64,000 nt of DNA from Bacteroidia bacterium (GTDB lineage: Bacteria > Bacteroidota > Bacteroidia > B-17B0 > Aurantibacillaceae): the NCBI GenBank assembly GCA_014378485.1, contig JACMNO010000061.1, positions 124,001 through 188,000 of the forward strand, in the 5' to 3' direction. Numbering within the stretch: position 1 is the first letter of the stretch; each line of letters opens with the position of its first letter. The notes beneath the pieces were generated by a model, which was not told the DNA's origin, did no database searches, and saw nothing but the letters and a program-made list of their open reading frames with translations. Both the position numbers and the translations under genes were made by a program. This document shows positions 1 through 64,000 of this stretch, piece by piece.

Positions 1-111
1 AAACATAAGCGTAGGATCTCCCTTAACTACCATTGAGGCAGAAGGAACAATTTCATGGCCTTTTGATTTAAAAAAATCTAAAAATGTTTGACGTACTTTA
101 TTTGATTCCAT
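1..111 (-). CDS. alaS: Alanine--tRNA ligase, N-terminal 37 codons (partial)
   Basis: Only the first 37 codons are in the window; the gene runs off the left edge. Reading leftward from the ATG at 109-111, the peptide has the signature opening of Ala[18 protein letters not shown] followed by [10 protein letters not shown], the start of the class II catalytic core. The enzyme charges tRNA-Ala in the cytoplasm. A near-consensus Bacteroidota promoter lies at 131-138. In many Bacteroidota alaS is divergent from an M23 peptidase gene; that arrangement is kept here, but an ATPase cassette now separates the two. Identification is confident from the N-terminal motif; the rest of the protein cannot be judged. 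Confidence 0.93.
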
Positions 112-130
112 AATAGTTTAAAAGAAGTAG

Positions 131-138
131 CGAATATA
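131..138 (-). promoter_or_regulatory. Probable alaS promoter, -7 element
   Basis: On the minus strand the octamer TATATTCG differs by one base from the Bacteroidota -7 consensus TAnnTTTG. It lies 20 bp upstream of the alaS ATG, giving a very short leader. No convincing -33 TTG was seen. Confidence 0.4.
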
Positions 139-217
139 CTAAAATCACCGGCATGGTAAATCATAAATTATGCACTTTTTGTAAATAAATGTATGGTTTA
201 ATGCATCTGTTATTTTA

Positions 218-272
218 AAATATCAATCATGAAAATCGAAATTTATAGTTTTGATTTTCATGGTTGATATTT
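218..272 (+). repeat. Palindrome 1 of the ATPase cassette
   Basis: A 24-bp left arm (218-241) and a 24-bp right arm (249-272) are separated by a 7-nt loop. The arms differ at two positions, and both become G-U pairs in plus-strand RNA, so the hairpin is fully paired in that orientation. The core CATGAAAATC is shared with the hairpins at 309-353 and 1541-1583. There is no T-run or adjacent gene end that would make it a simple terminator. Confidence 0.9.
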
Positions 273-308
273 GTATTTAATTTTACTAAAATAAATATTT
301 TATTCATA

Positions 309-353
309 TTTACCATGAAAATCAAAAATTTGTTTTTTGATTTTCATGGTAAA
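309..353 (+). repeat. Palindrome 2 of the ATPase cassette
   Basis: A perfect 20-bp inverted repeat: the left arm 309-328 is TTTACCATGAAAATCAAAAA, the right arm 334-353 is its exact reverse complement, and the loop is 5 nt. It ends 6 bp before the promoter-like TATATTTG and 17 bp before the ATPase start codon. It shares its core with the hairpins at 218-272 and 1541-1583. Confidence 0.93.
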
Positions 354-358
354 ATATT

Positions 359-366
359 TATATTTG
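359..366 (+). promoter_or_regulatory. Promoter -7 element at the ATPase start
   Basis: TATATTTG matches TAnnTTTG exactly. Its last base is only 4 bases before the ATG at 371, so a transcript from it would be leaderless or nearly so. It sits directly after the right arm of the hairpin at 309-353. Confidence 0.5.
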
Positions 367-370
367 TAAT

Positions 371-1543
371 ATGATCAACAGAGATATATTATCAAAAATT
401 GAATTAATGCTAAAGGAGTTTCCTGTTGTTTGCCTTCTAGGACCGAGACAGGTAGGTAAAACTACTATTGCCAAATCATTTAAAGTAGTTAATAAGAAAG
501 AAGCCGTTTATTTGGATTTAGAAAAGCAGTCTGATTTAAAAAAAATTGAAGATGTTGAATTATATTTATTACACCACCGTAATGATTTTGTGATAATAGA
601 TGAAGTGCAATACAGGCCGGAAATTTTTTCGTGTTTACGTCCTGAAGTTGATGAGAAAAGAGTAAATGGCAGATTCTTGATTACCGGTTCTGCTGCTCCG
701 GAACTGGTAAAAGGTGTTTCGGAAAGCTTAGCCGGTAGAATCTGTTACTTAGAGATGTATCCTATATCTATAACGGAAGCATTAAAAGCTAAAGTTAAAT
801 TAACGACCCATTGGTTACGAGGAGGTTTTCCAAGCGCGTTAAATGCAAAAAACAATGAAATAGCAGAACGTTGGAGAGAAAATTTTGTAAAATCATTTGC
901 TGAAAGAGATTTATCGGCATTATTTGGCGTTATGTTATCAAGTTCAATTGTAAAAAACTTTTGGGAAATGTTGGCAGGTACGCAAGGTAGTGTTTGGAAC
1001 GCCGCTAATTTCGGGCGTTCATTAGGGATATCAGCACCTACAACTAATAAGTATTTAGATTTATTAGAAGGTGCTTACATGGTAAGGAAATTACCGGCGT
1101 GGTATGTTAATGCCACTAAACGTTTAGTTAAAGCACCAAAAATTTACATTAGAGATAGTGGGATTTTGCACCATTTTAATCAAATCACAAATCTTAAAGA
1201 TTTACCCGGACATATTATTACCGGCGCTTCATGGGAAGGATATGTGATTGAGGAAATTTGTAAAAAACTGCCAAATCATATTCGTCCTTTTTTTTATAGA
1301 ACCCACCAGGGTGCCGAAATAGATTTGGTATTAGTTAAAGGATTGAAAGCCATTGCAGCCATTGAAATTAAATATTCATTGTCGCCATCAGTTAGCAAAG
1401 GATTTTATGAGGCTTTAGATGATTTAGGTAATCCCTTATCTTTTGTTGTTATTCCGTCTGGCATGGCATATAAAACAAAGCAAAACAGTAAGGTGATTTC
1501 GTTAGAAGAATTTATCTTAAAAGATTTATTGAAAGTATTTTAA
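371..1543 (+). CDS. AAA_14/DUF4143 family ATPase with PD-(D/E)XK-like C-terminus
   Basis: 390 residues. The N-terminal P-loop ATPase shows Walker A GPRQVGKT (24-31), Walker B VIIDEVQ (74-80), the sensor-like LITGSAAP (103-110) and LAGR (120-123). The C-terminal DUF4143 region ends in GAEIDLVL...IEIKYS, placing D318, E332 and K334 in the order of a PD-(D/E)XK nuclease site. Proteins of this family are common, variable accessory genes in Bacteroidota and archaea, and their role is not established. The start fits the family's usual MI-RD opening; no ribosome site is visible and the promoter almost touches the ATG. The stop codon TAA forms the first three bases of the hairpin at 1541-1583. Two more hairpins precede the gene, and it interrupts the alaS-M23 spacer. 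Family is certain; nuclease activity is inferred. Confidence 0.9.
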   Translation: MINRDILSKIELMLKEFPVVCLLGPRQVGKTTIAKSFKVVNKKEAVYLDLEKQSDLKKIEDVELYLLHHRNDFVIIDEVQYRPEIFSCLRPEVDEKRVNGRFLITGSAAPELVKGVSESLAGRICYLEMYPISITEALKAKVKLTTHWLRGGFPSALNAKNNEIAERWRENFVKSFAERDLSALFGVMLSSSIVKNFWEMLAGTQGSVWNAANFGRSLGISAPTTNKYLDLLEGAYMVRKLPAWYVNATKRLVKAPKIYIRDSGILHHFNQITNLKDLPGHIITGASWEGYVIEEICKKLPNHIRPFFYRTHQGAEIDLVLVKGLKAIAAIEIKYSLSPSVSKGFYEALDDLGNPLSFVVIPSGMAYKTKQNSKVISLEEFILKDLLKVF

Positions 1544-1583
1544 CCATGAAAATCGAAATTTTAAATTTTGATTTTCATGGTTA
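1541..1583 (+). repeat. Palindrome 3 of the ATPase cassette
   Basis: Arms 1541-1561 and 1563-1583 are 21 bp each with a single mismatch (a G-U pair in plus-strand RNA) and almost no loop. The left arm begins with the TAA stop of the ATPase. The core ACCATGAAAATC is the same as in the two upstream hairpins. It could also end transcription, but the right arm runs into a mixed A/T stretch rather than a clean T-run. Confidence 0.9.
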
Positions 1584-1634
1584 CTATTTTTTACTTATAA
1601 CTTAAATTTATATGAATAAATAACTGCTTTTTTT

Positions 1635-1642
1635 TATATTTG
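1635..1642 (+). promoter_or_regulatory. Promoter -7 element of the M23 peptidase gene
   Basis: TATATTTG is an exact TAnnTTTG match, 17 bp upstream of the ATG at 1660. It lies outside the ATPase cassette, so the peptidase keeps its own promoter. Confidence 0.55.
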
Positions 1643-1659
1643 CTAGCCTTTTCAGTAAC

Positions 1660-2631
1660 ATGTCAAAAGTAAAATATAAATTTAATACCAAATCCCTAAC
1701 CTACGAAAAAGTAAAAATTACTTTTAGGCAGCGTTTGCTTCAGGTATTCTCTTACCTGGCTATTGGATTGGTATTTGCAGCTGTAACCATTTTATTAGGT
1801 TACCGGTTTTTACCTTCTCCCATGCAGAAAAAGCAAAACAGGGAATTGGAAGTAGTTAAACTTCAGTACGAGCTTCTCAATAAAAAAATGAACCAGGTTC
1901 AAACGGTTTTAAATGATCTACAGGACAGGGATGATAATATTTACAGGGTTATTTTTGAAGCAGAACCAATTCCAAGCACAGTAAGACAAGCAGGTTTTGG
2001 AGGAAGTGATCGGTACAAAGATCTGGAAGGATATGATAATACTGCATTAATGAAGGAGGCAACCGAGCGTCTGGATCGAATTACAAAGCAATTGTATATA
2101 CAATCCAAATCATTTGACGAAGTTGTAAAAATGGCTAAAGGAAAAGAAAAGCTGATAGCTTCCATTCCGGCTATCATGCCTTTGAATAATAAAAATTTAA
2201 AACATGCTCCAAGTGGATACGGTTGGAGAACACACCCGATTTACAAAACACAAGAGTTTCATCCGGGAATGGATTTTACGGCAGAACAGGGCACACCAAT
2301 TTATGCTACTGGCGATGGTATAGTTGAAGTGGCAGATGCTTCATCACAGGGTTATGGAAATCATGTCGTAATTAATCATGGGTTTGGATATCAAACACTT
2401 TATGGACACATGAGTAAAATTGCAACAAAGCCTGGAGCCAAATTAAAGCGTGGTGACCTAATAGGATATGTTGGAAGCACAGGTTTAAGTACCGGCCCGC
2501 ATGTACATTACGAAGTCATTAAGAACGGTGAAAAAGTAAACCCGATCAATTTTTATTACAACGATCTTTCTCCTGAAGAATATCAGATTATGCTGGAGCT
2601 GTCATCCAAATCAACACAATCATTCGATTAA
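1660..2631 (+). CDS. M23 family (LytM-type) metallopeptidase
   Basis: 323 residues. A cytoplasmic N-terminus is followed by one membrane segment (about 30-48), a coiled-coil stretch (about 55-90) and a C-terminal LytM domain. The zinc ligands are visible as H201-x3-D205 (HPGMD) and H281-x-H283 (HVHYE). The family cleaves peptidoglycan cross-bridges or activates amidases from the inner membrane side of the periplasm. Its stop codon overlaps the next start by one base (TAATG at 2629-2633), implying coupled translation with the permease. Length and layout are typical of Bacteroidota M23 proteins encoded beside alaS. Whether it is an active hydrolase or a divisome activator cannot be told from sequence. 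Confidence 0.92.
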   Translation: MSKVKYKFNTKSLTYEKVKITFRQRLLQVFSYLAIGLVFAAVTILLGYRFLPSPMQKKQNRELEVVKLQYELLNKKMNQVQTVLNDLQDRDDNIYRVIFEAEPIPSTVRQAGFGGSDRYKDLEGYDNTALMKEATERLDRITKQLYIQSKSFDEVVKMAKGKEKLIASIPAIMPLNNKNLKHAPSGYGWRTHPIYKTQEFHPGMDFTAEQGTPIYATGDGIVEVADASSQGYGNHVVINHGFGYQTLYGHMSKIATKPGAKLKRGDLIGYVGSTGLSTGPHVHYEVIKNGEKVNPINFYYNDLSPEEYQIMLELSSKSTQSFD

Positions 2632-3944
2632 TGAATTCTAAGTATAAGATTGGGTTTTACACGGCTATCTCATTAGTGATTGCTAATATGATCGGTACGG
2701 GAGTTTTCACCAGTCTTGGGTTCCAGCTGTTTGATATTCATTCGGTATTAACCATATTGGTTTTGTGGTTGTTGGGTGGAATCATTTCTTTTTGTGGCGC
2801 TTTGGTTTATGCTGAATTAGGGGTGGCCATTCCACGAAGTGGGGGAGAGTACGTTTATTTGTCTAAACTGATGCATCCTTCTATTGGTTTTATGTCGGGC
2901 TGGGTTTCATCTACGGTTGGCTTTGCAGCGCCGGTAGCGTTGGCATCTATGGCGCTAGGAACGTACGTTCATAAAATATTTCCAAATGTAAATATTACGA
3001 TTTGCGCACTTACTGTGGTTGCATTGATCACTTTGATACATACTATGGATCTGAAGTTCGGCAGCAGTGTTCAAAAAGTACTGACCATGTTAAAAGTAAT
3101 TGTGATTGTTTGTTTTATCATTGCCGGACTGTTTCATACACCTAGCCATGAAACAACTATTCTGCCTCAGCCTGATTCGATGAAAGAAATTTTTAGTGCC
3201 GCTTTTTGGGTGTCGTTGATCTACGTATCATACGCTTATAGTGGTTGGAATGCTGCATCTTACCTGGCAGGTGATATGCAGAATCCTCAAAAAAATCTGC
3301 CGAAAGCTTTATTACTGGGAACTTTATTAGTGACGGTTATTTATGTGCTGTTGAATTTTGTTTTCATGTATAGTGCGCCAATGTCAGAGTTGACAGGAGT
3401 TTTAGAAATAGGCCATGTGAGCGCGGCTCATATATTTGGAGAAACTATTGGTAAAATGATGAGCCTGATCATTGCTTTTTTGTTACTATCATCTATCAGT
3501 GCCATGATCATGGCCGGACCACGCATCATTAAATCAATGGGTGAAGATCTTCCCATGCTGAGCATCCTGGCAAAGACCAATAAAAATAATGTTCCTTTTA
3601 TGGCAGTAATCACTCAATCTTTCATAACGGTGGTATTAATTTTATCATCACAGTTTGAAGCAGTGCTGACCTTTGTGGGGTTTAGCTTGAGTATCTTTAC
3701 ATTCCTGACCGTAAGCAGTATTTTTATTTTGAGATACCGTCAGATTGAAACGCCCGGTTATAAAACATGGGGTTATCCGGTGACACCTATTTTGTTTTTA
3801 TTATTAAATGGATTTACTATTTATTTTGTATTCACTCAAAAGCCGGTTGAATCCCTTTTAGGCTTATTAAATGTAGCCATAGGCGGAACAATTTATTTTA
3901 TAGGAAAATTTATATCAGAAAAAAGAAAGAAAAATGAGGTTTAA
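2631..3944 (+). CDS. APC superfamily amino acid permease
   Basis: 437 residues, almost entirely hydrophobic with about 12 predicted membrane helices. The first helix has the APC signature MIGTGVFTSLG (about 20-30). Transporters of this family carry amino acids or amines across the inner membrane, by proton symport or exchange. The start overlaps the M23 stop by one base, and the gene's end overlaps the next gene by 11 bp, so the three form a tight plus-strand operon. Substrate is not predictable. The window also encodes several dipeptidyl peptidases, which fits amino acid use, but that link is inference. Confidence 0.9.
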   Translation: MNSKYKIGFYTAISLVIANMIGTGVFTSLGFQLFDIHSVLTILVLWLLGGIISFCGALVYAELGVAIPRSGGEYVYLSKLMHPSIGFMSGWVSSTVGFAAPVALASMALGTYVHKIFPNVNITICALTVVALITLIHTMDLKFGSSVQKVLTMLKVIVIVCFIIAGLFHTPSHETTILPQPDSMKEIFSAAFWVSLIYVSYAYSGWNAASYLAGDMQNPQKNLPKALLLGTLLVTVIYVLLNFVFMYSAPMSELTGVLEIGHVSAAHIFGETIGKMMSLIIAFLLLSSISAMIMAGPRIIKSMGEDLPMLSILAKTNKNNVPFMAVITQSFITVVLILSSQFEAVLTFVGFSLSIFTFLTVSSIFILRYRQIETPGYKTWGYPVTPILFLLLNGFTIYFVFTQKPVESLLGLLNVAIGGTIYFIGKFISEKRKKNEV

Positions 3945-5154
3945 AAAATTAAGTGCATGTGTCATTGCAGGATGTTTTATATTGGGATGCTCTCCTTCGG
4001 TAAGTGAACAAACAGGCGAGTTAAAAAAAGATACCATTGTGCCAAAAATTGTTGTGGAAAAGGAAAGAAAGGATTCGCTTGAATCAGTAACTGTTCCTGT
4101 AATTGTGATCAATGATACATTAAATGCATTGGCAAATATCATGTCCGGTATTACGGATACGAGTTCCATTTATAAATATGTTCAGAACACACCTGACTTT
4201 AAATCCTTTAGTAAAAATTTTGATAAGCGATGGCGAACTTATGATTCTACGAGATTAATGAATCTTAGGAAATTTAAAGAGGATGAGATTTCAAAAATAG
4301 TGACGAATCAATCTACCTTATTTTACCCCTTTTCTGGACCTGATATTTTACATGCACAAGCCTTTTTTCCTGACGTGGATAAATATGTTATGATTGGGTT
4401 AGAACCTGTTGGAAGTTTACCGGAGTTTAAAAAGGAGGAAATCGATTCATTGGATACTTACTTTAGTAAAGTCAATACATCTTTAAACGCAATATTAAAG
4501 TTTAGTTTTTTCAGAACCCAAAGCATGAAGAATGATTTGAAAAATGAAGAAGTGGATGGAACACTGCATCTGTTGTTCCTGTTTTTAAAACGTACGGGTA
4601 ATTTATTTACTTCTGTAATGCCTGTCACTGTTGATAGTTCCGGAACGATACAATATGTTGGATCATTTTCTGATTTGAAGAAACTTAAAACAAATACAAG
4701 GGGAGTGGAGATCAAATTTGTAGATGCAACTAAACACTTAAAGACTTTGTATTACTTTTCGTTGAATGCTGCTGATGGCGGATTAAAATCAAATAAGGGA
4801 TTTGTTACTTATTTAAAAAATATGGGAACAGTGAATACTTATCTCAAAGGTGCATCATATTTAATGCATAAAAATTATTTTTCCATTATCAGAAATGTGA
4901 TTCTGGATCAGAGCCAGCATGTGGTTCAGGATGACAGTGGTATTGCTTTTCATTACTTTCTGGATGATGATAAAAAATGGAATTATTCTTTCTTTGGTCA
5001 GTATTTAAAACCGATTCCGATGTTCTCACAATTCTTTCAGAAAGATCTGGACTCCTTGTATAAAAAGCAAGGAGCTAAACCCATTGGATTTGGAATTGGT
5101 TATAATTTTAAGGACAAGAATAGCAACTTTATGATTGCCAGTAAGCAACCGTAA
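3934..5154 (+). CDS. Hypothetical lipoprotein
   Basis: 406 residues, no family recognised. The N-terminus is a lipoprotein signal with the lipobox ILGC and Cys19 as the acylated residue, so the product should sit in the outer or inner membrane leaflet. The remainder is a soluble, mixed alpha/beta-looking sequence with several phenylalanine- and tyrosine-rich stretches and no repeats. The gene starts inside the permease stop region (11-bp overlap) and ends directly against the convergent DUF983 gene, whose stop codon begins at the next base. A role connected to the M23/permease operon is possible but unproven. Confidence 0.75.
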   Translation: MRFKKLSACVIAGCFILGCSPSVSEQTGELKKDTIVPKIVVEKERKDSLESVTVPVIVINDTLNALANIMSGITDTSSIYKYVQNTPDFKSFSKNFDKRWRTYDSTRLMNLRKFKEDEISKIVTNQSTLFYPFSGPDILHAQAFFPDVDKYVMIGLEPVGSLPEFKKEEIDSLDTYFSKVNTSLNAILKFSFFRTQSMKNDLKNEEVDGTLHLLFLFLKRTGNLFTSVMPVTVDSSGTIQYVGSFSDLKKLKTNTRGVEIKFVDATKHLKTLYYFSLNAADGGLKSNKGFVTYLKNMGTVNTYLKGASYLMHKNYFSIIRNVILDQSQHVVQDDSGIAFHYFLDDDKKWNYSFFGQYLKPIPMFSQFFQKDLDSLYKKQGAKPIGFGIGYNFKDKNSNFMIASKQP

Positions 5155-5568
5155 TTATTTTTTTGTCGGATCATACTTCACAAACACATTGAGCCAGATT
5201 GCTCTTGAACTTCTGAATACCAATGGAAAGGAAAAGATCAAAATAGTAAGAAGGCTAATAAGATTTGGAGCAATGGCCCAGCCATAAAAATGAAATACCG
5301 TTAGATGAACGATGACAGCAATCAAAGTTGTTGTTGCATGACTGATCATCATGGCCCCATAATAAAATCCTGTTTCTCTGTAAAAATCTTCGCCACAAAC
5401 TACACAGCGTTTTGGCATTTTATCAAGGTCTTTGAGATTATAAGGGTTCTTATTTAAAAACAAATCGCCCTCATGGCATTTAGGACACTTTAGTTTAAAA
5501 ATACTATATAATTTTGTTCCTTTTTTGAAAGGATTGGAAAATAGAGATCTGAATTTATTCATGGTCAT
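5155..5568 (-). CDS. DUF983 family membrane protein
   Basis: 137 residues. Two CxxC pairs (C28/C31 in KCPKCHEGDLF and C55/C58 in RCVVCGEDF) form a zinc-ribbon head, followed by the conserved DFYRETGFYYGAMMISH stretch and two membrane helices (about 68-90 and 93-115). This is DUF983, found in Bacteroidota and proteobacteria with no assigned function. It overlaps the upstream methyltransferase by 14 bp, so the pair is probably co-translated. A second in-frame ATG two codons downstream is an equally possible start. Confidence 0.9.
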   Translation of the reverse strand: MTMNKFRSLFSNPFKKGTKLYSIFKLKCPKCHEGDLFLNKNPYNLKDLDKMPKRCVVCGEDFYRETGFYYGAMMISHATTTLIAVIVHLTVFHFYGWAIAPNLISLLTILIFSFPLVFRSSRAIWLNVFVKYDPTKK

Positions 5569-6169
5569 TCTTTTCCTGTTTTATCCAAAGTTTTAGTTCT
5601 CCATTAAATGCTTCCGTTTCTTTTTTATAGGAATTAGGAACCTCAAAATTATTGCCGTGATATGTTACCAACCTTGTTCCGGCCTGAGCCTTATCTAACT
5701 GTTCCTCTGTATGATTCAGATAAACCTGATACATATTTTCTTCAAGTTCTACTTCATCATTTAACCGTTTCACAAATTCAAGGTTTTCATAAAATGGGTT
5801 AAACAAATAAAAGGCATCGTACTCTGAAAAACTTATATCAAGGATATTTGCATGGAAGATTGAGACATTATTAAGCCCGAAATGTTGTGCTATTGTGTTC
5901 CCGGTTTTTGCCAGGCTTTCCCTATGCTCTACACCGTAAAAATGACTGTCAGAATATTTGGCGCCAGTAATGCAGAATTTCCCGGTACCGGCACCAATAT
6001 CTAAAATACGGGAGGCATTTGTTTCAGTTAACCATTCGGCTGCTTTTTTTGCAACTTCAATAGGTGTAAAGTAAAGTCTTGAAGCCGTTTTTAAATAAGC
6101 AGGTAAAAAGCGGTCGAAGCTTTGCTCTGTTAATTCATGCTGATAGATTGGCTTTTGCAGATTTTCCAT
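5555..6169 (-). CDS. Class I SAM-dependent methyltransferase
   Basis: About 204 residues from the ATG at 6167-6169 (MENLQKPIYQHELTEQSF). The open frame extends upstream to a TTG at 6205, but that would overlap the promoter TACTTTTG at 6203-6210, so the ATG is preferred. Motif I of the Rossmann fold is clear: ILDIGAGTGKFCI, followed by the acidic residue at GVEHRE. The product is cytoplasmic and its substrate is unknown. It overlaps DUF983 downstream by 14 bp. The asparagine/tyrosine-poor N-terminus and short length fit a small-molecule or protein methyltransferase, but nothing points to a specific target. Confidence 0.85.
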   Translation of the reverse strand: MENLQKPIYQHELTEQSFDRFLPAYLKTASRLYFTPIEVAKKAAEWLTETNASRILDIGAGTGKFCITGAKYSDSHFYGVEHRESLAKTGNTIAQHFGLNNVSIFHANILDISFSEYDAFYLFNPFYENLEFVKRLNDEVELEENMYQVYLNHTEEQLDKAQAGTRLVTYHGNNFEVPNSYKKETEAFNGELKLWIKQEKNDHE

Positions 6170-6202
6170 TGGGAGACTAATGATACTATAATCTTTACAA
6201 TA

Positions 6203-6210
6203 CAAAAGTA
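6203..6210 (-). promoter_or_regulatory. Promoter -7 element of the methyltransferase-DUF983 operon
   Basis: TACTTTTG on the minus strand is an exact TAnnTTTG match, 33 bp upstream of the preferred ATG at 6169. It is divergent from the plus-strand promoter at 6302-6309. Confidence 0.55.
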
Positions 6211-6301
6211 TTATTTTTTTAACGTTTAAATGGATTTACGTTTTTTAATTGTAAGAATAACAGGAATGAATATGTCATAAACCGTTTAGGCTGATAATAC
6301 T

Positions 6302-6309
6302 TATATTTG
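6302..6309 (+). promoter_or_regulatory. Promoter -7 element of the serine hydrolase gene
   Basis: TATATTTG matches TAnnTTTG exactly. It ends 18 bp before the preferred TTG start at 6328 and overlaps the TTG at 6307 that opens the longest frame, which argues against that longer start. Confidence 0.55.
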
Positions 6310-6327
6310 TTTCATAACAACAATCCA

Positions 6328-7539
6328 TTGAAAACAGGTAATTATAAAAACTCTTCAAAAACTATTTTAATTGGCTTATTGATATTTTGTCTGCAATCCG
6401 GAATTAGTCAAAATTCGTTTGTGTTCGATTCCGTTTTAAATAAAAAACCAATCTTGAAAAAGGTAAATTCTGATTATAAAAAATATCGCTTACAGATTAT
6501 TTATACTCAAATTACGAGAGATCGAGAAGGGCATCCAACGTTTACTGATTACCGGTATCATGTAGATTCCTCTAATTATTTTTACTGCGCCAGTCTGGTA
6601 AAATTGCCGTGTTCAATTCTTGCTTTTGAGAAAATCAAAAATCTTCGTGTGCCCAGTAATTCCATTATGTTCACGGATAGCACAAATGCCTGTCAGCGTT
6701 CAGTTCGAGAAGATACTTCCTCTATAAGCGGATATCCGAGCATTGCACAATATATTAAGCGCATGGCATTAGTAAGCGATAACTTTGCCTATGGCAGAGT
6801 GTATGAATTTTTAGGAGTTGACTATATACACAATAGATTAGGAGAATTGGGTTATAAAAATATAAGAATTGTTCATCGTTTTGACGGAGGATGTAAAGGC
6901 GCGGAACATACAATAACTAACCAAGTCAGTTTCTGTAAGAGTGATTTTACACCGATTACAACTCAACCACAACAGGAAGCTTCGAAATTATATTCTCATC
7001 CATTAGGAGAAGTAAAAGTAGGAAGAGCACATTTGAATGCTCAAAACAAAAAAATAAATCAACCAAAAGATTTCACAAACATGAATTATATCTCATTGGA
7101 GAATATTCATTCGATGCTAAAACGTCTTATCTTTAGTAATGATTTGCCTTATGAACAGCGTTATGATCTGCTGGAAGATGACCGTCAATTTTTAATTGAA
7201 CAGTTAACATCCTTACCTCGCGAAAGTTCTCATCCAACATATAATAAAAGCTATTACGATAGTTATAAAAAATATTTTATGTTTGGTGATAGCAAAAAAC
7301 CAATGACTAATAACGATATAAAGATCACCAATATTGTAGGACAGTCATATGGCTTTATGGTAGATTGCGCCTACATTCAAAATAAAAAAGAAAATGTGGA
7401 GTTTATGCTGAGCGCTGTTATTTATGCGAATGAGGATGAAATTATTAATGATGGTAAATATGAATACAATACCATTGCTATGCCTTTTTTGGCTGAATTG
7501 GGTAGGCAGATTTACGCTTATGAATTAAAAAGACGTTAG
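6328..7539 (+). CDS. Secreted serine hydrolase, class A beta-lactamase-like
   Basis: About 403 residues from a TTG start at 6328; no ATG exists until beyond the signal peptide, and the earlier TTG at 6307 lies within the promoter. A signal peptide (TILIGLLIFCLQSGISQ) directs export. The catalytic S-x-x-K appears as ASLVK (S about 89) and an SDN triad follows at about 150-152, the hallmark of class A beta-lactamases and related hydrolases. The third KTG-like motif is not obvious; the equivalent position may be IVGQSYGF. The sequence is about 120 residues longer than a typical class A enzyme, so a peptidase or esterase role is as likely as antibiotic hydrolysis. Confidence 0.75.
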   Translation: MKTGNYKNSSKTILIGLLIFCLQSGISQNSFVFDSVLNKKPILKKVNSDYKKYRLQIIYTQITRDREGHPTFTDYRYHVDSSNYFYCASLVKLPCSILAFEKIKNLRVPSNSIMFTDSTNACQRSVREDTSSISGYPSIAQYIKRMALVSDNFAYGRVYEFLGVDYIHNRLGELGYKNIRIVHRFDGGCKGAEHTITNQVSFCKSDFTPITTQPQQEASKLYSHPLGEVKVGRAHLNAQNKKINQPKDFTNMNYISLENIHSMLKRLIFSNDLPYEQRYDLLEDDRQFLIEQLTSLPRESSHPTYNKSYYDSYKKYFMFGDSKKPMTNNDIKITNIVGQSYGFMVDCAYIQNKKENVEFMLSAVIYANEDEIINDGKYEYNTIAMPFLAELGRQIYAYELKRR

Positions 7540-7609
7540 CCCGCGGATTTCGCGGAATAGCGCAAATTATTAAATTAGGGAAAATCAGCGGGAACTGCGG
7601 AAAATAAAT
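7540..7609. repeat. Short GC-rich intergenic palindromic remnant
   Basis: The spacer before the helicase gene holds CCGCGGATTTCGCGG and a second related CAGCGGGAACTGCGG in an otherwise AT-rich context. It looks like a degraded piece of a dispersed intergenic repeat; function unknown. Confidence 0.35.
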
Positions 7610-9547
7610 ATGAGCAACAGCATCGACAGAATAAAAAAATTAAAAGAACTTTTACTCATTGAACGTGAAGAAGACTTTTTTCAATACAGGGAGCAGTTTT
7701 TAAGAGCAGGCATTGAACAAAGAAAAAAGAATGGTGTAACGTGGTACCCAATCAATGTATTATCTGAGGAGTTAGGTTATGCTGATTTTGTACACCTGGA
7801 AATTGAACGAACCAATACACTGGATACGCCACACCAATTCAGCTCTGGCAAAAATGTAATTTTGTTTTCCAATAAAAACCCTGATGATGTTCAGGAGTTA
7901 ACAGGCACTATCAAACAATCCGGCAAAAATAAAATGAAGATCATTCTTCATACAGATGAATTACCCGATTGGTGTTATGAAGGAAAACTAGGCGTGAACA
8001 TCCAGTTTGATGATAACAGTTACATTGAAATGCAGAAGGCATTGGATGAAGTTGCCGGAGCAAGGAATAACCGCGTAGCGGAATTGCGAGAAATTTTGGA
8101 AGGAACTGAAAATCCAACCTTTGAAAAAACAGATGAGAGCATTGTGATCCCTCAACTGAATATGTCGCAGAACAAGGCCGTACGTCATATTTTATCAGCC
8201 AATGATATTGCCGTTGTGCATGGTCCACCGGGCACCGGTAAAACAACAACTATTGTACAGGCGATAAGGTTAGTTTTACAAACTGAAAGTCAGGTTTTGG
8301 TTTGTGCACCAACAAATACCGCAGTAGATCTGTTGACTGAAAAACTAATTGAACAAGGCGTTAATGTATTACGTGTTGGCCATCCTGCAAGAGTTTCAGA
8401 AGGCCTTCAAAAAACGACTATTGATGGGCAGATACAAACTCACGCTAATTATAAAGACATAAAAAATCTTCGCCGCAATGCCGAAGAATATTTTAAAATG
8501 GCTTCCAAATTTAAAAGAGTATTTGGGAAAGAAGATGCCAAACAACGCGCCATGTACTATAACGAAGCAAGAAACTGTATTAAAGAGTCTCGTTTGCTGG
8601 AAGATTACATTGTTGATTCTTTATTTGAACAGGCACAGGTCATTTGCTGCACGCCGGTGACATCAACTAACAAAGCATTAGCGAAGAAAAAATTTAATAC
8701 CTTATTTTTTGATGAAGCCTCACAGGCACTGGAGGCTATTTCATGGATCCCTCTCTTAAAATGCAACCGTGTAATTTTTAGTGGAGATCATTTTCAATTA
8801 CCACCGGTTGTAAAAAGTATTAAAGCAAAGCACGAAGGTTTGGATAGAACGATGCTGGACCGCTTAACAAAATATCAAAATGTTTCTACTTTGTTGAACC
8901 GCCAGTATCGCATGCACCAATGCATCATGGCTTTCAGCAACAATTATTTTTATAATAATGAACTGGAAGCTGATGCAACAGTCAAAGACACTTTGCTTTC
9001 TTTAAACGAGGAATTTGAACTATTAAATATTCCCATTGAGTTAATTGATACAGCCGGCTGTAGTTTTGATGAATTGCAAAACCCGGAAACATTAAGTATG
9101 TCTAATAAGAGCGAAGCGGATTTGTTATTTAAACATCTTACGTTGTTGCTGCAGCAATACCAACTATCAGCGGAATCATCTAAAATTAGTATTGGAATTA
9201 TTTCCCCTTATAAAGAGCAAATAGAGTTATTAAAAGAAATGATGCAAGACTTTGATTATACTTTTTACCCTGTCAGTGAATTGGCGGTAAAAACCATTGA
9301 CGGTTTTCAGGGCGAAGAGCGTGATGTGATCTATATTTCATTGGTGCGAAGTAATAGCAGTTCTGAGATTGGATTTTTATCAGATATCCGCCGTATGAAT
9401 GTAGCATTGACACGTGCAAAAAAGAAATTAGTAGTTATTATGGACACGGCAACCATCGGCAACCATCCATTTTATAAAGCGTTTATAGAATACTGTGAGA
9501 AAAATAATTTTTATAAATCTGCCTGGGAATATAATTACGATGTTTAG
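7610..9547 (+). CDS. UPF1/IGHMBP2-like superfamily 1 helicase
   Basis: 645 residues. Helicase motifs in order: motif I GPPGTGKT (205-212), Ia LVCAPTNTAVD, II DEAS (368-371), III GDHFQLPP, IV region NRQYRMH, V TIDGFQGEERDVIYISLVRS and VI RRMNVALTRAKKKLV. This pattern is that of the SF1B DEXX AAA_11/AAA_12 helicases, which unwind DNA or RNA 5' to 3' with ATP. The N-terminal 190 residues fit the regulatory domain of the bacterial IGHMBP2-like proteins. It stands alone between the serine hydrolase and a non-coding gap of about 415 bp. The cellular substrate is not known for bacterial members. Confidence 0.9.
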   Translation: MSNSIDRIKKLKELLLIEREEDFFQYREQFLRAGIEQRKKNGVTWYPINVLSEELGYADFVHLEIERTNTLDTPHQFSSGKNVILFSNKNPDDVQELTGTIKQSGKNKMKIILHTDELPDWCYEGKLGVNIQFDDNSYIEMQKALDEVAGARNNRVAELREILEGTENPTFEKTDESIVIPQLNMSQNKAVRHILSANDIAVVHGPPGTGKTTTIVQAIRLVLQTESQVLVCAPTNTAVDLLTEKLIEQGVNVLRVGHPARVSEGLQKTTIDGQIQTHANYKDIKNLRRNAEEYFKMASKFKRVFGKEDAKQRAMYYNEARNCIKESRLLEDYIVDSLFEQAQVICCTPVTSTNKALAKKKFNTLFFDEASQALEAISWIPLLKCNRVIFSGDHFQLPPVVKSIKAKHEGLDRTMLDRLTKYQNVSTLLNRQYRMHQCIMAFSNNYFYNNELEADATVKDTLLSLNEEFELLNIPIELIDTAGCSFDELQNPETLSMSNKSEADLLFKHLTLLLQQYQLSAESSKISIGIISPYKEQIELLKEMMQDFDYTFYPVSELAVKTIDGFQGEERDVIYISLVRSNSSSEIGFLSDIRRMNVALTRAKKKLVVIMDTATIGNHPFYKAFIEYCEKNNFYKSAWEYNYDV

Positions 9548-9906
9548 TAAGATATTTTAAAAAGCAATGGTTGATTTCTTTTCTTCTTTGAGGATTCGCC
9601 ACATAGATTTATCTTTATTTAAAATTTTTTCTGTTTAGTTTATTACAAAGTTAAAAAAGCACGAATAATACAAATTATTCTAGTTTTTTATTATTTAACT
9701 TACAATGAATTAATGCTTCTTAAAGATGCATGTGAACTTATGAACGATAATGCAAACAGCAAAGTATAAAATTTTAAATAGAAATTAAAAGAATGAAGTT
9801 ATTCTACCTTATAATACTTTTAAACCTAATATTAAATTAGGTTGATAACCAGACAATAGAGTGGAGGAAAACTGAAACCTACGTCTTTATTAGCGTCAGA
9901 AAAAAA

Positions 9907-9951
9907 GATTGCAACAAAAAACTTGACCCGAAGGGGCAAACACCCAAAGGC
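9907..9951 (+). repeat. Decayed 3' end of the GC-rich intergenic repeat
   Basis: The stretch AAAAGATTGCA ... GGGGCAAACACCCAAAGG parallels the 3' end of the complete copy at 12703-12958 (AAAAGATTGCA ... CCGCAAACGCCCAAAG), with scattered changes in between. No matching 5' half was found here, so it appears to be a fragment. The two copies bracket ftsK. Confidence 0.55.
9915..9939 (-). terminator. Probable ftsK terminator
   Basis: On the minus strand TTGCCCC-TTC-GGGTCAA forms a seven-pair stem with one mismatch, followed by G and a run of six T. It begins 25 bp after the ftsK stop. It is embedded in the decayed repeat fragment at 9907-9951, so the repeat may have been recruited as terminator. 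Confidence 0.5.
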
Positions 9952-9963
9952 CTAAATAATTAC

Positions 9964-12600
9964 CTACCCTTTAATACTTCTGATAATCTCATCCAACTGA
10001 GCCATATCTTTGCAACGTACTTCACGTGCTTTAGAACCTTCAAACTGACCAATGATGCCTGCGGCTTCCAGTTGATCTACTATACGACCGGCACGATTAT
10101 ATCCCAGTTTTAATTTACGTTGTAAAAAAGAAGCAGAACCCTGCTGGAATTGTACTACTAATTTAGCAGCCTCATCAAACATTTTATCACGCTCGCTTAA
10201 ATCAATTTCTTCTTTTCCGTTACTGCCATCTTCACCCACATATTCAGGTAATAAAAAGGCGCTAGGGTAGGCACGTTGCGATCCAATAAACTCCGTAATT
10301 TTTTCAGCTTCCGGTGTATCTACAAAAGCACATTGTATACGAATTAAATCGTTGCCTGTGCTTAATAACATATCTCCTCTGCCAATTAATTGTTCTGCTC
10401 CACCCGAATCTAAAATAGTTCGTGAATCAATTTTGCTGGTCACACGGAAAGCAATACGCGCCGGGAAGTTGGCTTTGATCGTTCCAGTAATAATGTTTAC
10501 AGAAGGACGCTGAGTCGCAATAATTAAATGGATTCCTATTGCCCGGGCTAATTGTGCTAAACGGGCAATCGGTGTTTCCACTTCCTTACCGGCTGTCATG
10601 ATCAGATCCGCAAACTCATCTACCACTAATACAATGTATGGTAAATATTTGTGACCCTCGTTCGGGTTTAGTTTACGGTTAATGAACTTGACGTTGTACT
10701 CTTTAATATTTCTTACCTGCGCATCCTGCAATAAAGCATATCGGTTATCCATTTCAATACACAATGAATTCAGCGTATGTATTACTTTGGTGTTATCAGT
10801 TATAATTGCGTCTTCTGAGTTAGGTAGTTTCGCTAAAAAGTGGCGTTCAATTTTATTGAACAGAGTTAGTTCTACCTTTTTAGGATCCACCAATACAAAC
10901 TTAATTTGTGCCGGGTGTTTTTTGTAAAGCAAGGAAACTAATATCGCATTCAATCCAACAGACTTTCCTTGCCCTGTTGCTCCAGCCATTAACAAGTGAG
11001 GCATCTTTGCTAAATCAGCAATAAAAATTTCGTTGTTAATGGTTTTTCCTAAAGCGATTGGTAAATCATGAGTAGTATTCTGAAATTTTTCAGAAGCAAT
11101 GATATTACGCATAGGCACCATTTCCGGTGTCTGGTTAGGAACTTCAATACCAATAGTTCCGCGACCGGGAATTGGGGCAATGATCCTGATTCCTAAGGCG
11201 GCTAAACTTAAAGCAATATCATCTTCTAGGTTTTTAATTTTAGAAATCCTTACACCCGCTGCGGGAACAATTTCGTACAAAGTAACGGTAGGTCCAACGG
11301 TTGCTGATATTTTATCAATTTCAATACCGTAATTTTTTAAGGTATTAACAATCCGGTCTTTGTTAGCCGTTAATTCTTCATTGCTCACACGTGCATTACC
11401 TGTGCCGTAATCAATCAATAATTCAGGACTAGGAAATTGGTAGTGCCCCAAATCTAAAGTAGGATCGTATTGTCCAAATTCCTCTACTAGTTGAGCGGCC
11501 TTCACTTCATCATCCAATGAAATGGAATTTTGTTTTGGTTCTTCCTTTACAAATTCTGGTACCTTAACAATTTCATCAGCTCCCGGGTTATTAATTTCAA
11601 AATCTAAATTCTTTTTGGGTTCTTCCGGTTTTGCAACCACTTCAAATGGAATATTTTCTATTGGAACTTCTAATGTTTTTTCTTCAACTACGTATTGATT
11701 TGTTGAAACAACTTCAAAGTTCAACAAAGCCTCTTCCTCCTCTTTGCTTAAGGTTGGTTCTTTTTCAAAAACAGTGTTAGCATGAGGATTAATTGTATTA
11801 ACATCTTCTTTTAATTCATTTTCAATGATGTCTTCGTTATCCAAATTGGGTACAACATCTTTTTTAATATTGAAATTCATGTTGATACTCAGAACTAAAA
11901 AAGCCAGCATACTGAATGCAAGAATCACTAATGTTCCAATACTTCCTACATAATTTGATAACTGGATATTTAAAATGTAGCCATAACCACCACCTAAATA
12001 AAATAATTTATCATGAAAGAAAAAGGCAGCTATTAAACTCGTCCATACGATAAAGTACAACCATTTAGCTGTAAAAGCAGATGGCTTGGTGATTTGTTTG
12101 TTCAGTACTTTTTGTAATCCGTAAATTATTAATACAGGAACTAAAATAAAAGAGGCAACCCCGAAACCTTTGTACATAAACAAATGCGATACTAAAGCGC
12201 CGGATTTCCCAAGCCAGTTCATTACTTTGGTGTCAATGGCAAACAATTCAGCCATTGGTCCCAGCACTTTGTCCTGGTCTTTTTCCCAGGTAAAAATATA
12301 TGAGAGTAGGGCAATGAATAAATAAAAGCCTGCCATCATCAGCATTAAGCCAATTAATTTTTGAGTACGTTCGTTGCGGTAAAGTATAAGCGTTTTATTC
12401 CAGCGGTCCAGTAAAGAAGCTTTGGTTTCATGTACCGTGTTTTTTGTTTCCGGTTTTTTAGCGGTCGCACCCTGGCGCGATGATTTATTTTTCGAAGACT
12501 TTAATACAGTTTCTTCAATATCGTTTTTGTCAATAGCAGGTTCCTGAACGACGGTGTCATCCACAGGTTTTTCCCTGAATTTATTTTTTGTTGTTGCCAT
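9964..12600 (-). CDS. ftsK: DNA translocase FtsK/SpoIIIE
   Basis: 878 residues. The N-terminal half has four hydrophobic membrane segments (about 70-255), then an acidic low-complexity linker, then the RecA-like motor with Walker A GATGQGKSVGLNA (about 537-549) and Walker B IVLVVDEFADLI. The C-terminus holds the winged-helix gamma domain (LQRKLKLGYNRAGRIVDQLEAAGIIG) that reads KOPS-type sequences. FtsK pumps DNA at the division septum and assists chromosome dimer resolution. The length is normal for Bacteroidota. The gene is monocistronic: a terminator follows it, and repeat elements lie on both sides. No conserved promoter octamer was found in the short upstream spacer. Confidence 0.95.
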   Translation of the reverse strand: MATTKNKFREKPVDDTVVQEPAIDKNDIEETVLKSSKNKSSRQGATAKKPETKNTVHETKASLLDRWNKTLILYRNERTQKLIGLMLMMAGFYLFIALLSYIFTWEKDQDKVLGPMAELFAIDTKVMNWLGKSGALVSHLFMYKGFGVASFILVPVLIIYGLQKVLNKQITKPSAFTAKWLYFIVWTSLIAAFFFHDKLFYLGGGYGYILNIQLSNYVGSIGTLVILAFSMLAFLVLSINMNFNIKKDVVPNLDNEDIIENELKEDVNTINPHANTVFEKEPTLSKEEEEALLNFEVVSTNQYVVEEKTLEVPIENIPFEVVAKPEEPKKNLDFEINNPGADEIVKVPEFVKEEPKQNSISLDDEVKAAQLVEEFGQYDPTLDLGHYQFPSPELLIDYGTGNARVSNEELTANKDRIVNTLKNYGIEIDKISATVGPTVTLYEIVPAAGVRISKIKNLEDDIALSLAALGIRIIAPIPGRGTIGIEVPNQTPEMVPMRNIIASEKFQNTTHDLPIALGKTINNEIFIADLAKMPHLLMAGATGQGKSVGLNAILVSLLYKKHPAQIKFVLVDPKKVELTLFNKIERHFLAKLPNSEDAIITDNTKVIHTLNSLCIEMDNRYALLQDAQVRNIKEYNVKFINRKLNPNEGHKYLPYIVLVVDEFADLIMTAGKEVETPIARLAQLARAIGIHLIIATQRPSVNIITGTIKANFPARIAFRVTSKIDSRTILDSGGAEQLIGRGDMLLSTGNDLIRIQCAFVDTPEAEKITEFIGSQRAYPSAFLLPEYVGEDGSNGKEEIDLSERDKMFDEAAKLVVQFQQGSASFLQRKLKLGYNRAGRIVDQLEAAGIIGQFEGSKAREVRCKDMAQLDEIIRSIKG

Positions 12601-12702
12601 GTTTTACAGTAATAAAAATAATCTAGATGCAGGCAAAATAGGGGAAATACTTAAAATGTTTTAAACCTTGAATTGTTTACTATTTGATGATTAGAGAAAT
12701 TA

Positions 12703-12958
12703 TTTGGGCGTTCTCTTGCGCAAAAGAACGGCGCAAGGTCAGGCTTTCCGTTGCAATCTTTTTGCTGGAGGGCAGGCAAAAAGGATTTTCACTTCAATCC
12801 TTAACGCGGGCTTGCAACAAAACGGGAGTGTAAAATTTAATCTTAAAGTTAACCCAGCGTGAGGGATGCGAGCGAAAATCCTTTTACGATCACGCCGTGG
12901 CGTGATCGTAAAAGATTGCAGAGACAGCCCGGTGCGGCAACCGCCGCAAACGCCCAAA
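12703..12958. repeat. GC-rich intergenic repeat element, complete copy
   Basis: A 256-bp block bounded by the terminal inverted repeat TTTGGGCGTT (12703-12712) and AACGCCCAAA (12949-12958). Inside are two hairpins built on a shared AATCyTTTT core: an imperfect one near 12757-12787 and a perfect 16-bp one at 12881-12914. It is clearly more GC-rich than the flanking genes. From memory, blocks with this TTTGGGCGTT...AAAAGATTGCA...CGCCCAAA layout recur between genes in many Flavobacterium-like genomes. A 72-codon open frame on the minus strand is a by-product of the high GC content and not considered a gene. Confidence 0.75.
12881..12914. repeat. Perfect 16-bp hairpin inside the GC-rich repeat
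   Basis: CTTTTACGATCACGCC pairs with GGCGTGATCGTAAAAG across a two-base GT centre. It forms the inner part of the second hairpin of the repeat element and may be the variable, compensating part of the family. Confidence 0.9.
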
Positions 12959-12976
12959 GCATCTTTAAATAGAAAA

Positions 12977-14320
12977 TTAAGCTAAAACAGAAACCAAATC
13001 ACCCGTCACAAATCCTTCTTCATTCAGGGATTTAGCAGTAATAGAAACAGCCCGATTTACTAGGTTTTCTGTAAAAGGATGCGAGATCTTGATATAATTC
13101 TCGGTAAAACCATGCATGATGCCGTGTTTATTCTCATGCTCAAATAAAACGGTAAATTGCTGGTTGAGATGTTGCTCATAAAAACCGCGCAATTTTTTAG
13201 CAGAAAGGATGCGCAGCATTTTATTTCGACGTTTTCTTTCGGCATAATCAACTTTGCCCTCTAAAGAAATAGCTTCGGTATTATCACGCTCGCTGTAGGT
13301 AAAAACGTGCAAATAAGAAACATCTAGGGCATTAATGAAATTATAAGTATCGGTAAAATGCTCGTTGCCTTCACCAGGAAAACCAACAATAACATCTACA
13401 CCAATACAACAGTTTGGCATCAGTTGTTTTATTTTAGCAACTCTATCCAGGTACAATTCACGCTTGTAACGGCGTTTCATTTTACTTAATATTTCGTTAT
13501 TACCACTTTGTAAAGGAATGTGAAAGTGAGGCATAAAACGCTGAGAGCTGGCTACAAATTCAATGACTTCATTAGTTAATAAATTTGGTTCGATGGATGA
13601 AATACGAATGCGTTCGATTCCTTCTACCTTATCCAGTTCTTTAATTAAATCTAAGAAATTGTATTCCTTGCGTTTTTTGGTGTCCTTGTCAATATCAATG
13701 CCATAGCCAAAATCACCAAGGTTAACCCCAGTTAATACAATTTCTTTCACACCGCTTTCTGCAATGCGTTTTGCATTGGATACGGCGTTTTCTATGGTGT
13801 CGCTGCGGCTTTTACCGCGGGCTAAAGGAATAGTACAAAAGGTGCAACTGTAATCACAACCATCCTGCACTTTTAAAAAAGAACGGGTACGGTCGCCAAC
13901 AGAAAATGAATCCACAAAGGTATGAACGTCAGAGATCTCACAGTTATGAATTTCGGTATGAACGTTCTTACCGGAAAGGTTAATGTAGTTTAGTAATTTA
14001 AATTTTTCAGAAGCCCCTAAAACAACATCCACGCCTTCAATATTCGAAATCTCATCAGGTTTTAACTGCGCATAGCATCCCACCACAGCAATAAATGTAT
14101 CAGGGTTTTTAGCTAAAGCAGATTTAACAATCTGCTTGCATTCTTTATCTGCATTCTCTGTCACAGAGCAGGTATTGATCACACATACATCTGCACCAGA
14201 ATCAAAAGGGATTTTCTGAAAACCTTTTTCCTGCATCAAACGTGCAATGGTGGAGGTTTCCGAAAAATTCAGCTTGCAACCCAAGGTATGAAAAGAGACT
14301 GTTTTTCCTTCAAAAGACAT
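12977..14320 (-). CDS. mtaB: tRNA (t6A37) methylthiotransferase MtaB
   Basis: 447 residues. An N-terminal UPF0004 domain starts at TLGCKLNFSE and includes NTCSVTENAD and VVGCYAQ, supplying three cysteines for the auxiliary Fe4S4 cluster. The radical SAM domain carries CDYSCTFCTIP (about 153-163), and a C-terminal TRAM-like region follows. The LGCKLN and RGKSRS patterns favour MtaB, which turns t6A into ms2t6A at tRNA position 37, over MiaB or RimO. The gene is single, with a 376-bp repeat-bearing spacer downstream and an approximately 190-bp spacer upstream holding degenerate CGCAGAG-type repeats. Confidence 0.93.
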   Translation of the reverse strand: MSFEGKTVSFHTLGCKLNFSETSTIARLMQEKGFQKIPFDSGADVCVINTCSVTENADKECKQIVKSALAKNPDTFIAVVGCYAQLKPDEISNIEGVDVVLGASEKFKLLNYINLSGKNVHTEIHNCEISDVHTFVDSFSVGDRTRSFLKVQDGCDYSCTFCTIPLARGKSRSDTIENAVSNAKRIAESGVKEIVLTGVNLGDFGYGIDIDKDTKKRKEYNFLDLIKELDKVEGIERIRISSIEPNLLTNEVIEFVASSQRFMPHFHIPLQSGNNEILSKMKRRYKRELYLDRVAKIKQLMPNCCIGVDVIVGFPGEGNEHFTDTYNFINALDVSYLHVFTYSERDNTEAISLEGKVDYAERKRRNKMLRILSAKKLRGFYEQHLNQQFTVLFEHENKHGIMHGFTENYIKISHPFTENLVNRAVSITAKSLNEEGFVTGDLVSVLA

Positions 14321-14509
14321 GCGGCGAAGATAAGGCTTTCTTGATATTTAACCGCAGAGAAAATGAGTTTTTCGCAAAGAAAAGAGGAAAGTCAGGTAGC
14401 CGGACAAAAAAGACGCAGAGAGAATTTGTTTTATAACCTCAGCAATGAAACAAGTAGAGAAGCCTGCCGGTTTATTTGACTATATTTATAAAAATTAACA
14501 CATAAAAAA
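14321..14509. repeat. Spacer with degenerate CGCAGAG-type repeats
   Basis: The spacer between mtaB and the CDGSH gene contains AACCGCAGAGAAAATGAG, CGCAAAGAAAAGAGG and GACGCAGAGAGAA, variants of a purine-rich dispersed repeat often seen between genes in this phylum. A TATATTTA near 14479 could be the promoter of the following gene. Confidence 0.4.
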
Positions 14510-14731
14510 ATGTCAAAAACAAAACTTACAATTAATAATAATGGGTCTGTGCGCATAGAAGGCGATTTTGAAATAGTAGATAAAGCCGGTAACGCGTATG
14601 ATCTTGGTGGTCGTGAAATTGTTTCTATATGCCGTTGCGGTTTATCGCAAAACAAACCTTTTTGTGATGGCTCCCATAATGGCCATTTTGAGCATGATGC
14701 TGTAGCGTTTGCTTTGCCGCCTAAAAAATAA
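14510..14731 (+). CDS. CDGSH iron-sulfur domain protein
   Basis: 73 residues. The C-x-C-...-CDGSH ligand set is complete in ICRCGLSQNKPFCDGSHN (about 43-60), which binds a redox-active Fe2S2 cluster through three Cys and one His. The N-terminal half is a small beta-rich segment. Bacterial CDGSH proteins are soluble electron or cluster carriers of uncertain partner. The gene stands alone, ends just before a strong bidirectional terminator, and is convergent with the S46 peptidase. Confidence 0.92.
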   Translation: MSKTKLTINNNGSVRIEGDFEIVDKAGNAYDLGGREIVSICRCGLSQNKPFCDGSHNGHFEHDAVAFALPPKK

Positions 14732-14736
14732 TACAA

Positions 14737-14773
14737 AAAAAACCTGCCGGGATAAGCCTGACAGGTTTTTTTT
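14737..14773. terminator. Bidirectional terminator between CDGSH gene and S46 peptidase
   Basis: AAAAAACCTG (14737-14746) pairs with CAGGTTTTTT (14762-14771), and the T-run continues to 14773. The matching A-run on the left makes it able to act for the convergent S46 gene too. Confidence 0.88.
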
Positions 14774-14789
14774 ATTAGAATTTATCTGA

Positions 14790-16940
14790 CTATTTCACCA
14801 GTTTCATTTCATTCAAAAGGTAACCGGCTCCAGCAAATTTATCAATCACAAACAAAGTGTAACGAACATCCAAAGTAATGTTTCGGCATTGGTTAGGATT
14901 GTACATGATATCACTCATGGTGCCTTCCCAGTTTCGGTCGAAGTTAGTTCCTATTAATTCTCCTTTTGCGTTAAACACGGGGCTTCCGCTATTTCCGCCG
15001 GTAGTATGGTTACTGGCGGTAAAGGCTACCGGAAGTTTGCCGTTTTTATCGGCATACTGTCCATAATCTTTTTTCGCGTGTAAGTCTCTCAACTTTTCGG
15101 GTACATCAAACTCTTCGTCATTAGGTACGTATTTTTCCATAATTCCATCGAGGGTCGTATAGTAATTATATTCTACACCATCTTTTGGTTTGTAGTTGTT
15201 CACCTTTCCGTATGCCACACGAAGTGTTGAATTAGCATCCGGATAGAACTTTTTATCCTTGAATATTTCTTTCTGGCCCTGAATGTATAATTTTTGTAAT
15301 TCGTTTATCTCACGTTCATCATATTGAAACTGAGGAAACACCGACGTATTATAATATTTTACAATAGCGCTGGTAATATAATATACCGGGTCTCTTTCGT
15401 AAAGGTTGGTGTATTTTTCAAAATCAGTGAGCATGGCTTCTGCTTTTTCTTTATCCACAAAATTGGTATTGCTATATAAAAAATCAGTCATTTTTTTTGC
15501 ATCATTATTATTGGCGATGATGAAAGAATCCAGCACATAAGGACGGTTGGCTGAAGGCACTCCCTTAATGTATTCATTCAACATGGCTTCGCAGATTTTA
15601 AGGTCTGTAGGTTTATTGAAATTTTTAAAGAAACCCATCTTTTTATATTCGGCTAGGGTTGTTTCATAAGTATTATTAGCGCCTTTTTGTTTTTTCTTTA
15701 ACTCATTGGATAAGGTTATGTAAAACCTTGCGTAACTAAACGCGTCAATTGCCATCAAGCACTCTCCGAAATAATCCACCTGTTTGTTCAGTACTTTATA
15801 TTCAGTATACACTTTTTGTAATTGAGGAAAAAGATTGCCGTATTTTTCTTTTTTAGCAGGATCAGCACTCATCGCTTCATTAAACTGCTTTTCGAATAAT
15901 TGTTTCTTGGTAACGGCATCGTATTTTTTTAAGCCGTTCATTTCTCCCAACCATTTTTTATAATAGTTGGCAACACTTGCATATTTACTGGCGTAGGCAA
16001 TACGCACAGCGTCACTTTGCAGCATATCAGCGTTCATAATGTTCAGGCGCTTTTCACGAAGAGATACTTTTAAAGGATTACTTTCGTTCATGATCATATC
16101 AACGGCATAGCTTGATAAGTATTCCTGTGTGCGTCCGGGAAAACCGTATACCATTGTAAAATCTCCCTGTTTATAACCTTTCAGAGAAATCGGAATTACG
16201 TTCTTTGGTTTATAAGGAACATTATCGGCACTGTATTCTGCAGGCTTATTTTCTTTGTTGGCATAGATACGGAACACAGAAAAATCCGCATTATGGCGCG
16301 GCCACATCCAATTATCAGTCTCACCACCAAACTTACCAATGGCAGATGGAGGAGCTCCAACCATACGTACATCTTTAAATGTTTCTACAACAAATAAATA
16401 ATATTCGTTTCCATAAAAAAATGGTTTGATAAAAGATTCGTAATGTGTTCCTGTTACCGCTTCTTTTTCTAATGTTTTAATATTTGATTTAATAATGGAA
16501 TCTTTTTTTGCTTCAGTGCTCGTGGAAGTAATTCCTTTTAAAACCTTAGACGTTACATCTTCAATACGCTGAATAATGGTGGCGTTTAAGTTGGGAGTGT
16601 AAACTTCTTCGTTCTTATTCATGGCCCAAAAGCCTTTGGTCAGGTAATCTTTTTCAACCGTGCTGTGATAAGCAATGGCAGAATACCCACAATGGTGGTT
16701 GGTTAAAATTAAACCCTGATCAGAAACGATTTCGGCCGTACAACCACCCGCAAACTGAACGATAGCATCTTTTAAGCTCGATTTATTAACACTATAGATC
16801 TGCTCGGCTGTCAGTTTCAGGCCGTTCTTTTTCATGTCTTTAATATTCATGGCATTTAAAAGCTGTGGTAACCACATGCCTTCATCTGCTTTAATAGTTA
16901 AAGAAATAATAAGAGTTACTATTAAAAGTGTTTGTTTCAT
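14790..16940 (-). CDS. S46 family dipeptidyl peptidase, DPP11-type
   Basis: 716 residues with a signal peptide ending near residue 18. The catalytic His lies in LTNHHCGYSAI (His82/83) and the catalytic Ser in GGNSGSPVF, as in the S46 family of periplasmic dipeptidyl peptidases. Eighteen residues after that serine the sequence reads NFDRNWEG; the arginine at this place marks DPP11, which releases Asp/Glu-containing dipeptides, whereas DPP7 has glycine. The length is normal for the family. With DPP IV at 25823-28000 it gives the cell complementary dipeptide-releasing activities. The gene is single, with an ATTCGTA-type repeat in its upstream spacer. Confidence 0.9.
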   Translation of the reverse strand: MKQTLLIVTLIISLTIKADEGMWLPQLLNAMNIKDMKKNGLKLTAEQIYSVNKSSLKDAIVQFAGGCTAEIVSDQGLILTNHHCGYSAIAYHSTVEKDYLTKGFWAMNKNEEVYTPNLNATIIQRIEDVTSKVLKGITSTSTEAKKDSIIKSNIKTLEKEAVTGTHYESFIKPFFYGNEYYLFVVETFKDVRMVGAPPSAIGKFGGETDNWMWPRHNADFSVFRIYANKENKPAEYSADNVPYKPKNVIPISLKGYKQGDFTMVYGFPGRTQEYLSSYAVDMIMNESNPLKVSLREKRLNIMNADMLQSDAVRIAYASKYASVANYYKKWLGEMNGLKKYDAVTKKQLFEKQFNEAMSADPAKKEKYGNLFPQLQKVYTEYKVLNKQVDYFGECLMAIDAFSYARFYITLSNELKKKQKGANNTYETTLAEYKKMGFFKNFNKPTDLKICEAMLNEYIKGVPSANRPYVLDSFIIANNNDAKKMTDFLYSNTNFVDKEKAEAMLTDFEKYTNLYERDPVYYITSAIVKYYNTSVFPQFQYDEREINELQKLYIQGQKEIFKDKKFYPDANSTLRVAYGKVNNYKPKDGVEYNYYTTLDGIMEKYVPNDEEFDVPEKLRDLHAKKDYGQYADKNGKLPVAFTASNHTTGGNSGSPVFNAKGELIGTNFDRNWEGTMSDIMYNPNQCRNITLDVRYTLFVIDKFAGAGYLLNEMKLVK

Positions 16941-16956
16941 TTTGTTTTTTATTGAT

Positions 16957-17050
16957 GATTTACGAATAAGTTAAGAATATACATATCATACCCAGATTCG
17001 TATATTCGTATTATAATTCGTAATCATAATTATGAGTACTGAATTCGTAA
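16957..17050. repeat. ATTCGTA-type intergenic repeat, copy A
   Basis: A cluster of ATTCGTA heptamers and their complements. CAGATTCGTATATTCGTA at 16993-17010 is repeated exactly, in inverse orientation, at 37245-37262 in copy B. It fills the spacer between the S46 and purine nucleoside phosphorylase genes. Confidence 0.7.
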
Positions 17051-17055
17051 TTTTT

Positions 17056-17871
17056 TTACATTGATCTAATTAATTCTTTCATAAGCAAAGTCATTTTGGG
17101 CTCTTGCATTTTTGCAATTTGCTGAACCTCTTCATGACTCACATTTTGAACATCTCCTTCCACACCTAAGTCAGTGACGATACTTACTCCAAATACGCGC
17201 ATGCCACCATGTTTTGCAACAATCACTTCAGGAACGGTACTCATGCCTACGACATCTGCTCCGGTCCGTCTGATGTAACGGTATTCTGCAGGTGTTTCAA
17301 AACATGGCCCGGTTAAGCCCGCATAAGACCCTTCGCTTACCTTTATGTTATTTGTTTTTGCAATTTCTAAAGCGGATACAATTAACTTTTTATCATAGGA
17401 TTCGCTCATGTCGGGAAAACGTGGCCCTAGTTCTGCAATATTTTTTCCAATTAAAGGATTAGTCGGGAATAAATTAATATGATCATTGATGATCATTATT
17501 TCGCCAATTTCAAAATCAGGGTTCATACCTCCACTTGCATTTGAAACACAAAGGGTATGAACACCTAATGCTTTCATCACGCGCACCGGGAAAGTAATTT
17601 GCTGCATGGTGTAGCCTTCATAAAAATGAAATCGACCTTGCATGGCCATCACTTTTTTTCCACCTAATTCGCCAAAAATTAATTTGCCACTATGGCCTTC
17701 AACGGTACTTACCGGAAAGTTTGGAATCTCTTCATAAGGAATGACAAATTCTGCGCTAATTTCTTTAACTAAGCCTCCAAGGCCGGTTCCTAAGATGATT
17801 CCTACTTCCGGGCGGAAGTTGCTTGTTTTTTCAAGAATACTTTTTGTGGTAAAATTTATTTGTTCTAACAT
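17056..17871 (-). CDS. punA: Purine nucleoside phosphorylase
   Basis: 271 residues, the standard length for the trimeric PNP class. Phosphate-binding GIILGTGLGGL (about 25-35), the SVTGHSGKL-equivalent STVEGHSGKL, and VSNASGGMNP (about 111-120) with the downstream GLTGPCFETPAEYR are present. It splits inosine and guanosine (and deoxy forms) with phosphate to base and ribose 1-phosphate. The gene begins inside the 3' end of lpxK (41-bp overlap), so the two are cotranscribed. A later ATG is not available without losing the N-terminal helix, supporting this start. Confidence 0.93.
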   Translation of the reverse strand: MLEQINFTTKSILEKTSNFRPEVGIILGTGLGGLVKEISAEFVIPYEEIPNFPVSTVEGHSGKLIFGELGGKKVMAMQGRFHFYEGYTMQQITFPVRVMKALGVHTLCVSNASGGMNPDFEIGEIMIINDHINLFPTNPLIGKNIAELGPRFPDMSESYDKKLIVSALEIAKTNNIKVSEGSYAGLTGPCFETPAEYRYIRRTGADVVGMSTVPEVIVAKHGGMRVFGVSIVTDLGVEGDVQNVSHEEVQQIAKMQEPKMTLLMKELIRSM

Positions 17872-18913
17872 AGTTTATTATTGTTTCATTAAATTCCTGC
17901 GTTTTATCTTTAAAATCTACCTCTATCGGTAAAACGTATAAAGGTAAGGTATTTGCCATATCCTGCAAATCTCCTGTACGTAATCTCATCGCATCTTTTT
18001 CAGTAGTTATCACAATTTTGTTCCCACCTTCAATAGCATCCAATTCTTCCCTGATATCATTAATGTCCTTAAGAGTGAACTGGTGATGATCAGAATATTG
18101 AATGTGTTTCACATATGAACTGTATTCCCTGAGGTATGTGACCATAGGAGTAGGGTTTCCAATACCCGTGAAAAGGATAATGCGGTACCGGAACAGGTCA
18201 TTTAATGTATCGATTGTTTCGTTTGGATTCTGAAAACCATAGAGCTCTCCATATTTGAGCCAAGTGAAAAATATTTGTTGGTGTCCCAATGGTTTTAGGT
18301 CTTTTGACATGTTCCTCATCTCAATCGCACTGGTTCTTTCAGGTGTTTTGCTGATGATAATGATATCCGCCCTGTTGATGCCTTTTTTAGATTCACGTAA
18401 ATAGCCTGACGGCATCATGCAATCATTCAAAAAGAGGTTGGTGTATTCACTGATCACTATTTTTAATTCGCAATTCAAAGCGCGATGCTGAAAAGCGTCA
18501 TCCAGGATAATGACTTTTGGAGGTTGAGAAAAGTCAAGAATCTTTTTCACACCGTTTACCCGGTTGCCATCCACACAAACATCCAAATCCGGATTTTTGG
18601 TTTTGTATAATAATGGTTCATCGCCAATGTCCTCCACTGAACTCGAATTAGTTGCATGAATAAAACCTGTGCTTTTTCTTTTATATCCCCGGCTTAAAAC
18701 CGCAAGCTTCATTTCGTTCTTTAATAAGTTGATCAGGTATTCCACATGAGGGGTCTTTCCTGTACCGCCTACAGCAAGGTTTCCTACACAAATAGTATGT
18801 ACTTCAAATGATTTGGAAGGCAGGATTTTCCAATCATACAAGAAATTACGAAATGCCGTGATGATGCCATAAATAACAGCAAAAGGAAAAAGCAGTATTT
18901 TCTTTAGTAGCAC
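17831..18913 (-). CDS. lpxK: Tetraacyldisaccharide 4'-kinase LpxK
   Basis: 360 residues with a GTG start at 18911-18913. The membrane-proximal N-terminus is followed by an unusual P-loop CVGNLAVGGTGKTPHV (about 42-57) and the LpxK motifs LSRGYKRKS, GDEPLL and LDDAFQHR. It phosphorylates the lipid A disaccharide at the 4' position on the inner membrane. The last 41 bp overlap the purine nucleoside phosphorylase start; this lpxK-punA arrangement recurs in Bacteroidota. No promoter octamer with a full match was seen upstream; a TACTTTTA variant lies about 20 bp before the start. Confidence 0.93.
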   Translation of the reverse strand: MLLKKILLFPFAVIYGIITAFRNFLYDWKILPSKSFEVHTICVGNLAVGGTGKTPHVEYLINLLKNEMKLAVLSRGYKRKSTGFIHATNSSSVEDIGDEPLLYKTKNPDLDVCVDGNRVNGVKKILDFSQPPKVIILDDAFQHRALNCELKIVISEYTNLFLNDCMMPSGYLRESKKGINRADIIIISKTPERTSAIEMRNMSKDLKPLGHQQIFFTWLKYGELYGFQNPNETIDTLNDLFRYRIILFTGIGNPTPMVTYLREYSSYVKHIQYSDHHQFTLKDINDIREELDAIEGGNKIVITTEKDAMRLRTGDLQDMANTLPLYVLPIEVDFKDKTQEFNETIINYVRTNKFYHKKYS

Positions 18914-19023
18914 CTGAATAGTTTAAAAGTAGTGAATTTAGGCGGTTTTTATTTAAAAAGAAAATGTTTTTTGGTATTGATTCTTGGTGCAGATTTGCGC
19001 TGAGCGGTGTAAAATAAAGAATT

Positions 19024-20253
19024 TTATTTTTTCACTTCTACCCATAACTTGCAAGGTTCAAGTCGACAACCATTCGCATTTGTTTCGGTTACTTCAATGT
19101 AACCACTTTGCTGATCCACATCAGTAGTGATCGAATGTGTTTGTTTGCCATTGGTGATCCACATGCCGGCAGCCATATTCCAATAATAGGTTGAGCCTTC
19201 GTGAAAAGGGACAGAGTAGGTGAGGCCTGAGCTTTCTGGTTTCACTACTGTTTCTCCTGTTATTTGATAGGGCTGTTTAATAAGTCCGAAAAAATGGGCT
19301 GCCCAAAAAGTACTGTGAAAGCCTTTGTTAATGGCAAACATGCCTGTTTTGCCTCCCTGTGTAGTACAGTTTCCGGTATCTAAGGGCAACGCATGACCTA
19401 TTCCATTTATTCGGTAATAACGTACTACTTCCTGCTTCTGTTTGTTTTTGTAAATAGTTACTTCAATATCTTCATTGTTTTCAAACTTTACATAATGATC
19501 GTCTTCTTCATAATCTGTCTGATGAATATCAACCCATTGCTTGATCAGTTGATTTGAATTATTGGTAATGACTATCGGATCAATACCTCCATGAAAAATA
19601 ACTAATTCCGGATACGGTCCTTTGTAATTTGGATTTTCTTTACGTACTAAATTCCCCCATTCTTCAGGCGATTTAGAAATCATTCCCATCATGGACGGAC
19701 CGGCTTTCATAACTGATTCAGCAGCTTTGTATGGTCCGCCGGCCATCACACCACCTTTATCAAACACCTCCGGAAATACGGCCATCATAATGCTGCTCAT
19801 TGCACCGCCTGCAGATAAACCAATTACATAGATCCTGGTTGTGTCAATGCTTTTGTTTTTTTTCAAATGAGTAATCATTTGCATGATGGAAGCAGGTTCA
19901 CCTTTATCACGGCTTTGATCGGCAGACCTGTACCAGTTAAAACAATTTTCAGGATTATTCAATACAATTTGTTCGGGATATAAAACATAAAATTGATGAA
20001 GCTTCGCTAGTTTATTCCACCCGGATTGCTCTGCGCATGATTTTGCCATTTGAGTACAACCATGAAGAACTACTACTAAAGGCGATTTTTCGGTAATGTT
20101 TCCAGGATCATAGAACATCAATTTTAAATTCCCGGGGTTTGAACCAAAGGGGCGAATCTGTAATAATTCATCTTGGGCTGATATTATATTAATGGAGAAT
20201 ATTGCCATCGCAACCGGCATCCATATTCTGCATTTCTGTTTTTGTAAATTCAT
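19024..20253 (-). CDS. Secreted PHB-depolymerase-family esterase
   Basis: 409 residues with a signal peptide (about 1-26). The alpha/beta-hydrolase of the Esterase_PHB group shows the oxyanion motif VVLHGCTQ, the lid-side ENCFNWY, and the nucleophile elbow GLSAGG (Ser about 147); GIGHALP supplies the catalytic His. About 85 C-terminal residues, ending in a cysteine-containing beta-rich segment, look like an add-on substrate-binding or sorting domain. The start codon overlaps the stop of the upstream type IX cargo gene as ATGA (20250-20253), so both are made together. Substrates of the family include polyhydroxyalkanoates and acylated or feruloylated polysaccharides; which applies here is unknown. 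Confidence 0.83.
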   Translation of the reverse strand: MNLQKQKCRIWMPVAMAIFSINIISAQDELLQIRPFGSNPGNLKLMFYDPGNITEKSPLVVVLHGCTQMAKSCAEQSGWNKLAKLHQFYVLYPEQIVLNNPENCFNWYRSADQSRDKGEPASIMQMITHLKKNKSIDTTRIYVIGLSAGGAMSSIMMAVFPEVFDKGGVMAGGPYKAAESVMKAGPSMMGMISKSPEEWGNLVRKENPNYKGPYPELVIFHGGIDPIVITNNSNQLIKQWVDIHQTDYEEDDHYVKFENNEDIEVTIYKNKQKQEVVRYYRINGIGHALPLDTGNCTTQGGKTGMFAINKGFHSTFWAAHFFGLIKQPYQITGETVVKPESSGLTYSVPFHEGSTYYWNMAAGMWITNGKQTHSITTDVDQQSGYIEVTETNANGCRLEPCKLWVEVKK

Positions 20254-21248
20254 CTAAACAAAGAGATATGTCCGTTACGGATCACTTTTTTCTCGTTACT
20301 TTTTTGAATGGCTTCTAAGTGGTAAACATACACATCATCGGGACAAGGGTTACCTTTAAATTTGCCATCCCATTTGCCGCTAATGTTATTTGAAGTATAA
20401 ACGGTATTGCCCCATCTATCCATAATAGTGAGTGAAAAATAACCGTAATCACATTGAAAGACAGGATTAAACAAATCATTTTTATCATCTTCATTTGGAG
20501 TGAAGCTATTGGGAATATAAATATCGCAATCACAGTTCTTGTATTTAATAGTAACGCTATCTGTTTTGATACCACAGTTTTTTGAAGTACTTTTTACCCA
20601 GTAAACTCCTTCTTTGGACGTAATAATGCTTGATGAGTTTGCTCCAGTGTTCCAATAGAGTTTAACATCCTCAGATGCTTTAACTGATAAAACTTTTGGT
20701 TCATTTTCACAAATCAATATTTCTTTACCGAAAGCAGGAACAGCAGAATTAGCAATCGTTACTTTAAATGTATCTGTATAAAAGCAGCCTTTATTATTTA
20801 CTTTGACCCAATAGCTGCCGGGTTTTTCGATTTTTATTTGCTCGCTTGTTTCACCTGTACTCCAGGAATATTTATAGGCTTTATTTTTTGTATTAATAAT
20901 GACCGGACCCCCACACAGCGCGGTGTCCCTAATCTTTATTTTTGGCTTTTCATTTAATTTTAAATAAGTTGTATCAAACAATTGCTTTTTACCATCAGTT
21001 ATTTTTACACTATGTAATCCTTTATGTTTAATATAGATCTGCTTGGAGTGAACAATAATTGATTTGGGAGTTTGCCAGTTATAGGTTGCTGTTTTGTTAA
21101 CTTGGTCTTCCGAAAATTTCAATAAAAAAGAATCTCCCGCACAAATAACAGTCGTATCTGCCATTATATTTAAAACCTTCACCTGTGCATTGACCACACT
21201 CAAAAAGGAGTAACATAAAATAAAAAATATGTATCGTTTTATTATCAA
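20250..21248 (-). CDS. Type IX secretion cargo with gliding-motility C-terminal (type B) domain
   Basis: 332 residues. A signal peptide (about 1-21) is followed by three cysteine-bearing Ig-like segments; two share the pattern YxWxTGxxSxxI...GxYWVKV. The C-terminal 90 residues are a CHU_C domain, recognised by IPNSFTPNEDDKNDLFNP, IMDRWGNTVY and WDGKFKGNPCPDDVYVYHLE, which directs export through the type IX system. The start is a TTG at 21246-21248, 7 bp after TACTTTTG, so the message is almost leaderless. It overlaps the downstream esterase gene by four bases. The likely role is a small surface adhesin; binding partner unknown. Confidence 0.85.
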   Translation of the reverse strand: MIIKRYIFFILCYSFLSVVNAQVKVLNIMADTTVICAGDSFLLKFSEDQVNKTATYNWQTPKSIIVHSKQIYIKHKGLHSVKITDGKKQLFDTTYLKLNEKPKIKIRDTALCGGPVIINTKNKAYKYSWSTGETSEQIKIEKPGSYWVKVNNKGCFYTDTFKVTIANSAVPAFGKEILICENEPKVLSVKASEDVKLYWNTGANSSSIITSKEGVYWVKSTSKNCGIKTDSVTIKYKNCDCDIYIPNSFTPNEDDKNDLFNPVFQCDYGYFSLTIMDRWGNTVYTSNNISGKWDGKFKGNPCPDDVYVYHLEAIQKSNEKKVIRNGHISLFR

Positions 21249-21255
21249 GTTATAT

Positions 21256-21263
21256 CAAAAGTA
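21256..21263 (-). promoter_or_regulatory. Promoter -7 element of the type IX cargo-esterase operon
   Basis: TACTTTTG on the minus strand matches TAnnTTTG exactly and lies 7 bp before the TTG start at 21248, giving a leader of only a few bases. Confidence 0.5.
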
Positions 21264-21315
21264 TGGCAATTTGCATTTGTATTAAGCTATTTTAGATCAA
21301 TCGGTTTAGATGTTT

Positions 21316-24246
21316 TTAAATTTGCAAAGAAATTGTGATTCGGGTACCCTGTTGAGCGGGTACAAGATCGGATTTGTCGATTATTTCAACTTTTTGATTC
21401 TTACCTGTTAACTTAGTATTTAATTCAAGGATGTTTTCAATGGTTTTAGTGCCTAATGATTTATGGCCAGCTTTTGTATTTTCTTTTGCTTTATTAAAAC
21501 CAATGCCGTCATCTTCAATGATAATTAATAATGTTGTTGCATTTTCTTTTTTGAAATGAATCGATAAAATTCCAAATTCATGCTTGGGTAAAATGCCATG
21601 AATAATCGAGTTTTCTGCATAAGGTTGAATGATCATATTCGGAATTTTAATATCCAATGTATTAATATCAGTAGCAACGTCTATCTTAAAATCGAATTTC
21701 CCTTTAAAGCGCTCCCTTTCAAGATCCAGGTAATAATTCAGCCTGGTTAATTCTTCATGCAAAGGAATCTCGCTTTGCGATGCTTTTTCAATAATCATGC
21801 GTATGAGCCTTGAAAATTTTGCCAAGTATTCGCTGGCTTTTAAAGAGTCATTTAAATTTATGTAGTTCTGAATAGAAGTGAGGGAATTGAAAATAAAATG
21901 AGGACTCATTAATGAATTCATGGCCTGGTGCTTTAATAAATTAACCTGACGGTCTTCCTGAACTCTTTTGGTTGCCTTGGTTCTTACTTGTCTGACAAGA
22001 ATAAAAACAATAATTAAAATAAACAATAAAGAACCTAAAATGATAGAAAGCATAAACCAGAAGGTTTGCTTAAAAGGAATTTCTTTTTTTATAATAATAG
22101 TTATTGGTTCAGACCAATTCACACCATCATATGAACATATAATCTCTAGTTTATGGTTTCCACCCGAAATAGAAGTTAAATGAATCTGCCGGTTCTCAAT
22201 ACTGAAATTTCCTTTGTTATATCTGTATCTGTAATATTGTTTATTTGGTTTTACGTATAGCGGGCTGGAAAAGCTAATCATTACATCAGACTGAGCGCTG
22301 TTTAATTTTAGAACATCATTTTCCAGTTCTAAATAACTTCCATCAGCATCGATAGAGGTAATAAATAATTTATTTGGAATTCTTGATCGTTTAAGTAGGT
22401 CAGAAATAGAACATAAGGTAATTCCTTTGTCACTGCATATGCAGCAATTTTCGCCTTCAAATACAATGTCATTTATAGTGTTTGATAATAAACCATTTGA
22501 TTTATTATAAATAACAATAGGTGTAAATTTAGGATCGCAAATAAATAGCCCGTCCAGCGTTGCAATCCAGATCCTGTTTTGGTGAAATTTTATTTTTTTA
22601 ACGGCTGTTAACTGATGCTCCCCGATTTGTTGAATGAGGGATGTATCCTCAAAAATAGTAATACCATTTTCGTGCGCCAGGTAAGTTTTATTATTATAGT
22701 GTTCAATATGGTTGATTCCAAAACTAAAAAACTGATTGCTGTAATTTTTATAATTCTTTGTCTGAAATGAATAGATGCTAAGGCCATCAGAGGTACCAAT
22801 AAATAAATTGTCTTTTTCTTCGTAAATAGTATTGATTCTTGTTCTGTAATCAGGAAATGAAACCAGTGTATCAGTTACATTATATTTATCTTTGGTATAA
22901 CCCTTTATTTTGTATAATGTCCCAGTTCCATCAGCCATATAAGCTTCCGAAGGATCTTTGCAATACTTAAATAAACGTGAGGCAATGGGAGTAAAATTGT
23001 AAAAAGAATTATTGATAAGAAAAGAACGTTTAGTATTGGCGACAGAGTTGATTTTTGAATAGATAACATTTTTCCCTAAAGGATGAATGCCGTATACCGT
23101 TTCATTAAACAATTCATCCGGAGCAATAACGGTTTGTGTATTATTATTAGTCTTGTCAAAAATAAACAGTCCATTATTAGTGCCAACTACTACGCTTTTT
23201 TCGATAAAGGCGGCGCTACTTACCGGTAAAATTTTTCGTCCCGATGTAAAAGAAACATTTTGCAATTGTGGGTTTTGAATAAAGTACACACCATCATTAA
23301 ATGTTCCTATCCAGATATGATCATCAGTGTCTTTATATATGCAATTGATCAAAACTTTATCAATACCTAATAAATCAAAAGCATCATAGGTAATATTATT
23401 TTCTATCAGGTAAAGGTTATCATCCGGTGTATTGGTGAACCAGATGCGTTGGTATTTATCTATGATCAATTTGCTGACATGAGCAATATTATTGGCACTG
23501 AAAAAGCTGTTGGCTTTTTGAGTTTTTACAGGAATAGTTTTAATGATCATATTATTTTTAATACAAACAATCGCATTATCACTTCCAACGTATAGTGTTC
23601 CTGCGGTATCTTCTGTAATGGAATATATTGCAAGTGTTTTGCCGATATTTATTTTTTCCTGCTCTCCGTTTTTAAACTCATACAAGCCATCTGTGCGGCC
23701 AACCAACACCTTGTTCTGCTTTGTTTTAAATAGGGCAAAAGCCTGGTTATTATTATCTGCTTTTTTGATGTTGTCTTCATTGATTTTACCCGTTTTTAAT
23801 TCAACCGAAGATGCAGAGATCTGGTCATTTAAAGAATAACCATAATCGCCATCTAAGATAAGTTCATCCACAGAGTTATTAAAAATCAGGTTTTTAATCA
23901 GACCCGCTTCATTTTCTTTTTTATGATATTCGTAAATACCTTCTCTCCGGTTAATTATAATAAGGTTATTATTAAGGTTAAAACCAATGTTACGGATGTA
24001 ATTGGATTTAAGCGGAGTTTTTGGTTTTATCTTTTCAAATTTGTACCCGTCAAAATTATAAACGCCGTTTTCTGTAGCGAGGTATAGAATATGTGTTTTA
24101 TCCTGCCTGATCGCAAACACATTGGCATTGCTTAAGCCATCTTCCGGACCATAATGCTGGAATGAAAAGCTGCGATTTTGTGCATAGGCACTTAATGCAA
24201 TCAACCAGGTGCAAATAGTAAATTTTAGTATGTTTTTGTGTAACAT
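21316..24246 (-). CDS. Two-component-regulator-propeller sensor histidine kinase (LytS-type)
   Basis: 976 residues. A signal peptide is followed by a long periplasmic region of propeller blades (about 25-650, with repeats such as GxxxGLYEF and IWIGTFNDGVYF), then a Y_Y_Y-like domain (about 655-735), one membrane helix (about 745-768) and a His_kinase domain. The phosphoacceptor lies in SPHFIFNSLTSIQNY (His about 782), and the ATPase lobe shows DDGIGF. This is the layout of propeller-sensor kinases that watch the periplasm and act through LytTR regulators. It is the last gene of a minus-strand set: LytTR regulator, outer-membrane protein, kinase. The ligand is not known. Confidence 0.9.
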   Translation of the reverse strand: MLHKNILKFTICTWLIALSAYAQNRSFSFQHYGPEDGLSNANVFAIRQDKTHILYLATENGVYNFDGYKFEKIKPKTPLKSNYIRNIGFNLNNNLIIINRREGIYEYHKKENEAGLIKNLIFNNSVDELILDGDYGYSLNDQISASSVELKTGKINEDNIKKADNNNQAFALFKTKQNKVLVGRTDGLYEFKNGEQEKINIGKTLAIYSITEDTAGTLYVGSDNAIVCIKNNMIIKTIPVKTQKANSFFSANNIAHVSKLIIDKYQRIWFTNTPDDNLYLIENNITYDAFDLLGIDKVLINCIYKDTDDHIWIGTFNDGVYFIQNPQLQNVSFTSGRKILPVSSAAFIEKSVVVGTNNGLFIFDKTNNNTQTVIAPDELFNETVYGIHPLGKNVIYSKINSVANTKRSFLINNSFYNFTPIASRLFKYCKDPSEAYMADGTGTLYKIKGYTKDKYNVTDTLVSFPDYRTRINTIYEEKDNLFIGTSDGLSIYSFQTKNYKNYSNQFFSFGINHIEHYNNKTYLAHENGITIFEDTSLIQQIGEHQLTAVKKIKFHQNRIWIATLDGLFICDPKFTPIVIYNKSNGLLSNTINDIVFEGENCCICSDKGITLCSISDLLKRSRIPNKLFITSIDADGSYLELENDVLKLNSAQSDVMISFSSPLYVKPNKQYYRYRYNKGNFSIENRQIHLTSISGGNHKLEIICSYDGVNWSEPITIIIKKEIPFKQTFWFMLSIILGSLLFILIIVFILVRQVRTKATKRVQEDRQVNLLKHQAMNSLMSPHFIFNSLTSIQNYINLNDSLKASEYLAKFSRLIRMIIEKASQSEIPLHEELTRLNYYLDLERERFKGKFDFKIDVATDINTLDIKIPNMIIQPYAENSIIHGILPKHEFGILSIHFKKENATTLLIIIEDDGIGFNKAKENTKAGHKSLGTKTIENILELNTKLTGKNQKVEIIDKSDLVPAQQGTRITISLQI

Positions 24247-24321
24247 ATAAGTATATAAAAATAAGGAAAATATGTTAAACTAGGGATTAAGTAGGAGATG
24301 AACAGAAAATGATTTTTGAAA

Positions 24322-24918
24322 TTAGAGGCTGCCTGTAGGATCTTTTTTGTCCGTCTTTTTTCTTCCGTTTATTTTATAATTAACAGAGAGATTAAAAAAG
24401 AAGACTTTACCTCGAAAGGAATTTTTTTCGCGTATAGGTTCTGTCATATATCCTTTTGGATAAACATCATACCCTGTCAGCATCATATCAAGCCCAAGGA
24501 AAAAACGATCATTTTTTAAAGGCCTTACCAACACACCTAAATCTATTGTTACATTGCCAATTTCTGCATCGTATACAAAGTTGTTGTATTGAAAGGTTTG
24601 AGTAGCAGTTAAACCACCAATGCCGGTTACAGCGTGAAAAGAAATTGGATTGTTTAAATTTGTAGTTGCCCCAAAATTTAAGCAGGTTTTTATTAAAGTA
24701 CCAAAGTTAGACCCTGGAAGTACACCAAACTCAGCTCTTATGCAAAAATATTTGTAGGCATATAGATAAGTGAAATTTGTACCTAAATGAGCATTAATAA
24801 TTGTAGGCATTGTTGAATAGTCAACATTAAGCCCAATAATATGCTGATTTTTTGTTTGAGATTTTAAAAAGCTAACTGCAGAAATTAAAAAAAAGATAAC
24901 AACAAATTGTTTTTTCAT
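24322..24918 (-). CDS. Small outer-membrane beta-barrel-like protein
   Basis: 198 residues with a signal peptide ending near SQTKNQ (about 1-20). The rest is built of alternating short amphipathic strands with aromatic ends, ending in FFNLSVNYKI shortly before the C-terminus, as in small Bacteroidota beta-barrels. No specific family was recognised. It is sandwiched between a LytTR regulator (15 bp upstream) and its presumed sensor kinase (75 bp downstream), so it may be part of, or monitored by, that signalling system. Confidence 0.7.
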   Translation of the reverse strand: MKKQFVVIFFLISAVSFLKSQTKNQHIIGLNVDYSTMPTIINAHLGTNFTYLYAYKYFCIRAEFGVLPGSNFGTLIKTCLNFGATTNLNNPISFHAVTGIGGLTATQTFQYNNFVYDAEIGNVTIDLGVLVRPLKNDRFFLGLDMMLTGYDVYPKGYMTEPIREKNSFRGKVFFFNLSVNYKINGRKKTDKKDPTGSL

Positions 24919-24933
24919 AAAAACGGAATAAGA

Positions 24934-25677
24934 TTACTTAGGCGTCACTGCCCTTGTTTTCAAAAATTCAGAAAATTCCTGTGAACGCGCTTTAGAAACC
25001 TGGATCGCTGTGCCATCGGCCATGATAATGGTTCCGCCTTCGGCATTAGAATATTCTTTAATAAAATCAATATTGATAAGGGATGAGCGGTGAATACGAA
25101 AGAAAACAGTCGTTGGTAAAATTGATTCAAATTCCTTTAGAGTTTTTGATGCTACTATTTTCTTAGCGTTATTTAAAAAAATGTTTGTGTAATTGTCGGA
25201 AGCTTCAAGCCAAACAATATCTTTATAATCAATCAGAGTAAAACCTTTGCTATGGTTGATTAAAACTAAGTTTTTATCATTATTGGTGGATTGAGCCGGT
25301 GCGCCTTTTTGCTCGTAAAACTTAACTACTTTTTTGACTGCTCCTTGCAACTCGCTTAATAATAAAGGCTTTAGTAAATAATCAATGGCTCCTGCCTTCA
25401 GCGCATTTATACCGTGTTCGCTGTAAGCAGTTAAAAATATCAGGCAGAAATCACGGTGTACCAAACCATCAATCATTTCCAAACCTGTCATACCTGGCAT
25501 ATTAATATCACAAAACACAACCTCCGGTTTCAGTTCCTGAATCAGCTTTTTACCTTCCATACCACTTGATGCTTCAGCGATAACTTCTATTTCGGGACAA
25601 TAGCTCGCCAGCATACTTTTAGTATTACTGCGGCTATTTTCTTCGTCGTCAATGATAATGGTCTTGAAAGTCTGCAT
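24934..25677 (-). CDS. LytTR-family response regulator (system A)
   Basis: 247 residues. The receiver domain has the acidic pair DD (10-11), the phosphoacceptor Asp57 in VVFCDINMPG and Lys of the LLKP loop. The C-terminal LytTR DNA-binding domain carries IVWLEASDNYTNIFL and FFRIHRSSLIN. It should be phosphorylated by the LytS-type kinase encoded two genes downstream and bind paired direct repeats in target promoters. It is the first gene of its set. The ATG is at 25675-25677; no exact promoter octamer was seen upstream. Confidence 0.93.
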   Translation of the reverse strand: MQTFKTIIIDDEENSRSNTKSMLASYCPEIEVIAEASSGMEGKKLIQELKPEVVFCDINMPGMTGLEMIDGLVHRDFCLIFLTAYSEHGINALKAGAIDYLLKPLLLSELQGAVKKVVKFYEQKGAPAQSTNNDKNLVLINHSKGFTLIDYKDIVWLEASDNYTNIFLNNAKKIVASKTLKEFESILPTTVFFRIHRSSLINIDFIKEYSNAEGGTIIMADGTAIQVSKARSQEFSEFLKTRAVTPK

Positions 25678-25822
25678 ATTGGTTTTATTATTATGCTAAT
25701 CTAATGAAAATTCAAATAACATTTTAGTCATTTATTTAAAATAGCAACCGTTTGAGTAAAATAGTGTTTGTTAATAGGGAGTAATGTTTATATTCAAAGT
25801 TTTATTAATTAAACCATTTTCT

Positions 25823-28000
25823 ATGAAGTCATTTTTCTTTTCAATAGCCCTGTTTTTGGTAATAATAAACTGCCAGGCTCAAAAAACCATTTCTGTTGAG
25901 GATATCTGGAGCAAATATGCGTTTATGCCTGCTTCTGCCGGAGGGTTTAACGCGATGCAGGATGGGCTTCATTATACTGATTTGGAAAAAGAAGGTGATT
26001 TTGATAATATTGTTAAATATGAATTAAAATCAGGAAAAAAAATAGAAGTTCTTGTAAAAGGAGCATCTGTAAAGGTTGGTGATAAAACGATCGATATCAG
26101 TGGTTATTCTTTTAGTCCGGATGAAACAAAATTATTTTTCTCAACGGAAGCAGAAGGCATATATCGCCGTTCGTCTCTTGAAAAAAATTATGTCTATGAT
26201 TTAAAAACTGGTAAAACCACTGAATTGTCAGAGGGTGGAAAACAAATGTTTGCTACTTTCTCGCCAACAGGTAATAAAGTAGCGTTTGTTCGAGCCAACA
26301 ATTTATTTATTAAAGATCTTGAAAACGGAAAAGAAACGCAGGTAACTTCTGACGGAAAAAACAATGAAATTAAAAATGGTTGGGCAGATTGGGTTTATGA
26401 AGAAGAGTTTAGTAAGGCAAATTATTTTGATTGGAATGCCGATGGAAGCAAGCTGGCCTTTGTCCGTTTTGACGAGCGTAAAGTAAAAGAATATACATTT
26501 GATACTTATAATAACAATCTATACCCGGATAAAGTAACCTTTAAATATCCAAAAGCAGGTGAAGACAATTCTATCCTCTCGGTTCGTGTGTATGATCTGG
26601 TAAGTGCTAAAACTACACAAGTAGATATTGGCAAGGAAACAGATATTTATATACCACGCATACAATGGACTACTGATAAAAACACTTTATCTCTGCAGCG
26701 AATGAACCGTTTGCAAAATAAACTGGAATTAATGTACGCTAATGCCGCTGATGGTTCAACCAAAACAATTTTAACAGAAGAATCAAAAACATATATTGAC
26801 ATTACAGACGATCTGACTTTTTTACCTAATAATAAAGGTTTTATCTGGAGCAGTGAAAAGGATAATTTCAATCAACTTTATCACTACGACAACACTGGAA
26901 AACTAGTAAAACAGATCACTAAAGGAAACTGGGATGTGGTTTCTTTTAATGGCTATGATGAGAAGTTAAATACCTTGTATTATATTTCCACAGAGCAGGG
27001 ACAAATTAATCGTGATGTTTACAGTGTTAAATTAGATGGCACGAACAAAAAACGTTTATCCGTTCTTCAAGGCACATCCAGCGCGGACTTCAGCACAGGC
27101 TTAAAATATTATGTAAGCTCATATTCAAATGCAAACACACCACCTGTTTATGAATTGCATAGTGCGGATGGAAAATTGATTAAAGTATTGGAAGATAACA
27201 CCGCATTAAAAACAAAAATGAAAGAGTACAGCCTTTCAACCAAAGAGTTCTTTAAATTCAAAAATACAGATGGTGTTGAACTGAACGGTTGGATGATGAA
27301 ACCAAAGGACTTTGATGCGAATAAAAAATATCCTGTATACATGTTTGCTTATAATGGGCCGGGTTCCAACGAATGCAATAATGCCTGGGAAACTTTTGAT
27401 TTTTGGTGGCATTCGTTACTAAACCAGGAAGGCTACATGGTGGTTTGTGTAGATGGAAGAGGGACGTTAGGCCGTGGCCGTGAATTTAAACATTGCACGT
27501 ACCTGCAATTGGGAAAACTTGAAACATTGGATCAAATTGATGCTGCAAAATATTTAGGTAATTTACCTTATGTGGATAAAAGCCGGATTGGTTTCCAGGG
27601 ATGGAGCTATGGAGGTTATATGGCCTCTTTGTTAATTACCAAAGGAGCTGATTATTTTAAATCCACCATCGCGGTAGCACCTGTAACCAATTGGAAGTTT
27701 TATGATAATATTTATACCGAACGTTTTTTACGGAAGCCGCAAGATAATACAAGCGGATACGAAGATAATTCTCCTGTAAATTTTACAAAACAAATGAAAG
27801 GTAAATTTTTATTGGTTCACGGAAGTGGCGATGATAATGTGCATTTTCAAAATTCTATGGAACTGGCTAATTCATTAATCAAAAACAATAAAACATTTGA
27901 TTTTATGGTTTATCCTAATAAAAATCATGGTATTTATGGTGGGTACACCAGAACGCATTTGTACAACAAAATGCTGGATTTTGTGAAAACAAATCTGTAG
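25823..28000 (+). CDS. Dipeptidyl peptidase IV (S9 family)
   Basis: About 725 residues from the ATG at 25823; the frame opens at 25784, but the later start gives a clean signal peptide (MKSFFFSIALFLVIINCQAQ). The N-terminal eight-bladed propeller includes DWVYEEEF, the double-Glu motif that holds the substrate amino terminus. The C-terminal hydrolase domain has GWSYGGYMAS (Ser about 595), SGDDNVHF (Asp) and NKNHGIYG (His). DPP IV removes Xaa-Pro or Xaa-Ala dipeptides in the periplasm. It is monocistronic and divergent from the LytTR regulator. A TAGTGTTTG at 25762-25770 is a weak promoter candidate. Confidence 0.93.
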   Translation: MKSFFFSIALFLVIINCQAQKTISVEDIWSKYAFMPASAGGFNAMQDGLHYTDLEKEGDFDNIVKYELKSGKKIEVLVKGASVKVGDKTIDISGYSFSPDETKLFFSTEAEGIYRRSSLEKNYVYDLKTGKTTELSEGGKQMFATFSPTGNKVAFVRANNLFIKDLENGKETQVTSDGKNNEIKNGWADWVYEEEFSKANYFDWNADGSKLAFVRFDERKVKEYTFDTYNNNLYPDKVTFKYPKAGEDNSILSVRVYDLVSAKTTQVDIGKETDIYIPRIQWTTDKNTLSLQRMNRLQNKLELMYANAADGSTKTILTEESKTYIDITDDLTFLPNNKGFIWSSEKDNFNQLYHYDNTGKLVKQITKGNWDVVSFNGYDEKLNTLYYISTEQGQINRDVYSVKLDGTNKKRLSVLQGTSSADFSTGLKYYVSSYSNANTPPVYELHSADGKLIKVLEDNTALKTKMKEYSLSTKEFFKFKNTDGVELNGWMMKPKDFDANKKYPVYMFAYNGPGSNECNNAWETFDFWWHSLLNQEGYMVVCVDGRGTLGRGREFKHCTYLQLGKLETLDQIDAAKYLGNLPYVDKSRIGFQGWSYGGYMASLLITKGADYFKSTIAVAPVTNWKFYDNIYTERFLRKPQDNTSGYEDNSPVNFTKQMKGKFLLVHGSGDDNVHFQNSMELANSLIKNNKTFDFMVYPNKNHGIYGGYTRTHLYNKMLDFVKTNL

Positions 28001-28077
28001 CAACATTGGTGATTTTTAATTAATCTGTTGTTATCTACAACTCGTCTTAATTTATTTTATTGGTTCAATTATTTAGC

Positions 28078-28085
28078 TATATTTG
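28078..28085 (+). promoter_or_regulatory. Promoter -7 element of the patatin-porin operon
   Basis: TATATTTG is an exact TAnnTTTG match, with a TTG at 28060-28062 as a possible upstream element. The start codon follows 55 bp later. Confidence 0.55.
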
Positions 28086-28139
28086 GTAGTCTATTAATAT
28101 GCTAAATTGGTTTAACATTATAAAATAGAATTGGATTTG

Positions 28140-29171
28140 ATGAGTAATTCTGGAGCAAAAAAAGTAGGTATTGCCTTACAAGGTGGAGGGGCTCATGGAG
28201 CGTTTACCTGGGGAGTTTTAGATAAATTGTTGGAAGTTGATCATTTAGTGGCTGATGCCATGTGTGGAACGAGTGCCGGAGCAGTAAATGCTGTTGCCTG
28301 TGCTTATGGTTTGCATGTTGGTGGCCCTAAGAAAGCAAAAGAATTATTAGAAACACTTTGGAAAAAAGTGGCTCAGGCGGGCAGTATGTTTCAGCCCAGC
28401 ACCTTTGATAAAATATTTAGTAATGGTGATATTCATAATTCCCCGGGGTATATGATGTTCAATAACATGACGCAATATATGTCGCCATACAATTTTAACC
28501 CTTTAAATTTTAATCCGCTAAGAGATATTTTAACAGATTTGATTGATTTTAAAGAGCTGCAGATGTATCATAAAAAAAAGTTATTTATCTGCGCCACGAA
28601 TGTTAAAACCAACAGGGCAAAAATATTCAGCAATAAAGATATTACGGTGGATGCAGTATTAGCATCAGCTTGTTTGCCATTTTTATTCCAGGCTGTTCAA
28701 ATTGATGGCGAATATTACTGGGATGGAGGTTACATGGGAAACCCACCGATATTTCCTTTAATCACGAATACAAATTTGCATGATATTGTTTTGATTAAAA
28801 TTAATTCAGTTAATATCAGTTCTGTACCAACTTCTGCCAGGGATATTGCAGACAGGGTTAATGAAATATCATTTAACAGTAGTTTGATAAATGAAATGAA
28901 ACTGATTCATTACCGTAACGAATTGTTAAGGAACGGGATTTTAAAATCAGATGAAAAAACAAACAGAGAAATCTTTGTTCATACTATTTCAGGTTATGAT
29001 GCTTTGAGTCAGTTAAGCTATAGTAGTAAAATGAACACCTCATGGGATTTCCTTCTAAATTTAAAAGAACGCGGCCGCCAAACAGCTACAAAATGGCTGG
29101 AAACGGATTATAAGCAAGTCGGAATAAAATCTACCTTTGATGTTGAAGAGCATTTCTTCGATAAATTTTAA
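28140..29171 (+). CDS. Patatin-like phospholipase
   Basis: About 343 residues from the ATG at 28140; the longer frame begins with a TTG and is not needed. The family's oxyanion motif QGGGAHGAF (near residue 15), the nucleophile GTSAGA (Ser45) and DGGYMGNPP (Asp about 195) complete a Ser-Asp dyad. Patatins hydrolyse acyl chains of phospholipids; bacterial members are cytoplasmic or secreted. There is no signal peptide. It is followed after 20 bp by a porin gene and probably cotranscribed with it. The C-terminal part resembles the bacterial DUF3734-containing branch. Confidence 0.88.
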   Translation: MSNSGAKKVGIALQGGGAHGAFTWGVLDKLLEVDHLVADAMCGTSAGAVNAVACAYGLHVGGPKKAKELLETLWKKVAQAGSMFQPSTFDKIFSNGDIHNSPGYMMFNNMTQYMSPYNFNPLNFNPLRDILTDLIDFKELQMYHKKKLFICATNVKTNRAKIFSNKDITVDAVLASACLPFLFQAVQIDGEYYWDGGYMGNPPIFPLITNTNLHDIVLIKINSVNISSVPTSARDIADRVNEISFNSSLINEMKLIHYRNELLRNGILKSDEKTNREIFVHTISGYDALSQLSYSSKMNTSWDFLLNLKERGRQTATKWLETDYKQVGIKSTFDVEEHFFDKF

Positions 29172-29191
29172 GTTTTATTTTTCTGGTTTTA

Positions 29192-31033
29192 ATGATTAAA
29201 CATAGACATACTTTTTGTGGTAAAATTTTGCTGTATGTCTTGTTTATGTCTTTTGGGCTTAGAGCTCAGGTAAAGTATCCATCCGACAGCAGTTTTATTA
29301 ATACGCTTTCAAACGTTGATAAGAATAATCTGCAACAGTTCCGGTATTCAAATATTGATACAACTGTCAATAATTTTCAGAATTATTTTCCAAGGAATAC
29401 AAATGGACATTTGGGAATGCCTTCTTCGCCCATTTACATTAAATACCAGGCAAAAGCTTTAGGATTTAATATGTTAACAGCACCTTATCAAAACGATATG
29501 ATCAGTGCGGATGACATCAACTATTATCAAACCAAAGGACCTTATGCAAGTTTAACAGGTATAGCCGGAAGTAAACAAGAACAGGTTTTTAAAATGTTGT
29601 TTTCAAATACTTTTAAAAATAAATTAAATATTACGTTGGGGTTTAACCGTTATAGCGGAATTGGATTTTATAAAAATCAACAGAGCTTTACAAATAATTT
29701 TTACACCACATCAAACTACACTTCAAAAACCGGAAGAGCAGGATACTACGCTTACGTTTTATACAACAAAGTAAAGCATCAGGAAAACGGTGGCATTTCC
29801 AACGACACCATGTTTCTCGAAAATGTAATGGTGAATAAATTGTTATTGCCGGTTAATTTAAGTAATGCTAAACGCGAATATAGAAATACAACTTTTGATA
29901 TTAACCCATGGTTTAGGTTGAATAAATCGGAAGATAGTTCTAAATTATTATCTCATTTTATAGATTACCAGTTTAATTATTCAGGAACCTACACAAAATA
30001 TGTTGACCCAAATAGTGGCAGAGAAGGTTTTTACAATGTTTTTTATTTAGATACTGTTGCAACAAAAGATTCTTCTCATTGGAGGAGCATTAGCAATGGA
30101 TTAAATTATACATTGAAACTTAATCCAATAAATACCAAATTAAGAATAGGATTTAAGAACGAGATTAATCAGGTTTATCAATACCTGGATTCTTCATTCA
30201 TTAATAACAGTGTGAATGCTGGGCTTTATATATCGGGTAAAAGTTACAGCAGTTTCGCGAAAGTAAATTATATTTTTAGCGGTTCAAATGCCACTGATTA
30301 TTCAATGGATATTAATAACCGATATTTTAAAAAAATAGGCAAGGTTCCTTTTGCTGTAAACTTTAATGTAAATCTGGAAAAACGACATCCTGATTTTATT
30401 TACAACAATTGGGTAAGTAATCATTATATATGGACTAATAATTTTTCTCCTACAGATAAATTTCAGTCAACCTTTAGCATTTCAACTACTGATAATCGTT
30501 TTGACATAGGAGTCGTTTATCAAACCATCAAAAACTTTATTTATTTTAATGAACAGGCATTACCTGAACAAACACCTTTAGGAATTCAGAACCTAGCATT
30601 TTTTATTCATAAAGACATATTGTTATTTAAACATTTAGGAATTAATTCAGGTTACAGATACCAGACTTCATCTTATCCGGCTATTGTAAGTGTTCCTAAT
30701 CAGGTGATGAACGGAGCATTATATTACGAGGGTAATTTATTTAAACGTGCCTTACAGATCCAGATCGGATTCAATGCACAATATTTTAGTGAGTTTTACG
30801 GTTATGCTTACATGCCAGCCAGTAATCAGTATTATGTTCAAACAAACAAGATGGTTGGAAATTATCCTTTTGTAGATTTCTTTTTAAATGCCCGTATTAA
30901 ACCGGTTCGGATATTTGTGAAGATCGATCATGTGACACAGGGATTTTTAGGAAACAATTATTCGTTAGTTCCAGGTTATCTGCAAAATGATAGAGCTTTT
31001 AAGTTTGGTTTGAACTGGTTGTTTTTTGACTAG
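29192..31033 (+). CDS. Putative outer-membrane porin (Porin_10-like)
   Basis: 613 residues. A signal peptide (about 1-25, ending LRAQ) precedes a long series of amphipathic beta strands with Tyr/Phe-rich ends and a C-terminal strand ending in FD. The opening pattern (DTTVNNFQNYFPRNTNGHLG then SPIYIKYQ) matches the Bacteroidota putative porin family PF14121. These proteins are taken to form outer-membrane channels; no substrate is known. It shares the operon with the patatin gene and is convergent with the antiporter gene four bases downstream. Confidence 0.8.
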   Translation: MIKHRHTFCGKILLYVLFMSFGLRAQVKYPSDSSFINTLSNVDKNNLQQFRYSNIDTTVNNFQNYFPRNTNGHLGMPSSPIYIKYQAKALGFNMLTAPYQNDMISADDINYYQTKGPYASLTGIAGSKQEQVFKMLFSNTFKNKLNITLGFNRYSGIGFYKNQQSFTNNFYTTSNYTSKTGRAGYYAYVLYNKVKHQENGGISNDTMFLENVMVNKLLLPVNLSNAKREYRNTTFDINPWFRLNKSEDSSKLLSHFIDYQFNYSGTYTKYVDPNSGREGFYNVFYLDTVATKDSSHWRSISNGLNYTLKLNPINTKLRIGFKNEINQVYQYLDSSFINNSVNAGLYISGKSYSSFAKVNYIFSGSNATDYSMDINNRYFKKIGKVPFAVNFNVNLEKRHPDFIYNNWVSNHYIWTNNFSPTDKFQSTFSISTTDNRFDIGVVYQTIKNFIYFNEQALPEQTPLGIQNLAFFIHKDILLFKHLGINSGYRYQTSSYPAIVSVPNQVMNGALYYEGNLFKRALQIQIGFNAQYFSEFYGYAYMPASNQYYVQTNKMVGNYPFVDFFLNARIKPVRIFVKIDHVTQGFLGNNYSLVPGYLQNDRAFKFGLNWLFFD

Positions 31034-31037
31034 TCAA

Positions 31038-33311
31038 TTATTTTTTCAGAATCAATACCGACGGAACTTTTGTTAACCATACAGGCTCCAACTCCAATAA
31101 AGATTTCCAGGCATCTACACTAATCAAAAGTAAATCCATGGATTGTAAAAAAGTTTCGGTTATTTTATCCGGTGTGTAAATTGCAATATGGTTTGGTGCT
31201 TGTTGTTCAATGGCCCTAATATTTTCCTTGAAAACCGCATTGTTTTTTATCTTATCGTTATAATCAATCACAATAACTCTTGATTCATTATTATGGATCA
31301 TTTTCTGAGCATAAGACACCAGGAATTCATCTTCATTTGATAACACAAAAATAACAACATCATCCACTTTCTTTAAACCCTTATCTGCAAAAATTCCCAG
31401 TTCCATTTTAGTTGAACGAATGATTGCATTAGTCCTATCATCAAATCCGCTATCTAATATTTTTTCTGCACCAGTTAAAGTATGGTATAATTTTTCCGGG
31501 TTAATGATTCTTGTGGTAATTCCCAATATTTTTCCCAGGAAACTACCTTCGTACATGGATTGTCCCATGCCAACAATCAATAAATCATAATCTCCATGAT
31601 TGGCAGTTTCTATAATTTCTTTTTCAAAATCAAGGGTTGGTTTAAAAGATGTTTGGAGCGTTAGGTTATATTTATTAGCTTCCCGTTTAATAGGCTTAAA
31701 ACTATCGCGTTCTACCTCTCTAATGTTGTACTGATGTAATTCATTACTGGGTTCTAAGTGAAGGGCAGTTACAACTGAATTATTGGAGGTTTTTCCCATT
31801 AAACTGTTTACCAAACGAACCATGCTTTTACCTCGCTCAGAATCACCAAATGAAAAAAGTATTTTGTATTTACCTTGAGATTGAATATCACTTGGTTTTT
31901 CACTAACTATTTTATCAGGCATTAAATAATTAATGAAATCCAATGCGGGGCCTGTCATGAAAGTAGTGACTAAAGCCATGATCACTAACATAGCAAATAT
32001 AGGTGGGGATAGTATGCCCAGATCAAAACCTATATTCAAAACAATGAGTTCCATTAATCCTCTTGTGTTCATTAACGCACCAATCATTAAACTGTCTTTC
32101 CAAGATTGGCCAACAAACTTCGCGGCAATAGCGCTTCCGAAAAATTTCCCAATTACTGCTACAGCGATTATTAGGCCGCATATTTCCCACAAGTGAATGT
32201 CGTTTAATAAACCGATTTGGGTTCGTAAACCGGTAAATACAAAAAACAAGGGAAGTAAAAGTACCAGCGAAACGTCTTCCACTTTTTCAATAAACACATT
32301 TCTGAAATGTAAATTCTGCGGCATGATAACACCTGCCATAAATGCTCCGAATAGAGCGTGTATTCCGATGATCTCAGTTAAAAAAGATGATAGTAATAAT
32401 GTTACAAAAAAGATGGCTACAACAGGCTTACTTAAAGTGTCCTGGTGAGAATAAATGTCGCCTAAACGTTTTAAAAATGGCTGAACTACTTTTAACATGA
32501 GAAGCACGTAACCTATAGCCATCAAAATAATATAAAAAGCACTAAGTACGGAGCCAGCTTTTACTATGGCAATTACTGCGGCTAATATGCACCACGCTGT
32601 TATATCATCTGCTGCGGCGCAGGTTATTACAATTGCACCTAAACGTGTTTTTGTAAGTTGTCTTTCCTGAACAATACGGGCTAAAACAGGAAAAGCAGTG
32701 ATGCTCATTGAAATTCCGATGAATAAAGAGAAGGACAAAAAGTTTACATTTTCGGGCGCAAAGTTTTGATAAATTAAATAGGCTAAGCCCATTCCTAATG
32801 CGAAGGGAAAAATAATACTGGCATGACTAATGATAATTGCCTCATGCGCTTTTTTTTGTAATGTTTTTAAATCAAGTTCCATTCCCACAATGAACATAAA
32901 GAAGATAAGCCCAATCTGGCTAAAGAACTGAAGATTTGGCAATGAAGTTTTAGGAAACAAGAATAAAGAGTATTCCGGGAAGAACATGCCAATGAAGGAA
33001 GGACCTAAAAATATACCGGCAATTATTTCTCCAATCACGGTTGGTTGCCCAATTTTTCTGAATAAAAAACCAAAGATGCGTGAAATAACGATGATGGTTA
33101 TTATTTGTAATAATAATATAGCTAACGGATGTGTAATGTTATGGTGAAGGGTTTCCTTGATTTGGCTCCAACTGTTTGAATCCGCCATTTCACTGATTTT
33201 TGTCATTTTAGTGATTTCAAGTGGCTCACCTTTTTTTACAATGAAATACATCAGTAAGGCAAAACCGGTGATTGTTAAAATATAAAATGTGGCGTCTTTA
33301 AGATTTTTCAT
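31038..33311 (-). CDS. CPA2-type cation/proton antiporter with USP-like tail
   Basis: 757 residues. After an initial helix (about 10-27), a Na_H_Exchanger domain of about 12 helices spans 60-455, including the CPA2 markers GEIIAGIFLGPS, FMFIVGMELD and ITCAAADDITAWC (the double Asp is the ion site). The soluble C-terminal 280 residues resemble tandem universal-stress-protein folds (VVTALHLEPSNELHQ; LLIVGMGQSMYEGSFLG). The protein exchanges Na+ or K+ for protons at the inner membrane. It overlaps the upstream small gene by 14 bp. Confidence 0.9.
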   Translation of the reverse strand: MKNLKDATFYILTITGFALLMYFIVKKGEPLEITKMTKISEMADSNSWSQIKETLHHNITHPLAILLLQIITIIVISRIFGFLFRKIGQPTVIGEIIAGIFLGPSFIGMFFPEYSLFLFPKTSLPNLQFFSQIGLIFFMFIVGMELDLKTLQKKAHEAIIISHASIIFPFALGMGLAYLIYQNFAPENVNFLSFSLFIGISMSITAFPVLARIVQERQLTKTRLGAIVITCAAADDITAWCILAAVIAIVKAGSVLSAFYIILMAIGYVLLMLKVVQPFLKRLGDIYSHQDTLSKPVVAIFFVTLLLSSFLTEIIGIHALFGAFMAGVIMPQNLHFRNVFIEKVEDVSLVLLLPLFFVFTGLRTQIGLLNDIHLWEICGLIIAVAVIGKFFGSAIAAKFVGQSWKDSLMIGALMNTRGLMELIVLNIGFDLGILSPPIFAMLVIMALVTTFMTGPALDFINYLMPDKIVSEKPSDIQSQGKYKILFSFGDSERGKSMVRLVNSLMGKTSNNSVVTALHLEPSNELHQYNIREVERDSFKPIKREANKYNLTLQTSFKPTLDFEKEIIETANHGDYDLLIVGMGQSMYEGSFLGKILGITTRIINPEKLYHTLTGAEKILDSGFDDRTNAIIRSTKMELGIFADKGLKKVDDVVIFVLSNEDEFLVSYAQKMIHNNESRVIVIDYNDKIKNNAVFKENIRAIEQQAPNHIAIYTPDKITETFLQSMDLLLISVDAWKSLLELEPVWLTKVPSVLILKK

Positions 33312-33795
33312 TATCTGTTTTTTTTATTTTTTTAGGGAAATAGAATACAAAGCCGGCAACTGTGCGAATACCAGCTTGCCAGGTAGATCTGTCATCAGTT
33401 TCAAAGTAAGGGGCAGCTTCAAAAAATAATCCTGCATTTTGAAATGGAAAGGGGAATGCTTCTACACCAATTGGTATAATGGCTCCATGCTTGTGAGTAG
33501 TAGTAAAGTTCCAGTTGTTTCTAAATCCTAAGCCCATATGAAAGCGGACTTTCTCTAAACGTACCAGACGATATATAACGGATGCTTCTGATATAAAAGA
33601 TGAAGTACTTGATGCATTGCTGTACAAATTCGCTTTTGTGATACGGGTATCTAATGAAACGCGTTTATCTTTATTTAATCGGAACCCCAGCCCTGTTTCA
33701 GTTCCTGTTGGATAAATGCCAATACCTACAGTTGTTTGACTTTTTAAAGCCAAAAAAGAAATAATAAACCCTGTAACAATTAAATATTTCCTCAT
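33298..33795 (-). CDS. Small secreted beta-rich protein
   Basis: 165 residues with a signal peptide (about 1-19). The mature part alternates short strands (VGIGIYPTGTETGLGFRLN; FHMGLGFRNNWNF), suggesting an outer-membrane or periplasmic beta-barrel fragment of eight or fewer strands. No named family. It overlaps the antiporter start by 14 bp, so the two are co-translated; a joint role in ion or envelope homeostasis is only a guess. Confidence 0.65.
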   Translation of the reverse strand: MRKYLIVTGFIISFLALKSQTTVGIGIYPTGTETGLGFRLNKDKRVSLDTRITKANLYSNASSTSSFISEASVIYRLVRLEKVRFHMGLGFRNNWNFTTTHKHGAIIPIGVEAFPFPFQNAGLFFEAAPYFETDDRSTWQAGIRTVAGFVFYFPKKIKKTDNEKS

Positions 33796-33889
33796 GTGAA
33801 AATTTAAGTAAAGTTAGCTCGGAAAGACGGATGGAAATAATCGCTGTTTTACGAATGTAACAAGAACTGTAAATAATGTAACAAAATGC

Positions 33890-34612
33890 TTAAGCCTTGA
33901 TTTTTAGTTTAAATTCATCACGATATACTTCACCTAATACAAGATTGATAACACTTCCATTTTTTAATTGGATACTGGTTTTTATCTCATCTGACGTAAA
34001 GTGAACAACGGCTTTTAATGCAATAATCTCTTTTTTATTGACACGGCAAAATTTTTCAGTTGGTAAAACGGATAACAGTTGTTCAAAACTTGTATTCTTG
34101 ATTGTAGTTTTTAGTCCTTTTTCGAGATAAACAAATTTATCTCTACTGTCATTTTCAGAGGCTGTTATATAAAGAATATCATTAAAGGCCAATACTGTTT
34201 TTCCCTTGTCTGTATTCCATAGAGCCTGTTTTATTTCTGTTTTTATTTGTGTTTGCAAAATAGCTTTTGCTTTGGTAATGGCTTTTTCAAAACGGTCTTT
34301 TTGCAATGGTTTTCTAATGTAATCTACTGCATTTAGATCAAAGGCTTCGGCAGCGAACTCTTTATAAGCCGTAGTGAAAATAATCAGCTTGTCTTTTAAA
34401 TGTTGTGCGATTTCAAGGCCTGTATGTTCAGGCATTTGGATATCCAAAATACAAGCGTTGAAATCAAGATGATGAATAGCCTCTAAAAATTTAACGGGAT
34501 CATTAAATGCTTTTACCACTTCCACACCCGGAATTTCTTCACACAATACTTTCATATAGCTTAGCGCTGGAAGCTCATCATCCAGCAGCAAACACTTTAG
34601 ATTTGTAGTCAA
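33890..34612 (-). CDS. LytTR-family response regulator (system B)
   Basis: 240 residues from a TTG start at 34610-34612; the first ATG is 19 codons later and would cut off the acidic pair DD (11-12), so TTG is accepted. Asp57 in ACILDIQMP is the phosphorylation site, and the KP loop follows (YIRKPL). The C-terminal LytTR domain has DILYITASENDSRDKFVYLE and KFCRVNKKEI. It begins 35 bp inside the 3' end of its sensor kinase gene, a strong sign of a paired, coupled two-component system. Confidence 0.92.
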   Translation of the reverse strand: MTTNLKCLLLDDELPALSYMKVLCEEIPGVEVVKAFNDPVKFLEAIHHLDFNACILDIQMPEHTGLEIAQHLKDKLIIFTTAYKEFAAEAFDLNAVDYIRKPLQKDRFEKAITKAKAILQTQIKTEIKQALWNTDKGKTVLAFNDILYITASENDSRDKFVYLEKGLKTTIKNTSFEQLLSVLPTEKFCRVNKKEIIALKAVVHFTSDEIKTSIQLKNGSVINLVLGEVYRDEFKLKIKA

Positions 34613-35330
34613 GTAGGTTAAGTTTTAAATGAGAGATAAATACATCGTTTTCAATAAACTGATCCAATGTATAACATTCTTTGTAAATTATATCAAGTCG
34701 TTTTTTTATACTTTTTTTTCCAAGGCCACTGTTTGGTTTTTTAAGAGCAGGTTTAGTGCTGGTTTTATTAGCAACTGTAAGTGCAAAATAATCATCCTTT
34801 AATTCAAAAGTAATTGAAATAAAAGAATCACTACTTTGCAGATCAGCATGTTTAAAGGCATTTTCGATAAGGTCAACAGAGATCATTGGCGCCAACAGAT
34901 CCTGGTTGTAAAGTGGATGAGTTTCATCCACTTTATTTTTAATTTTTATATCAAATAGAGGACTCAGTTTTAATTTGTTAATTTCAATAAGGTTCAGTGC
35001 AAAATCGAGTTCTTCTTTCACACTTACAAAACGCTTATCTGTTTCGTACAAAATATAGTCCAAAACATTACTTAATTTATCTAACGAAAAATAAGTCTGA
35101 TATGCATGCGATTGAATAGAGTTTAAGATGTTTTTAAATAAATGCGGATTGATTTTGTATTTAATATCTTCTAATTCAATTGAGTTAAATTTAGTTTCTA
35201 AAACTTTATAATCATTTTGCAACAGACTATTTTTTTTATTAATGCGATTAATTTTTATTAATAAATATGCAATATAGCTGAGTAATATTGCTGATAAGCT
35301 CGAAAGTAGTATGATGTTGGAAATAATCAT
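34578..35330 (-). CDS. LytS-type sensor histidine kinase (system B)
   Basis: 250 residues: one N-terminal membrane helix (about 5-24), a short coiled segment, and the His_kinase domain with the phosphoacceptor in NPHLFKNILNSIQSHAY (His about 64), followed by an ATPase lobe (VDLIENAFKHAD, GLGKKSIKKR). No extracellular sensing domain is present, so the signal must come through the membrane helix or a partner. The gene overlaps its LytTR regulator by 35 bp. It is much shorter than the kinase at 21316-24246. Confidence 0.92.
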   Translation of the reverse strand: MIISNIILLSSLSAILLSYIAYLLIKINRINKKNSLLQNDYKVLETKFNSIELEDIKYKINPHLFKNILNSIQSHAYQTYFSLDKLSNVLDYILYETDKRFVSVKEELDFALNLIEINKLKLSPLFDIKIKNKVDETHPLYNQDLLAPMISVDLIENAFKHADLQSSDSFISITFELKDDYFALTVANKTSTKPALKKPNSGLGKKSIKKRLDIIYKECYTLDQFIENDVFISHLKLNLLDYKSKVFAAG

Positions 35331-35383
35331 TTATAAAGACGAAATTACAAAGAATTTTTATAGGAACACAAACGAACTATACT

Positions 35384-36502
35384 TTAATAAGAAATATAGC
35401 ATACAATAGGGTAGTGATCCGTAAGTGATTCAGAAAGGTGATGGTAATTTTTACTTACAAATGCTTTACTATGAAGAATATAATCAATTCTAAAACGAGG
35501 AAATTTACCGGTGTAAGTTTGTTCAAAACCAGAACCTGATTCAATAAATGCATCTTTCAAATTTCCCCGTACGGTGTTATATACATAAGAAGCAGGTGTG
35601 TCATTAAAATCACCACAAACAATTACTTTATATCTGCAAGCATCAATATGGGCTGCTATCGCATCTGCCTGAACCGCCCTTTTCACAAAAGCTCTTTTTA
35701 AACGGCGTAAGATATTCTTACTTTTTTCCATTTCATCCTTTGTATCAGTTGTGTCGTTTTTTACCTGATCAAGAAATTTATAATCTGCTTTACTGAAGCG
35801 GATGGATTGTAGGTGCATGTTATAAATCCTTATAGTGTCTGTTTTAATAAGAATATCTGTATAAATACACATATTATTGGCACTTGTATTAAATTCTATT
35901 TTTCCTTTTTTAAGAATGGGGAATTTTGTAAAGGTGGCTACACCCCAATGATCATTGCCTCTTAAGGTTGTGGTATATTCCACATGATGGTTTTTAGCAT
36001 TCAATAAACCAGTAACTGTATCTATATTATTAAAATCTCCTTTTTCTTCGGAAGTATAAAATTCTTGCAGGCATAGGATATCTGGATTTTCCTCGGCCAA
36101 GGAAGTTAAAATGATATTTCTGCTTTGTTTATTTTTTGTCCAGTTATACAAGTCAAAAAGCATAGAGTTATAACTCATTACCTTAATGTCCTTATTAGAG
36201 ATTGAATCAGATGTTATGTCAAATTGTATAAAGCCTAAACAGGTTTTCGCACTGAGCAACATGGCAATAAAGGAAAATATAAAATGCAACCTGAATTGCG
36301 CAAACCAATATATCATGAAAAAAATATTTGCAATCAAAATCACAGGGAATGCTAATCCGAAAAAAGCCAACATCCAAAAATGATTAGGGGAAATATATTT
36401 GGAAGCAACGGAGCTTAACAGACTAATAATAAAAAAATAATTGATCCATAACAGGATTCTGTTAAGCCTTGATAGCTTTTTGGCATTTCTCCTTTGGATC
36501 AT
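35384..36502 (-). CDS. Membrane-anchored endonuclease/exonuclease/phosphatase family protein
   Basis: 372 residues. Three hydrophobic segments (about 12-32, 36-58, 64-86) anchor a C-terminal EEP domain whose catalytic motifs are visible: CLQEFYTSEE (Glu), NMHLQSI, CGDFNDTPASY (Asp, Asn) and LTDHYPIVCYI (Asp-His). Such proteins may act on nucleic acids, phosphoinositides or sphingolipids; sequence alone does not decide. The gene lies 52 bp after the LolD-like ATPase gene and is followed by the LytTR pair. Confidence 0.88.
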   Translation of the reverse strand: MIQRRNAKKLSRLNRILLWINYFFIISLLSSVASKYISPNHFWMLAFFGLAFPVILIANIFFMIYWFAQFRLHFIFSFIAMLLSAKTCLGFIQFDITSDSISNKDIKVMSYNSMLFDLYNWTKNKQSRNIILTSLAEENPDILCLQEFYTSEEKGDFNNIDTVTGLLNAKNHHVEYTTTLRGNDHWGVATFTKFPILKKGKIEFNTSANNMCIYTDILIKTDTIRIYNMHLQSIRFSKADYKFLDQVKNDTTDTKDEMEKSKNILRRLKRAFVKRAVQADAIAAHIDACRYKVIVCGDFNDTPASYVYNTVRGNLKDAFIESGSGFEQTYTGKFPRFRIDYILHSKAFVSKNYHHLSESLTDHYPIVCYISY

Positions 36503-36554
36503 TGCCCTTAACTCAGGAATCGATATGTCGGATAAAAAACTGATAAGTCTGGGT

Positions 36555-37205
36555 TTATAGGATTGCGCCGTCTTTCATGATTAATTTTCTATCAGCCATA
36601 TTGGCCAGAGTTTCATTATGCGTCACAACAACGATGGTTTGTTTTAACTGATCTCTTAGTTTAAAAAACAATTGGTGAAGATTTTGAGCATTCTCACTAT
36701 CTAAATTTCCGCTGGGTTCATCTGCAAAAATAACTTTGGGATTATTAATAAGAGCTCTTGCAACCGCCACGCGTTGTTGTTCACCACCGGATAATTCGGA
36801 TGGCTTATGATCCGCTCTGTGTTTTAAACCTAAGAGGTCGAGGAGTTCATAAGCTTTTAATTCTGCTTCTTTTTTTGATGTTTTATTAATAAAAGCAGGA
36901 ATGCAAATATTTTCGAGAGCCGTAAATTCAGGTAACAAATGATGAAATTGAAACACGAAACCAATATGTTGATTACGAAAAGCGGCTAGTTTTTTTTCAT
37001 TCAGAGAAGTGATATTAACATTGTTAAATAAGATCTCACCAGAAGTTGGACGGTCTAATGTTCCAAGAATGGTTAACAATGTTGTTTTTCCGGCACCGGA
37101 TGAGCCAACTATAGATATAACTTCAGATTCTTTAATATGCAGGTCAACGCCTTTTAAAACTTCTAAATTTCCGTATTGCTTTTTTATATTTTTTCCTATG
37201 ATCAT
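36555..37205 (-). CDS. LolD-like ABC transporter ATPase
   Basis: 216 residues, single nucleotide-binding domain: Walker [12 protein letters not shown] (about 33-43), Q-loop, signature [15 protein letters not shown] (about 137-151), Walker [13 protein letters not shown] and H-loop VVVTHN. The [15 protein letters not shown] and EPSGNLD features place it in the MacB/LolD group that powers lipoprotein release or related extrusion at the inner membrane. No permease gene is adjacent, so its LolC/E-type partner must be encoded elsewhere. Confidence 0.88.
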
Positions 37206-37211
37206 TTATTG

Positions 37212-37320
37212 TGATTACGAATTTTGATACTAATAAATTATGATTACGAATATACGAATCTGTGTCTGCTATGCTAACCGCTTAGATTCGTAAATTCGTA
37301 CTTTATTCGTAATCATATTA
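37212..37320. repeat. ATTCGTA-type intergenic repeat, copy B
   Basis: Several ATTACGAA / ATTCGTAA units in both orientations, including TACGAATATACGAATCTG at 37245-37262, the exact complement of a segment in copy A (16993-17010). It occupies nearly all the spacer between the LolD-like ATPase gene and the OmpA/PD40 gene. Confidence 0.7.
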
Positions 37321-37337
37321 TGGTTTATATTTATTCT

Positions 37338-39308
37338 TTATTTACTTAATATTTTTAATTCTGTTCTCCTGTTTTTAGCTTTATTTTCAGGAGTATCGTT
37401 TGGTGCTTTTGGTTTGCTGTCACCATAGCCTTTATAAGATAAATTTGTGGCGGGAACCGGCCCTTTTTCAATGACATAGTCATAGATCGCTTTTGCCCGG
37501 TTATTAGATAATGTCTTATTAAAAACTTTATCACCGCTATTATCGGTATGACCGCTGAATTCTACTTTTAGTGTTGGATTTGCTTTTAAAAAAGCAATGA
37601 TCTTTTGTAACTCGGCTTTCGATTCTGCTTTCAGGTCCCATTTATTCACATCAAAAAATATGTTTTTTAATTCAATGATTCCTGTGTCGATTGGTTGTAA
37701 AGGAATTTCAAGTTTGAAAGGTTTGTTATAATCGGCTACTTTATCTTTTAAAGAAAAGTTATCACTGTAAAATAAAAATCCGGGCTTACTCACATTAACC
37801 AGGTAATTATGATTAGAAGTTAGCGTTACTAAAAATTCTCCGGCACTGTTACTGAATGCGCTGGTAACGGATTGTTGCGTTTCCAAATCAATCAATTCAA
37901 AGGAAGCTTCCAAAGGATCTCTGGTTCTGGCATTAAAGATATGACCTTTTACATATGTGATTACTTCAGGTCGAAGTGATTCAGGTAATTCAAATTGGTA
38001 AATATCCAATCCCCCAAAACCTCCATCCCGTTCACTGGCCAAATAAGCTAATTTTCCATTCGCATCCACTACCAAACTATTTTCATCTGTAAATGTATTA
38101 AGTGGATAACCCAAATTTACTGCCTTCCCCCAACTTCCATCAGCTTGTTTTTTACTAAAAAAAATATCAAGTCCACCCATACCTGGATGGCCTTCACTAC
38201 TAAAATAGAGAGTTTGATTATCGGGATGAATAAAAACACTTTCCTCACCTAAAGGTGTATTAATATTATCTGATAATTTTACAGGCTCAGAAAACTTTCC
38301 ATCGCTTCCAATAGTTGAAGAGTAAACATCCGGATTCTTTATGCCGTCCCTTGCTACCATACCGCGAATGAAGTATAATGTTTTTCCATCGCTGCTAAAG
38401 CTTGGCTGTGTCTCCCAATTTTTTGTATTAATCATAGCACCGGCATTTCTTGGCTTTGTCCATTTTCCATTTATTTTTTGGGCATAAAAAATATCGCAGC
38501 TGCCATATCCTTTTCTTTCTGAAGTGCCATAATCGCCGCTCATTTCCATACAGGAAGCAAAAAACATGATTTCTCCATCAGCGCTTAAAGATGGTGCACC
38601 TTCATTTCCCGGAGTATTAACGGATGGCATTGGATTCGCTGTTTGCCAAACATTATTTACTTTTTTACTGATATAAAAGTCTTCCTGTCTTGGTGCAGTA
38701 ACGCCTTCACCTTCCCTGATATTCCTGGTAAATAAAAAGGTATTTCCGTCGGCTGTTAATGCAGGAAAGTATTCATATTCTCTTGTGTTTATTCCTTCTC
38801 CAACATTAACCGGTTTAAATGGTTGCGGATGTTTTATAGCTTCTGATCCAAAACGTGCATTTTTTAAATAACGGGCAGATTCATCTTTTAAATTAGGATT
38901 TATTCGTTCTGTTTTTAAAATAACTTCAAAACACGGTATGGCTTTGTCATATAAAGCTTCATGAAGGTAAGCTCCTCCCAAATAAAAATTGTTATCGATA
39001 AAAATTTTTGGATTTATCTGAATTGCTTTTTCATAAAGTGGAATGGCTTCTTTTACCCTGTTATTTCCCATTAAAAAATCAGCATAAGCAGAATGTGCTT
39101 CTATGAATTGTGGGTCTTCCTCTATGGCTTTTTTGATTAGTTTTTCAGCTTCAGCATCTTTCCTTACCTGAAACATTTTTTTACTTTCTTCAAAGTATTT
39201 GACAGCCTTTTTATTGGTACTTGAATAAGTTCCGGGAGGCAGATTACTTTGGGAATAAACGAATGAATAGCCGATTAAAATGATAAAAAGAAATAGGAAT
39301 AGACGCAT
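37338..39308 (-). CDS. OmpA family protein with TPR and PD40 repeats (PorE-like)
   Basis: 656 residues. Signal peptide (about 1-19), TPR repeats (about 28-135), WD40-like PD40 beta-propeller (about 175-440, motifs such as EGAPSLSADGEIMFF and TQPSFSSDGKTLYF), a carboxypeptidase-regulatory-like domain (about 450-525) and a C-terminal OmpA domain (FFDVNKWDLKAES; FSGHTDNSGD; NNRAKAIYDY). This is the layout of PorE, a peptidoglycan-linked part of the type IX secretion and gliding machinery, but many paralogs share it. Located in the outer membrane and periplasm. Confidence 0.9.
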   Translation of the reverse strand: MRLFLFLFIILIGYSFVYSQSNLPPGTYSSTNKKAVKYFEESKKMFQVRKDAEAEKLIKKAIEEDPQFIEAHSAYADFLMGNNRVKEAIPLYEKAIQINPKIFIDNNFYLGGAYLHEALYDKAIPCFEVILKTERINPNLKDESARYLKNARFGSEAIKHPQPFKPVNVGEGINTREYEYFPALTADGNTFLFTRNIREGEGVTAPRQEDFYISKKVNNVWQTANPMPSVNTPGNEGAPSLSADGEIMFFASCMEMSGDYGTSERKGYGSCDIFYAQKINGKWTKPRNAGAMINTKNWETQPSFSSDGKTLYFIRGMVARDGIKNPDVYSSTIGSDGKFSEPVKLSDNINTPLGEESVFIHPDNQTLYFSSEGHPGMGGLDIFFSKKQADGSWGKAVNLGYPLNTFTDENSLVVDANGKLAYLASERDGGFGGLDIYQFELPESLRPEVITYVKGHIFNARTRDPLEASFELIDLETQQSVTSAFSNSAGEFLVTLTSNHNYLVNVSKPGFLFYSDNFSLKDKVADYNKPFKLEIPLQPIDTGIIELKNIFFDVNKWDLKAESKAELQKIIAFLKANPTLKVEFSGHTDNSGDKVFNKTLSNNRAKAIYDYVIEKGPVPATNLSYKGYGDSKPKAPNDTPENKAKNRRTELKILSK

Positions 39309-39386
39309 AATTTAAATATAGTAGTTCTATAAATATAACGATATATTATAAAAAGAGATACTAAAAAATGCTAACAAAAAGAGAGG

Positions 39387-39776
39387 TTAACGAGACGATT
39401 TTTGTAAAATTCTTAACCAGGCGATGGCTTCTTCTCGGTTGTCAAAAAATTTAGTGGGTACTTTTGGTGTGTTGATTTTCAAGAACAGACTGCCAATAAT
39501 TCTTTCATAAGATTTATTGCTGTATAAAGCTAAAGCCGCAACGTGTTTTGAATATTCTTCAGACGCGCCTGCTCTTCTTGCATCACCTGATATTTCGGCA
39601 TCATCATCTCCCTCAAACAACACATAAAATTTTTTACCCGGAATATGATTGACTGATAAATCCCTTGATTCCCAAACATCACTAGCCTGTAAATTAATAT
39701 TTTTCTTTACCTTGAATTCAATCAGCAGATCCTCATGGACATTCATCATAAAGGCATGTGTATCAAATGTTTTCAT
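39387..39776 (-). CDS. STAS/SpoIIAA-like small protein
   Basis: 129 residues, soluble, no signal. The pattern of short strands and helices (KFYVLFEGDDDAEISGDARRAG; HVAALALYSN; TPKVPTKFFDNREEAIAWL) resembles the SpoIIAA/STAS-like proteins common in Bacteroidota, which end in a W-L helix after FFD-REEA-AWL. The function is unassigned. It lies between the OmpA/PD40 gene and the dehydrogenase gene, all on the minus strand. Confidence 0.65.
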   Translation of the reverse strand: MKTFDTHAFMMNVHEDLLIEFKVKKNINLQASDVWESRDLSVNHIPGKKFYVLFEGDDDAEISGDARRAGASEEYSKHVAALALYSNKSYERIIGSLFLKINTPKVPTKFFDNREEAIAWLRILQKSSR

Positions 39777-39823
39777 GTAGCATGAATTATATGGGTTAAT
39801 ATATTATTAGATTAAAATTAATT

Positions 39824-41440
39824 TTATAATATATAATCAGTAGATAAAAAATTAGATTTTCTTCCCTCAATTATTTCTGTCAGAATTTTTTTATTCACAT
39901 CTATTTCTTTTCCTGCAACCATTGTTCTTATTGAAAATACGCGAAGGGCATCAAATACACTTAGTGTTCCTTCCGCTGAATCTTTTCTACCATTAAATGG
40001 GAACATATCAGGTCCCCTTTGACATTGGCAGTTAATGTTCACACGGCAAACCTGATTTACTAATGGATCAATTAACTCGGCTAATTGCTGTGAGTTAGTG
40101 CCAAAAATACTTACCTGCTGACCATAATTAGAATCAACCATGTATTGTATTGGTTCTGAAATATTTTTGAATGATAAGATTGGAATCACAGGCCCAAATT
40201 GTTCTTCATGATAAATGCGCATTTCTGAACTTACAGGATAAAGAACAGCCGGATGAACAAACGATTCATTAATTTCCCCACCATTTTTGTTAATCACTTT
40301 TGCTCCTTTGTTTACAGCATCATCAATTAATTCTTTTAAATAGGCCGGTTTATCGGGCTCGGGAAGTGGTGTAATCATAACGCCATCTTCCCACGGCATT
40401 CCCATTTTTAGTTTTGCTAACTTTTCAAGATATAAAGCATTAAAAGCATCAACAATTTTTTCATGAACAAAAATTATTTTTAAGGCTGTGCATCTTTGTC
40501 CATTAAATGACAAACTTCCTAAAATACATTCATTGACAGATAGTTCAAGATCTGCATCTTGTAATACAATAGCGGGATTTTTAGCTTCTAATCCCAATAC
40601 AGCTCTGAGACGGTTAGGTTTTGGATGAGCTTTTTTTAATACATTAGCTATTTTGCTGGATCCTATAAAAGAAAAGACATCAATTTTTCCGCTTTCCATC
40701 AATTTTGCGATGGTGTCTTTTCCGGGACCATAAATTATATTAATGACTCCTTTAGGAAAACTTTCTTTGAACGCATTTAATAAAGGATTAATTAATAAAA
40801 CGCCATGCTTTGCAGGTTTAAATATTACAACGTTACCCATTATTAAAGCAGGAATTAATAGGGCAAACGTTTCGTTTAAAGGATAATTGTATGGACCCAT
40901 ACAAACTGTTATCCCAAGCGGACCTCTTCTTATTTGCGCATATATTTCGTTTTTTTTCTCGATTCTAGAATTATCCCTGTCTAAATTTTTAAGCGCTTCT
41001 ATTGTATCGAAAATATATTCAACTGTACGGTCAAATTCTTTTTCAGAATCTTTGTAAGTTTTGCCAATTTCCCACATTAATAATTTCACAACAATGCTCT
41101 TTTGCTCTTTCATCATTTTAGTGAATTTGAGCATGTGTTCAATGCGTTTTTTTACAGGCATTGTTGGCCAAATACCCCTACCTAAATCATACGCCTGCTT
41201 TGCAGCATCTAATGCCTCAAACGATTCTTTTTCGCCTAAAATAGGGATTGAGCCAAGTCGTTTTCTTTTTATTTCAGAATCTGTGTTAATATAAACCGGT
41301 GAAAAAACTTCTTGCACAGCTCCTTCCCAAATTTTCAATCCTCCATTTACTAAATATTCTTTTTGCTCAATGGGTTGTGCTAAAAGCATTTCTTTAGGAA
41401 TTTCAGATTCTTTAGGAAAAAATGATTTGTTTTGCGACAT
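39824..41440 (-). CDS. gapN: NADP-dependent glyceraldehyde-3-phosphate dehydrogenase-like aldehyde dehydrogenase
   Basis: 538 residues, the size of the GapN group rather than the 480-500 of general aldehyde dehydrogenases. The catalytic cysteine is in NGQRCTALK (Cys about 315) and the general base in LGLEAKNPA (Glu about 285); the N-terminus ([21 protein letters not shown]) and C-terminus ([28 protein letters not shown]) match the GapN type, which oxidises glyceraldehyde 3-phosphate directly to 3-phosphoglycerate with NADP+. The gene starts 36 bp after metH and may be read from the same riboswitch-controlled promoter. Confidence 0.82.
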
Positions 41441-41476
41441 GGTATATTTTTTAATACTGAAATTATGTATTTAATT

Positions 41477-44400
41477 TTAATAATTTAATGAAGACCCCAA
41501 CCACTTTTCAATACTGGTTACTTCCATTTGTTTTCGTTTGGCATAATCTTCAATCTGTTCTTTATTGATTTTTCCAATACCAAAATAATGTGATTGAGGG
41601 TGTGCAAAATATAAACCACTAACTGCAGCCGTTGGAAACATTGCCAGACTCTCCGTTAAAATAATTCCTGTGTTTTTCTCAACATCCAATAATTTCCAGA
41701 TGGTGTTTTTTTCTGTATGATCTGGTTGTGCAGGATAGCCAGGTGCGGGACGTATTCCGGCATATTCTTCTTTAATCAAATCTTCATTTTTCAGGTCTTC
41801 GTTTTTAGCATAACTCCATAATTCTTTACGTACTTTCTTGTGCATTAATTCCGCAAATGCTTCCGCTAAACGATCTGCAAGAGCCTTTAGCATGATGGCA
41901 CTGTAATCATCATGATCAGCTTCAAAGCGTGCCACGTGTTCATCTATTCCAAAGCCTGTTGTTAATGCAAAAGAACCTATGTAGTCGGTAGACCTCACCC
42001 CCGACCCCTCTCCAAAGGAGATGGGAGAGTTTAGAACACTTGTTATAGTTTGAATAACATTATCTAAGTTATTTTCAACTTCATCATTAGTAAAACGTAA
42101 TACATCAAATCCTAAACTATTTAATTCAGCAGTTCTATTTTCGTCTTTTTCTTTTTGGTTTAAATGAATTAATCCGTCAACTTCTATTATTAACCTCTTT
42201 TCGATGCAAACGAAATCAGGTATAAAATGTTTGATAGGATGTTGCCTTCTGAATTTAAAATTATGTTTTCTATTCCGTAATTCTTCCCATAATGTACTTT
42301 CAGCGTTCGTAGGATTTTTTCGGTTTTCTTTCGCGTAATCTATTGTATTGCTCCAATCTTTTTCGGAACTTAAATAATAATTGGGAGCAGATGATAACCG
42401 ACCAGAGTTATAACCAGTTCCCCTCTCCTTTGGAGAGGGGCTAGGGGTGAGGTCTTTTGGTTTTACAAAATCACTCAGGGCTACATTATACTGTCCTGCC
42501 GGTTTTCTACTTTGTTGGCGAATTGAATAAAAAGTAGCTATTGTATTTCCTTTTTCATCATATACTTCTGTATCATCTTCATTTACTGTATTGGCAGGAT
42601 ATATACCAATTACTGCTTTTGCGGTTAACCATTTTTCAGAAATGATTTTTGCCAGCATGTCTTGTGCTTCATTAAATAATTTGATGGCTTCAGCTCCGCG
42701 ATTAGGGTCTTTTAAAATTTTAGGATAAGAACCTTTCATTTCCCATGAGATAAAAAATGGTGTCCAGTCAATGTATTCTGAAATTTCTTTTAAATCGTAA
42801 TTATCAAATACTTTATTGCCTATAAAAGAGGGTTTTGTAATTTCTGTTTTATTCCAATCGATAGGAAATTTATTGAGACGCGCTTCTGCCATCGAAATTA
42901 ATTTATTTTGCGATTGTGCATTTTTATTTTGTTCACGCACACGCTCATAATCTTTATTTACATCAGCCACAAAGGCATCGCGTAATTCATTTGAAATTAA
43001 ACTGCTGGCCACAGGAACAGATTTGCTGGCATCATTAACATGCACCACGGCACCCGAATAATGTTGTGCAATTTTTACTGCCGTATGTACCTTAGAGGTT
43101 GTTGCCCCACCGATCAATAATGGAATTTTAAATTTAAGTCGTTCCATTTCTTTGGCTACATGCACCATTTCATCTAATGAGGGAGTAATTAATCCACTTA
43201 AACCAATAATATCCACATTGTGTTTTTTAGCTTCTTCTAAAATTTTATCACAGCTAACCATTACACCTATGTCAATTATTTCGTAGTTATTACAGGCTAA
43301 AACAACGCCAACAATATTTTTTCCAATATCATGCACGTCCCCTTTAACTGTAGCCATCAATATTTTACCTGCGTTCGTCCTACCGTCACCAACAATACCG
43401 GCTTTTGCATTATCTTCTTTTTCTTTTAAAAGGTAGGGCTCCAAGTACGCAACAGCTTTTTTCATCACTCGGGCACTTTTTACAACCTGTGGTAAAAACA
43501 TTTTGCCTTGTCCAAATAAATCTCCAACCACGTTCATCCCGTCCATTAAAGGCCCTTCAATCACGTGTAACGGCCTGCCTAATTTTAATCTTGCTTCTTC
43601 TGTATCTACGTCTATGTGTTCCACTAAACCTTTTACCAGAGCATAACTTAAACGTTCTTCTACCGTTCCTTTTCTCCAGGCTTCATCTTTTTCAGTTTTT
43701 TCTTTGGTAATACCTTTTAAAGATTCAGCATGATCTACTAATCGTTCGGTTGCGTCATCTCTTCTATTTAATAACACATCTTCTACTAATTCGAGTAATG
43801 TTTTATCAATATCATCGTAAATCACTAATTGCGATGGATTCACAATTCCCATATCCATACCGTTTTTAATAGCATGGTATAAAAAAGCGCTGTGAATGGC
43901 TTCACGAACATGATCATTTCCTCTGAAAGAAAAAGAAACATTACTCACACCACCACTTATTTTAGCATGTGGTAAATTATCCTTAATCCATTTTGTTGAA
44001 TTGAAAAAATCCAGTGCGTTCAATCGGTGTTCATCCATTCCTGTTGCTACAGGAAAAATATTAGGATCAAAAATAATATCCTGTGCTGGAAATTTTACTT
44101 TATCCACTAAAACGTCATACGCTCTTTTACAAATTTCTTTGCGTCGTTCAAATGTATCAGCCTGGCCAACTTCGTCAAAAGCCATAACAATCACTGCGGC
44201 GCCGTATTGTTTTATTTTTTTGGCTTGCTCAATGAATTTTTCTTCCCCTTCTTTTAATGAAATAGAGTTTACAATGGCTTTTCCCTGCACACATTTTAAC
44301 CCTGCTTCTATTACTGTCCATTTGGATGAATCGATCATGATTGGCACACGGCAAATATCCGGCTCCGATGCAATTAAATTTAAGAAAGTGGTCATAGCTT

Positions 44401-45628
44401 GTTCACTATCCAGCATCCCTTCATCCATGTTCACATCAATAACCTGGGCTCCACCATCTACCTGATCTTTGGCAATAGATAATGCTTCTTCAAAATTTCC
44501 TTCCTTAATTAATCTTAGAAATTTTTTTGATCCTGTTACATTTGTGCGCTCACCTACATTTAAGAAATTACTCTCAGGAGTAAGCGTATAGGGCTCTAAA
44601 CCGCTCAAATGCATTAATGTATCAGGCTGTGGCTTTTTACGAGGTTTCGCATCTTTTGCAATTTCCGCAATGCGTTTAATGTGCGCCGGTGTTGTTCCGC
44701 AACATCCGCCAACAATATTTAAAAAACCTGCTTTTAAAAAATCTTCAATCTGGTGACCCATTTCATGAGCATCTTGATCATATTCACCAAACTGATTTGG
44801 TAAACCGGCATTTGGATATGCACTTACATAAAAGGGCGCTTTGTTTGAAAGCTCTTCCAAATAAGGACGCATATCTTTTGCACCTAAAGCACAATTAAGA
44901 CCAACGCTTAACAGATCCACATGAGAAACTGAATTTAAAAACGCTTCGGTTGTTTGTCCTGATAAAGTTCTTCCGCTAGCATCGGTTATAGTTCCTGAAA
45001 CCATGATCGGCATTTTTTTATCTATTTTTTCACAATAGTTTTGAATTGCAAATAAAGCCGCCTTTGCATTCAGGGTATCAAAAATTGTTTCAATCAATAA
45101 AAGGTCTGCACCGCCATCAATTAATCCGCGAACCTGCTCGGTATACGCATTTACTAATTCATCAAAGGTAATAGCTCTATAACCCGGATCGTTAACGTTT
45201 GGCGATAATGATAAGGTTCGGTTGGTTGGCCCGATTGCTCCGGCCACAAATTTTGGTATAGAGGCAAATTCAGGAAATTCCGTTTTAAATTCGGTAATGG
45301 CTTGCTTCGCAATTTTAGCTGATTCAAAATTCAGTTCATAAACAAATTCCTGCAAGTCGTAATCGGCCATGGCAATGGTTGTATCACTGAATGTGTTTGT
45401 TTCAATAATATCAGCACCTGCTTTTAAATATTCCTTATGAATGGTTTTTATAATCTGTGGCTGAGTAATAGAAAGCAAATCATTATTGCCCTGAAGGTCT
45501 TTATGCCAGTCAGCAAAACGTTTTCCTCTGAAATCTTTTTCAGTCAATTTGTATTGCTGGATCATTGAGCCCATAGCACCATCGATCACTAAAACTCTTT
45601 TTTCTAATTCCTGTTGTATTGTATTCAT
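41477..45628 (-). CDS. metH: Cobalamin-dependent methionine synthase with in-frame DUF559 insert
   Basis: 1383 residues. In order: homocysteine domain with zinc ligands Cys246, Cys309, Cys310; pterin-binding domain (about 350-620, [14 protein letters not shown]); B12 domain with DVHDIGKN (His766 as lower ligand); AdoMet-reactivation domain from about 900. Residues about 1059-1213 are foreign: a DUF559 endonuclease-like domain flanked by [11 protein letters not shown] and [13 protein letters not shown], encoded by the element at 41991-42454. Without it the protein would be 1228 residues, against 1227 in E. coli. The break lies between FVKPK and DYIGSFA, a loop leading into the reactivation core ([12 protein letters not shown] follows intact). 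Expression is governed by the SAM-I riboswitch at 45720-45885. Whether the hybrid is active is unknown; all known active-site residues remain. Confidence 0.95.
41991..42025 (+). repeat. Terminal inverted repeat of the DUF559 cassette, metH 3' side
   Basis: 35 bp beginning GACCTCACCCCCGACCCC; it matches the reverse complement of 42420-42454 at 31 of 35 positions. Its inner 21 bp form a hairpin with a three-base centre and one mismatch. In the metH frame it encodes [13 protein letters not shown]. Confidence 0.92.
42420..42454 (+). repeat. Terminal inverted repeat of the DUF559 cassette, metH 5' side
   Basis: 35 bp ending GGGGCTAGGGGTGAGGTC. The first 21 bp are a perfect 9-bp hairpin (CCCCTCTCC-TTT-GGAGAGGGG). 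In the metH frame it encodes [12 protein letters not shown], a peptide that from memory recurs in many Bacteroidota protein predictions, consistent with a widespread repeat. Confidence 0.92.
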
Positions 45629-45650
45629 ATATTAATTCTGTTCAATAAAA

Positions 45651-45680
45651 AATCCCTTCTGTTTATAGTCAGAAGGGATT
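45651..45680 (-). terminator. Intrinsic terminator of the metH SAM-I leader
   Basis: On the minus strand AATCCCTTCTG pairs with CAGAAGGGATT (11 bp, 8-nt loop) and is followed by a T-run. It lies between the riboswitch aptamer and the metH start, so it is the likely expression platform. Confidence 0.85.
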
Positions 45681-45719
45681 AGTATTTATATATATTAAAA
45701 TGTAACTAATTGTTTCCGA

Positions 45720-45885
45720 CTTATTTTTCACGCTATTAACGTGACGAATTCCCACCTTCTTTTAGATTTAAGAATTAAGATTTTTTTAGTGAAATATTTT
45801 CGATATTACTTCAAATTTCTTATTTCTCACTTCCTAAGGGTTGGTAAAGCTTCATTGGGCGTATCCCTCTGCTTTTCTTAATAAG
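45720..45885 (-). promoter_or_regulatory. SAM-I (S-box) riboswitch of metH
   Basis: Read on the minus strand, the leader shows the S-box landmarks in order: CTTATTAAG (P1 5' side), GCAGAGGGATACGCCCAATG, AAGCTTTACCAACC, the long P3 region, then AAGGTGGGAATTCGTC, a CACG...CGTG P4 stem, and AATAAG closing P1. A terminator follows at 45651-45680. Binding of S-adenosylmethionine would favour termination and shut off methionine synthesis. The P3 arm is longer than in Bacillus examples. Confidence 0.9.
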
Positions 45886-45904
45886 TGTGTTAAAGAACGA
45901 TGTA

Positions 45905-45912
45905 CAAATTTA
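45905..45912 (-). promoter_or_regulatory. Promoter -7 element of metH
   Basis: TAAATTTG on the minus strand matches TAnnTTTG exactly and lies about 20 bp upstream of the riboswitch P1 stem, where a leader transcript should begin. Confidence 0.6.
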
Positions 45913-45976
45913 CTATATTTTTTACTTATAATTGCAGTAATTAATCAAATTTATCAACAGCTTTTATCCTATAATA

Positions 45977-46402
45977 ATGCGCCAAGTTATACTTTTACTA
46001 TTAATTTTAAATAGCATTGCAGTCTTCTCTCAGATAAAACAAGACCAGGTAAAAGTGGTTATGGAAAATATGAGAATTCAGGAATTAGCTTGGAATAATG
46101 CAGATATAGCAGGTTTTATGAAGTATTATTGGAAAAGTGATAGTTTAAAATTTATTGGAAGTAAGGGAATTACTTATGGCTGGCAAAAAACTTATGATAA
46201 TTATGTTAAAGGCTATCCGACTAAAGAAGCCATGGGTCTACTAACTTTTACCATCAAAGAAGCCACCCAGTTATCCGTAACAAGTATTTATGTGATAGGG
46301 CAATGGGAGCTCAAAAAAGATAAACCAGTCGGTGGTTACTTTACCTTGTTATGGAAAAAAATTAAAGGACAATGGGTTATTGTAGCAGATCATACAAGTT
46401 AG
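45977..46402 (+). CDS. Secreted DUF4440/NTF2-like protein
   Basis: 141 residues with a signal peptide (MRQVILLLLILNSIAVFSQ). The mature part is an NTF2-like fold of the DUF4440 type: WNNADIAGFMKYYWKSDSLKFIG, YDNYVKGYP and a final GGYFTLLWKKIKGQWVIVADHTS. The family is secreted and of unknown function, perhaps ligand binding or a small lyase. It is divergent from metH; the riboswitch leader occupies the spacer. Confidence 0.85.
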   Translation: MRQVILLLLILNSIAVFSQIKQDQVKVVMENMRIQELAWNNADIAGFMKYYWKSDSLKFIGSKGITYGWQKTYDNYVKGYPTKEAMGLLTFTIKEATQLSVTSIYVIGQWELKKDKPVGGYFTLLWKKIKGQWVIVADHTS

Positions 46403-46460
46403 GAAGAGATAGGAAATATTGAAGGGAGAGAAGGGACAACTAGAGAAAAATATTTAGTTA

Positions 46461-46667
46461 ATGGAACTAGGATTATACAAACACTACAAAGGCAACTTAT
46501 ACGAAGTTATTGGTGTGGCAAAGCATAGTGAAACTTTAGAAGACATGGTTGTTTATAAAGCAACTTATCAAACTGAAGGAGAGAACTTGTGGGTAAGGCC
46601 TTTAGAGATGTTTTTTGAAACTATTATAATAAATGGAGTAGAAGTGAAGAGATTTGAGAAAATCTGA
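46461..46667 (+). CDS. DUF1653 family small protein
   Basis: 68 residues: GLYKHYKGNLYEVIGVAKHSET, then MVVYKATY and NLWVRPLEMFFE, the complete DUF1653 pattern. It is a small beta-barrel-like domain of unknown function found in many bacteria, sometimes fused to other domains. Stands 58 bp after the DUF4440 gene and converges with the OmpR regulator gene eight bases downstream. Confidence 0.88.
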   Translation: MELGLYKHYKGNLYEVIGVAKHSETLEDMVVYKATYQTEGENLWVRPLEMFFETIIINGVEVKRFEKI

Positions 46668-46675
46668 TTTATAAT

Positions 46676-47362
46676 TTAAACACAAAACTTATAGCCAACA
46701 CTTCTGATTGATTGAAAATGGATTGGATCCTTTTGGTTGATCTCAAATAGTTTCCGGAAATTTAAAATATAATTATCAATAGTTCTAGATGACGGATTCT
46801 CATCTTTGTTCCAGAGCTTGTCTAGTATTTCATCTCTTGAAACGACGTTATTGACATTATCAACTAGTAATTTTAAAAGTGCTATTTCTCTTTTTGAAAG
46901 ATCTTCTCTTTTTCCATTTACGGTTAAGACCTGGAAAGTAGAGAAATTAATTTCACAATTGTCAAATCTAAAAAGTGTCAGGTCTTGTTTTTGAGGATTG
47001 TTTCTTTTTAAAACATTATGGATCCTGAGAAGCAGTTCTTCAAGATCAAAAGGCTTTGTGATGTAATCATCAGCGCCTAATTTTAATCCTTCAATTTTAT
47101 CATGTACATTGTTTTTTGCAGTCAGAAAAATAACAGGAGTTGCTATTTCCTGATCTTTTAACTGTTTATAAATCTCTATTCCGTTTAATACCGGCAGCAT
47201 GATGTCTAATAGTATTAAATCAGGATTATAGGTTTTAATTTGAGCTAATGCTAAATCTCCTGAACTACAAGTTTCAACATGATATCTTTCTAACTCCAGA
47301 TTTAGTTTGAGAGTCTCCAATAACGCCTTTTCGTCTTCTATTATAAATACTTTAAATGACAT
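46676..47362 (-). CDS. OmpR/PhoB-family response regulator
   Basis: 228 residues. Receiver domain with acidic pair (ED, 9-10), phosphoacceptor Asp53 in LILLDIMLPV, Thr in VIFLTAK and Lys in YITKPF. The C-terminal winged helix shows LSKREIALLKLLVDN and PSSRTIDNYILNFRKLFE, ending SIRSVGYKFCV. No histidine kinase is adjacent, so it is an orphan in this window; it neighbours the SpoIIE-type phosphatase gene (116 bp upstream), which might share its pathway. Confidence 0.92.
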   Translation of the reverse strand: MSFKVFIIEDEKALLETLKLNLELERYHVETCSSGDLALAQIKTYNPDLILLDIMLPVLNGIEIYKQLKDQEIATPVIFLTAKNNVHDKIEGLKLGADDYITKPFDLEELLLRIHNVLKRNNPQKQDLTLFRFDNCEINFSTFQVLTVNGKREDLSKREIALLKLLVDNVNNVVSRDEILDKLWNKDENPSSRTIDNYILNFRKLFEINQKDPIHFQSIRSVGYKFCV

Positions 47363-47478
47363 ATTTCTTAAGAAAGCTAATTTACTTTAAATGTCTGAAA
47401 TGAGATTGATTTTTTTTAATTAGTTTCAGCTAGAATACCTTAAGCATTAAATAAAAAGTACAAATTGTATTTTAACTT

Positions 47479-49674
47479 CTATATCCTGATCCCAATAATA
47501 GTCACATCATCCAGTTGCTCCATTTCGCCACGCCATTCATTAAGTGCATTGTCAATGTTTTCTTTTTGAGCTTCCATTGGCAAATGATGATTTTCTATTA
47601 ATAGCTGCTCTAGTTTCTTATACATGAATTTCTTTCCTTTTGGGCCGCCAAACTGGTCTACGCAACCATCTGTAAAAGTGTAAATTAAGTCACCTTTTTT
47701 TAATTCTATAGATTGTAGAGTAAAATCTTTCACATTTTCATGATACTTTCCCACTGGCATTTTGTCGCCTTTAAAGGAAGTGAGTGTTTTATCTCTTATT
47801 AACCAAAGTGAATGATTTGCTGTTGCAAAATTTAATCTCATATTTTGTAAATCATATGCGCATAAAATGCAATCCATACCATCTTTTGAATTTTCAGTAC
47901 CGTTTGGATTTAGGGCTTTAATGATTTCCCTTCTTTGTTCGTTAAGTATTTGGTCAGGATTCTGAAGTTTGCGTTCGATTACATTTTCATTTAAAAAACT
48001 AATATTTAACAGACTCATAAATGCTCCAGGTACACCATGTCCTGTGCAATCAGCAGTTGCTAAATAGAACATTTCGTTGTGTGCTAGTGCCCAATAAAAG
48101 TCTCCACTTACAATATCTTTTGGCTGGTAAAAAATAAAGTATTCTGCCTGTAAATGTTCTGTGATGTAGGATTCACTTGTTAACATAGCTTGTTGAATTC
48201 TTTTGGCATAATGGATACTATCTAAAATTTCTTTTTGTTTTTCTTCGATAATTTGTTTTTGTTGTTCTGCTATAATACGACGGTCATCCGCTAACTGGCG
48301 CTGGTTGTCTACTTCTTTTTTTTGTAATTCAATGATGTCTCTTTGCTTCCTCGTTACTCTAAAACGACTAAACATAAAAATTGAGAAAATGCCTATTAAT
48401 GTAATTCCTGCGTATAAGGCGAGACGTAGAGTCTTCTCTTGTTTTATTTTAACTACAAATATTTTTCTTTCTTCTGTTACCCTCATGCTATCCGCAACAG
48501 TTTTTTTCTCATAAACATATTGTAAACTCTTTTGAATTCCCGCTTTTCGGTTACTTTCATTATTTAAACTGTCTTCCATTTGTTTGTACAATACTTGCAT
48601 TTCATAAGCCTTTTTATATTTTGCTCCTTTGAAATATATTTTACTCAGTAACATACTTGCATTGGTTATGCTCAATGGATAGCCCAACTCCTGAGCCAAT
48701 TTTAAACTAGACATAGCATTTTGTTCAGCTAAGTTAATTTGGTTCAATTGAAATTGCGCAGCAGCAATACTATTGAGAGAATACGCTACACCTTTTTTAT
48801 CTTCAATCTCACGCTGTTCTTTAAGGCTTGCCTGATGGTATTCCAAAGCTTTTTGTAACAAAGAATCTTTGTTGACATTATTTTTTTCTGCTTGCTTGTG
48901 AAAAATTGCACCGATATTATTTAAAGAGTTGGCAATTCCTCCTTTATCATTTATTTTTTTTCTCACTGCAAGACTTCTATAATGATATTCTAAGGCTTTT
49001 TGAAAATCATATTTTGCATCATAAATTCTACCAATATTGTTTAGTGTATAGGCTAATCCTATGAGGTCATTTACTTCTTCCTGCAATTTTAAGCTTTTAG
49101 TGAAAAAATCCAATGCTTTTGTATGTTCATTTTGGTTTTGATAAATTGCCCCGATATTATTTAAGGAAGATGCAATCCCACTCTTGTCTTTAATGTTTTC
49201 CTGAATCCTCAAACTTCTATGGTAGCATTCTAAAGCCCGAGGAATATCACTTTGATTTTGATATATGACTCCTATATTGTTTAAAGATTCAGCAATTCCT
49301 TTTTGATCTTTTATTTCTTCCTGCAGTAATAAGCTTTTCTTAAAAAATATTAGAGCTTTCATTGTATTTCCCTGCATATTAAATAAGTATCCTATATTAT
49401 TTAGTGTAGATGCGAGGTATTTTAAGTAAAATATCCTTGTAACATTTTGATTTGTCTTTAACTTTATATTCTTTTCACAAAGTGTTTTTAATTGTTCGTT
49501 GTATATCGGCCAAATATTATCATCCGCTTCAATTTCAATCATTAGATTTAGAATGTTGCAGCGTGTAGTATCGTGAGTGGCTTTTTTCAGAGCTAATTTT
49601 AACGAATCGATTTCTTGGGCCTGCGTATAACTAACCAGGCACAAAAGGAAATATAATACATATGTTTTTCTCAC
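47479..49674 (-). CDS. TPR-containing SpoIIE/PP2C-type protein phosphatase
   Basis: 731 residues from a GTG start. Signal peptide (about 1-19), six or more TPR repeats (about 90-350; NNIGVIYQNQ...A-E-Y-Y-SL pattern), one membrane helix (about 415-436), a coiled coil (about 440-485) and a C-terminal SpoIIE domain with GDFYWAL, ADCTGHGVPGAFMS, FTDGCVDQFGG and LDDVTIIGIRI. It is a periplasm-sensing phosphatase expected to act on cytoplasmic STAS-type or other phosphoproteins. The GTG start overlaps a 47-codon upstream frame by four bases (GTGA). A related, decayed tail is found at 52892-53089. Confidence 0.9.
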   Translation of the reverse strand: MRKTYVLYFLLCLVSYTQAQEIDSLKLALKKATHDTTRCNILNLMIEIEADDNIWPIYNEQLKTLCEKNIKLKTNQNVTRIFYLKYLASTLNNIGYLFNMQGNTMKALIFFKKSLLLQEEIKDQKGIAESLNNIGVIYQNQSDIPRALECYHRSLRIQENIKDKSGIASSLNNIGAIYQNQNEHTKALDFFTKSLKLQEEVNDLIGLAYTLNNIGRIYDAKYDFQKALEYHYRSLAVRKKINDKGGIANSLNNIGAIFHKQAEKNNVNKDSLLQKALEYHQASLKEQREIEDKKGVAYSLNSIAAAQFQLNQINLAEQNAMSSLKLAQELGYPLSITNASMLLSKIYFKGAKYKKAYEMQVLYKQMEDSLNNESNRKAGIQKSLQYVYEKKTVADSMRVTEERKIFVVKIKQEKTLRLALYAGITLIGIFSIFMFSRFRVTRKQRDIIELQKKEVDNQRQLADDRRIIAEQQKQIIEEKQKEILDSIHYAKRIQQAMLTSESYITEHLQAEYFIFYQPKDIVSGDFYWALAHNEMFYLATADCTGHGVPGAFMSLLNISFLNENVIERKLQNPDQILNEQRREIIKALNPNGTENSKDGMDCILCAYDLQNMRLNFATANHSLWLIRDKTLTSFKGDKMPVGKYHENVKDFTLQSIELKKGDLIYTFTDGCVDQFGGPKGKKFMYKKLEQLLIENHHLPMEAQKENIDNALNEWRGEMEQLDDVTIIGIRI

Positions 49675-49814
49675 AAGTAAATCTTCTTTTTAACCTGAAT
49701 TAATTCCGTGTTATCAATTGTCTCAGTGAATGCGTTATAAAAAGTATCCAAATCTTTTAGAATATTAAATGACTGTAAGGTAAATCGTAAGAAAGTTTTA
49801 TCTTCATGTTTCAT
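49671..49814 (-). CDS. Small protein upstream of and overlapping the phosphatase gene
   Basis: A 47-codon frame (MKHEDKTFLRFTLQSFNILK at the N-terminus), hydrophilic and mixed-charge, without signal peptide or known motif. It stops within GTGA at 49671-49674, sharing four bases with the phosphatase start, the usual sign of coupled translation. A perfect promoter octamer lies 57 bp upstream. It could be a true small protein or a leader peptide. Confidence 0.5.
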   Translation of the reverse strand: MKHEDKTFLRFTLQSFNILKDLDTFYNAFTETIDNTELIQVKKKIYL

Positions 49815-49870
49815 AACGGGAATTTCTATTTTATATTATTCATAAAGGTTGCGTTGTAAAGTTTCTGGTT

Positions 49871-49878
49871 CAAAAGTA
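49871..49878 (-). promoter_or_regulatory. Promoter -7 element of the small-protein/phosphatase operon
   Basis: TACTTTTG on the minus strand matches TAnnTTTG exactly, 57 bp upstream of the 47-codon frame. Confidence 0.5.
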
Positions 49879-50285
49879 TCTTTCTGAATGCTTTAAATAT
49901 GTCCTAAAATAATATCAGTAAATGTGCAATAATACAAAAAAAATGAATGGATTTGCTAAAGAAGCAAAGTGTAATTTGATGCTCAATATTTGAGAATACC
50001 TTTTGAAATAATCTCCATCATTTTTATGTTCTTTTCAGATTCCACTCGAAATCCGGATTAATTTTTAAAGTGGTTTCCCATGCAATTTGCCTTTTATTCA
50101 TATTTAAATTATTTTTATAAAATTTCAATATTTTTTGAAATAGTCTTTATTATCCTATGAAAAAGTAAGAATTCATTCTCAGTTGGCTTTTTGAACCCAT
50201 AGTTTTTTATTTTTCTTAACAATGAGCGCCTGCTCTCAAAAAATTAATTACTTTTAATTTAAAGACTCTATTTTACCAATCACAA
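49879..50285. other. Spacer before the repeat-protein gene
   Basis: About 400 AT-rich bases. The only coding hint is a 25-codon minus-strand frame at 50024-50101 (MNKRQIAWETTLKINPDFEW at the N-terminus), which looks protein-like but is too short to call. No promoter octamer with a full match was found for the following gene. Confidence 0.5.
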
Positions 50286-52763
50286 ATGAAAAAATATTTA
50301 TTTTTAATTCCCTTATTTTTGCTCATAACATCTGTTATTTACGCTCAAACTACCTGGAATTTACGACTTAAAAGCACTGTTGAACTTCGTACTTTTAGAT
50401 TAACCAATAAAGTCGAAATTTCTGAAATAAAACTAGCTGGGGCAAATATAACCTTGTATAAGGGTTCTACAGTTGTTGCTCAGATTCAAAGTGATGGTAA
50501 TGGAGATTTTATTATTGAAGTTCCTGCGAATGGTGATTACTTAATAGTAGTTGCTTATGCAGGATGCAATGCAAAAAGATTTGCTGTGTCTACCGTAGGT
50601 GTGCCTGAAAACATAGTAAACGACAAGTATTCACCATCTTTTGGTATTGAGGGTGTTGTAATGGCCAAAGGGTTTCCAGGTATTGATTATTCTATTTTAC
50701 AGCAACCTTTGGCAAAGGTTGCTTATACGGATAAAGGAAAAAAATTTAACCATAATCAATCATATACTGATCAAATGTTAGGAGAGCTAATGAGGATCAG
50801 AAGTGCCGAAAATGCCTTATTAGAAAGCTTTACATCAACCAACAATGCCGGAGATATTGCACTTAATGCTGGAGATTGTCCTTTGGCTAAAACTAATTAC
50901 GAAAAAGCAATGACAATCATTCCGGGTGAAAGATATCCCGGAGATCAATTGGTAAGAGTTGGCAATTGTTTAAAAGAGAAAGAATTGGCTGCTAAGAAAG
51001 CTACGGAAGCTGCTGCAAAAGTTGCTGCTGATAAACTTGCACAGGATAAAGCCGCAGCAGAAAAATTAGCACAGGATAAAGCAGCAGCAGAAAAACTGGC
51101 GCAAGAAAAAGCTTCTGCAGATAAATTAGCGCAGGAAAAAGCTGCATCAGATAAATTAGCACAGGAGAAAGCAGCAGCTGATAAATTAGTTCAGGAAAAA
51201 GCCGCAGCAGATAAATTAGTTCAGGATAAAGCCGCAGCAGAAAAACTGGCGCAAGAAAAAGTTTCTGCAGATAAATTAGTACAAGAAAAAGCTGCATCAG
51301 ATAAATTAGCACAGGAGAAAGCGGCAGCTGATAAATTAGCACAGGAGAAAGCAGCAGCAGAAAAACTGGCGCAAGAAAAAGTTGCTGCAGATAAATTAGC
51401 ACAGGAGAAAGCAGCAGCTGATAAATTAGTTCAGGATAAAGCCGCAGCAGAAAAACTGGCTCAAGAAAAAGTTGCTGCTGATAAACTTGCGCAGGAAAAA
51501 GTCGCTGCTGATAAATTAGTACAGGAGAAAGCCTTAGCTGATAAGGTTGCACAGGAGAAAGCCGCATCAGAAAAGTTAGCACAAGAGAAAGCTGCATCAG
51601 AAAAGTTAGCACAAGATAAAGCAGCAGCAGATAAGTTAGCGCAGGAGAAAGCAGTAGCAGATAAATTAGTTCAGGATAAAGCAACAGCAGATAAATTAGC
51701 ACAGGACAAAGCCGCAGCAGAAAAACTGGCGCAAGAAAAAGCTGCATCAGATAAATTAGCTCAAGAAAAAGCTGCATCAGATAAGTTAGCACAAGAAAAA
51801 GTTGCTGCTGATAAATTAGTTCAGGATAAAGTCGCAGCAGAAAAACTGGCGCAAGAAAAAGTCGCAGCTGATAAATTAGCACAGGAAAAAACAGTAGCTG
51901 ATAAATTAGCTCAAGAAAAAGCTGCTGCAGATAAATTAGCTCAAGAAAAAGTTGCTGCTGATAAACTTGCACAGGAAAAAGCTGCAGCAGATAAGTTAGT
52001 ACAGGAGAAAGCTACAGCTGATAAATTAGCACAGGAGAAGTCAGTAGCAGATAAGTTAGCAAAAGAAAAAGTTGCTGCTGATAAATTAGTTCAGGATAAA
52101 GTCGCAGCAGAAAAACTGGCGCAAGAAAAAGTCGCAGCTGATAAATTAGCACAAGAGAAAGTTGCAGCTGATAAATTAGTTCAGGATAATGCCGCAGCAG
52201 AAAAATTAGCACAGGAGAAAGCAGCAGCAGATAAGTTAGCACAAGAAAAAGTCGCATCAGAAAAATTAGCACAAGAAAAAACCGCTATTGATAGGGCTCA
52301 GAAAGATAAGGTAACAAAAGAAAAAGCAGCAAACGCAGCATCCATGAAAGCCAAAGCTGATGAGGAAAAAGAAAAAGCGACTCAGGAAAAACTGGCTAAA
52401 GAAAAATCAGTAAAAGAAAAGGCCGCAGCCGATAAAATAGCTTCAGAAAAAGTTACCATGGATAAATTAGCTACAGAAAAACTGGCCAGTGAAAAAAATA
52501 AAGATCCAAAGCTTATTACACCGATCAATTCCGGAGCGGAAGCTACAAATGAAAAAATTGGTTCGGGAGAGGCTAAGTATAGTATTCCACAGGCGCTTGG
52601 TTCAGCAAAATACAAAGAAACGATTAAACGTGGCGATGAATTATTTAAGATGAAACGCTATACGGAAGCAAAGCCTGTTTATGAAGATGCTCTTAAGCAA
52701 AAACCGGCAGATCCATATGCAACAATGAAATTAGCTGATCTGGAAAAAATAATAAGGAAATAG
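50286..52763 (+). CDS. Secreted protein with about 42 tandem 10-residue Lys/Ala-rich repeats
   Basis: 825 residues. A signal peptide (about 1-21) and a beta-rich domain resembling a carboxypeptidase-regulatory fold (about 25-110, ITLYKGSTVVAQIQSDGNGDF) precede a short linker, then about 42 copies of a unit A-[DE]-K-L-[AV]-Q-[ED]-K-[AV]-[AS] (about residues 245-668), a less regular Lys/Glu-rich stretch, and a C-terminal TPR-like tail (KRYTEAKPVYEDALKQKPADP). The repeats are 30 bp, in phase, and would form a very long charged helix of TolA-like character spanning the periplasm or cell surface. No family name. It lies between the SpoIIE phosphatase gene and a decayed phosphatase tail. Long antisense frames over the repeat are artefacts. 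Confidence 0.85.
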   Translation: MKKYLFLIPLFLLITSVIYAQTTWNLRLKSTVELRTFRLTNKVEISEIKLAGANITLYKGSTVVAQIQSDGNGDFIIEVPANGDYLIVVAYAGCNAKRFAVSTVGVPENIVNDKYSPSFGIEGVVMAKGFPGIDYSILQQPLAKVAYTDKGKKFNHNQSYTDQMLGELMRIRSAENALLESFTSTNNAGDIALNAGDCPLAKTNYEKAMTIIPGERYPGDQLVRVGNCLKEKELAAKKATEAAAKVAADKLAQDKAAAEKLAQDKAAAEKLAQEKASADKLAQEKAASDKLAQEKAAADKLVQEKAAADKLVQDKAAAEKLAQEKVSADKLVQEKAASDKLAQEKAAADKLAQEKAAAEKLAQEKVAADKLAQEKAAADKLVQDKAAAEKLAQEKVAADKLAQEKVAADKLVQEKALADKVAQEKAASEKLAQEKAASEKLAQDKAAADKLAQEKAVADKLVQDKATADKLAQDKAAAEKLAQEKAASDKLAQEKAASDKLAQEKVAADKLVQDKVAAEKLAQEKVAADKLAQEKTVADKLAQEKAAADKLAQEKVAADKLAQEKAAADKLVQEKATADKLAQEKSVADKLAKEKVAADKLVQDKVAAEKLAQEKVAADKLAQEKVAADKLVQDNAAAEKLAQEKAAADKLAQEKVASEKLAQEKTAIDRAQKDKVTKEKAANAASMKAKADEEKEKATQEKLAKEKSVKEKAAADKIASEKVTMDKLATEKLASEKNKDPKLITPINSGAEATNEKIGSGEAKYSIPQALGSAKYKETIKRGDELFKMKRYTEAKPVYEDALKQKPADPYATMKLADLEKIIRK
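51021..52290 (+). repeat. 30-bp coding tandem repeat array
   Basis: About 42 units of 30 bp, of the form GATAAATTAGCACAGGAGAA with variations mostly at synonymous sites and at the A/V, D/E and A/S positions. The period is exactly 30 throughout. Confidence 0.92.
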
Positions 52764-52891
52764 TTATATGTATGTTTTTTTAATTGACTTAAAAAGTCAA
52801 AGCATGATTTAGGGATAAGAACAGGTGAAGTTTTTATCATTTACTAAAAGTATTAAAAAGGAATTTTGATTGTCCGTAATCTTACCCATAA

Positions 52892-53089
52892 TTAAAAACG
52901 GTGGCAACTGTTAGTCAATCAAACATCGAAACTTTAAAGTACGAGGAATTACAGGTAAGCAACAATACATTGAGTATGGATGAACAAAAGGATATTCTCA
53001 ATAAAAAATTTTAACAATGGGAAGAAAACCTTGAGCAAATGGATGATTTATTGCCGATTGGCAGCAGAGTTCAATTTGATACTAATTGA
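52892..53089 (+). pseudogene. Decayed C-terminal end of a SpoIIE-type phosphatase
   Basis: The frame reads LSMDEQKDILNKKF, then a TAA, then QWEENLEQMDDLLPIGSRV and a final stop. This aligns with the end of the intact phosphatase at 47479-49674 (LPMEAQKENIDNALNEWRGEMEQLDDVTIIGIRI in two parts). No upstream catalytic motifs are present, so it is a remnant, not a gene. It lies directly after the repeat-protein gene. Confidence 0.72.
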
Positions 53090-53249
53090 GGTTTCATTAA
53101 GGTTATTGAAATCATATTATTGTAAAAATCAATGATTTTTATTGAAATAAGCTATTTCAGTGCTTATTGATCCTTTGAGGAATTATAAATTGTTTAAATT
53201 TATCGCATTTTTGTGATTAAGTTTTCCTGAAAAATACTTTGAACTTTTG

Positions 53250-53257
53250 TAAATTTG
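53250..53257 (+). promoter_or_regulatory. Promoter -7 element of the DUF3127 gene
   Basis: TAAATTTG is an exact TAnnTTTG match, 46 bp before the start codon. Confidence 0.55.
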
Positions 53258-53303
53258 TTTTAGTATTTGAAATCGTAAACCAATAACGTAAAATATATAG
53301 AAA

Positions 53304-53687
53304 ATGGATGTAACAGGACAATTAAAATTAAAGTATGACACACAAAAGGTGAGTGATAAATTTCAGAAAAGGGATTTTGTCTTAGCAACAGATTTAAGCA
53401 CACCCTATCCTCAATTTGTAAGTTTTCAGGTAACTCAGGATAAATGTTCAATGCTTGATTCTTTTAACCAAGGAGATGAAATAAAAGTGCAGTTTAACTT
53501 GCGTGGTCGCGAATGGAATGGCCCACAAGGTATAAAGTTTTTTAATACACTAGAAGCGTGGAGAATTGAAAAAGTTGCGGCAGGCCAATCATCTGCGCCT
53601 GCTCAGAATAACGGAGGCATGCAGGAAAACACTACTGCTCCTGTTTTTAACAGCAGTATTTCAGATAACGACGATTTACCTTTCTAA
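53304..53687 (+). CDS. DUF3127 protein with SSB-like acidic tail
   Basis: 127 residues. The OB-fold-like DUF3127 domain (about 1-95: VTGQLKLKYDTQKVSDKFQKR, REWNGPQGIKFFNTLEAWRIE) is followed by a flexible linker and the C-terminal peptide DNDDLPF. The same kind of acidic tail ending in LPF is what single-stranded DNA-binding proteins use to recruit partner proteins. A nucleic-acid-binding role is therefore a reasonable inference. The gene is monocistronic with its own promoter and a strong terminator. Confidence 0.9.
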   Translation: MDVTGQLKLKYDTQKVSDKFQKRDFVLATDLSTPYPQFVSFQVTQDKCSMLDSFNQGDEIKVQFNLRGREWNGPQGIKFFNTLEAWRIEKVAAGQSSAPAQNNGGMQENTTAPVFNSSISDNDDLPF

Positions 53688-53700
53688 TTTATTTGATTTC

Positions 53701-53731
53701 AAAGCCTAAGATGAAAATCTTAGGCTTTTTT
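53701..53731 (+). terminator. Terminator after DUF3127 gene
   Basis: AAAGCCTAAGAT (53701-53712) pairs fully with ATCTTAGGCTTT (53717-53728) around a GAAA loop, followed by T residues. The ansA start codon at 53737 is only a few bases beyond it. Confidence 0.92.
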
Positions 53732-53736
53732 ATTTT

Positions 53737-54768
53737 ATGACAAATTCCAAACCTTCTGTTTTGCTAATCTATACCGGTGGTACCATTGGTATGATGCAGG
53801 ACGCACGTACCGGTGAATTGAAACCTTTTAATTTTAAAGCACTTACTAAACAAGTTCCTGAGCTTGAAAAATTTGATATTAAATTATCTTCCATTTCTTT
53901 TAAAAATCCTATTGATTCTTCCAATATGCATCCGCGTGTGTGGATGGAATTGGCGACAATTATTAAAGATAATTATCAGCAGCACGATGGCTTTGTAATC
54001 CTTCATGGTTCTGATACCATGTCCTATACTGCCAGCGCTTTAAGTTTCATGTTAGAAAATTTAAGTAAACCGGTAATTTTAACAGGCTCTCAATTACCTA
54101 TCGGCATAATACGGACAGATGGTAAAGAAAACCTTATTACCGCAATAGAAATTGCTTCCGCCCAAAAGAATAAAAAACCTATTGTATCTGAAGTATGTAT
54201 TTATTTTGAATATAAATTATACCGTGGTAACCGCACCTATAAATACAATTCTGCCCATTTTGATGCGTTTAAATCTCCCAATTATCCTGCTTTGGCAGAA
54301 GCAGGGGTTGATATTAATTATAATAACACTGCATTACTAAAAACATCTAAAAAAACATTGTTGGTGCATACAAACCTGGATAATGACATTGCGGTTTTAA
54401 AGTTATTTCCAGGTTTAAGTAAAAAAATAACTTTAGCTATTTTAAATACATCAGGCATAAAAGCGGTGATCATAGAAACGTTTGGAGCCGGTAATGCAAG
54501 TACAGAAGAGTGGTTTATTTCAGCCTTAAAACAAGCGATTGAAAAAGGGATTATTATTTATAATGTAACCCAATGTTCGGAAGGTGCGGTAATACAGGGA
54601 ATGTACGAAACCAGCAGTACTCTTAAAAAAATCGGTGTTATTAGTGGTTATGATATTACGTTTGAAAGTGCTGTCGCCAAATTAATGTATGTTTTGGGTA
54701 AAAAATTATCGCATACAAAAACTAAACAGTTATTAGAAAGAAATTTGAGAGGTGAATTATCACTTTAG
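53737..54768 (+). CDS. ansA: Type I L-asparaginase
   Basis: 343 residues, the cytoplasmic type I length. The first catalytic motif is IYTGGTIGMM (Thr13 and Thr16) and the second is HGSDTMSYTASALSFML (Thr-Asp pair), followed by the conserved TGSQLPIG. It hydrolyses asparagine to aspartate and ammonia. No separate promoter is visible between the preceding terminator and the ATG, so it may be expressed by read-through from the DUF3127 gene, or from a promoter within that gene. folB follows after 18 bp. Confidence 0.93.
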   Translation: MTNSKPSVLLIYTGGTIGMMQDARTGELKPFNFKALTKQVPELEKFDIKLSSISFKNPIDSSNMHPRVWMELATIIKDNYQQHDGFVILHGSDTMSYTASALSFMLENLSKPVILTGSQLPIGIIRTDGKENLITAIEIASAQKNKKPIVSEVCIYFEYKLYRGNRTYKYNSAHFDAFKSPNYPALAEAGVDINYNNTALLKTSKKTLLVHTNLDNDIAVLKLFPGLSKKITLAILNTSGIKAVIIETFGAGNASTEEWFISALKQAIEKGIIIYNVTQCSEGAVIQGMYETSSTLKKIGVISGYDITFESAVAKLMYVLGKKLSHTKTKQLLERNLRGELSL

Positions 54769-54786
54769 TTAAAACATAATTATTCA

Positions 54787-55140
54787 ATGAAAAATCAAAT
54801 AAACGTAGAAGGAATCAGATTGTATGCTTATCATGGCTGTTTGCCTGAAGAAACTAAAATTGGTGGTGAATACATCGTTGATGTAAATATGGTTTATGAC
54901 TTTCATGAAGCGGCTTTAAAAGATGATCTGAATCTGACTATTGATTATTGTGCGGTATTTAATATCTGTAAAGAAGAAATGGCCATTCCTGCAAAACTAA
55001 TTGAACATGTAGGTAAACGAATTTATGACCGGATAATTCACGCTTTTCCAAAATTAATTGAAACAAAAGTAAAGGTAGCAAAGCTTTTGCCACCTATGAA
55101 TGGGCCTGTAGACAGCGTTTCAATTATTATTGAAGATTAG
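54787..55140 (+). CDS. folB: Dihydroneopterin aldolase
   Basis: 117 residues. The family pattern is clear: RLYAYHGCLPEETKIGGEYIVDV with the conserved Tyr/His-Gly, the Glu and the basic LTIDYCAV region, ending VKVAKLLPPMNGPVDSVSI. It converts 7,8-dihydroneopterin to 6-hydroxymethyl-dihydropterin in folate synthesis. Lies 18 bp after ansA and overlaps the convergent zinc-finger gene by four bases. Confidence 0.93.
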   Translation: MKNQINVEGIRLYAYHGCLPEETKIGGEYIVDVNMVYDFHEAALKDDLNLTIDYCAVFNICKEEMAIPAKLIEHVGKRIYDRIIHAFPKLIETKVKVAKLLPPMNGPVDSVSIIIED

Positions 55141-55496
55141 ATCTCTGTTTTTCTTTTTACTAATAAATAATAATTGCCTTCTATTGGTAAATAACCATAT
55201 TCGTAACAAAACGTATATTTTTTTCCGGTTTTGGTTATTGTTGTATTAGTAAAATAATTAAAGTTAAAACCTTTGTCTGTTAATTTTTGTTGGGATACTG
55301 TAGCCGTTTCTTCCGGTAAAAGGTCTTCTATAATTCTTCTGTTCTTTCTTAATATATTATTGATGTTGCGGACATAGTTTACCTGATCGCTGTTTAATTT
55401 GTTATTATAGGCATTTCTACATAAGTCGCTGCAGAATTTTTTATCCGCACGTCCGTTAAATGTTTCTTCACATTCTAAACATTTTCTTTTTTCCAT
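55137..55496 (-). CDS. Small zinc-finger protein
   Basis: 119 residues. The N-terminal CLECEETFNGRADKKFCSDLC stretch supplies four cysteines of a zinc knuckle, followed by a basic helix (RNINNILRKNRRIIEDLLP) and a C-terminal beta region (TFCYEYGYLPIEGNYYLLVK). Such proteins are widespread in Bacteroidota without assigned function; a nucleic-acid interaction is plausible. It follows nadE by four bases and probably shares its transcript. Confidence 0.75.
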   Translation of the reverse strand: MEKRKCLECEETFNGRADKKFCSDLCRNAYNNKLNSDQVNYVRNINNILRKNRRIIEDLLPEETATVSQQKLTDKGFNFNYFTNTTITKTGKKYTFCYEYGYLPIEGNYYLLVKRKTEI

Positions 55497-55500
55497 ACTC

Positions 55501-56280
55501 TTAAATTAAAAATTCTTTTGGAATTTCACAAACAGGTATCGGATCCATTTTATGTTTGTTTGCCTTGTGGCGACTTTGGTATATCTGCATGGCTACCAGC
55601 TGTCTTTCGTTTAATTGGTAAGTCTCTTTATTTTCTATATAAAGCATTGCCCATTCCAGTTCATCATATGCAGCCCCAATTTGATCTTCATCAGTGCGGC
55701 CATCCGCAAATAAGCCATCTGTAGGCCTGGCATTTAAGATGTCGCTGTTTACGCCGAGTTTATCTGATAAACTATATACTTCAGATTTCATCAAATCTGC
55801 AATTGGACTTATATCAACACCGCCATCACCGTATTTTGTGTAAAAACCAATACCAAAATCTTCCACTTTATTTCCTGTACCTGCAACAAGTAATTTGTGA
55901 TGGCCTGCATATGCATATAAAGTTGTCATACGTAAGCGGGCACGAGTGTTTGCCATAGTTAAAAAATCTTGGACGGATGTATCAAATGTTTTTTCTATTT
56001 CTTCAAGAACAGAACTTAAGTTTACTTCGGCACTGCTAACATTTTTGTAACGTTTCTTTAACCATTCAATATGAGCATTTCCCCTATCGTATTCTGTTTT
56101 ATATTGTCGGATAGGCATATTTAGACAGATTACTTTTTTCTTTGTCATTGCACATAATGTGGATGTTAAAGCGGAATCTATGCCTCCGGAAATACCAATA
56201 ACAAAACCTTCTGTTTTAGAAGTTGTGGAATAGGTTGTTAACCAACTAACTATATGGTTGATGATTTCCTGATGTTTCAT
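55501..56280 (-). CDS. nadE: NAD(+) synthase, ammonia-dependent type
   Basis: 259 residues: the ATP-pyrophosphatase P-loop GISGGIDSAL (29-38), then LLVAGTGNKVEDFGIGFYTKYGDGGVDISP and PTDGLFADGRTDEDQIG. There is no glutaminase domain, so it uses ammonia to convert deamido-NAD to NAD. The 75-bp upstream spacer holds a terminator for the preceding gene. In Bacteroidota nadE is often beside gldB, as here with one gene between. Confidence 0.94.
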   Translation of the reverse strand: MKHQEIINHIVSWLTTYSTTSKTEGFVIGISGGIDSALTSTLCAMTKKKVICLNMPIRQYKTEYDRGNAHIEWLKKRYKNVSSAEVNLSSVLEEIEKTFDTSVQDFLTMANTRARLRMTTLYAYAGHHKLLVAGTGNKVEDFGIGFYTKYGDGGVDISPIADLMKSEVYSLSDKLGVNSDILNARPTDGLFADGRTDEDQIGAAYDELEWAMLYIENKETYQLNERQLVAMQIYQSRHKANKHKMDPIPVCEIPKEFLI

Positions 56281-56310
56281 ATTTGTTTTCGTAGGACTTT
56301 ATAAAAATAA

Positions 56311-56339
56311 AAAAATCCCGGTGATTTGCCGGGATTTTT
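56311..56339 (-). terminator. Terminator between the outer-membrane gene and nadE
   Basis: AAAAATCCCGG (56311-56321) pairs with CCGGGATTTTT (56329-56339), with T-runs in both directions. It lies after the minus-strand outer-membrane gene ending at 56355. Confidence 0.9.
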
Positions 56340-56354
56340 TTTAGAGTGTTAAGA

Positions 56355-57218
56355 TTAGAATAATATACCAACATTTATTCTGATGGCGTTCATGAATATT
56401 CCTTGTTTGACTCTAAAAAAAGTCATCGTGCCATCAGAGTATATTTTAGAATCATAGACCATATATGCTGATTCTTTTCTCATTAGATTTGTGAAAGAAC
56501 GGAAATAATTGATACTTAAAAACATAGAAGTAGACCCCGATAAACGATACTCAGCACCTAGCCCAACATTCATCCCAACTCTAAGCGGAATTAAAGAACC
56601 GTCTTTGTTAATATTTATATTGGTATTAGTTCCACTTGAAAGATTGTACGAAGTAGAAGTGAAAGAGCTGGTATACTTATCAGTAGCCCTAGACTTTACT
56701 CTGATCCCTATTTCTCCGCCAAACATTCCGAAATATTTGAATCCACCCATTTCCTTTGTCATCATTTTAAGAGCTATAGGAATGGTAACATGAGTCGTTT
56801 TTATTTTTCTTTCAGTAACTCCTGCATATAAAACATCACCTGTTTGAATCAGATCTGCCTGATTAACACCATCCTTCAATTCTTTCAGATTACCTGCATT
56901 ATCAGTAATATATCCTACAGAATGAGGGGTTGATGACAATGGATCAAATTTATATCGAACACTTCCGCTTTCAAAATCGCCACCAATACCTGTTACGAAA
57001 CTTGCAGTTTTTCCTAAACGAAATTCTGTTACAAGACCAAAACCAAAACCAAATCCGGCACCCCCTTTTGTTGTAGCGCTTTCATTCGATGAAAACCAAG
57101 TTGGTTGCGCAGCCACTTTTAATCCTAATCTAAATTTTTTATCATCATCAGTATCTTGTGCTAAAAAATTGTTAGCTAACAATAACGTGCTTGAAACTAT
57201 AAGTAAAATCTTTTTCAT
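56355..57218 (-). CDS. Outer-membrane beta-barrel protein
   Basis: About 287 residues from the ATG at 57216-57218, which gives the signal peptide MKKILLIVSSTLLLANNFLA; the longer frame adds nine residues of unlikely sequence. The rest alternates beta strands (FGFGFGLVTEFRLGK; TTHVTIPIALKMM; LGAEYRLSGSTSMFLSINYF) and ends in the short strand INVGILF, as in the outer-membrane beta-barrel family common in this phylum. No specific function. It is divergent from gldB with a 50-bp spacer. Confidence 0.8.
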   Translation of the reverse strand: MKKILLIVSSTLLLANNFLAQDTDDDKKFRLGLKVAAQPTWFSSNESATTKGGAGFGFGFGLVTEFRLGKTASFVTGIGGDFESGSVRYKFDPLSSTPHSVGYITDNAGNLKELKDGVNQADLIQTGDVLYAGVTERKIKTTHVTIPIALKMMTKEMGGFKYFGMFGGEIGIRVKSRATDKYTSSFTSTSYNLSSGTNTNININKDGSLIPLRVGMNVGLGAEYRLSGSTSMFLSINYFRSFTNLMRKESAYMVYDSKIYSDGTMTFFRVKQGIFMNAIRINVGILF

Positions 57219-57268
57219 ATATTTTTTTTTTATATAATTTAACATGGTAAAAATAATACATTTTTTTG

Positions 57269-58291
57269 ATGAACTACCTTTTAAAAATATTTACTGCTAT
57301 TTTATTTGTTAATTTTTTTACCCAATGCCATCATAATCAGCTGGATGTAGATACCAGTAAGGTTGAGATTGAACCGGTAGTATTTAAAAGGTTAGATATA
57401 GATGTGTTTTCTATAAAACTAGAGAATAGTCCCCAGAAAATGATGGAATTTCAAAAAAAATACACTTCATTCTATACAAGGTATGTTTCTTCAATTGTTA
57501 ATAACGGTGGTAAAACAGACTCTTTATATTCGCAGACATTACTGCGTTTCATTGAAAACAAAGATATTAAAACAGCTTATAATGATTTGAAACGAACCTA
57601 CACAGATAATGACATTGAGTTAATAGGTGATGAAATGACTGAAGTTGTTAAACGTTTTAAATTATTTTTCCCAAATCGTAAAACTCCTAAGCAATTCGTC
57701 ACATTTATGAGTGGTTTTCAATATAATGTGGTTTATGTTGATTCTACTTTGGGTATTGGGTTGGATATGTATTTAGGAAGTAATAATATGTTTTATGATA
57801 TGATGCAATTACCGAAATTTAGAACACGTACCATGAATAAAGAGCATCTTTTGTCGGATGCAGTGAGAGGCTGGGTGATTACTGAATTTGATAATGCTGA
57901 TCCAGTAAATAATCTGTTAAATCACATGATTTTTTACGGTAAAATATTTTACGTATGTGATGGTTTATTACCTCAGATTCAGGATTCCATTAAAATGGGA
58001 TACACAAGTGAACAAATGAAGTATTGCGAAACTTATGAAAATAAATTATGGGGATTTTTCGCTAAGGATAATAAATTATATGATAATGATTTAAAACTAG
58101 TTTCTGAGTTCACCAGTGATGGGCCTTTTACAAGGGCAATCAGTAAAGATTGTCCTCCAAGAATTGCCATGTGGTTAGGCAAACAAATTATTAGGTCTTA
58201 CATGAAAAATAATAGTAAAATTACAGTGGAAGATTTGATGAATGAAAAAGATGTCCAGAAAATTTTGTCTAAATCTAAATACAAACCGTAA
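57269..58291 (+). CDS. gldB: Gliding motility lipoprotein GldB
   Basis: About 340 residues from the ATG at 57269. The lipobox FTQC with Cys20 makes it a lipoprotein. The body has the GldB pattern: PVVFKRLDIDVFSI, FYTRYVSSIV, TFMSGFQYNVVYVDSTLGIGLDMYLG and MPKFRT-type MQLPKFRTRTM, then VRGWVITEFDN. GldB is essential for gliding and for the type IX secretion machinery. It is followed after about 90 bp by the SprT gene; gldC was not seen here. Confidence 0.92.
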   Translation: MNYLLKIFTAILFVNFFTQCHHNQLDVDTSKVEIEPVVFKRLDIDVFSIKLENSPQKMMEFQKKYTSFYTRYVSSIVNNGGKTDSLYSQTLLRFIENKDIKTAYNDLKRTYTDNDIELIGDEMTEVVKRFKLFFPNRKTPKQFVTFMSGFQYNVVYVDSTLGIGLDMYLGSNNMFYDMMQLPKFRTRTMNKEHLLSDAVRGWVITEFDNADPVNNLLNHMIFYGKIFYVCDGLLPQIQDSIKMGYTSEQMKYCETYENKLWGFFAKDNKLYDNDLKLVSEFTSDGPFTRAISKDCPPRIAMWLGKQIIRSYMKNNSKITVEDLMNEKDVQKILSKSKYKP

Positions 58292-58383
58292 AAAAAAGAG
58301 GATAAAGATAAAAGAGGCTGAAGAGAAATCATAATACATCTTTTATCCCTTAGGTCTCTTCTATCTTTAAGTCTCTTCAAAAA
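58292..58383. repeat. Purine/pyrimidine inverted spacer after gldB
   Basis: The spacer is made of a purine-rich half (GAGGATAAAGATAAAAGAGG) and a pyrimidine-rich half (CATCTTTTATCCC, GTCTCTTC) that can partly pair. It may act as a weak terminator or be a degenerate dispersed repeat. Confidence 0.35.
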
Positions 58384-59028
58384 ATGACTCATCGTGATCA
58401 GCAGATACAACGTAATTCCGAAATATTAAAAAAATATATTCCGGAATTTGCTGTTCCTCAAATTGCTGTATGGATAATTGAATATGATTTTAAATTAAAA
58501 ATAACAAAAGAACGAAGTACAAAACTTGGTGATTACACATCGCCAAGGGATGGATTGAACCATACCATCACCATTAATCATAATTTAAATCAGTTTTCGT
58601 TCTTTATTACATTGGTGCATGAGATCGCTCATTTATATACCTTTAATAAATACAGGAACAATGTTGCTCCACATGGTGCAGAATGGAAAGAATCCTTCAG
58701 AGTATTGATGACCCCTTTTTTAAGCACTGATAATTTACCCCTGGATGTTTTGTATGCGTTGAGAAAATATTTACAGAATCCGGCAGCTGCCAGTTGCACT
58801 GATATCACTTTGATGCGAACGCTGAAATTGTATGACACGAGTGATACAAACGGGCATTTGATTTTACTGGAACACTTGCCCTACCGCACACACTTTTTGT
58901 ATAATGGTTCGCGCATATTTGAAAAAGGTGAAAAACTTCGCAAACGTTACCGTTGTAAAGAGATCAGTACCGGCTCGGTTTATCTTTTCAGTCCTTTAGC
59001 GGAAGTTGAAGTTTTTGAAAATACATAG
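58384..59028 (+). CDS. SprT-like metalloprotease domain protein
   Basis: 214 residues. The zinc site is VHEIAHLYTF (H79-E-I-A-H83) with a third ligand likely in APHGAEWKESF. The C-terminal region contains the basic, tyrosine-rich LRKRYRCKEISTGSVYLFSP segment. It belongs to the SprT/Spartan-type family, whose members act on DNA-bound or damaged proteins; the bacterial version has not been assigned a substrate. It follows gldB on the same strand. Confidence 0.88.
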   Translation: MTHRDQQIQRNSEILKKYIPEFAVPQIAVWIIEYDFKLKITKERSTKLGDYTSPRDGLNHTITINHNLNQFSFFITLVHEIAHLYTFNKYRNNVAPHGAEWKESFRVLMTPFLSTDNLPLDVLYALRKYLQNPAAASCTDITLMRTLKLYDTSDTNGHLILLEHLPYRTHFLYNGSRIFEKGEKLRKRYRCKEISTGSVYLFSPLAEVEVFENT

Positions 59029-59165
59029 ACTTTAATTTTTTTTTACTAGTTACATTTATACATCATTTTTTGTTTCAACATGACTTAAATTTAATTCGCT
59101 TGATTTTCACGTGATTAGCTTTTATATTGTTGATAAAACCAATGATAACAAGGCTTTTATAGGTT

Positions 59166-59173
59166 TATATTTG
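59166..59173 (+). promoter_or_regulatory. Promoter -7 element of tex
   Basis: TATATTTG matches TAnnTTTG exactly and lies 18 bp before the ATG at 59192; it falls within the longer open frame, which is therefore not used. Confidence 0.6.
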
Positions 59174-59191
59174 TTTAAATCTAAAATTAAA

Positions 59192-61438
59192 ATGACCGAT
59201 ACTTCTTTATTTTTTAAAATTGCTGCAGATCTCAAAATTGATGCGAAACAAGTAAAATCAACCGTTGATTTATTGGATGAAGGAGCAACTGTTCCGTTTA
59301 TTTCCCGATACCGTAAAGAAGTAACAGGAAGTCTGGATGAGGTACAGGTCATGACCATTAAAAATGAAATTGAGAGATTGCGTCAGTTAGAACAACGTCG
59401 CGAAAGTATTTTAAAATCTATTGAAGGGCAGGGTAAATTAACCCAGGAATTATCCGATAAAATTCTGTCAGCAGAAACCTTATCTACACTCGAGGATTTG
59501 TATTTGCCATATAAACCTAAACGTCGTACAAAAGCAACCATTGCACGTGAAAAAGGGTTGGAACCTCTGGCTCAACTTATATTAGCGCAGGAAACAAAAG
59601 ATTTATTTCCTGAAGCTTTGAAGTTTGTGAATAAAGAATTAGGAGTGGAACATCCCGACGAAGCCTTACATGGGGCAAGGGACATTATATCAGAAATAAT
59701 TAGTGAAGATGCCGTTGTAAGGGAAGGTATGAGAACACTTTTCAAAAGATCAGCAGTGATCAAAACAAAAGTAATAAGGGGAAAAGAAGAAGACGGAGAA
59801 AAGTTTAAAGATTATTTTGAATGGGAGGAGTCTTTAATGACTTGTCCGAGCCATCGAATGCTTGCTATGCGCCGTGGAGAAAAAGAAGATTTTTTGATAT
59901 TGGATATTGTGATTGATGATGAGGAAGCGCATGAACAAATAAAAAAACAGTTTATAAAATCACGTAATGAATGTGCCGAACAAATTAGTTTGGCTATTGA
60001 TGATGGTTATAAGCGCTTGCTTCAACCAAGTATTGAAGCTGAAATGAGGTTGATGACAAAACAATCAGCTGATGAAAAAGCTATCCAGGTGTTTGCTGAT
60101 AATTTAAGAGAATTATTATTAGCTTCTCCATTGGGACAAAAATCTATGTTGGCTATTGATCCGGGTTTTAGGTCGGGTTGCAAAGTGGTGGCGCTGGATG
60201 CGCAAGGAAAATTATTGGAAGAAACGGTGATCTATCCGCATGAGCCGCAACGCAGGGTAATGGATTCGCAACATGTTGTGATGGCTTTATGTGCCAAGCA
60301 TGAGTTGGAAGCCATTGCGATTGGTAACGGAACAGCTTCGCGCGAAACGGAACAGTTTATACGTAGCATTGATGTGTTACCAAAAACGATCCCTGTCATT
60401 ATGGTGAGTGAGGCAGGGGCATCTATTTACTCCGCATCAGATGTTGCCCGTGAAGAATTTGCAGATTATGATTTAACAGTTAGGGGCGCTGTTTCTATTG
60501 GACGGCGTTTGGCAGATCCTCTGGCGGAATTAGTGAAGCTTGATCCAAAATCTATTGGGGTAGGGCAGTACCAGCATGATGTTGATCAAACTGCTTTAAA
60601 AAATAAACTGGATGATGTGGTGATGAGTTGTGTAAATGGAGTAGGAGTGGAACTGAATACTGCATCTAAACAATTATTATCTTATGTTTCAGGTATCGGT
60701 GAAACCCTTGCTAAAAACATTGTTGATTACAGAAATGAGCATGGCGCATTTAAATCTCGTAAAGAGCTTTTGAAAGTAAACCGAATGGGTGATAAAGTAT
60801 TTGAACAGTGTTCGGGTTTCTTAAGAATCAGAGATGGTATTCATCCATTGGATAAAAGTGCGGTGCATCCGGAGGCCTATCATATTGTTGAAAAAATGGC
60901 GGGCGATTTGAATAGTAGTATTGATGATTTAATTAAAGACAAGGAACTCCGAAGAAAAATAAATCTAACTACTTATGTCACTGAGACAATTGGTATCCCA
61001 ACTTTAAAGGATATTGTTTCTGAATTAGAAAAACCAGGACGTGATCCGAGGAAGTCATTTGAAGTCTTTAGTTTTGATGATAGTGTCCATAGTATGGCAG
61101 ATCTTCGCGAAGGCATGCGATTGCCAGGCATTGTAACTAATGTAACTAATTTCGGTGCCTTCGTTGATATTGGGGTTCACCAGGATGGACTGGTTCATAT
61201 TTCTCAGTTGAGCGATACGTTTGTGGATGATCCAAGTTCGATTGTAAAAGTAGGGCAACAGGTTTGGGTCAATATAACGGAGTGCGATGTGAAACGTAAA
61301 CGTATTGCATTATCTATGAAAGGTGAAGGAATTGTTTCTTCAAAGAAGCCTGTTGCTAAAAAAGAAGAAGTGGCAGCTTATGATCCAAATGATATGATGT
61401 CTGCTTTAGCTGCCCTGAAAGGGAAATTCAAAAAATAA
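59192..61438 (+). CDS. tex: RNA-binding transcriptional accessory protein Tex
   Basis: About 748 residues from the ATG at 59192. Domains in order: N-terminal helical region, YqgF/RNase H-like domain (LAIDPGFRSGCKVVALD), two helix-hairpin-helix modules (VGVELNTASKQLLSYVSGIG; FKSRKELLKVNRMG) and a C-terminal S1 RNA-binding domain (GMRLPGIVTNVTNFGAFVDI, DGLVHISQLS). Tex binds nucleic acids and affects transcription; it is conserved and non-essential in most hosts. Monocistronic here. Confidence 0.94.
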   Translation: MTDTSLFFKIAADLKIDAKQVKSTVDLLDEGATVPFISRYRKEVTGSLDEVQVMTIKNEIERLRQLEQRRESILKSIEGQGKLTQELSDKILSAETLSTLEDLYLPYKPKRRTKATIAREKGLEPLAQLILAQETKDLFPEALKFVNKELGVEHPDEALHGARDIISEIISEDAVVREGMRTLFKRSAVIKTKVIRGKEEDGEKFKDYFEWEESLMTCPSHRMLAMRRGEKEDFLILDIVIDDEEAHEQIKKQFIKSRNECAEQISLAIDDGYKRLLQPSIEAEMRLMTKQSADEKAIQVFADNLRELLLASPLGQKSMLAIDPGFRSGCKVVALDAQGKLLEETVIYPHEPQRRVMDSQHVVMALCAKHELEAIAIGNGTASRETEQFIRSIDVLPKTIPVIMVSEAGASIYSASDVAREEFADYDLTVRGAVSIGRRLADPLAELVKLDPKSIGVGQYQHDVDQTALKNKLDDVVMSCVNGVGVELNTASKQLLSYVSGIGETLAKNIVDYRNEHGAFKSRKELLKVNRMGDKVFEQCSGFLRIRDGIHPLDKSAVHPEAYHIVEKMAGDLNSSIDDLIKDKELRRKINLTTYVTETIGIPTLKDIVSELEKPGRDPRKSFEVFSFDDSVHSMADLREGMRLPGIVTNVTNFGAFVDIGVHQDGLVHISQLSDTFVDDPSSIVKVGQQVWVNITECDVKRKRIALSMKGEGIVSSKKPVAKKEEVAAYDPNDMMSALAALKGKFKK

Positions 61439-61878
61439 AACACGGAGACTTTAGCGAATGATACGTTTCATCACGGCTTTAAGGTCTGGAGGAATTTATT
61501 AAGAAATAAAAAGAATTGGTCAGAGTCAAGTCACTTAACTACTTGGAACGGCAATTAGGGAAGATGGTTATGCATTTCCGGAAATAAATTAATGTATACC
61601 GAAAACGGAAAGAACTGGAATGAAATTACAAACCGTGCCTGGCAGGATATTAACGAAACCTGGTATCGCTGTGACAGTAACTGGGATCTTTGGGAAGTAA
61701 AACTTTAAAAATTTTCAAAAAATGTGGATTTCTCAAAAGTTAATTTCAATATTATTCTGAATTTGTTTAGAATCTGAATTTTAGCAAATTTAGCCTTCTT
61801 GGAGATGCTGAAATAAATTCAGCAACAACTCAATGCTTTTTATATATCCTTTTTTTTATGCTTATATTTTTTATAGTA
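61439..61878. other. Spacer between tex and the pirin gene with coding remnants
   Basis: About 440 bp. A 38-codon plus-strand frame at 61592-61708 is tryptophan-rich and protein-like but begins in frame after a stop and has no recognisable start context. A short inverted repeat TGCTGAA-ATAAA-TTCAGCA (61806-61824) resembles a repeat often seen between genes in this phylum. Both suggest debris rather than a working gene. Confidence 0.5.
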
Positions 61879-62727
61879 TTATGGTAGAAAGCCCATTTTT
61901 CCCTGCTGATAATCGCGCATGGCTTCTAATATCTCCGTTTCTGAATTCATTACAAACGGACCGTGAGATACCAATGGTTCATTGATTTGTTCCCCTGACA
62001 TAATCAATAATTTTGAATCCTGCTTTGCCTTTAGCATCATATCACCATCCGTATTTTCAAACACAACGGTATCGTGTTGTTTAATGGAATTAGTATCATT
62101 TAAAGTTAGTTCACCTTCCAACACATAAAAACATACATTGTTTGTTTTTGGAGCGGTAAATGTATAATCACTGCCTGTTCTCATTCGCAACATGGCAGTT
62201 AACACATCAGAGTTTGCCGGCCCTTTTTTATCCAAATAACTTCCAGATACCAAACGAAATTCCACACCTTCTTTTTCAATTAATACGATTTCATTCTTTG
62301 TGATTGGTTGATAAAAAGATGGATTCATTTTTTTCACTTTGGGTAAGTTAATCCATAATTGAATGCCCTGTGACCTTCCGCCTTTTTCGATAAATTCTTT
62401 GTCGGCTTTCTCACTATGAATCATTCCTCTCCCTGCGTTGATCCATTGCACTTCATTATTTCCTATTACTTTTTTATTGCCTAATGAATCTTCATGTTCG
62501 ATAGAGCCTTCATACATATATGTAACCGGACAAAACCCACGGTGTGGATGCGCTGGAACACGGAAGTTGTTTTCACCAGGCCCGCAGGTAAAATCAAAAT
62601 GATGTAATAAAATAAAAGGGCTTATTTGTTCTATTCCCCGCAAAGGAAATGCTTGACGTAATTTGATGGATCCCATCATCATTTCAGGGGCAGAATGTAT
62701 TGATTGAATTTTCCTAAAATTTCCCAT
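61879..62727 (-). CDS. Pirin family protein
   Basis: 282 residues, bicupin. The metal ligands of the first cupin are visible in HPHRGF (two His), followed by Glu in MYEGSIEHED. The C-terminal cupin ends in EILEAMRDYQQGKMG. Some pirins oxidise flavonols with iron or sense redox state; no substrate can be assigned here. It is the last gene of a minus-strand set with a small membrane protein and an FMN reductase; a second pirin gene lies at the right edge. Confidence 0.9.
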   Translation of the reverse strand: MGNFRKIQSIHSAPEMMMGSIKLRQAFPLRGIEQISPFILLHHFDFTCGPGENNFRVPAHPHRGFCPVTYMYEGSIEHEDSLGNKKVIGNNEVQWINAGRGMIHSEKADKEFIEKGGRSQGIQLWINLPKVKKMNPSFYQPITKNEIVLIEKEGVEFRLVSGSYLDKKGPANSDVLTAMLRMRTGSDYTFTAPKTNNVCFYVLEGELTLNDTNSIKQHDTVVFENTDGDMMLKAKQDSKLLIMSGEQINEPLVSHGPFVMNSETEILEAMRDYQQGKMGFLP

Positions 62728-62729
62728 GA

Positions 62730-62945
62730 TTATTTAATTAACCAGTTTCGTAAAAGTTTTTGCAAGTTGGGGATCAATAAAAACACCATAATAGGCACTG
62801 CAATTAATGTGATAGCCAAGGTGCGCAGCGGTAATGGATTTATAAGAACCAAATAAGGCCCCAATAAAATAAATATTAATGTTATGAGAGGGTAAATGGC
62901 TAGCCATATAAGAACCGCCATTTTCCATTTTTTAGGACCTTGCAT
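62730..62945 (-). CDS. Small two-helix membrane protein
   Basis: 71 residues with two hydrophobic segments (about 9-31 and 38-60) joined by a short polar turn (VLINPLPLR), ending in a basic tail (LLRNWLIK). Its frame overlaps the FMN reductase by 14 bp and precedes the pirin gene by two bases. No family name is certain; conserved tight coupling supports that it is real. A different frame over the same bases is a shadow. Confidence 0.7.
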   Translation of the reverse strand: MQGPKKWKMAVLIWLAIYPLITLIFILLGPYLVLINPLPLRTLAITLIAVPIMVFLLIPNLQKLLRNWLIK

Positions 62946-63456
62946 GTTTTATCTGGTTTAAAAGTTGCTGTTTTAATTCCTCATTGATAATTCCTTTCTC
63001 CTCATCAAAATTTTCATCAAATTTTGGAAGTGAAAATGTAGCTTTGATAGTAGCTCCATAATAAGGCAAGGTTTTTGTCGCAAATTCTAATACTGAAGTA
63101 CCTCCTCTTTCCCCGGGTGACGTTGCCATTAACAGCATCGGTTTATCTTGGAATACCTTTTTTGCTTTACGAGAGGCCCAATCAAACACGTTTTTAAATC
63201 CAACATTATAGGACGCATTATTTTCTGCAAGTGATAAAACAATAAAGTCAGCCTCTTCAATCTTTTTTAAAAATGCTTCCGCCTCTTTAGGAAATCCTAC
63301 TGCTTTTTCAATATCCACACTGAATAATGGTAAAGGAAAATCATTCAAGTCAATAAGATCAACTTCGGATTCCTTAAACAAATGTGCGGCATAATTTGCC
63401 AGTTTTTTATTAATGGAATGCTTACTGTTACTTCCTGCAAAAGCTAATATTTTCAT
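62932..63456 (-). CDS. NADPH-dependent FMN reductase
   Basis: 174 residues, flavodoxin-like. The phosphate loop is AFAGSNSKHSINKKLANY (about 5-22), followed by DLIDLNDFPLPLF and LSLAENNASYNVGFKNVFDW, and ATSPGERGG, as in the NADPH_FMN_red family. It reduces FMN or quinones. It heads a minus-strand set with a small membrane protein and a pirin gene; an inverted repeat at 63484-63548 lies directly upstream and could be its operator. Confidence 0.9.
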   Translation of the reverse strand: MKILAFAGSNSKHSINKKLANYAAHLFKESEVDLIDLNDFPLPLFSVDIEKAVGFPKEAEAFLKKIEEADFIVLSLAENNASYNVGFKNVFDWASRKAKKVFQDKPMLLMATSPGERGGTSVLEFATKTLPYYGATIKATFSLPKFDENFDEEKGIINEELKQQLLNQIKHARS

Positions 63457-63483
63457 ACGTAGATATTATTGTTTTTTAGTTAT

Positions 63484-63548
63484 CATATGGTATAGTCATG
63501 TTATCTTCATTCGTGTTTGTGCTGCTAGCAACATGACTATTTCATACG
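63484..63548. repeat. Inverted repeat upstream of the FMN reductase
   Basis: Arms of 19 bp (63484-63502, ending ATAGTCATGTT; 63530-63548, beginning AACATGACTAT) match at 16 of 19 positions, with 11 consecutive perfect pairs, around a 27-nt centre. There is no T-run. It lies between two pirin-related transcription units and could be a regulator-binding site. Confidence 0.75.
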
Positions 63549-63558
63549 TTATTTAAGT

Positions 63559-64000
63559 TTAAACATTCATTGGTACTTCCATTATTAAGAATTCAGAATC
63601 AGAATTAGCTTTCAAATTTACTTTTTCAATATCCCAGATTCCAAAACCATCCCGTGCATTTAATTCCTGCTCATTGATCTGTAAATTGCCATTTAAATTA
63701 AAGATATATAAACCGTTACCTTTTGATTTAATACTGTACTCTCTCATTGTTCCTTTATCAAATGTTCCTAAATGAAACCAAGCATTTTGATGAATCCACA
63801 CACCTTCATCGTTTGGGTTTGGAGATAAGATTTGTTGTAATTTATTATGTCGGTCTTCTTTCTTTAATGTTATTTGGTCGTAGCGCGGAGTAACGTTTTT
63901 CTTGTTTGGAAAAACCCATATTTGCAAAAATTTCACCGCCTGATCTTTATTTTTATTGTATTCGCTATGCTGTATGCCGCTTCCGGCACTCATAACTTGT
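63559..64000 (-). CDS. Pirin family protein, C-terminal part (partial)
   Basis: The gene runs off the right edge; 147 residues are seen. The frame continues upstream of the first ATG as QVMSAGSGIQHSEYN, a central pirin motif that lies about 90 residues into a normal pirin, so the true start is outside the window. The C-terminal cupin reads FHLGTFDKGTMREYS and DGFGIWDIEKVNLKA. It resembles the shorter YhhW-type pirins and differs from the pirin at 61879-62727. Confidence 0.88.
   Translation of the reverse strand, partial: QVMSAGSGIQHSEYNKNKDQAVKFLQIWVFPNKKNVTPRYDQITLKKEDRHNKLQQILSPNPNDEGVWIHQNAWFHLGTFDKGTMREYSIKSKGNGLYIFNLNGNLQINEQELNARDGFGIWDIEKVNLKANSDSEFLIMEVPMNV

Follow-up and report, generated by a model that had tools for sequence, protein, structure and literature searches.

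A candidate selfish DUF559 nuclease element with palindromic ends, embedded in frame in methionine synthase and other conserved enzymes of Bacteroidota

Nested within the cobalamin-dependent methionine synthase gene (metH) of a Bacteroidia bacterium from the Aurantibacillaceae, and continuous with its reading frame, lies a compact element in which two palindromic ends enclose a DUF559 nuclease domain. In our assessment this insert is probably (roughly 60%) one copy of a mobile family whose members persist as unspliced, translated domains of their host proteins and spread, in all probability, in a homing-like fashion. The composition of the element, its in-frame embedding in many genes, the occurrence of empty sites, the purifying selection on the nuclease and the distribution of one related nuclease set over many genes all emerge directly from the computations presented below. 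The window analysed here is a 64,000-nt stretch (assembly GCA_014378485.1, contig JACMNO010000061.1, positions 124,001-188,000) of a draft genome in 117 contigs that is 89% complete.

The nuclease-bearing insert in metH

The metH frame runs from 45628 to 41477 on the minus strand and stays free of stops over 1383 residues, insert included, as the original prediction of an in-frame element had it; NCBIfam still assigns the whole insert-bearing protein to methionine synthase. The features of the locus are as follows:

41477..45628, minus strand: metH, cobalamin-dependent methionine synthase, 1383 aa with insert (ORF, Pfam, NCBIfam)
41990..42455, minus strand: whole element (DUF559 domain flanked by a palindromic end on either side), reading in frame with metH (repeats, Pfam, relatives' alignments)
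42419..42455, no strand: 5' end on the gene strand, inverted-repeat arm with hairpin, 12-residue reading (repeat search)
42344..42418, minus strand: rest of the linker from the 5' end to the nuclease domain (structure models)
42032..42343, minus strand: DUF559 nuclease domain, predicted PD-(D/E)XK/Vsr-like (Pfam, profile search, fold comparison)
42215..42217, minus strand: Asp1138 codon (invariant in 35 aligned inserts)
42182..42184, minus strand: Glu1149 codon (invariant in 35 aligned inserts)
42176..42178, minus strand: Asp1151 codon (invariant in 35 aligned inserts)
41990..42026, no strand: 3' end on the gene strand, inverted-repeat arm with hairpin, 12-residue reading (repeat search)

The two ends are inverted repeats (41990-42026 and 42419-42455) that are 89% complementary and spaced by 392 nt, and each arm holds a hairpin of the CCCCTCTCC-NNN-GGAGAGGGG type, with a mismatch in one arm; the hairpin-bearing repeats had been foreseen, with the arm length corrected here from 35 to 37 nt. 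The 5' arm is stop-free in four of the six frames. Between the arms, Pfam recognizes the anticipated DUF559 domain (PF04480) at residues 1096-1199 of MetH (E 3.6e-35; 120.6 bits against a gathering score of 20.6), the sole other match in the insert being a below-cut-off one to the restriction-enzyme-like domain MTES_1575. By the same Pfam search no transposase, HUH tyrosine enzymes included, lies between the palindromes, again as predicted. The Met_synt_B12 activation domain is split by DUF559, its best stretch (profile positions 119-273) following the insert. A structure model of the MetH C-terminal region, of moderate confidence (pLDDT 68, pTM 0.56) and used for linker disorder only, predicts the nuclease as a separate domain with stretches on both sides of it, including the outer part of the linker from the 5' end to the nuclease, below pLDDT 50. 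Elsewhere on the window's own contig we observe a decayed DUF559 fragment with a stop (L002, G000:C22:10029-10163).

The host enzyme appears to tolerate this arrangement. The window's draft genome contains one metH match only, and a MetE-type methionine synthase (PF01717) is not found in it, with the proviso that a gene may be missed at 89% completeness; the same search is positive in 10 of 14 control genomes. Since no second methionine synthase is found in the draft, the simplest reading is that MetH works with the insert in place. The leucyl-tRNA synthetase (LeuRS) of a genome from the same genus (L151, G001:C294) carries two DUF559 inserts at two sites and is that genome's sole LeuRS match among those listed (down to E ~1e-18), from which we infer that it, too, works with its inserts. 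As a separate observation, MetH matches in several genomes of the class (e.g., G040, G044-G048, G050, G052, G055, G057) are split into two separate ORFs near residue 331-339, as if the gene had been divided.

A family of embedded DUF559 domains

At the order level, DUF559 is detected at E 0.001 in 58 of 87 genomes (the window's own included), many of the domains lying in frames of about 1100-1400 aa, and at the class level 142 of 395 genomes hold a PF04480 match at E 1e-25 or better. Among the 150 strongest class-level matches listed, 81 fall in ORFs of at least 300 aa and 67 in ORFs of at least 700 aa. After 60 more long-frame loci had been added and seven overlapping loci dropped, the working set comprised 119 domains, 107 of them embedded (sharing the frame with 150 aa or more of other sequence) and 12 standalone, with the standalone L063 and L152 being one gene counted twice; the set was picked for long frames, so that 107 of 119 is no frequency estimate and the unselected figure remains the 81 of 150 matches listed. 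A second collection of 80 loci, all from Bacteroidota, contains 66 embedded cases and overlaps the first, its query having been built from embedded inserts and seven of the 66 nuclease cores being identical to members of the 107. The predicted class of in-frame, nuclease-bearing elements is thus borne out by both the 81 of 150 and the 66 of 80. Carriers include the cultured Cellulophaga baltica DSM 24729, Gillisia mitskevichiae DSM 19839 and Flavobacterium difficile KDG-16.

Sequence rules assign 94 of the 107 embedded domains to 16 host-site labels, with host identities taken from Pfam or NCBIfam on representatives:

LeuRS: 47 in total, 33 at site A and 14 at site B
MetH: 15 in total, 9 at site A and 6 at site B
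AcsA: 7
IleRS: 4, one of them (L112) at a different point
Urocanase: 3
RecJ: 3
SpoIIE-type phosphatases: 3
RecG: 3+1
Methylmalonyl-CoA-mutase fusion: 2+1
MutS: 2
HisF: 2, with DUF559 as an N-terminal addition, not internal
TsaD: 1

A pseudouridine synthase likewise bears DUF559 as an N-terminal addition and not as an internal insert. Among 42 standalone domains, none is covered by another frame of at least 250 aa, a count that genes broken by the element could escape. The notion that embedded copies have lost their start codon was set aside as not demonstrable, a Met being present near the domain start in 53 of 107 embedded against 9 of 12 standalone rows. Searches with DUF559 return two weak hits in phages and 36 plasmid records, all below 60% identity. 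Three plasmid loci were examined: those of Azospirillum and Deinococcus have no clear pair of ends, and that of Synechocystis sp. B12 (L388) is a DUF559 gene with a 3' hairpin and palindrome-like end peptides, a hint that the palindrome-flanked domain may reach beyond Bacteroidota.

The nuclease itself is conserved. An alignment of 35 inserts has 16 invariant columns, including an Asp, a Glu-x-Asp and a His, and the three residues singled out in the original prediction (Asp1138, Glu1149, Asp1151) are among them; these are of the kind expected in an active site, and we infer a catalytic role for them. In the 19 of 25 same-site pairs that have a finite insert dS, the insert dN/dS amounts to 0.025-0.161, the other six being saturated, and the nuclease is under purifying selection; the host flanks of the same pairs are constrained too. 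Synonymous divergence of the insert is lower than that of its host in 15 of the 25 pairs, higher in nine and uninformative in one. With insert dS lower in only 15 of the 24 informative pairs, we no longer hold that the inserts are, as a rule, younger than the host genes, and lateral copying between species is, for the same reason, not general.

Fold comparison with the insert model (pLDDT 79) points to a PD-(D/E)XK/Vsr-like nuclease. The model matches the DUF559 protein 3HRL (profile E 2.4e-32, TM 0.86 by target) and the catalytic domain of the homing endonuclease I-Bth0305I (3R3P, named 'mobile intron protein' in the PDB; profile E 1.1e-6, TM 0.74-0.75 by target), and Vsr (1CW0) aligns at TM 0.53 by target and E 0.039. 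The sole PADLOC match is a weak one to the 'homing endonuclease' model (HEase, E 7.5e-6). A homing-endonuclease-like domain in frame beside conserved housekeeping motifs would also suit a non-canonical intein; however, Pfam finds no intein domain on the metH insert or on the family representatives, H[NQ][CST] occurs within 45 aa after DUF559 in only one of the 107 embedded domains, and the junction linkers vary in sequence. We consider an intein very improbable, in agreement with the predicted lack of intein motifs.

Empty sites, movement and palindromic ends

metH is present in all 60 genomes searched, the window's own (G000) included, and the alignment passes in one piece through the insert in only four of them (G000, G017, G033, G056). 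Among 19 same-genus genomes, G017 alone carries the insert at the window's metH site; G010 has DUF559 at another metH site, the G001 metH is spread over two contigs and its allele is not readable, and 16 have metH without either insert. Outside the genus, G033 and G056 carry DUF559 at the window's site. The empty metH site that a comparison with relatives was expected to reveal is thus found, and far from all relatives hold the insert at the same place. Across relatives the MetH loop is about seven residues when shortest and otherwise consists of other sequence, in several cases with unrelated short repeats. Because most close relatives are empty and the loop is variable, the DUF559 insert, judged by these alignments, is not a stable MetH domain. 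Empty alleles are known for both LeuRS sites and both MetH sites, so that two features of homing elements coincide here, namely homology to a known homing endonuclease and occupied and empty alleles at one site. The loop varies between occupied and empty alleles and no common target sequence is apparent; since the loop itself differs among relatives, no target-site duplication is readable.

The occurrence of an insert in G017 at the same site, and of others in many genes and genomes, isolates included, renders an assembly or binning artefact exceedingly improbable, even for a 117-contig draft. Domestication, in which the nuclease would benefit the host (e.g., in defence or repair) and be retained by selection, could account for the low dN/dS and for same-site retention in related species; nevertheless, the patchy distribution with most close relatives empty, the many unrelated hosts and a sole PADLOC match that is weak and points to a homing endonuclease model make it improbable.

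The phylogeny of the 107 embedded domains is instead consistent with a mobile family. The host-site labels of the 94 assigned rows require 25 changes on the tree, against a possible minimum of 15 and against 52 or more in 200 label shuffles, which means that relatives mostly occupy a common site and that others have moved between genes or refilled the same site. The main embedded groups do not include the standalone rows, alongside which a few inserts and some terminal fusions are also placed. In one genome (G043) we observe dozens of SpoIIE-type phosphatase matches. Two of its SpoIIE paralogues, only 20-44% identical in amino acids beyond the conserved motif, both carry a DUF559 insert, and the two inserts are 85-100% identical in DNA per 20-codon bin, with the likeness fading after the 3' hairpin; one insert copy appears to be divided between contigs C24 and C59, a familiar fate of repeats. 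The same genome has further paralogues that are empty (e.g., L338, L342), carry one hairpin (L331, L346) or carry a double hairpin without the nuclease (L336, L341). The near-identity would most simply reflect recent copying and could also stem from gene conversion that acted later on two old inserts. Around inserts that share a site, co-conversion tracts are not clearly seen. Together with purifying selection and homology to a homing endonuclease, the near-identical paralogue copies lend indirect support to the earlier suggestion that the nuclease aids its own spread.

Palindromic ends recur across the family. Under a strict rule (a 7-bp perfect, GC-rich stem), hairpins flank embedded DUF559 domains at the 5' side in 68, at the 3' side in 59 and at both in 42 of 107 cases, leaving 39 and 48 without a strict hairpin at the respective sides, as compared with 1 of 212 control windows further out at the same loci. 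Stem sequences vary and pairing is kept. Of the 42 two-hairpin elements, 20 have matching stems (shuffled mean 6.5) and 17 have loops that are reverse complements (shuffled mean 6.6); because no shuffle out of 2000 gave either figure, both ends are parts of a single element. Of 127 hairpin-centred windows of 41 nt, 21 lack stops in every one of the six frames, versus 3 of 214 random windows. Among 42 standalone DUF559 domains, for which the windows and loops allowed were slightly wider, hairpins are present at the 5' side in 24, at the 3' side in 29 and at both in 19 cases.

Paired ends raise the question of whether the insert is removed from the RNA or skipped in translation, be it by looping out, ribosome bypass or some unknown splicing route. 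Indeed, the ends of the metH insert RNA are predicted to pair into a long stem (z -5.6; as stable in 0 of 100 shuffles). Against this, the embedded cases keep the frame and contain no stops, which bypassing would not necessitate, exact matches between the two ends reach at least 15 nt in only 22 and 20 nt in only 8 of 107 elements, and positions 41480-43000 give no Rfam intron match, only one sub-threshold, unrelated one, matching the prediction that an intron signature is lacking. We regard removal at either level as decidedly improbable, and retention of the translated domain as the preferred reading.

The same palindromes also occur alone. In the window's own genome the metH palindrome is found once between genes and once, with three mismatches, in frame in the valyl-tRNA synthetase gene (L006, G000:C79:37513-37533; peptide LTPALSEGEGSEQ; NCBIfam valS), directly before an editing-domain motif, comparable to LeuRS site A. 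The core palindrome pattern occurs in 25 of the 87 order genomes. Of 42 solo copies at 40 loci from these genomes, 10 lie inside a long ORF, which extends 150 nt or more to either side in five of them (L214, inside uvrA, being one), and the remainder are mostly between genes, often close to gene ends. Not counting three genomes whose only pattern matches are their own inserts, solo palindromes are present in 14 of the 27 genomes that have embedded DUF559 versus 8 of the 60 that do not (Fisher p 0.0003, kinship uncorrected). As a side observation, unrelated short repeats (GTCACTTCGAGC..., CGTCACCCTGAAC...) sit in frame in the MetH site A loop (L013, L015, L055) and at LeuRS site A (L225, L228, L232, L234), and look, by eye only, like CGTC-tagged REPs.

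Such findings bear on a passive alternative, in which a RAYT or other transposase moves a REP/MITE-like element in trans, with DUF559 carried along as a passenger, and survival is limited to in-frame insertions into tolerant loops. The solo palindromes within and between genes fit this scheme, as does the presence of other repeat families in the same MetH and LeuRS loops, for recurrence at a site can reflect tolerance. Furthermore, Y1-type transposases are encoded in 57 of the 87 order genomes, the window's own among them, and solo palindromes are commoner with Y1 (19 of 57 genomes) than without (3 of 30; p 0.02, kinship uncorrected). Nevertheless, DUF559-type hairpins are near none of the best 30 loci of a longer Y1 list, 21 of which have other hairpins, and the link of solo palindromes with embedded DUF559 persists in Y1-positive genomes (13 of 21 with versus 6 of 36 without; p 0.001, kinship uncorrected), the corresponding figures in Y1-negative genomes being 1 of 6 versus 2 of 24 (p 0.5, not significant). 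The nuclease is moreover conserved by purifying selection, and the palindromes flank standalone DUF559 genes as well. Passive transport is therefore a possible but unlikely account, and we favour spread by the element's own nuclease.

Proposed life cycle and relation to known systems

We propose that the element is a DUF559 nuclease gene framed by a pair of REP-like palindromic ends, and that a large Bacteroidota branch of the family sits in frame in loops beside conserved motifs of housekeeping proteins. The element would be translated as part of the host protein rather than spliced out, its palindromes doubling as stop-poor Pro/Ser/Gly linkers, such that the host enzyme could keep working with a tethered extra domain. 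The nuclease would cut the empty conserved site, and repair would copy the element into the cut; nuclease-less ends could spread or persist as short in-frame palindromes, and the hairpins would serve as linkers and perhaps as nuclease substrates. On the fuller picture we are evenly divided, namely that this is a selfish element acting like a non-splicing intein, with a homing-type nuclease and palindromic ends as protein linkers, which invades conserved housekeeping-enzyme loops across Bacteroidota, is kept as a translated domain and sheds nuclease-less palindromes as a DUF559-driven counterpart of the REP/RAYT system.

Several known systems share parts of this design. The palindromic elements of Rickettsia and intragenic REPs are in-frame palindromic repeats, also found as dimers, with tRNA synthetase and repair genes among their hosts, and Rickettsia proteins with an N-terminal RPE-1 are stated to be expressed (PMC3733652). 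The likeness to them that had been pointed out is apt as far as it goes, in that short palindromic repeats lie in frame in genes and host types are shared; however, those repeats span tens of residues (up to 82), with no nuclease mentioned in section 15 of that source (PMC3733652), whereas the two palindromes of a DUF559 element enclose a conserved enzyme, and such elements are found repeatedly at the same sites. In REPtrons, a RAYT (an HUH tyrosine transposase) is flanked by REPs (PMC3733652), and the combination of a palindrome-flanked enzyme gene with solo palindromes elsewhere in the genome is common to both systems. The enzyme here is instead a predicted PD-(D/E)XK/Vsr-like nuclease embedded in coding frames, and the REPtron trait of the element's own palindromes beside RAYT genes is absent from the best 30 Y1 loci.

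Among homing endonucleases, the EDxHD family member I-Bth0305I is a long protein of several domains whose target spans nearly 60 bp (PMC3943268); the insert shares its fold and sequence homology, but the metH copy has the catalytic domain only and no intron. Inteins with homing endonucleases are similarly in frame, mobile-looking and placed in conserved genes near conserved motifs (PMC3943268), yet in DUF559 elements no splicing domain or motif is found and the linkers remain in frame. Standalone DUF559 proteins such as 3HRL have the same domain, and standalone genes in the class often have flanking hairpins too; they differ in being their own genes rather than part of a host frame. When a homing nuclease occupies a conserved gene, it usually does so as part of a self-splicing intron or an intein, and the host is thereby spared (PMC3943268). 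Our literature search, which most subscription journals lay beyond, found no description of a nuclease element kept unspliced in a protein, and in-frame insertion is not a topic in the titles and abstract openings of the DUF559 papers covered. What appears to be new, as far as this search can tell, is the combination, namely a nuclease element retained within the host protein, each part alone being already known.

The culturable isolates that carry these elements make the ideas testable. If true, the proposal would offer some REP-like repeats a candidate driver besides RAYT, and the occupied loops would document, in nature, the places at which large enzymes tolerate an inserted domain. It would further mean that such elements settle where a tethered domain is tolerated, with their own palindromic ends as linkers, a lifestyle in essential genes that would be new for a parasite gene.
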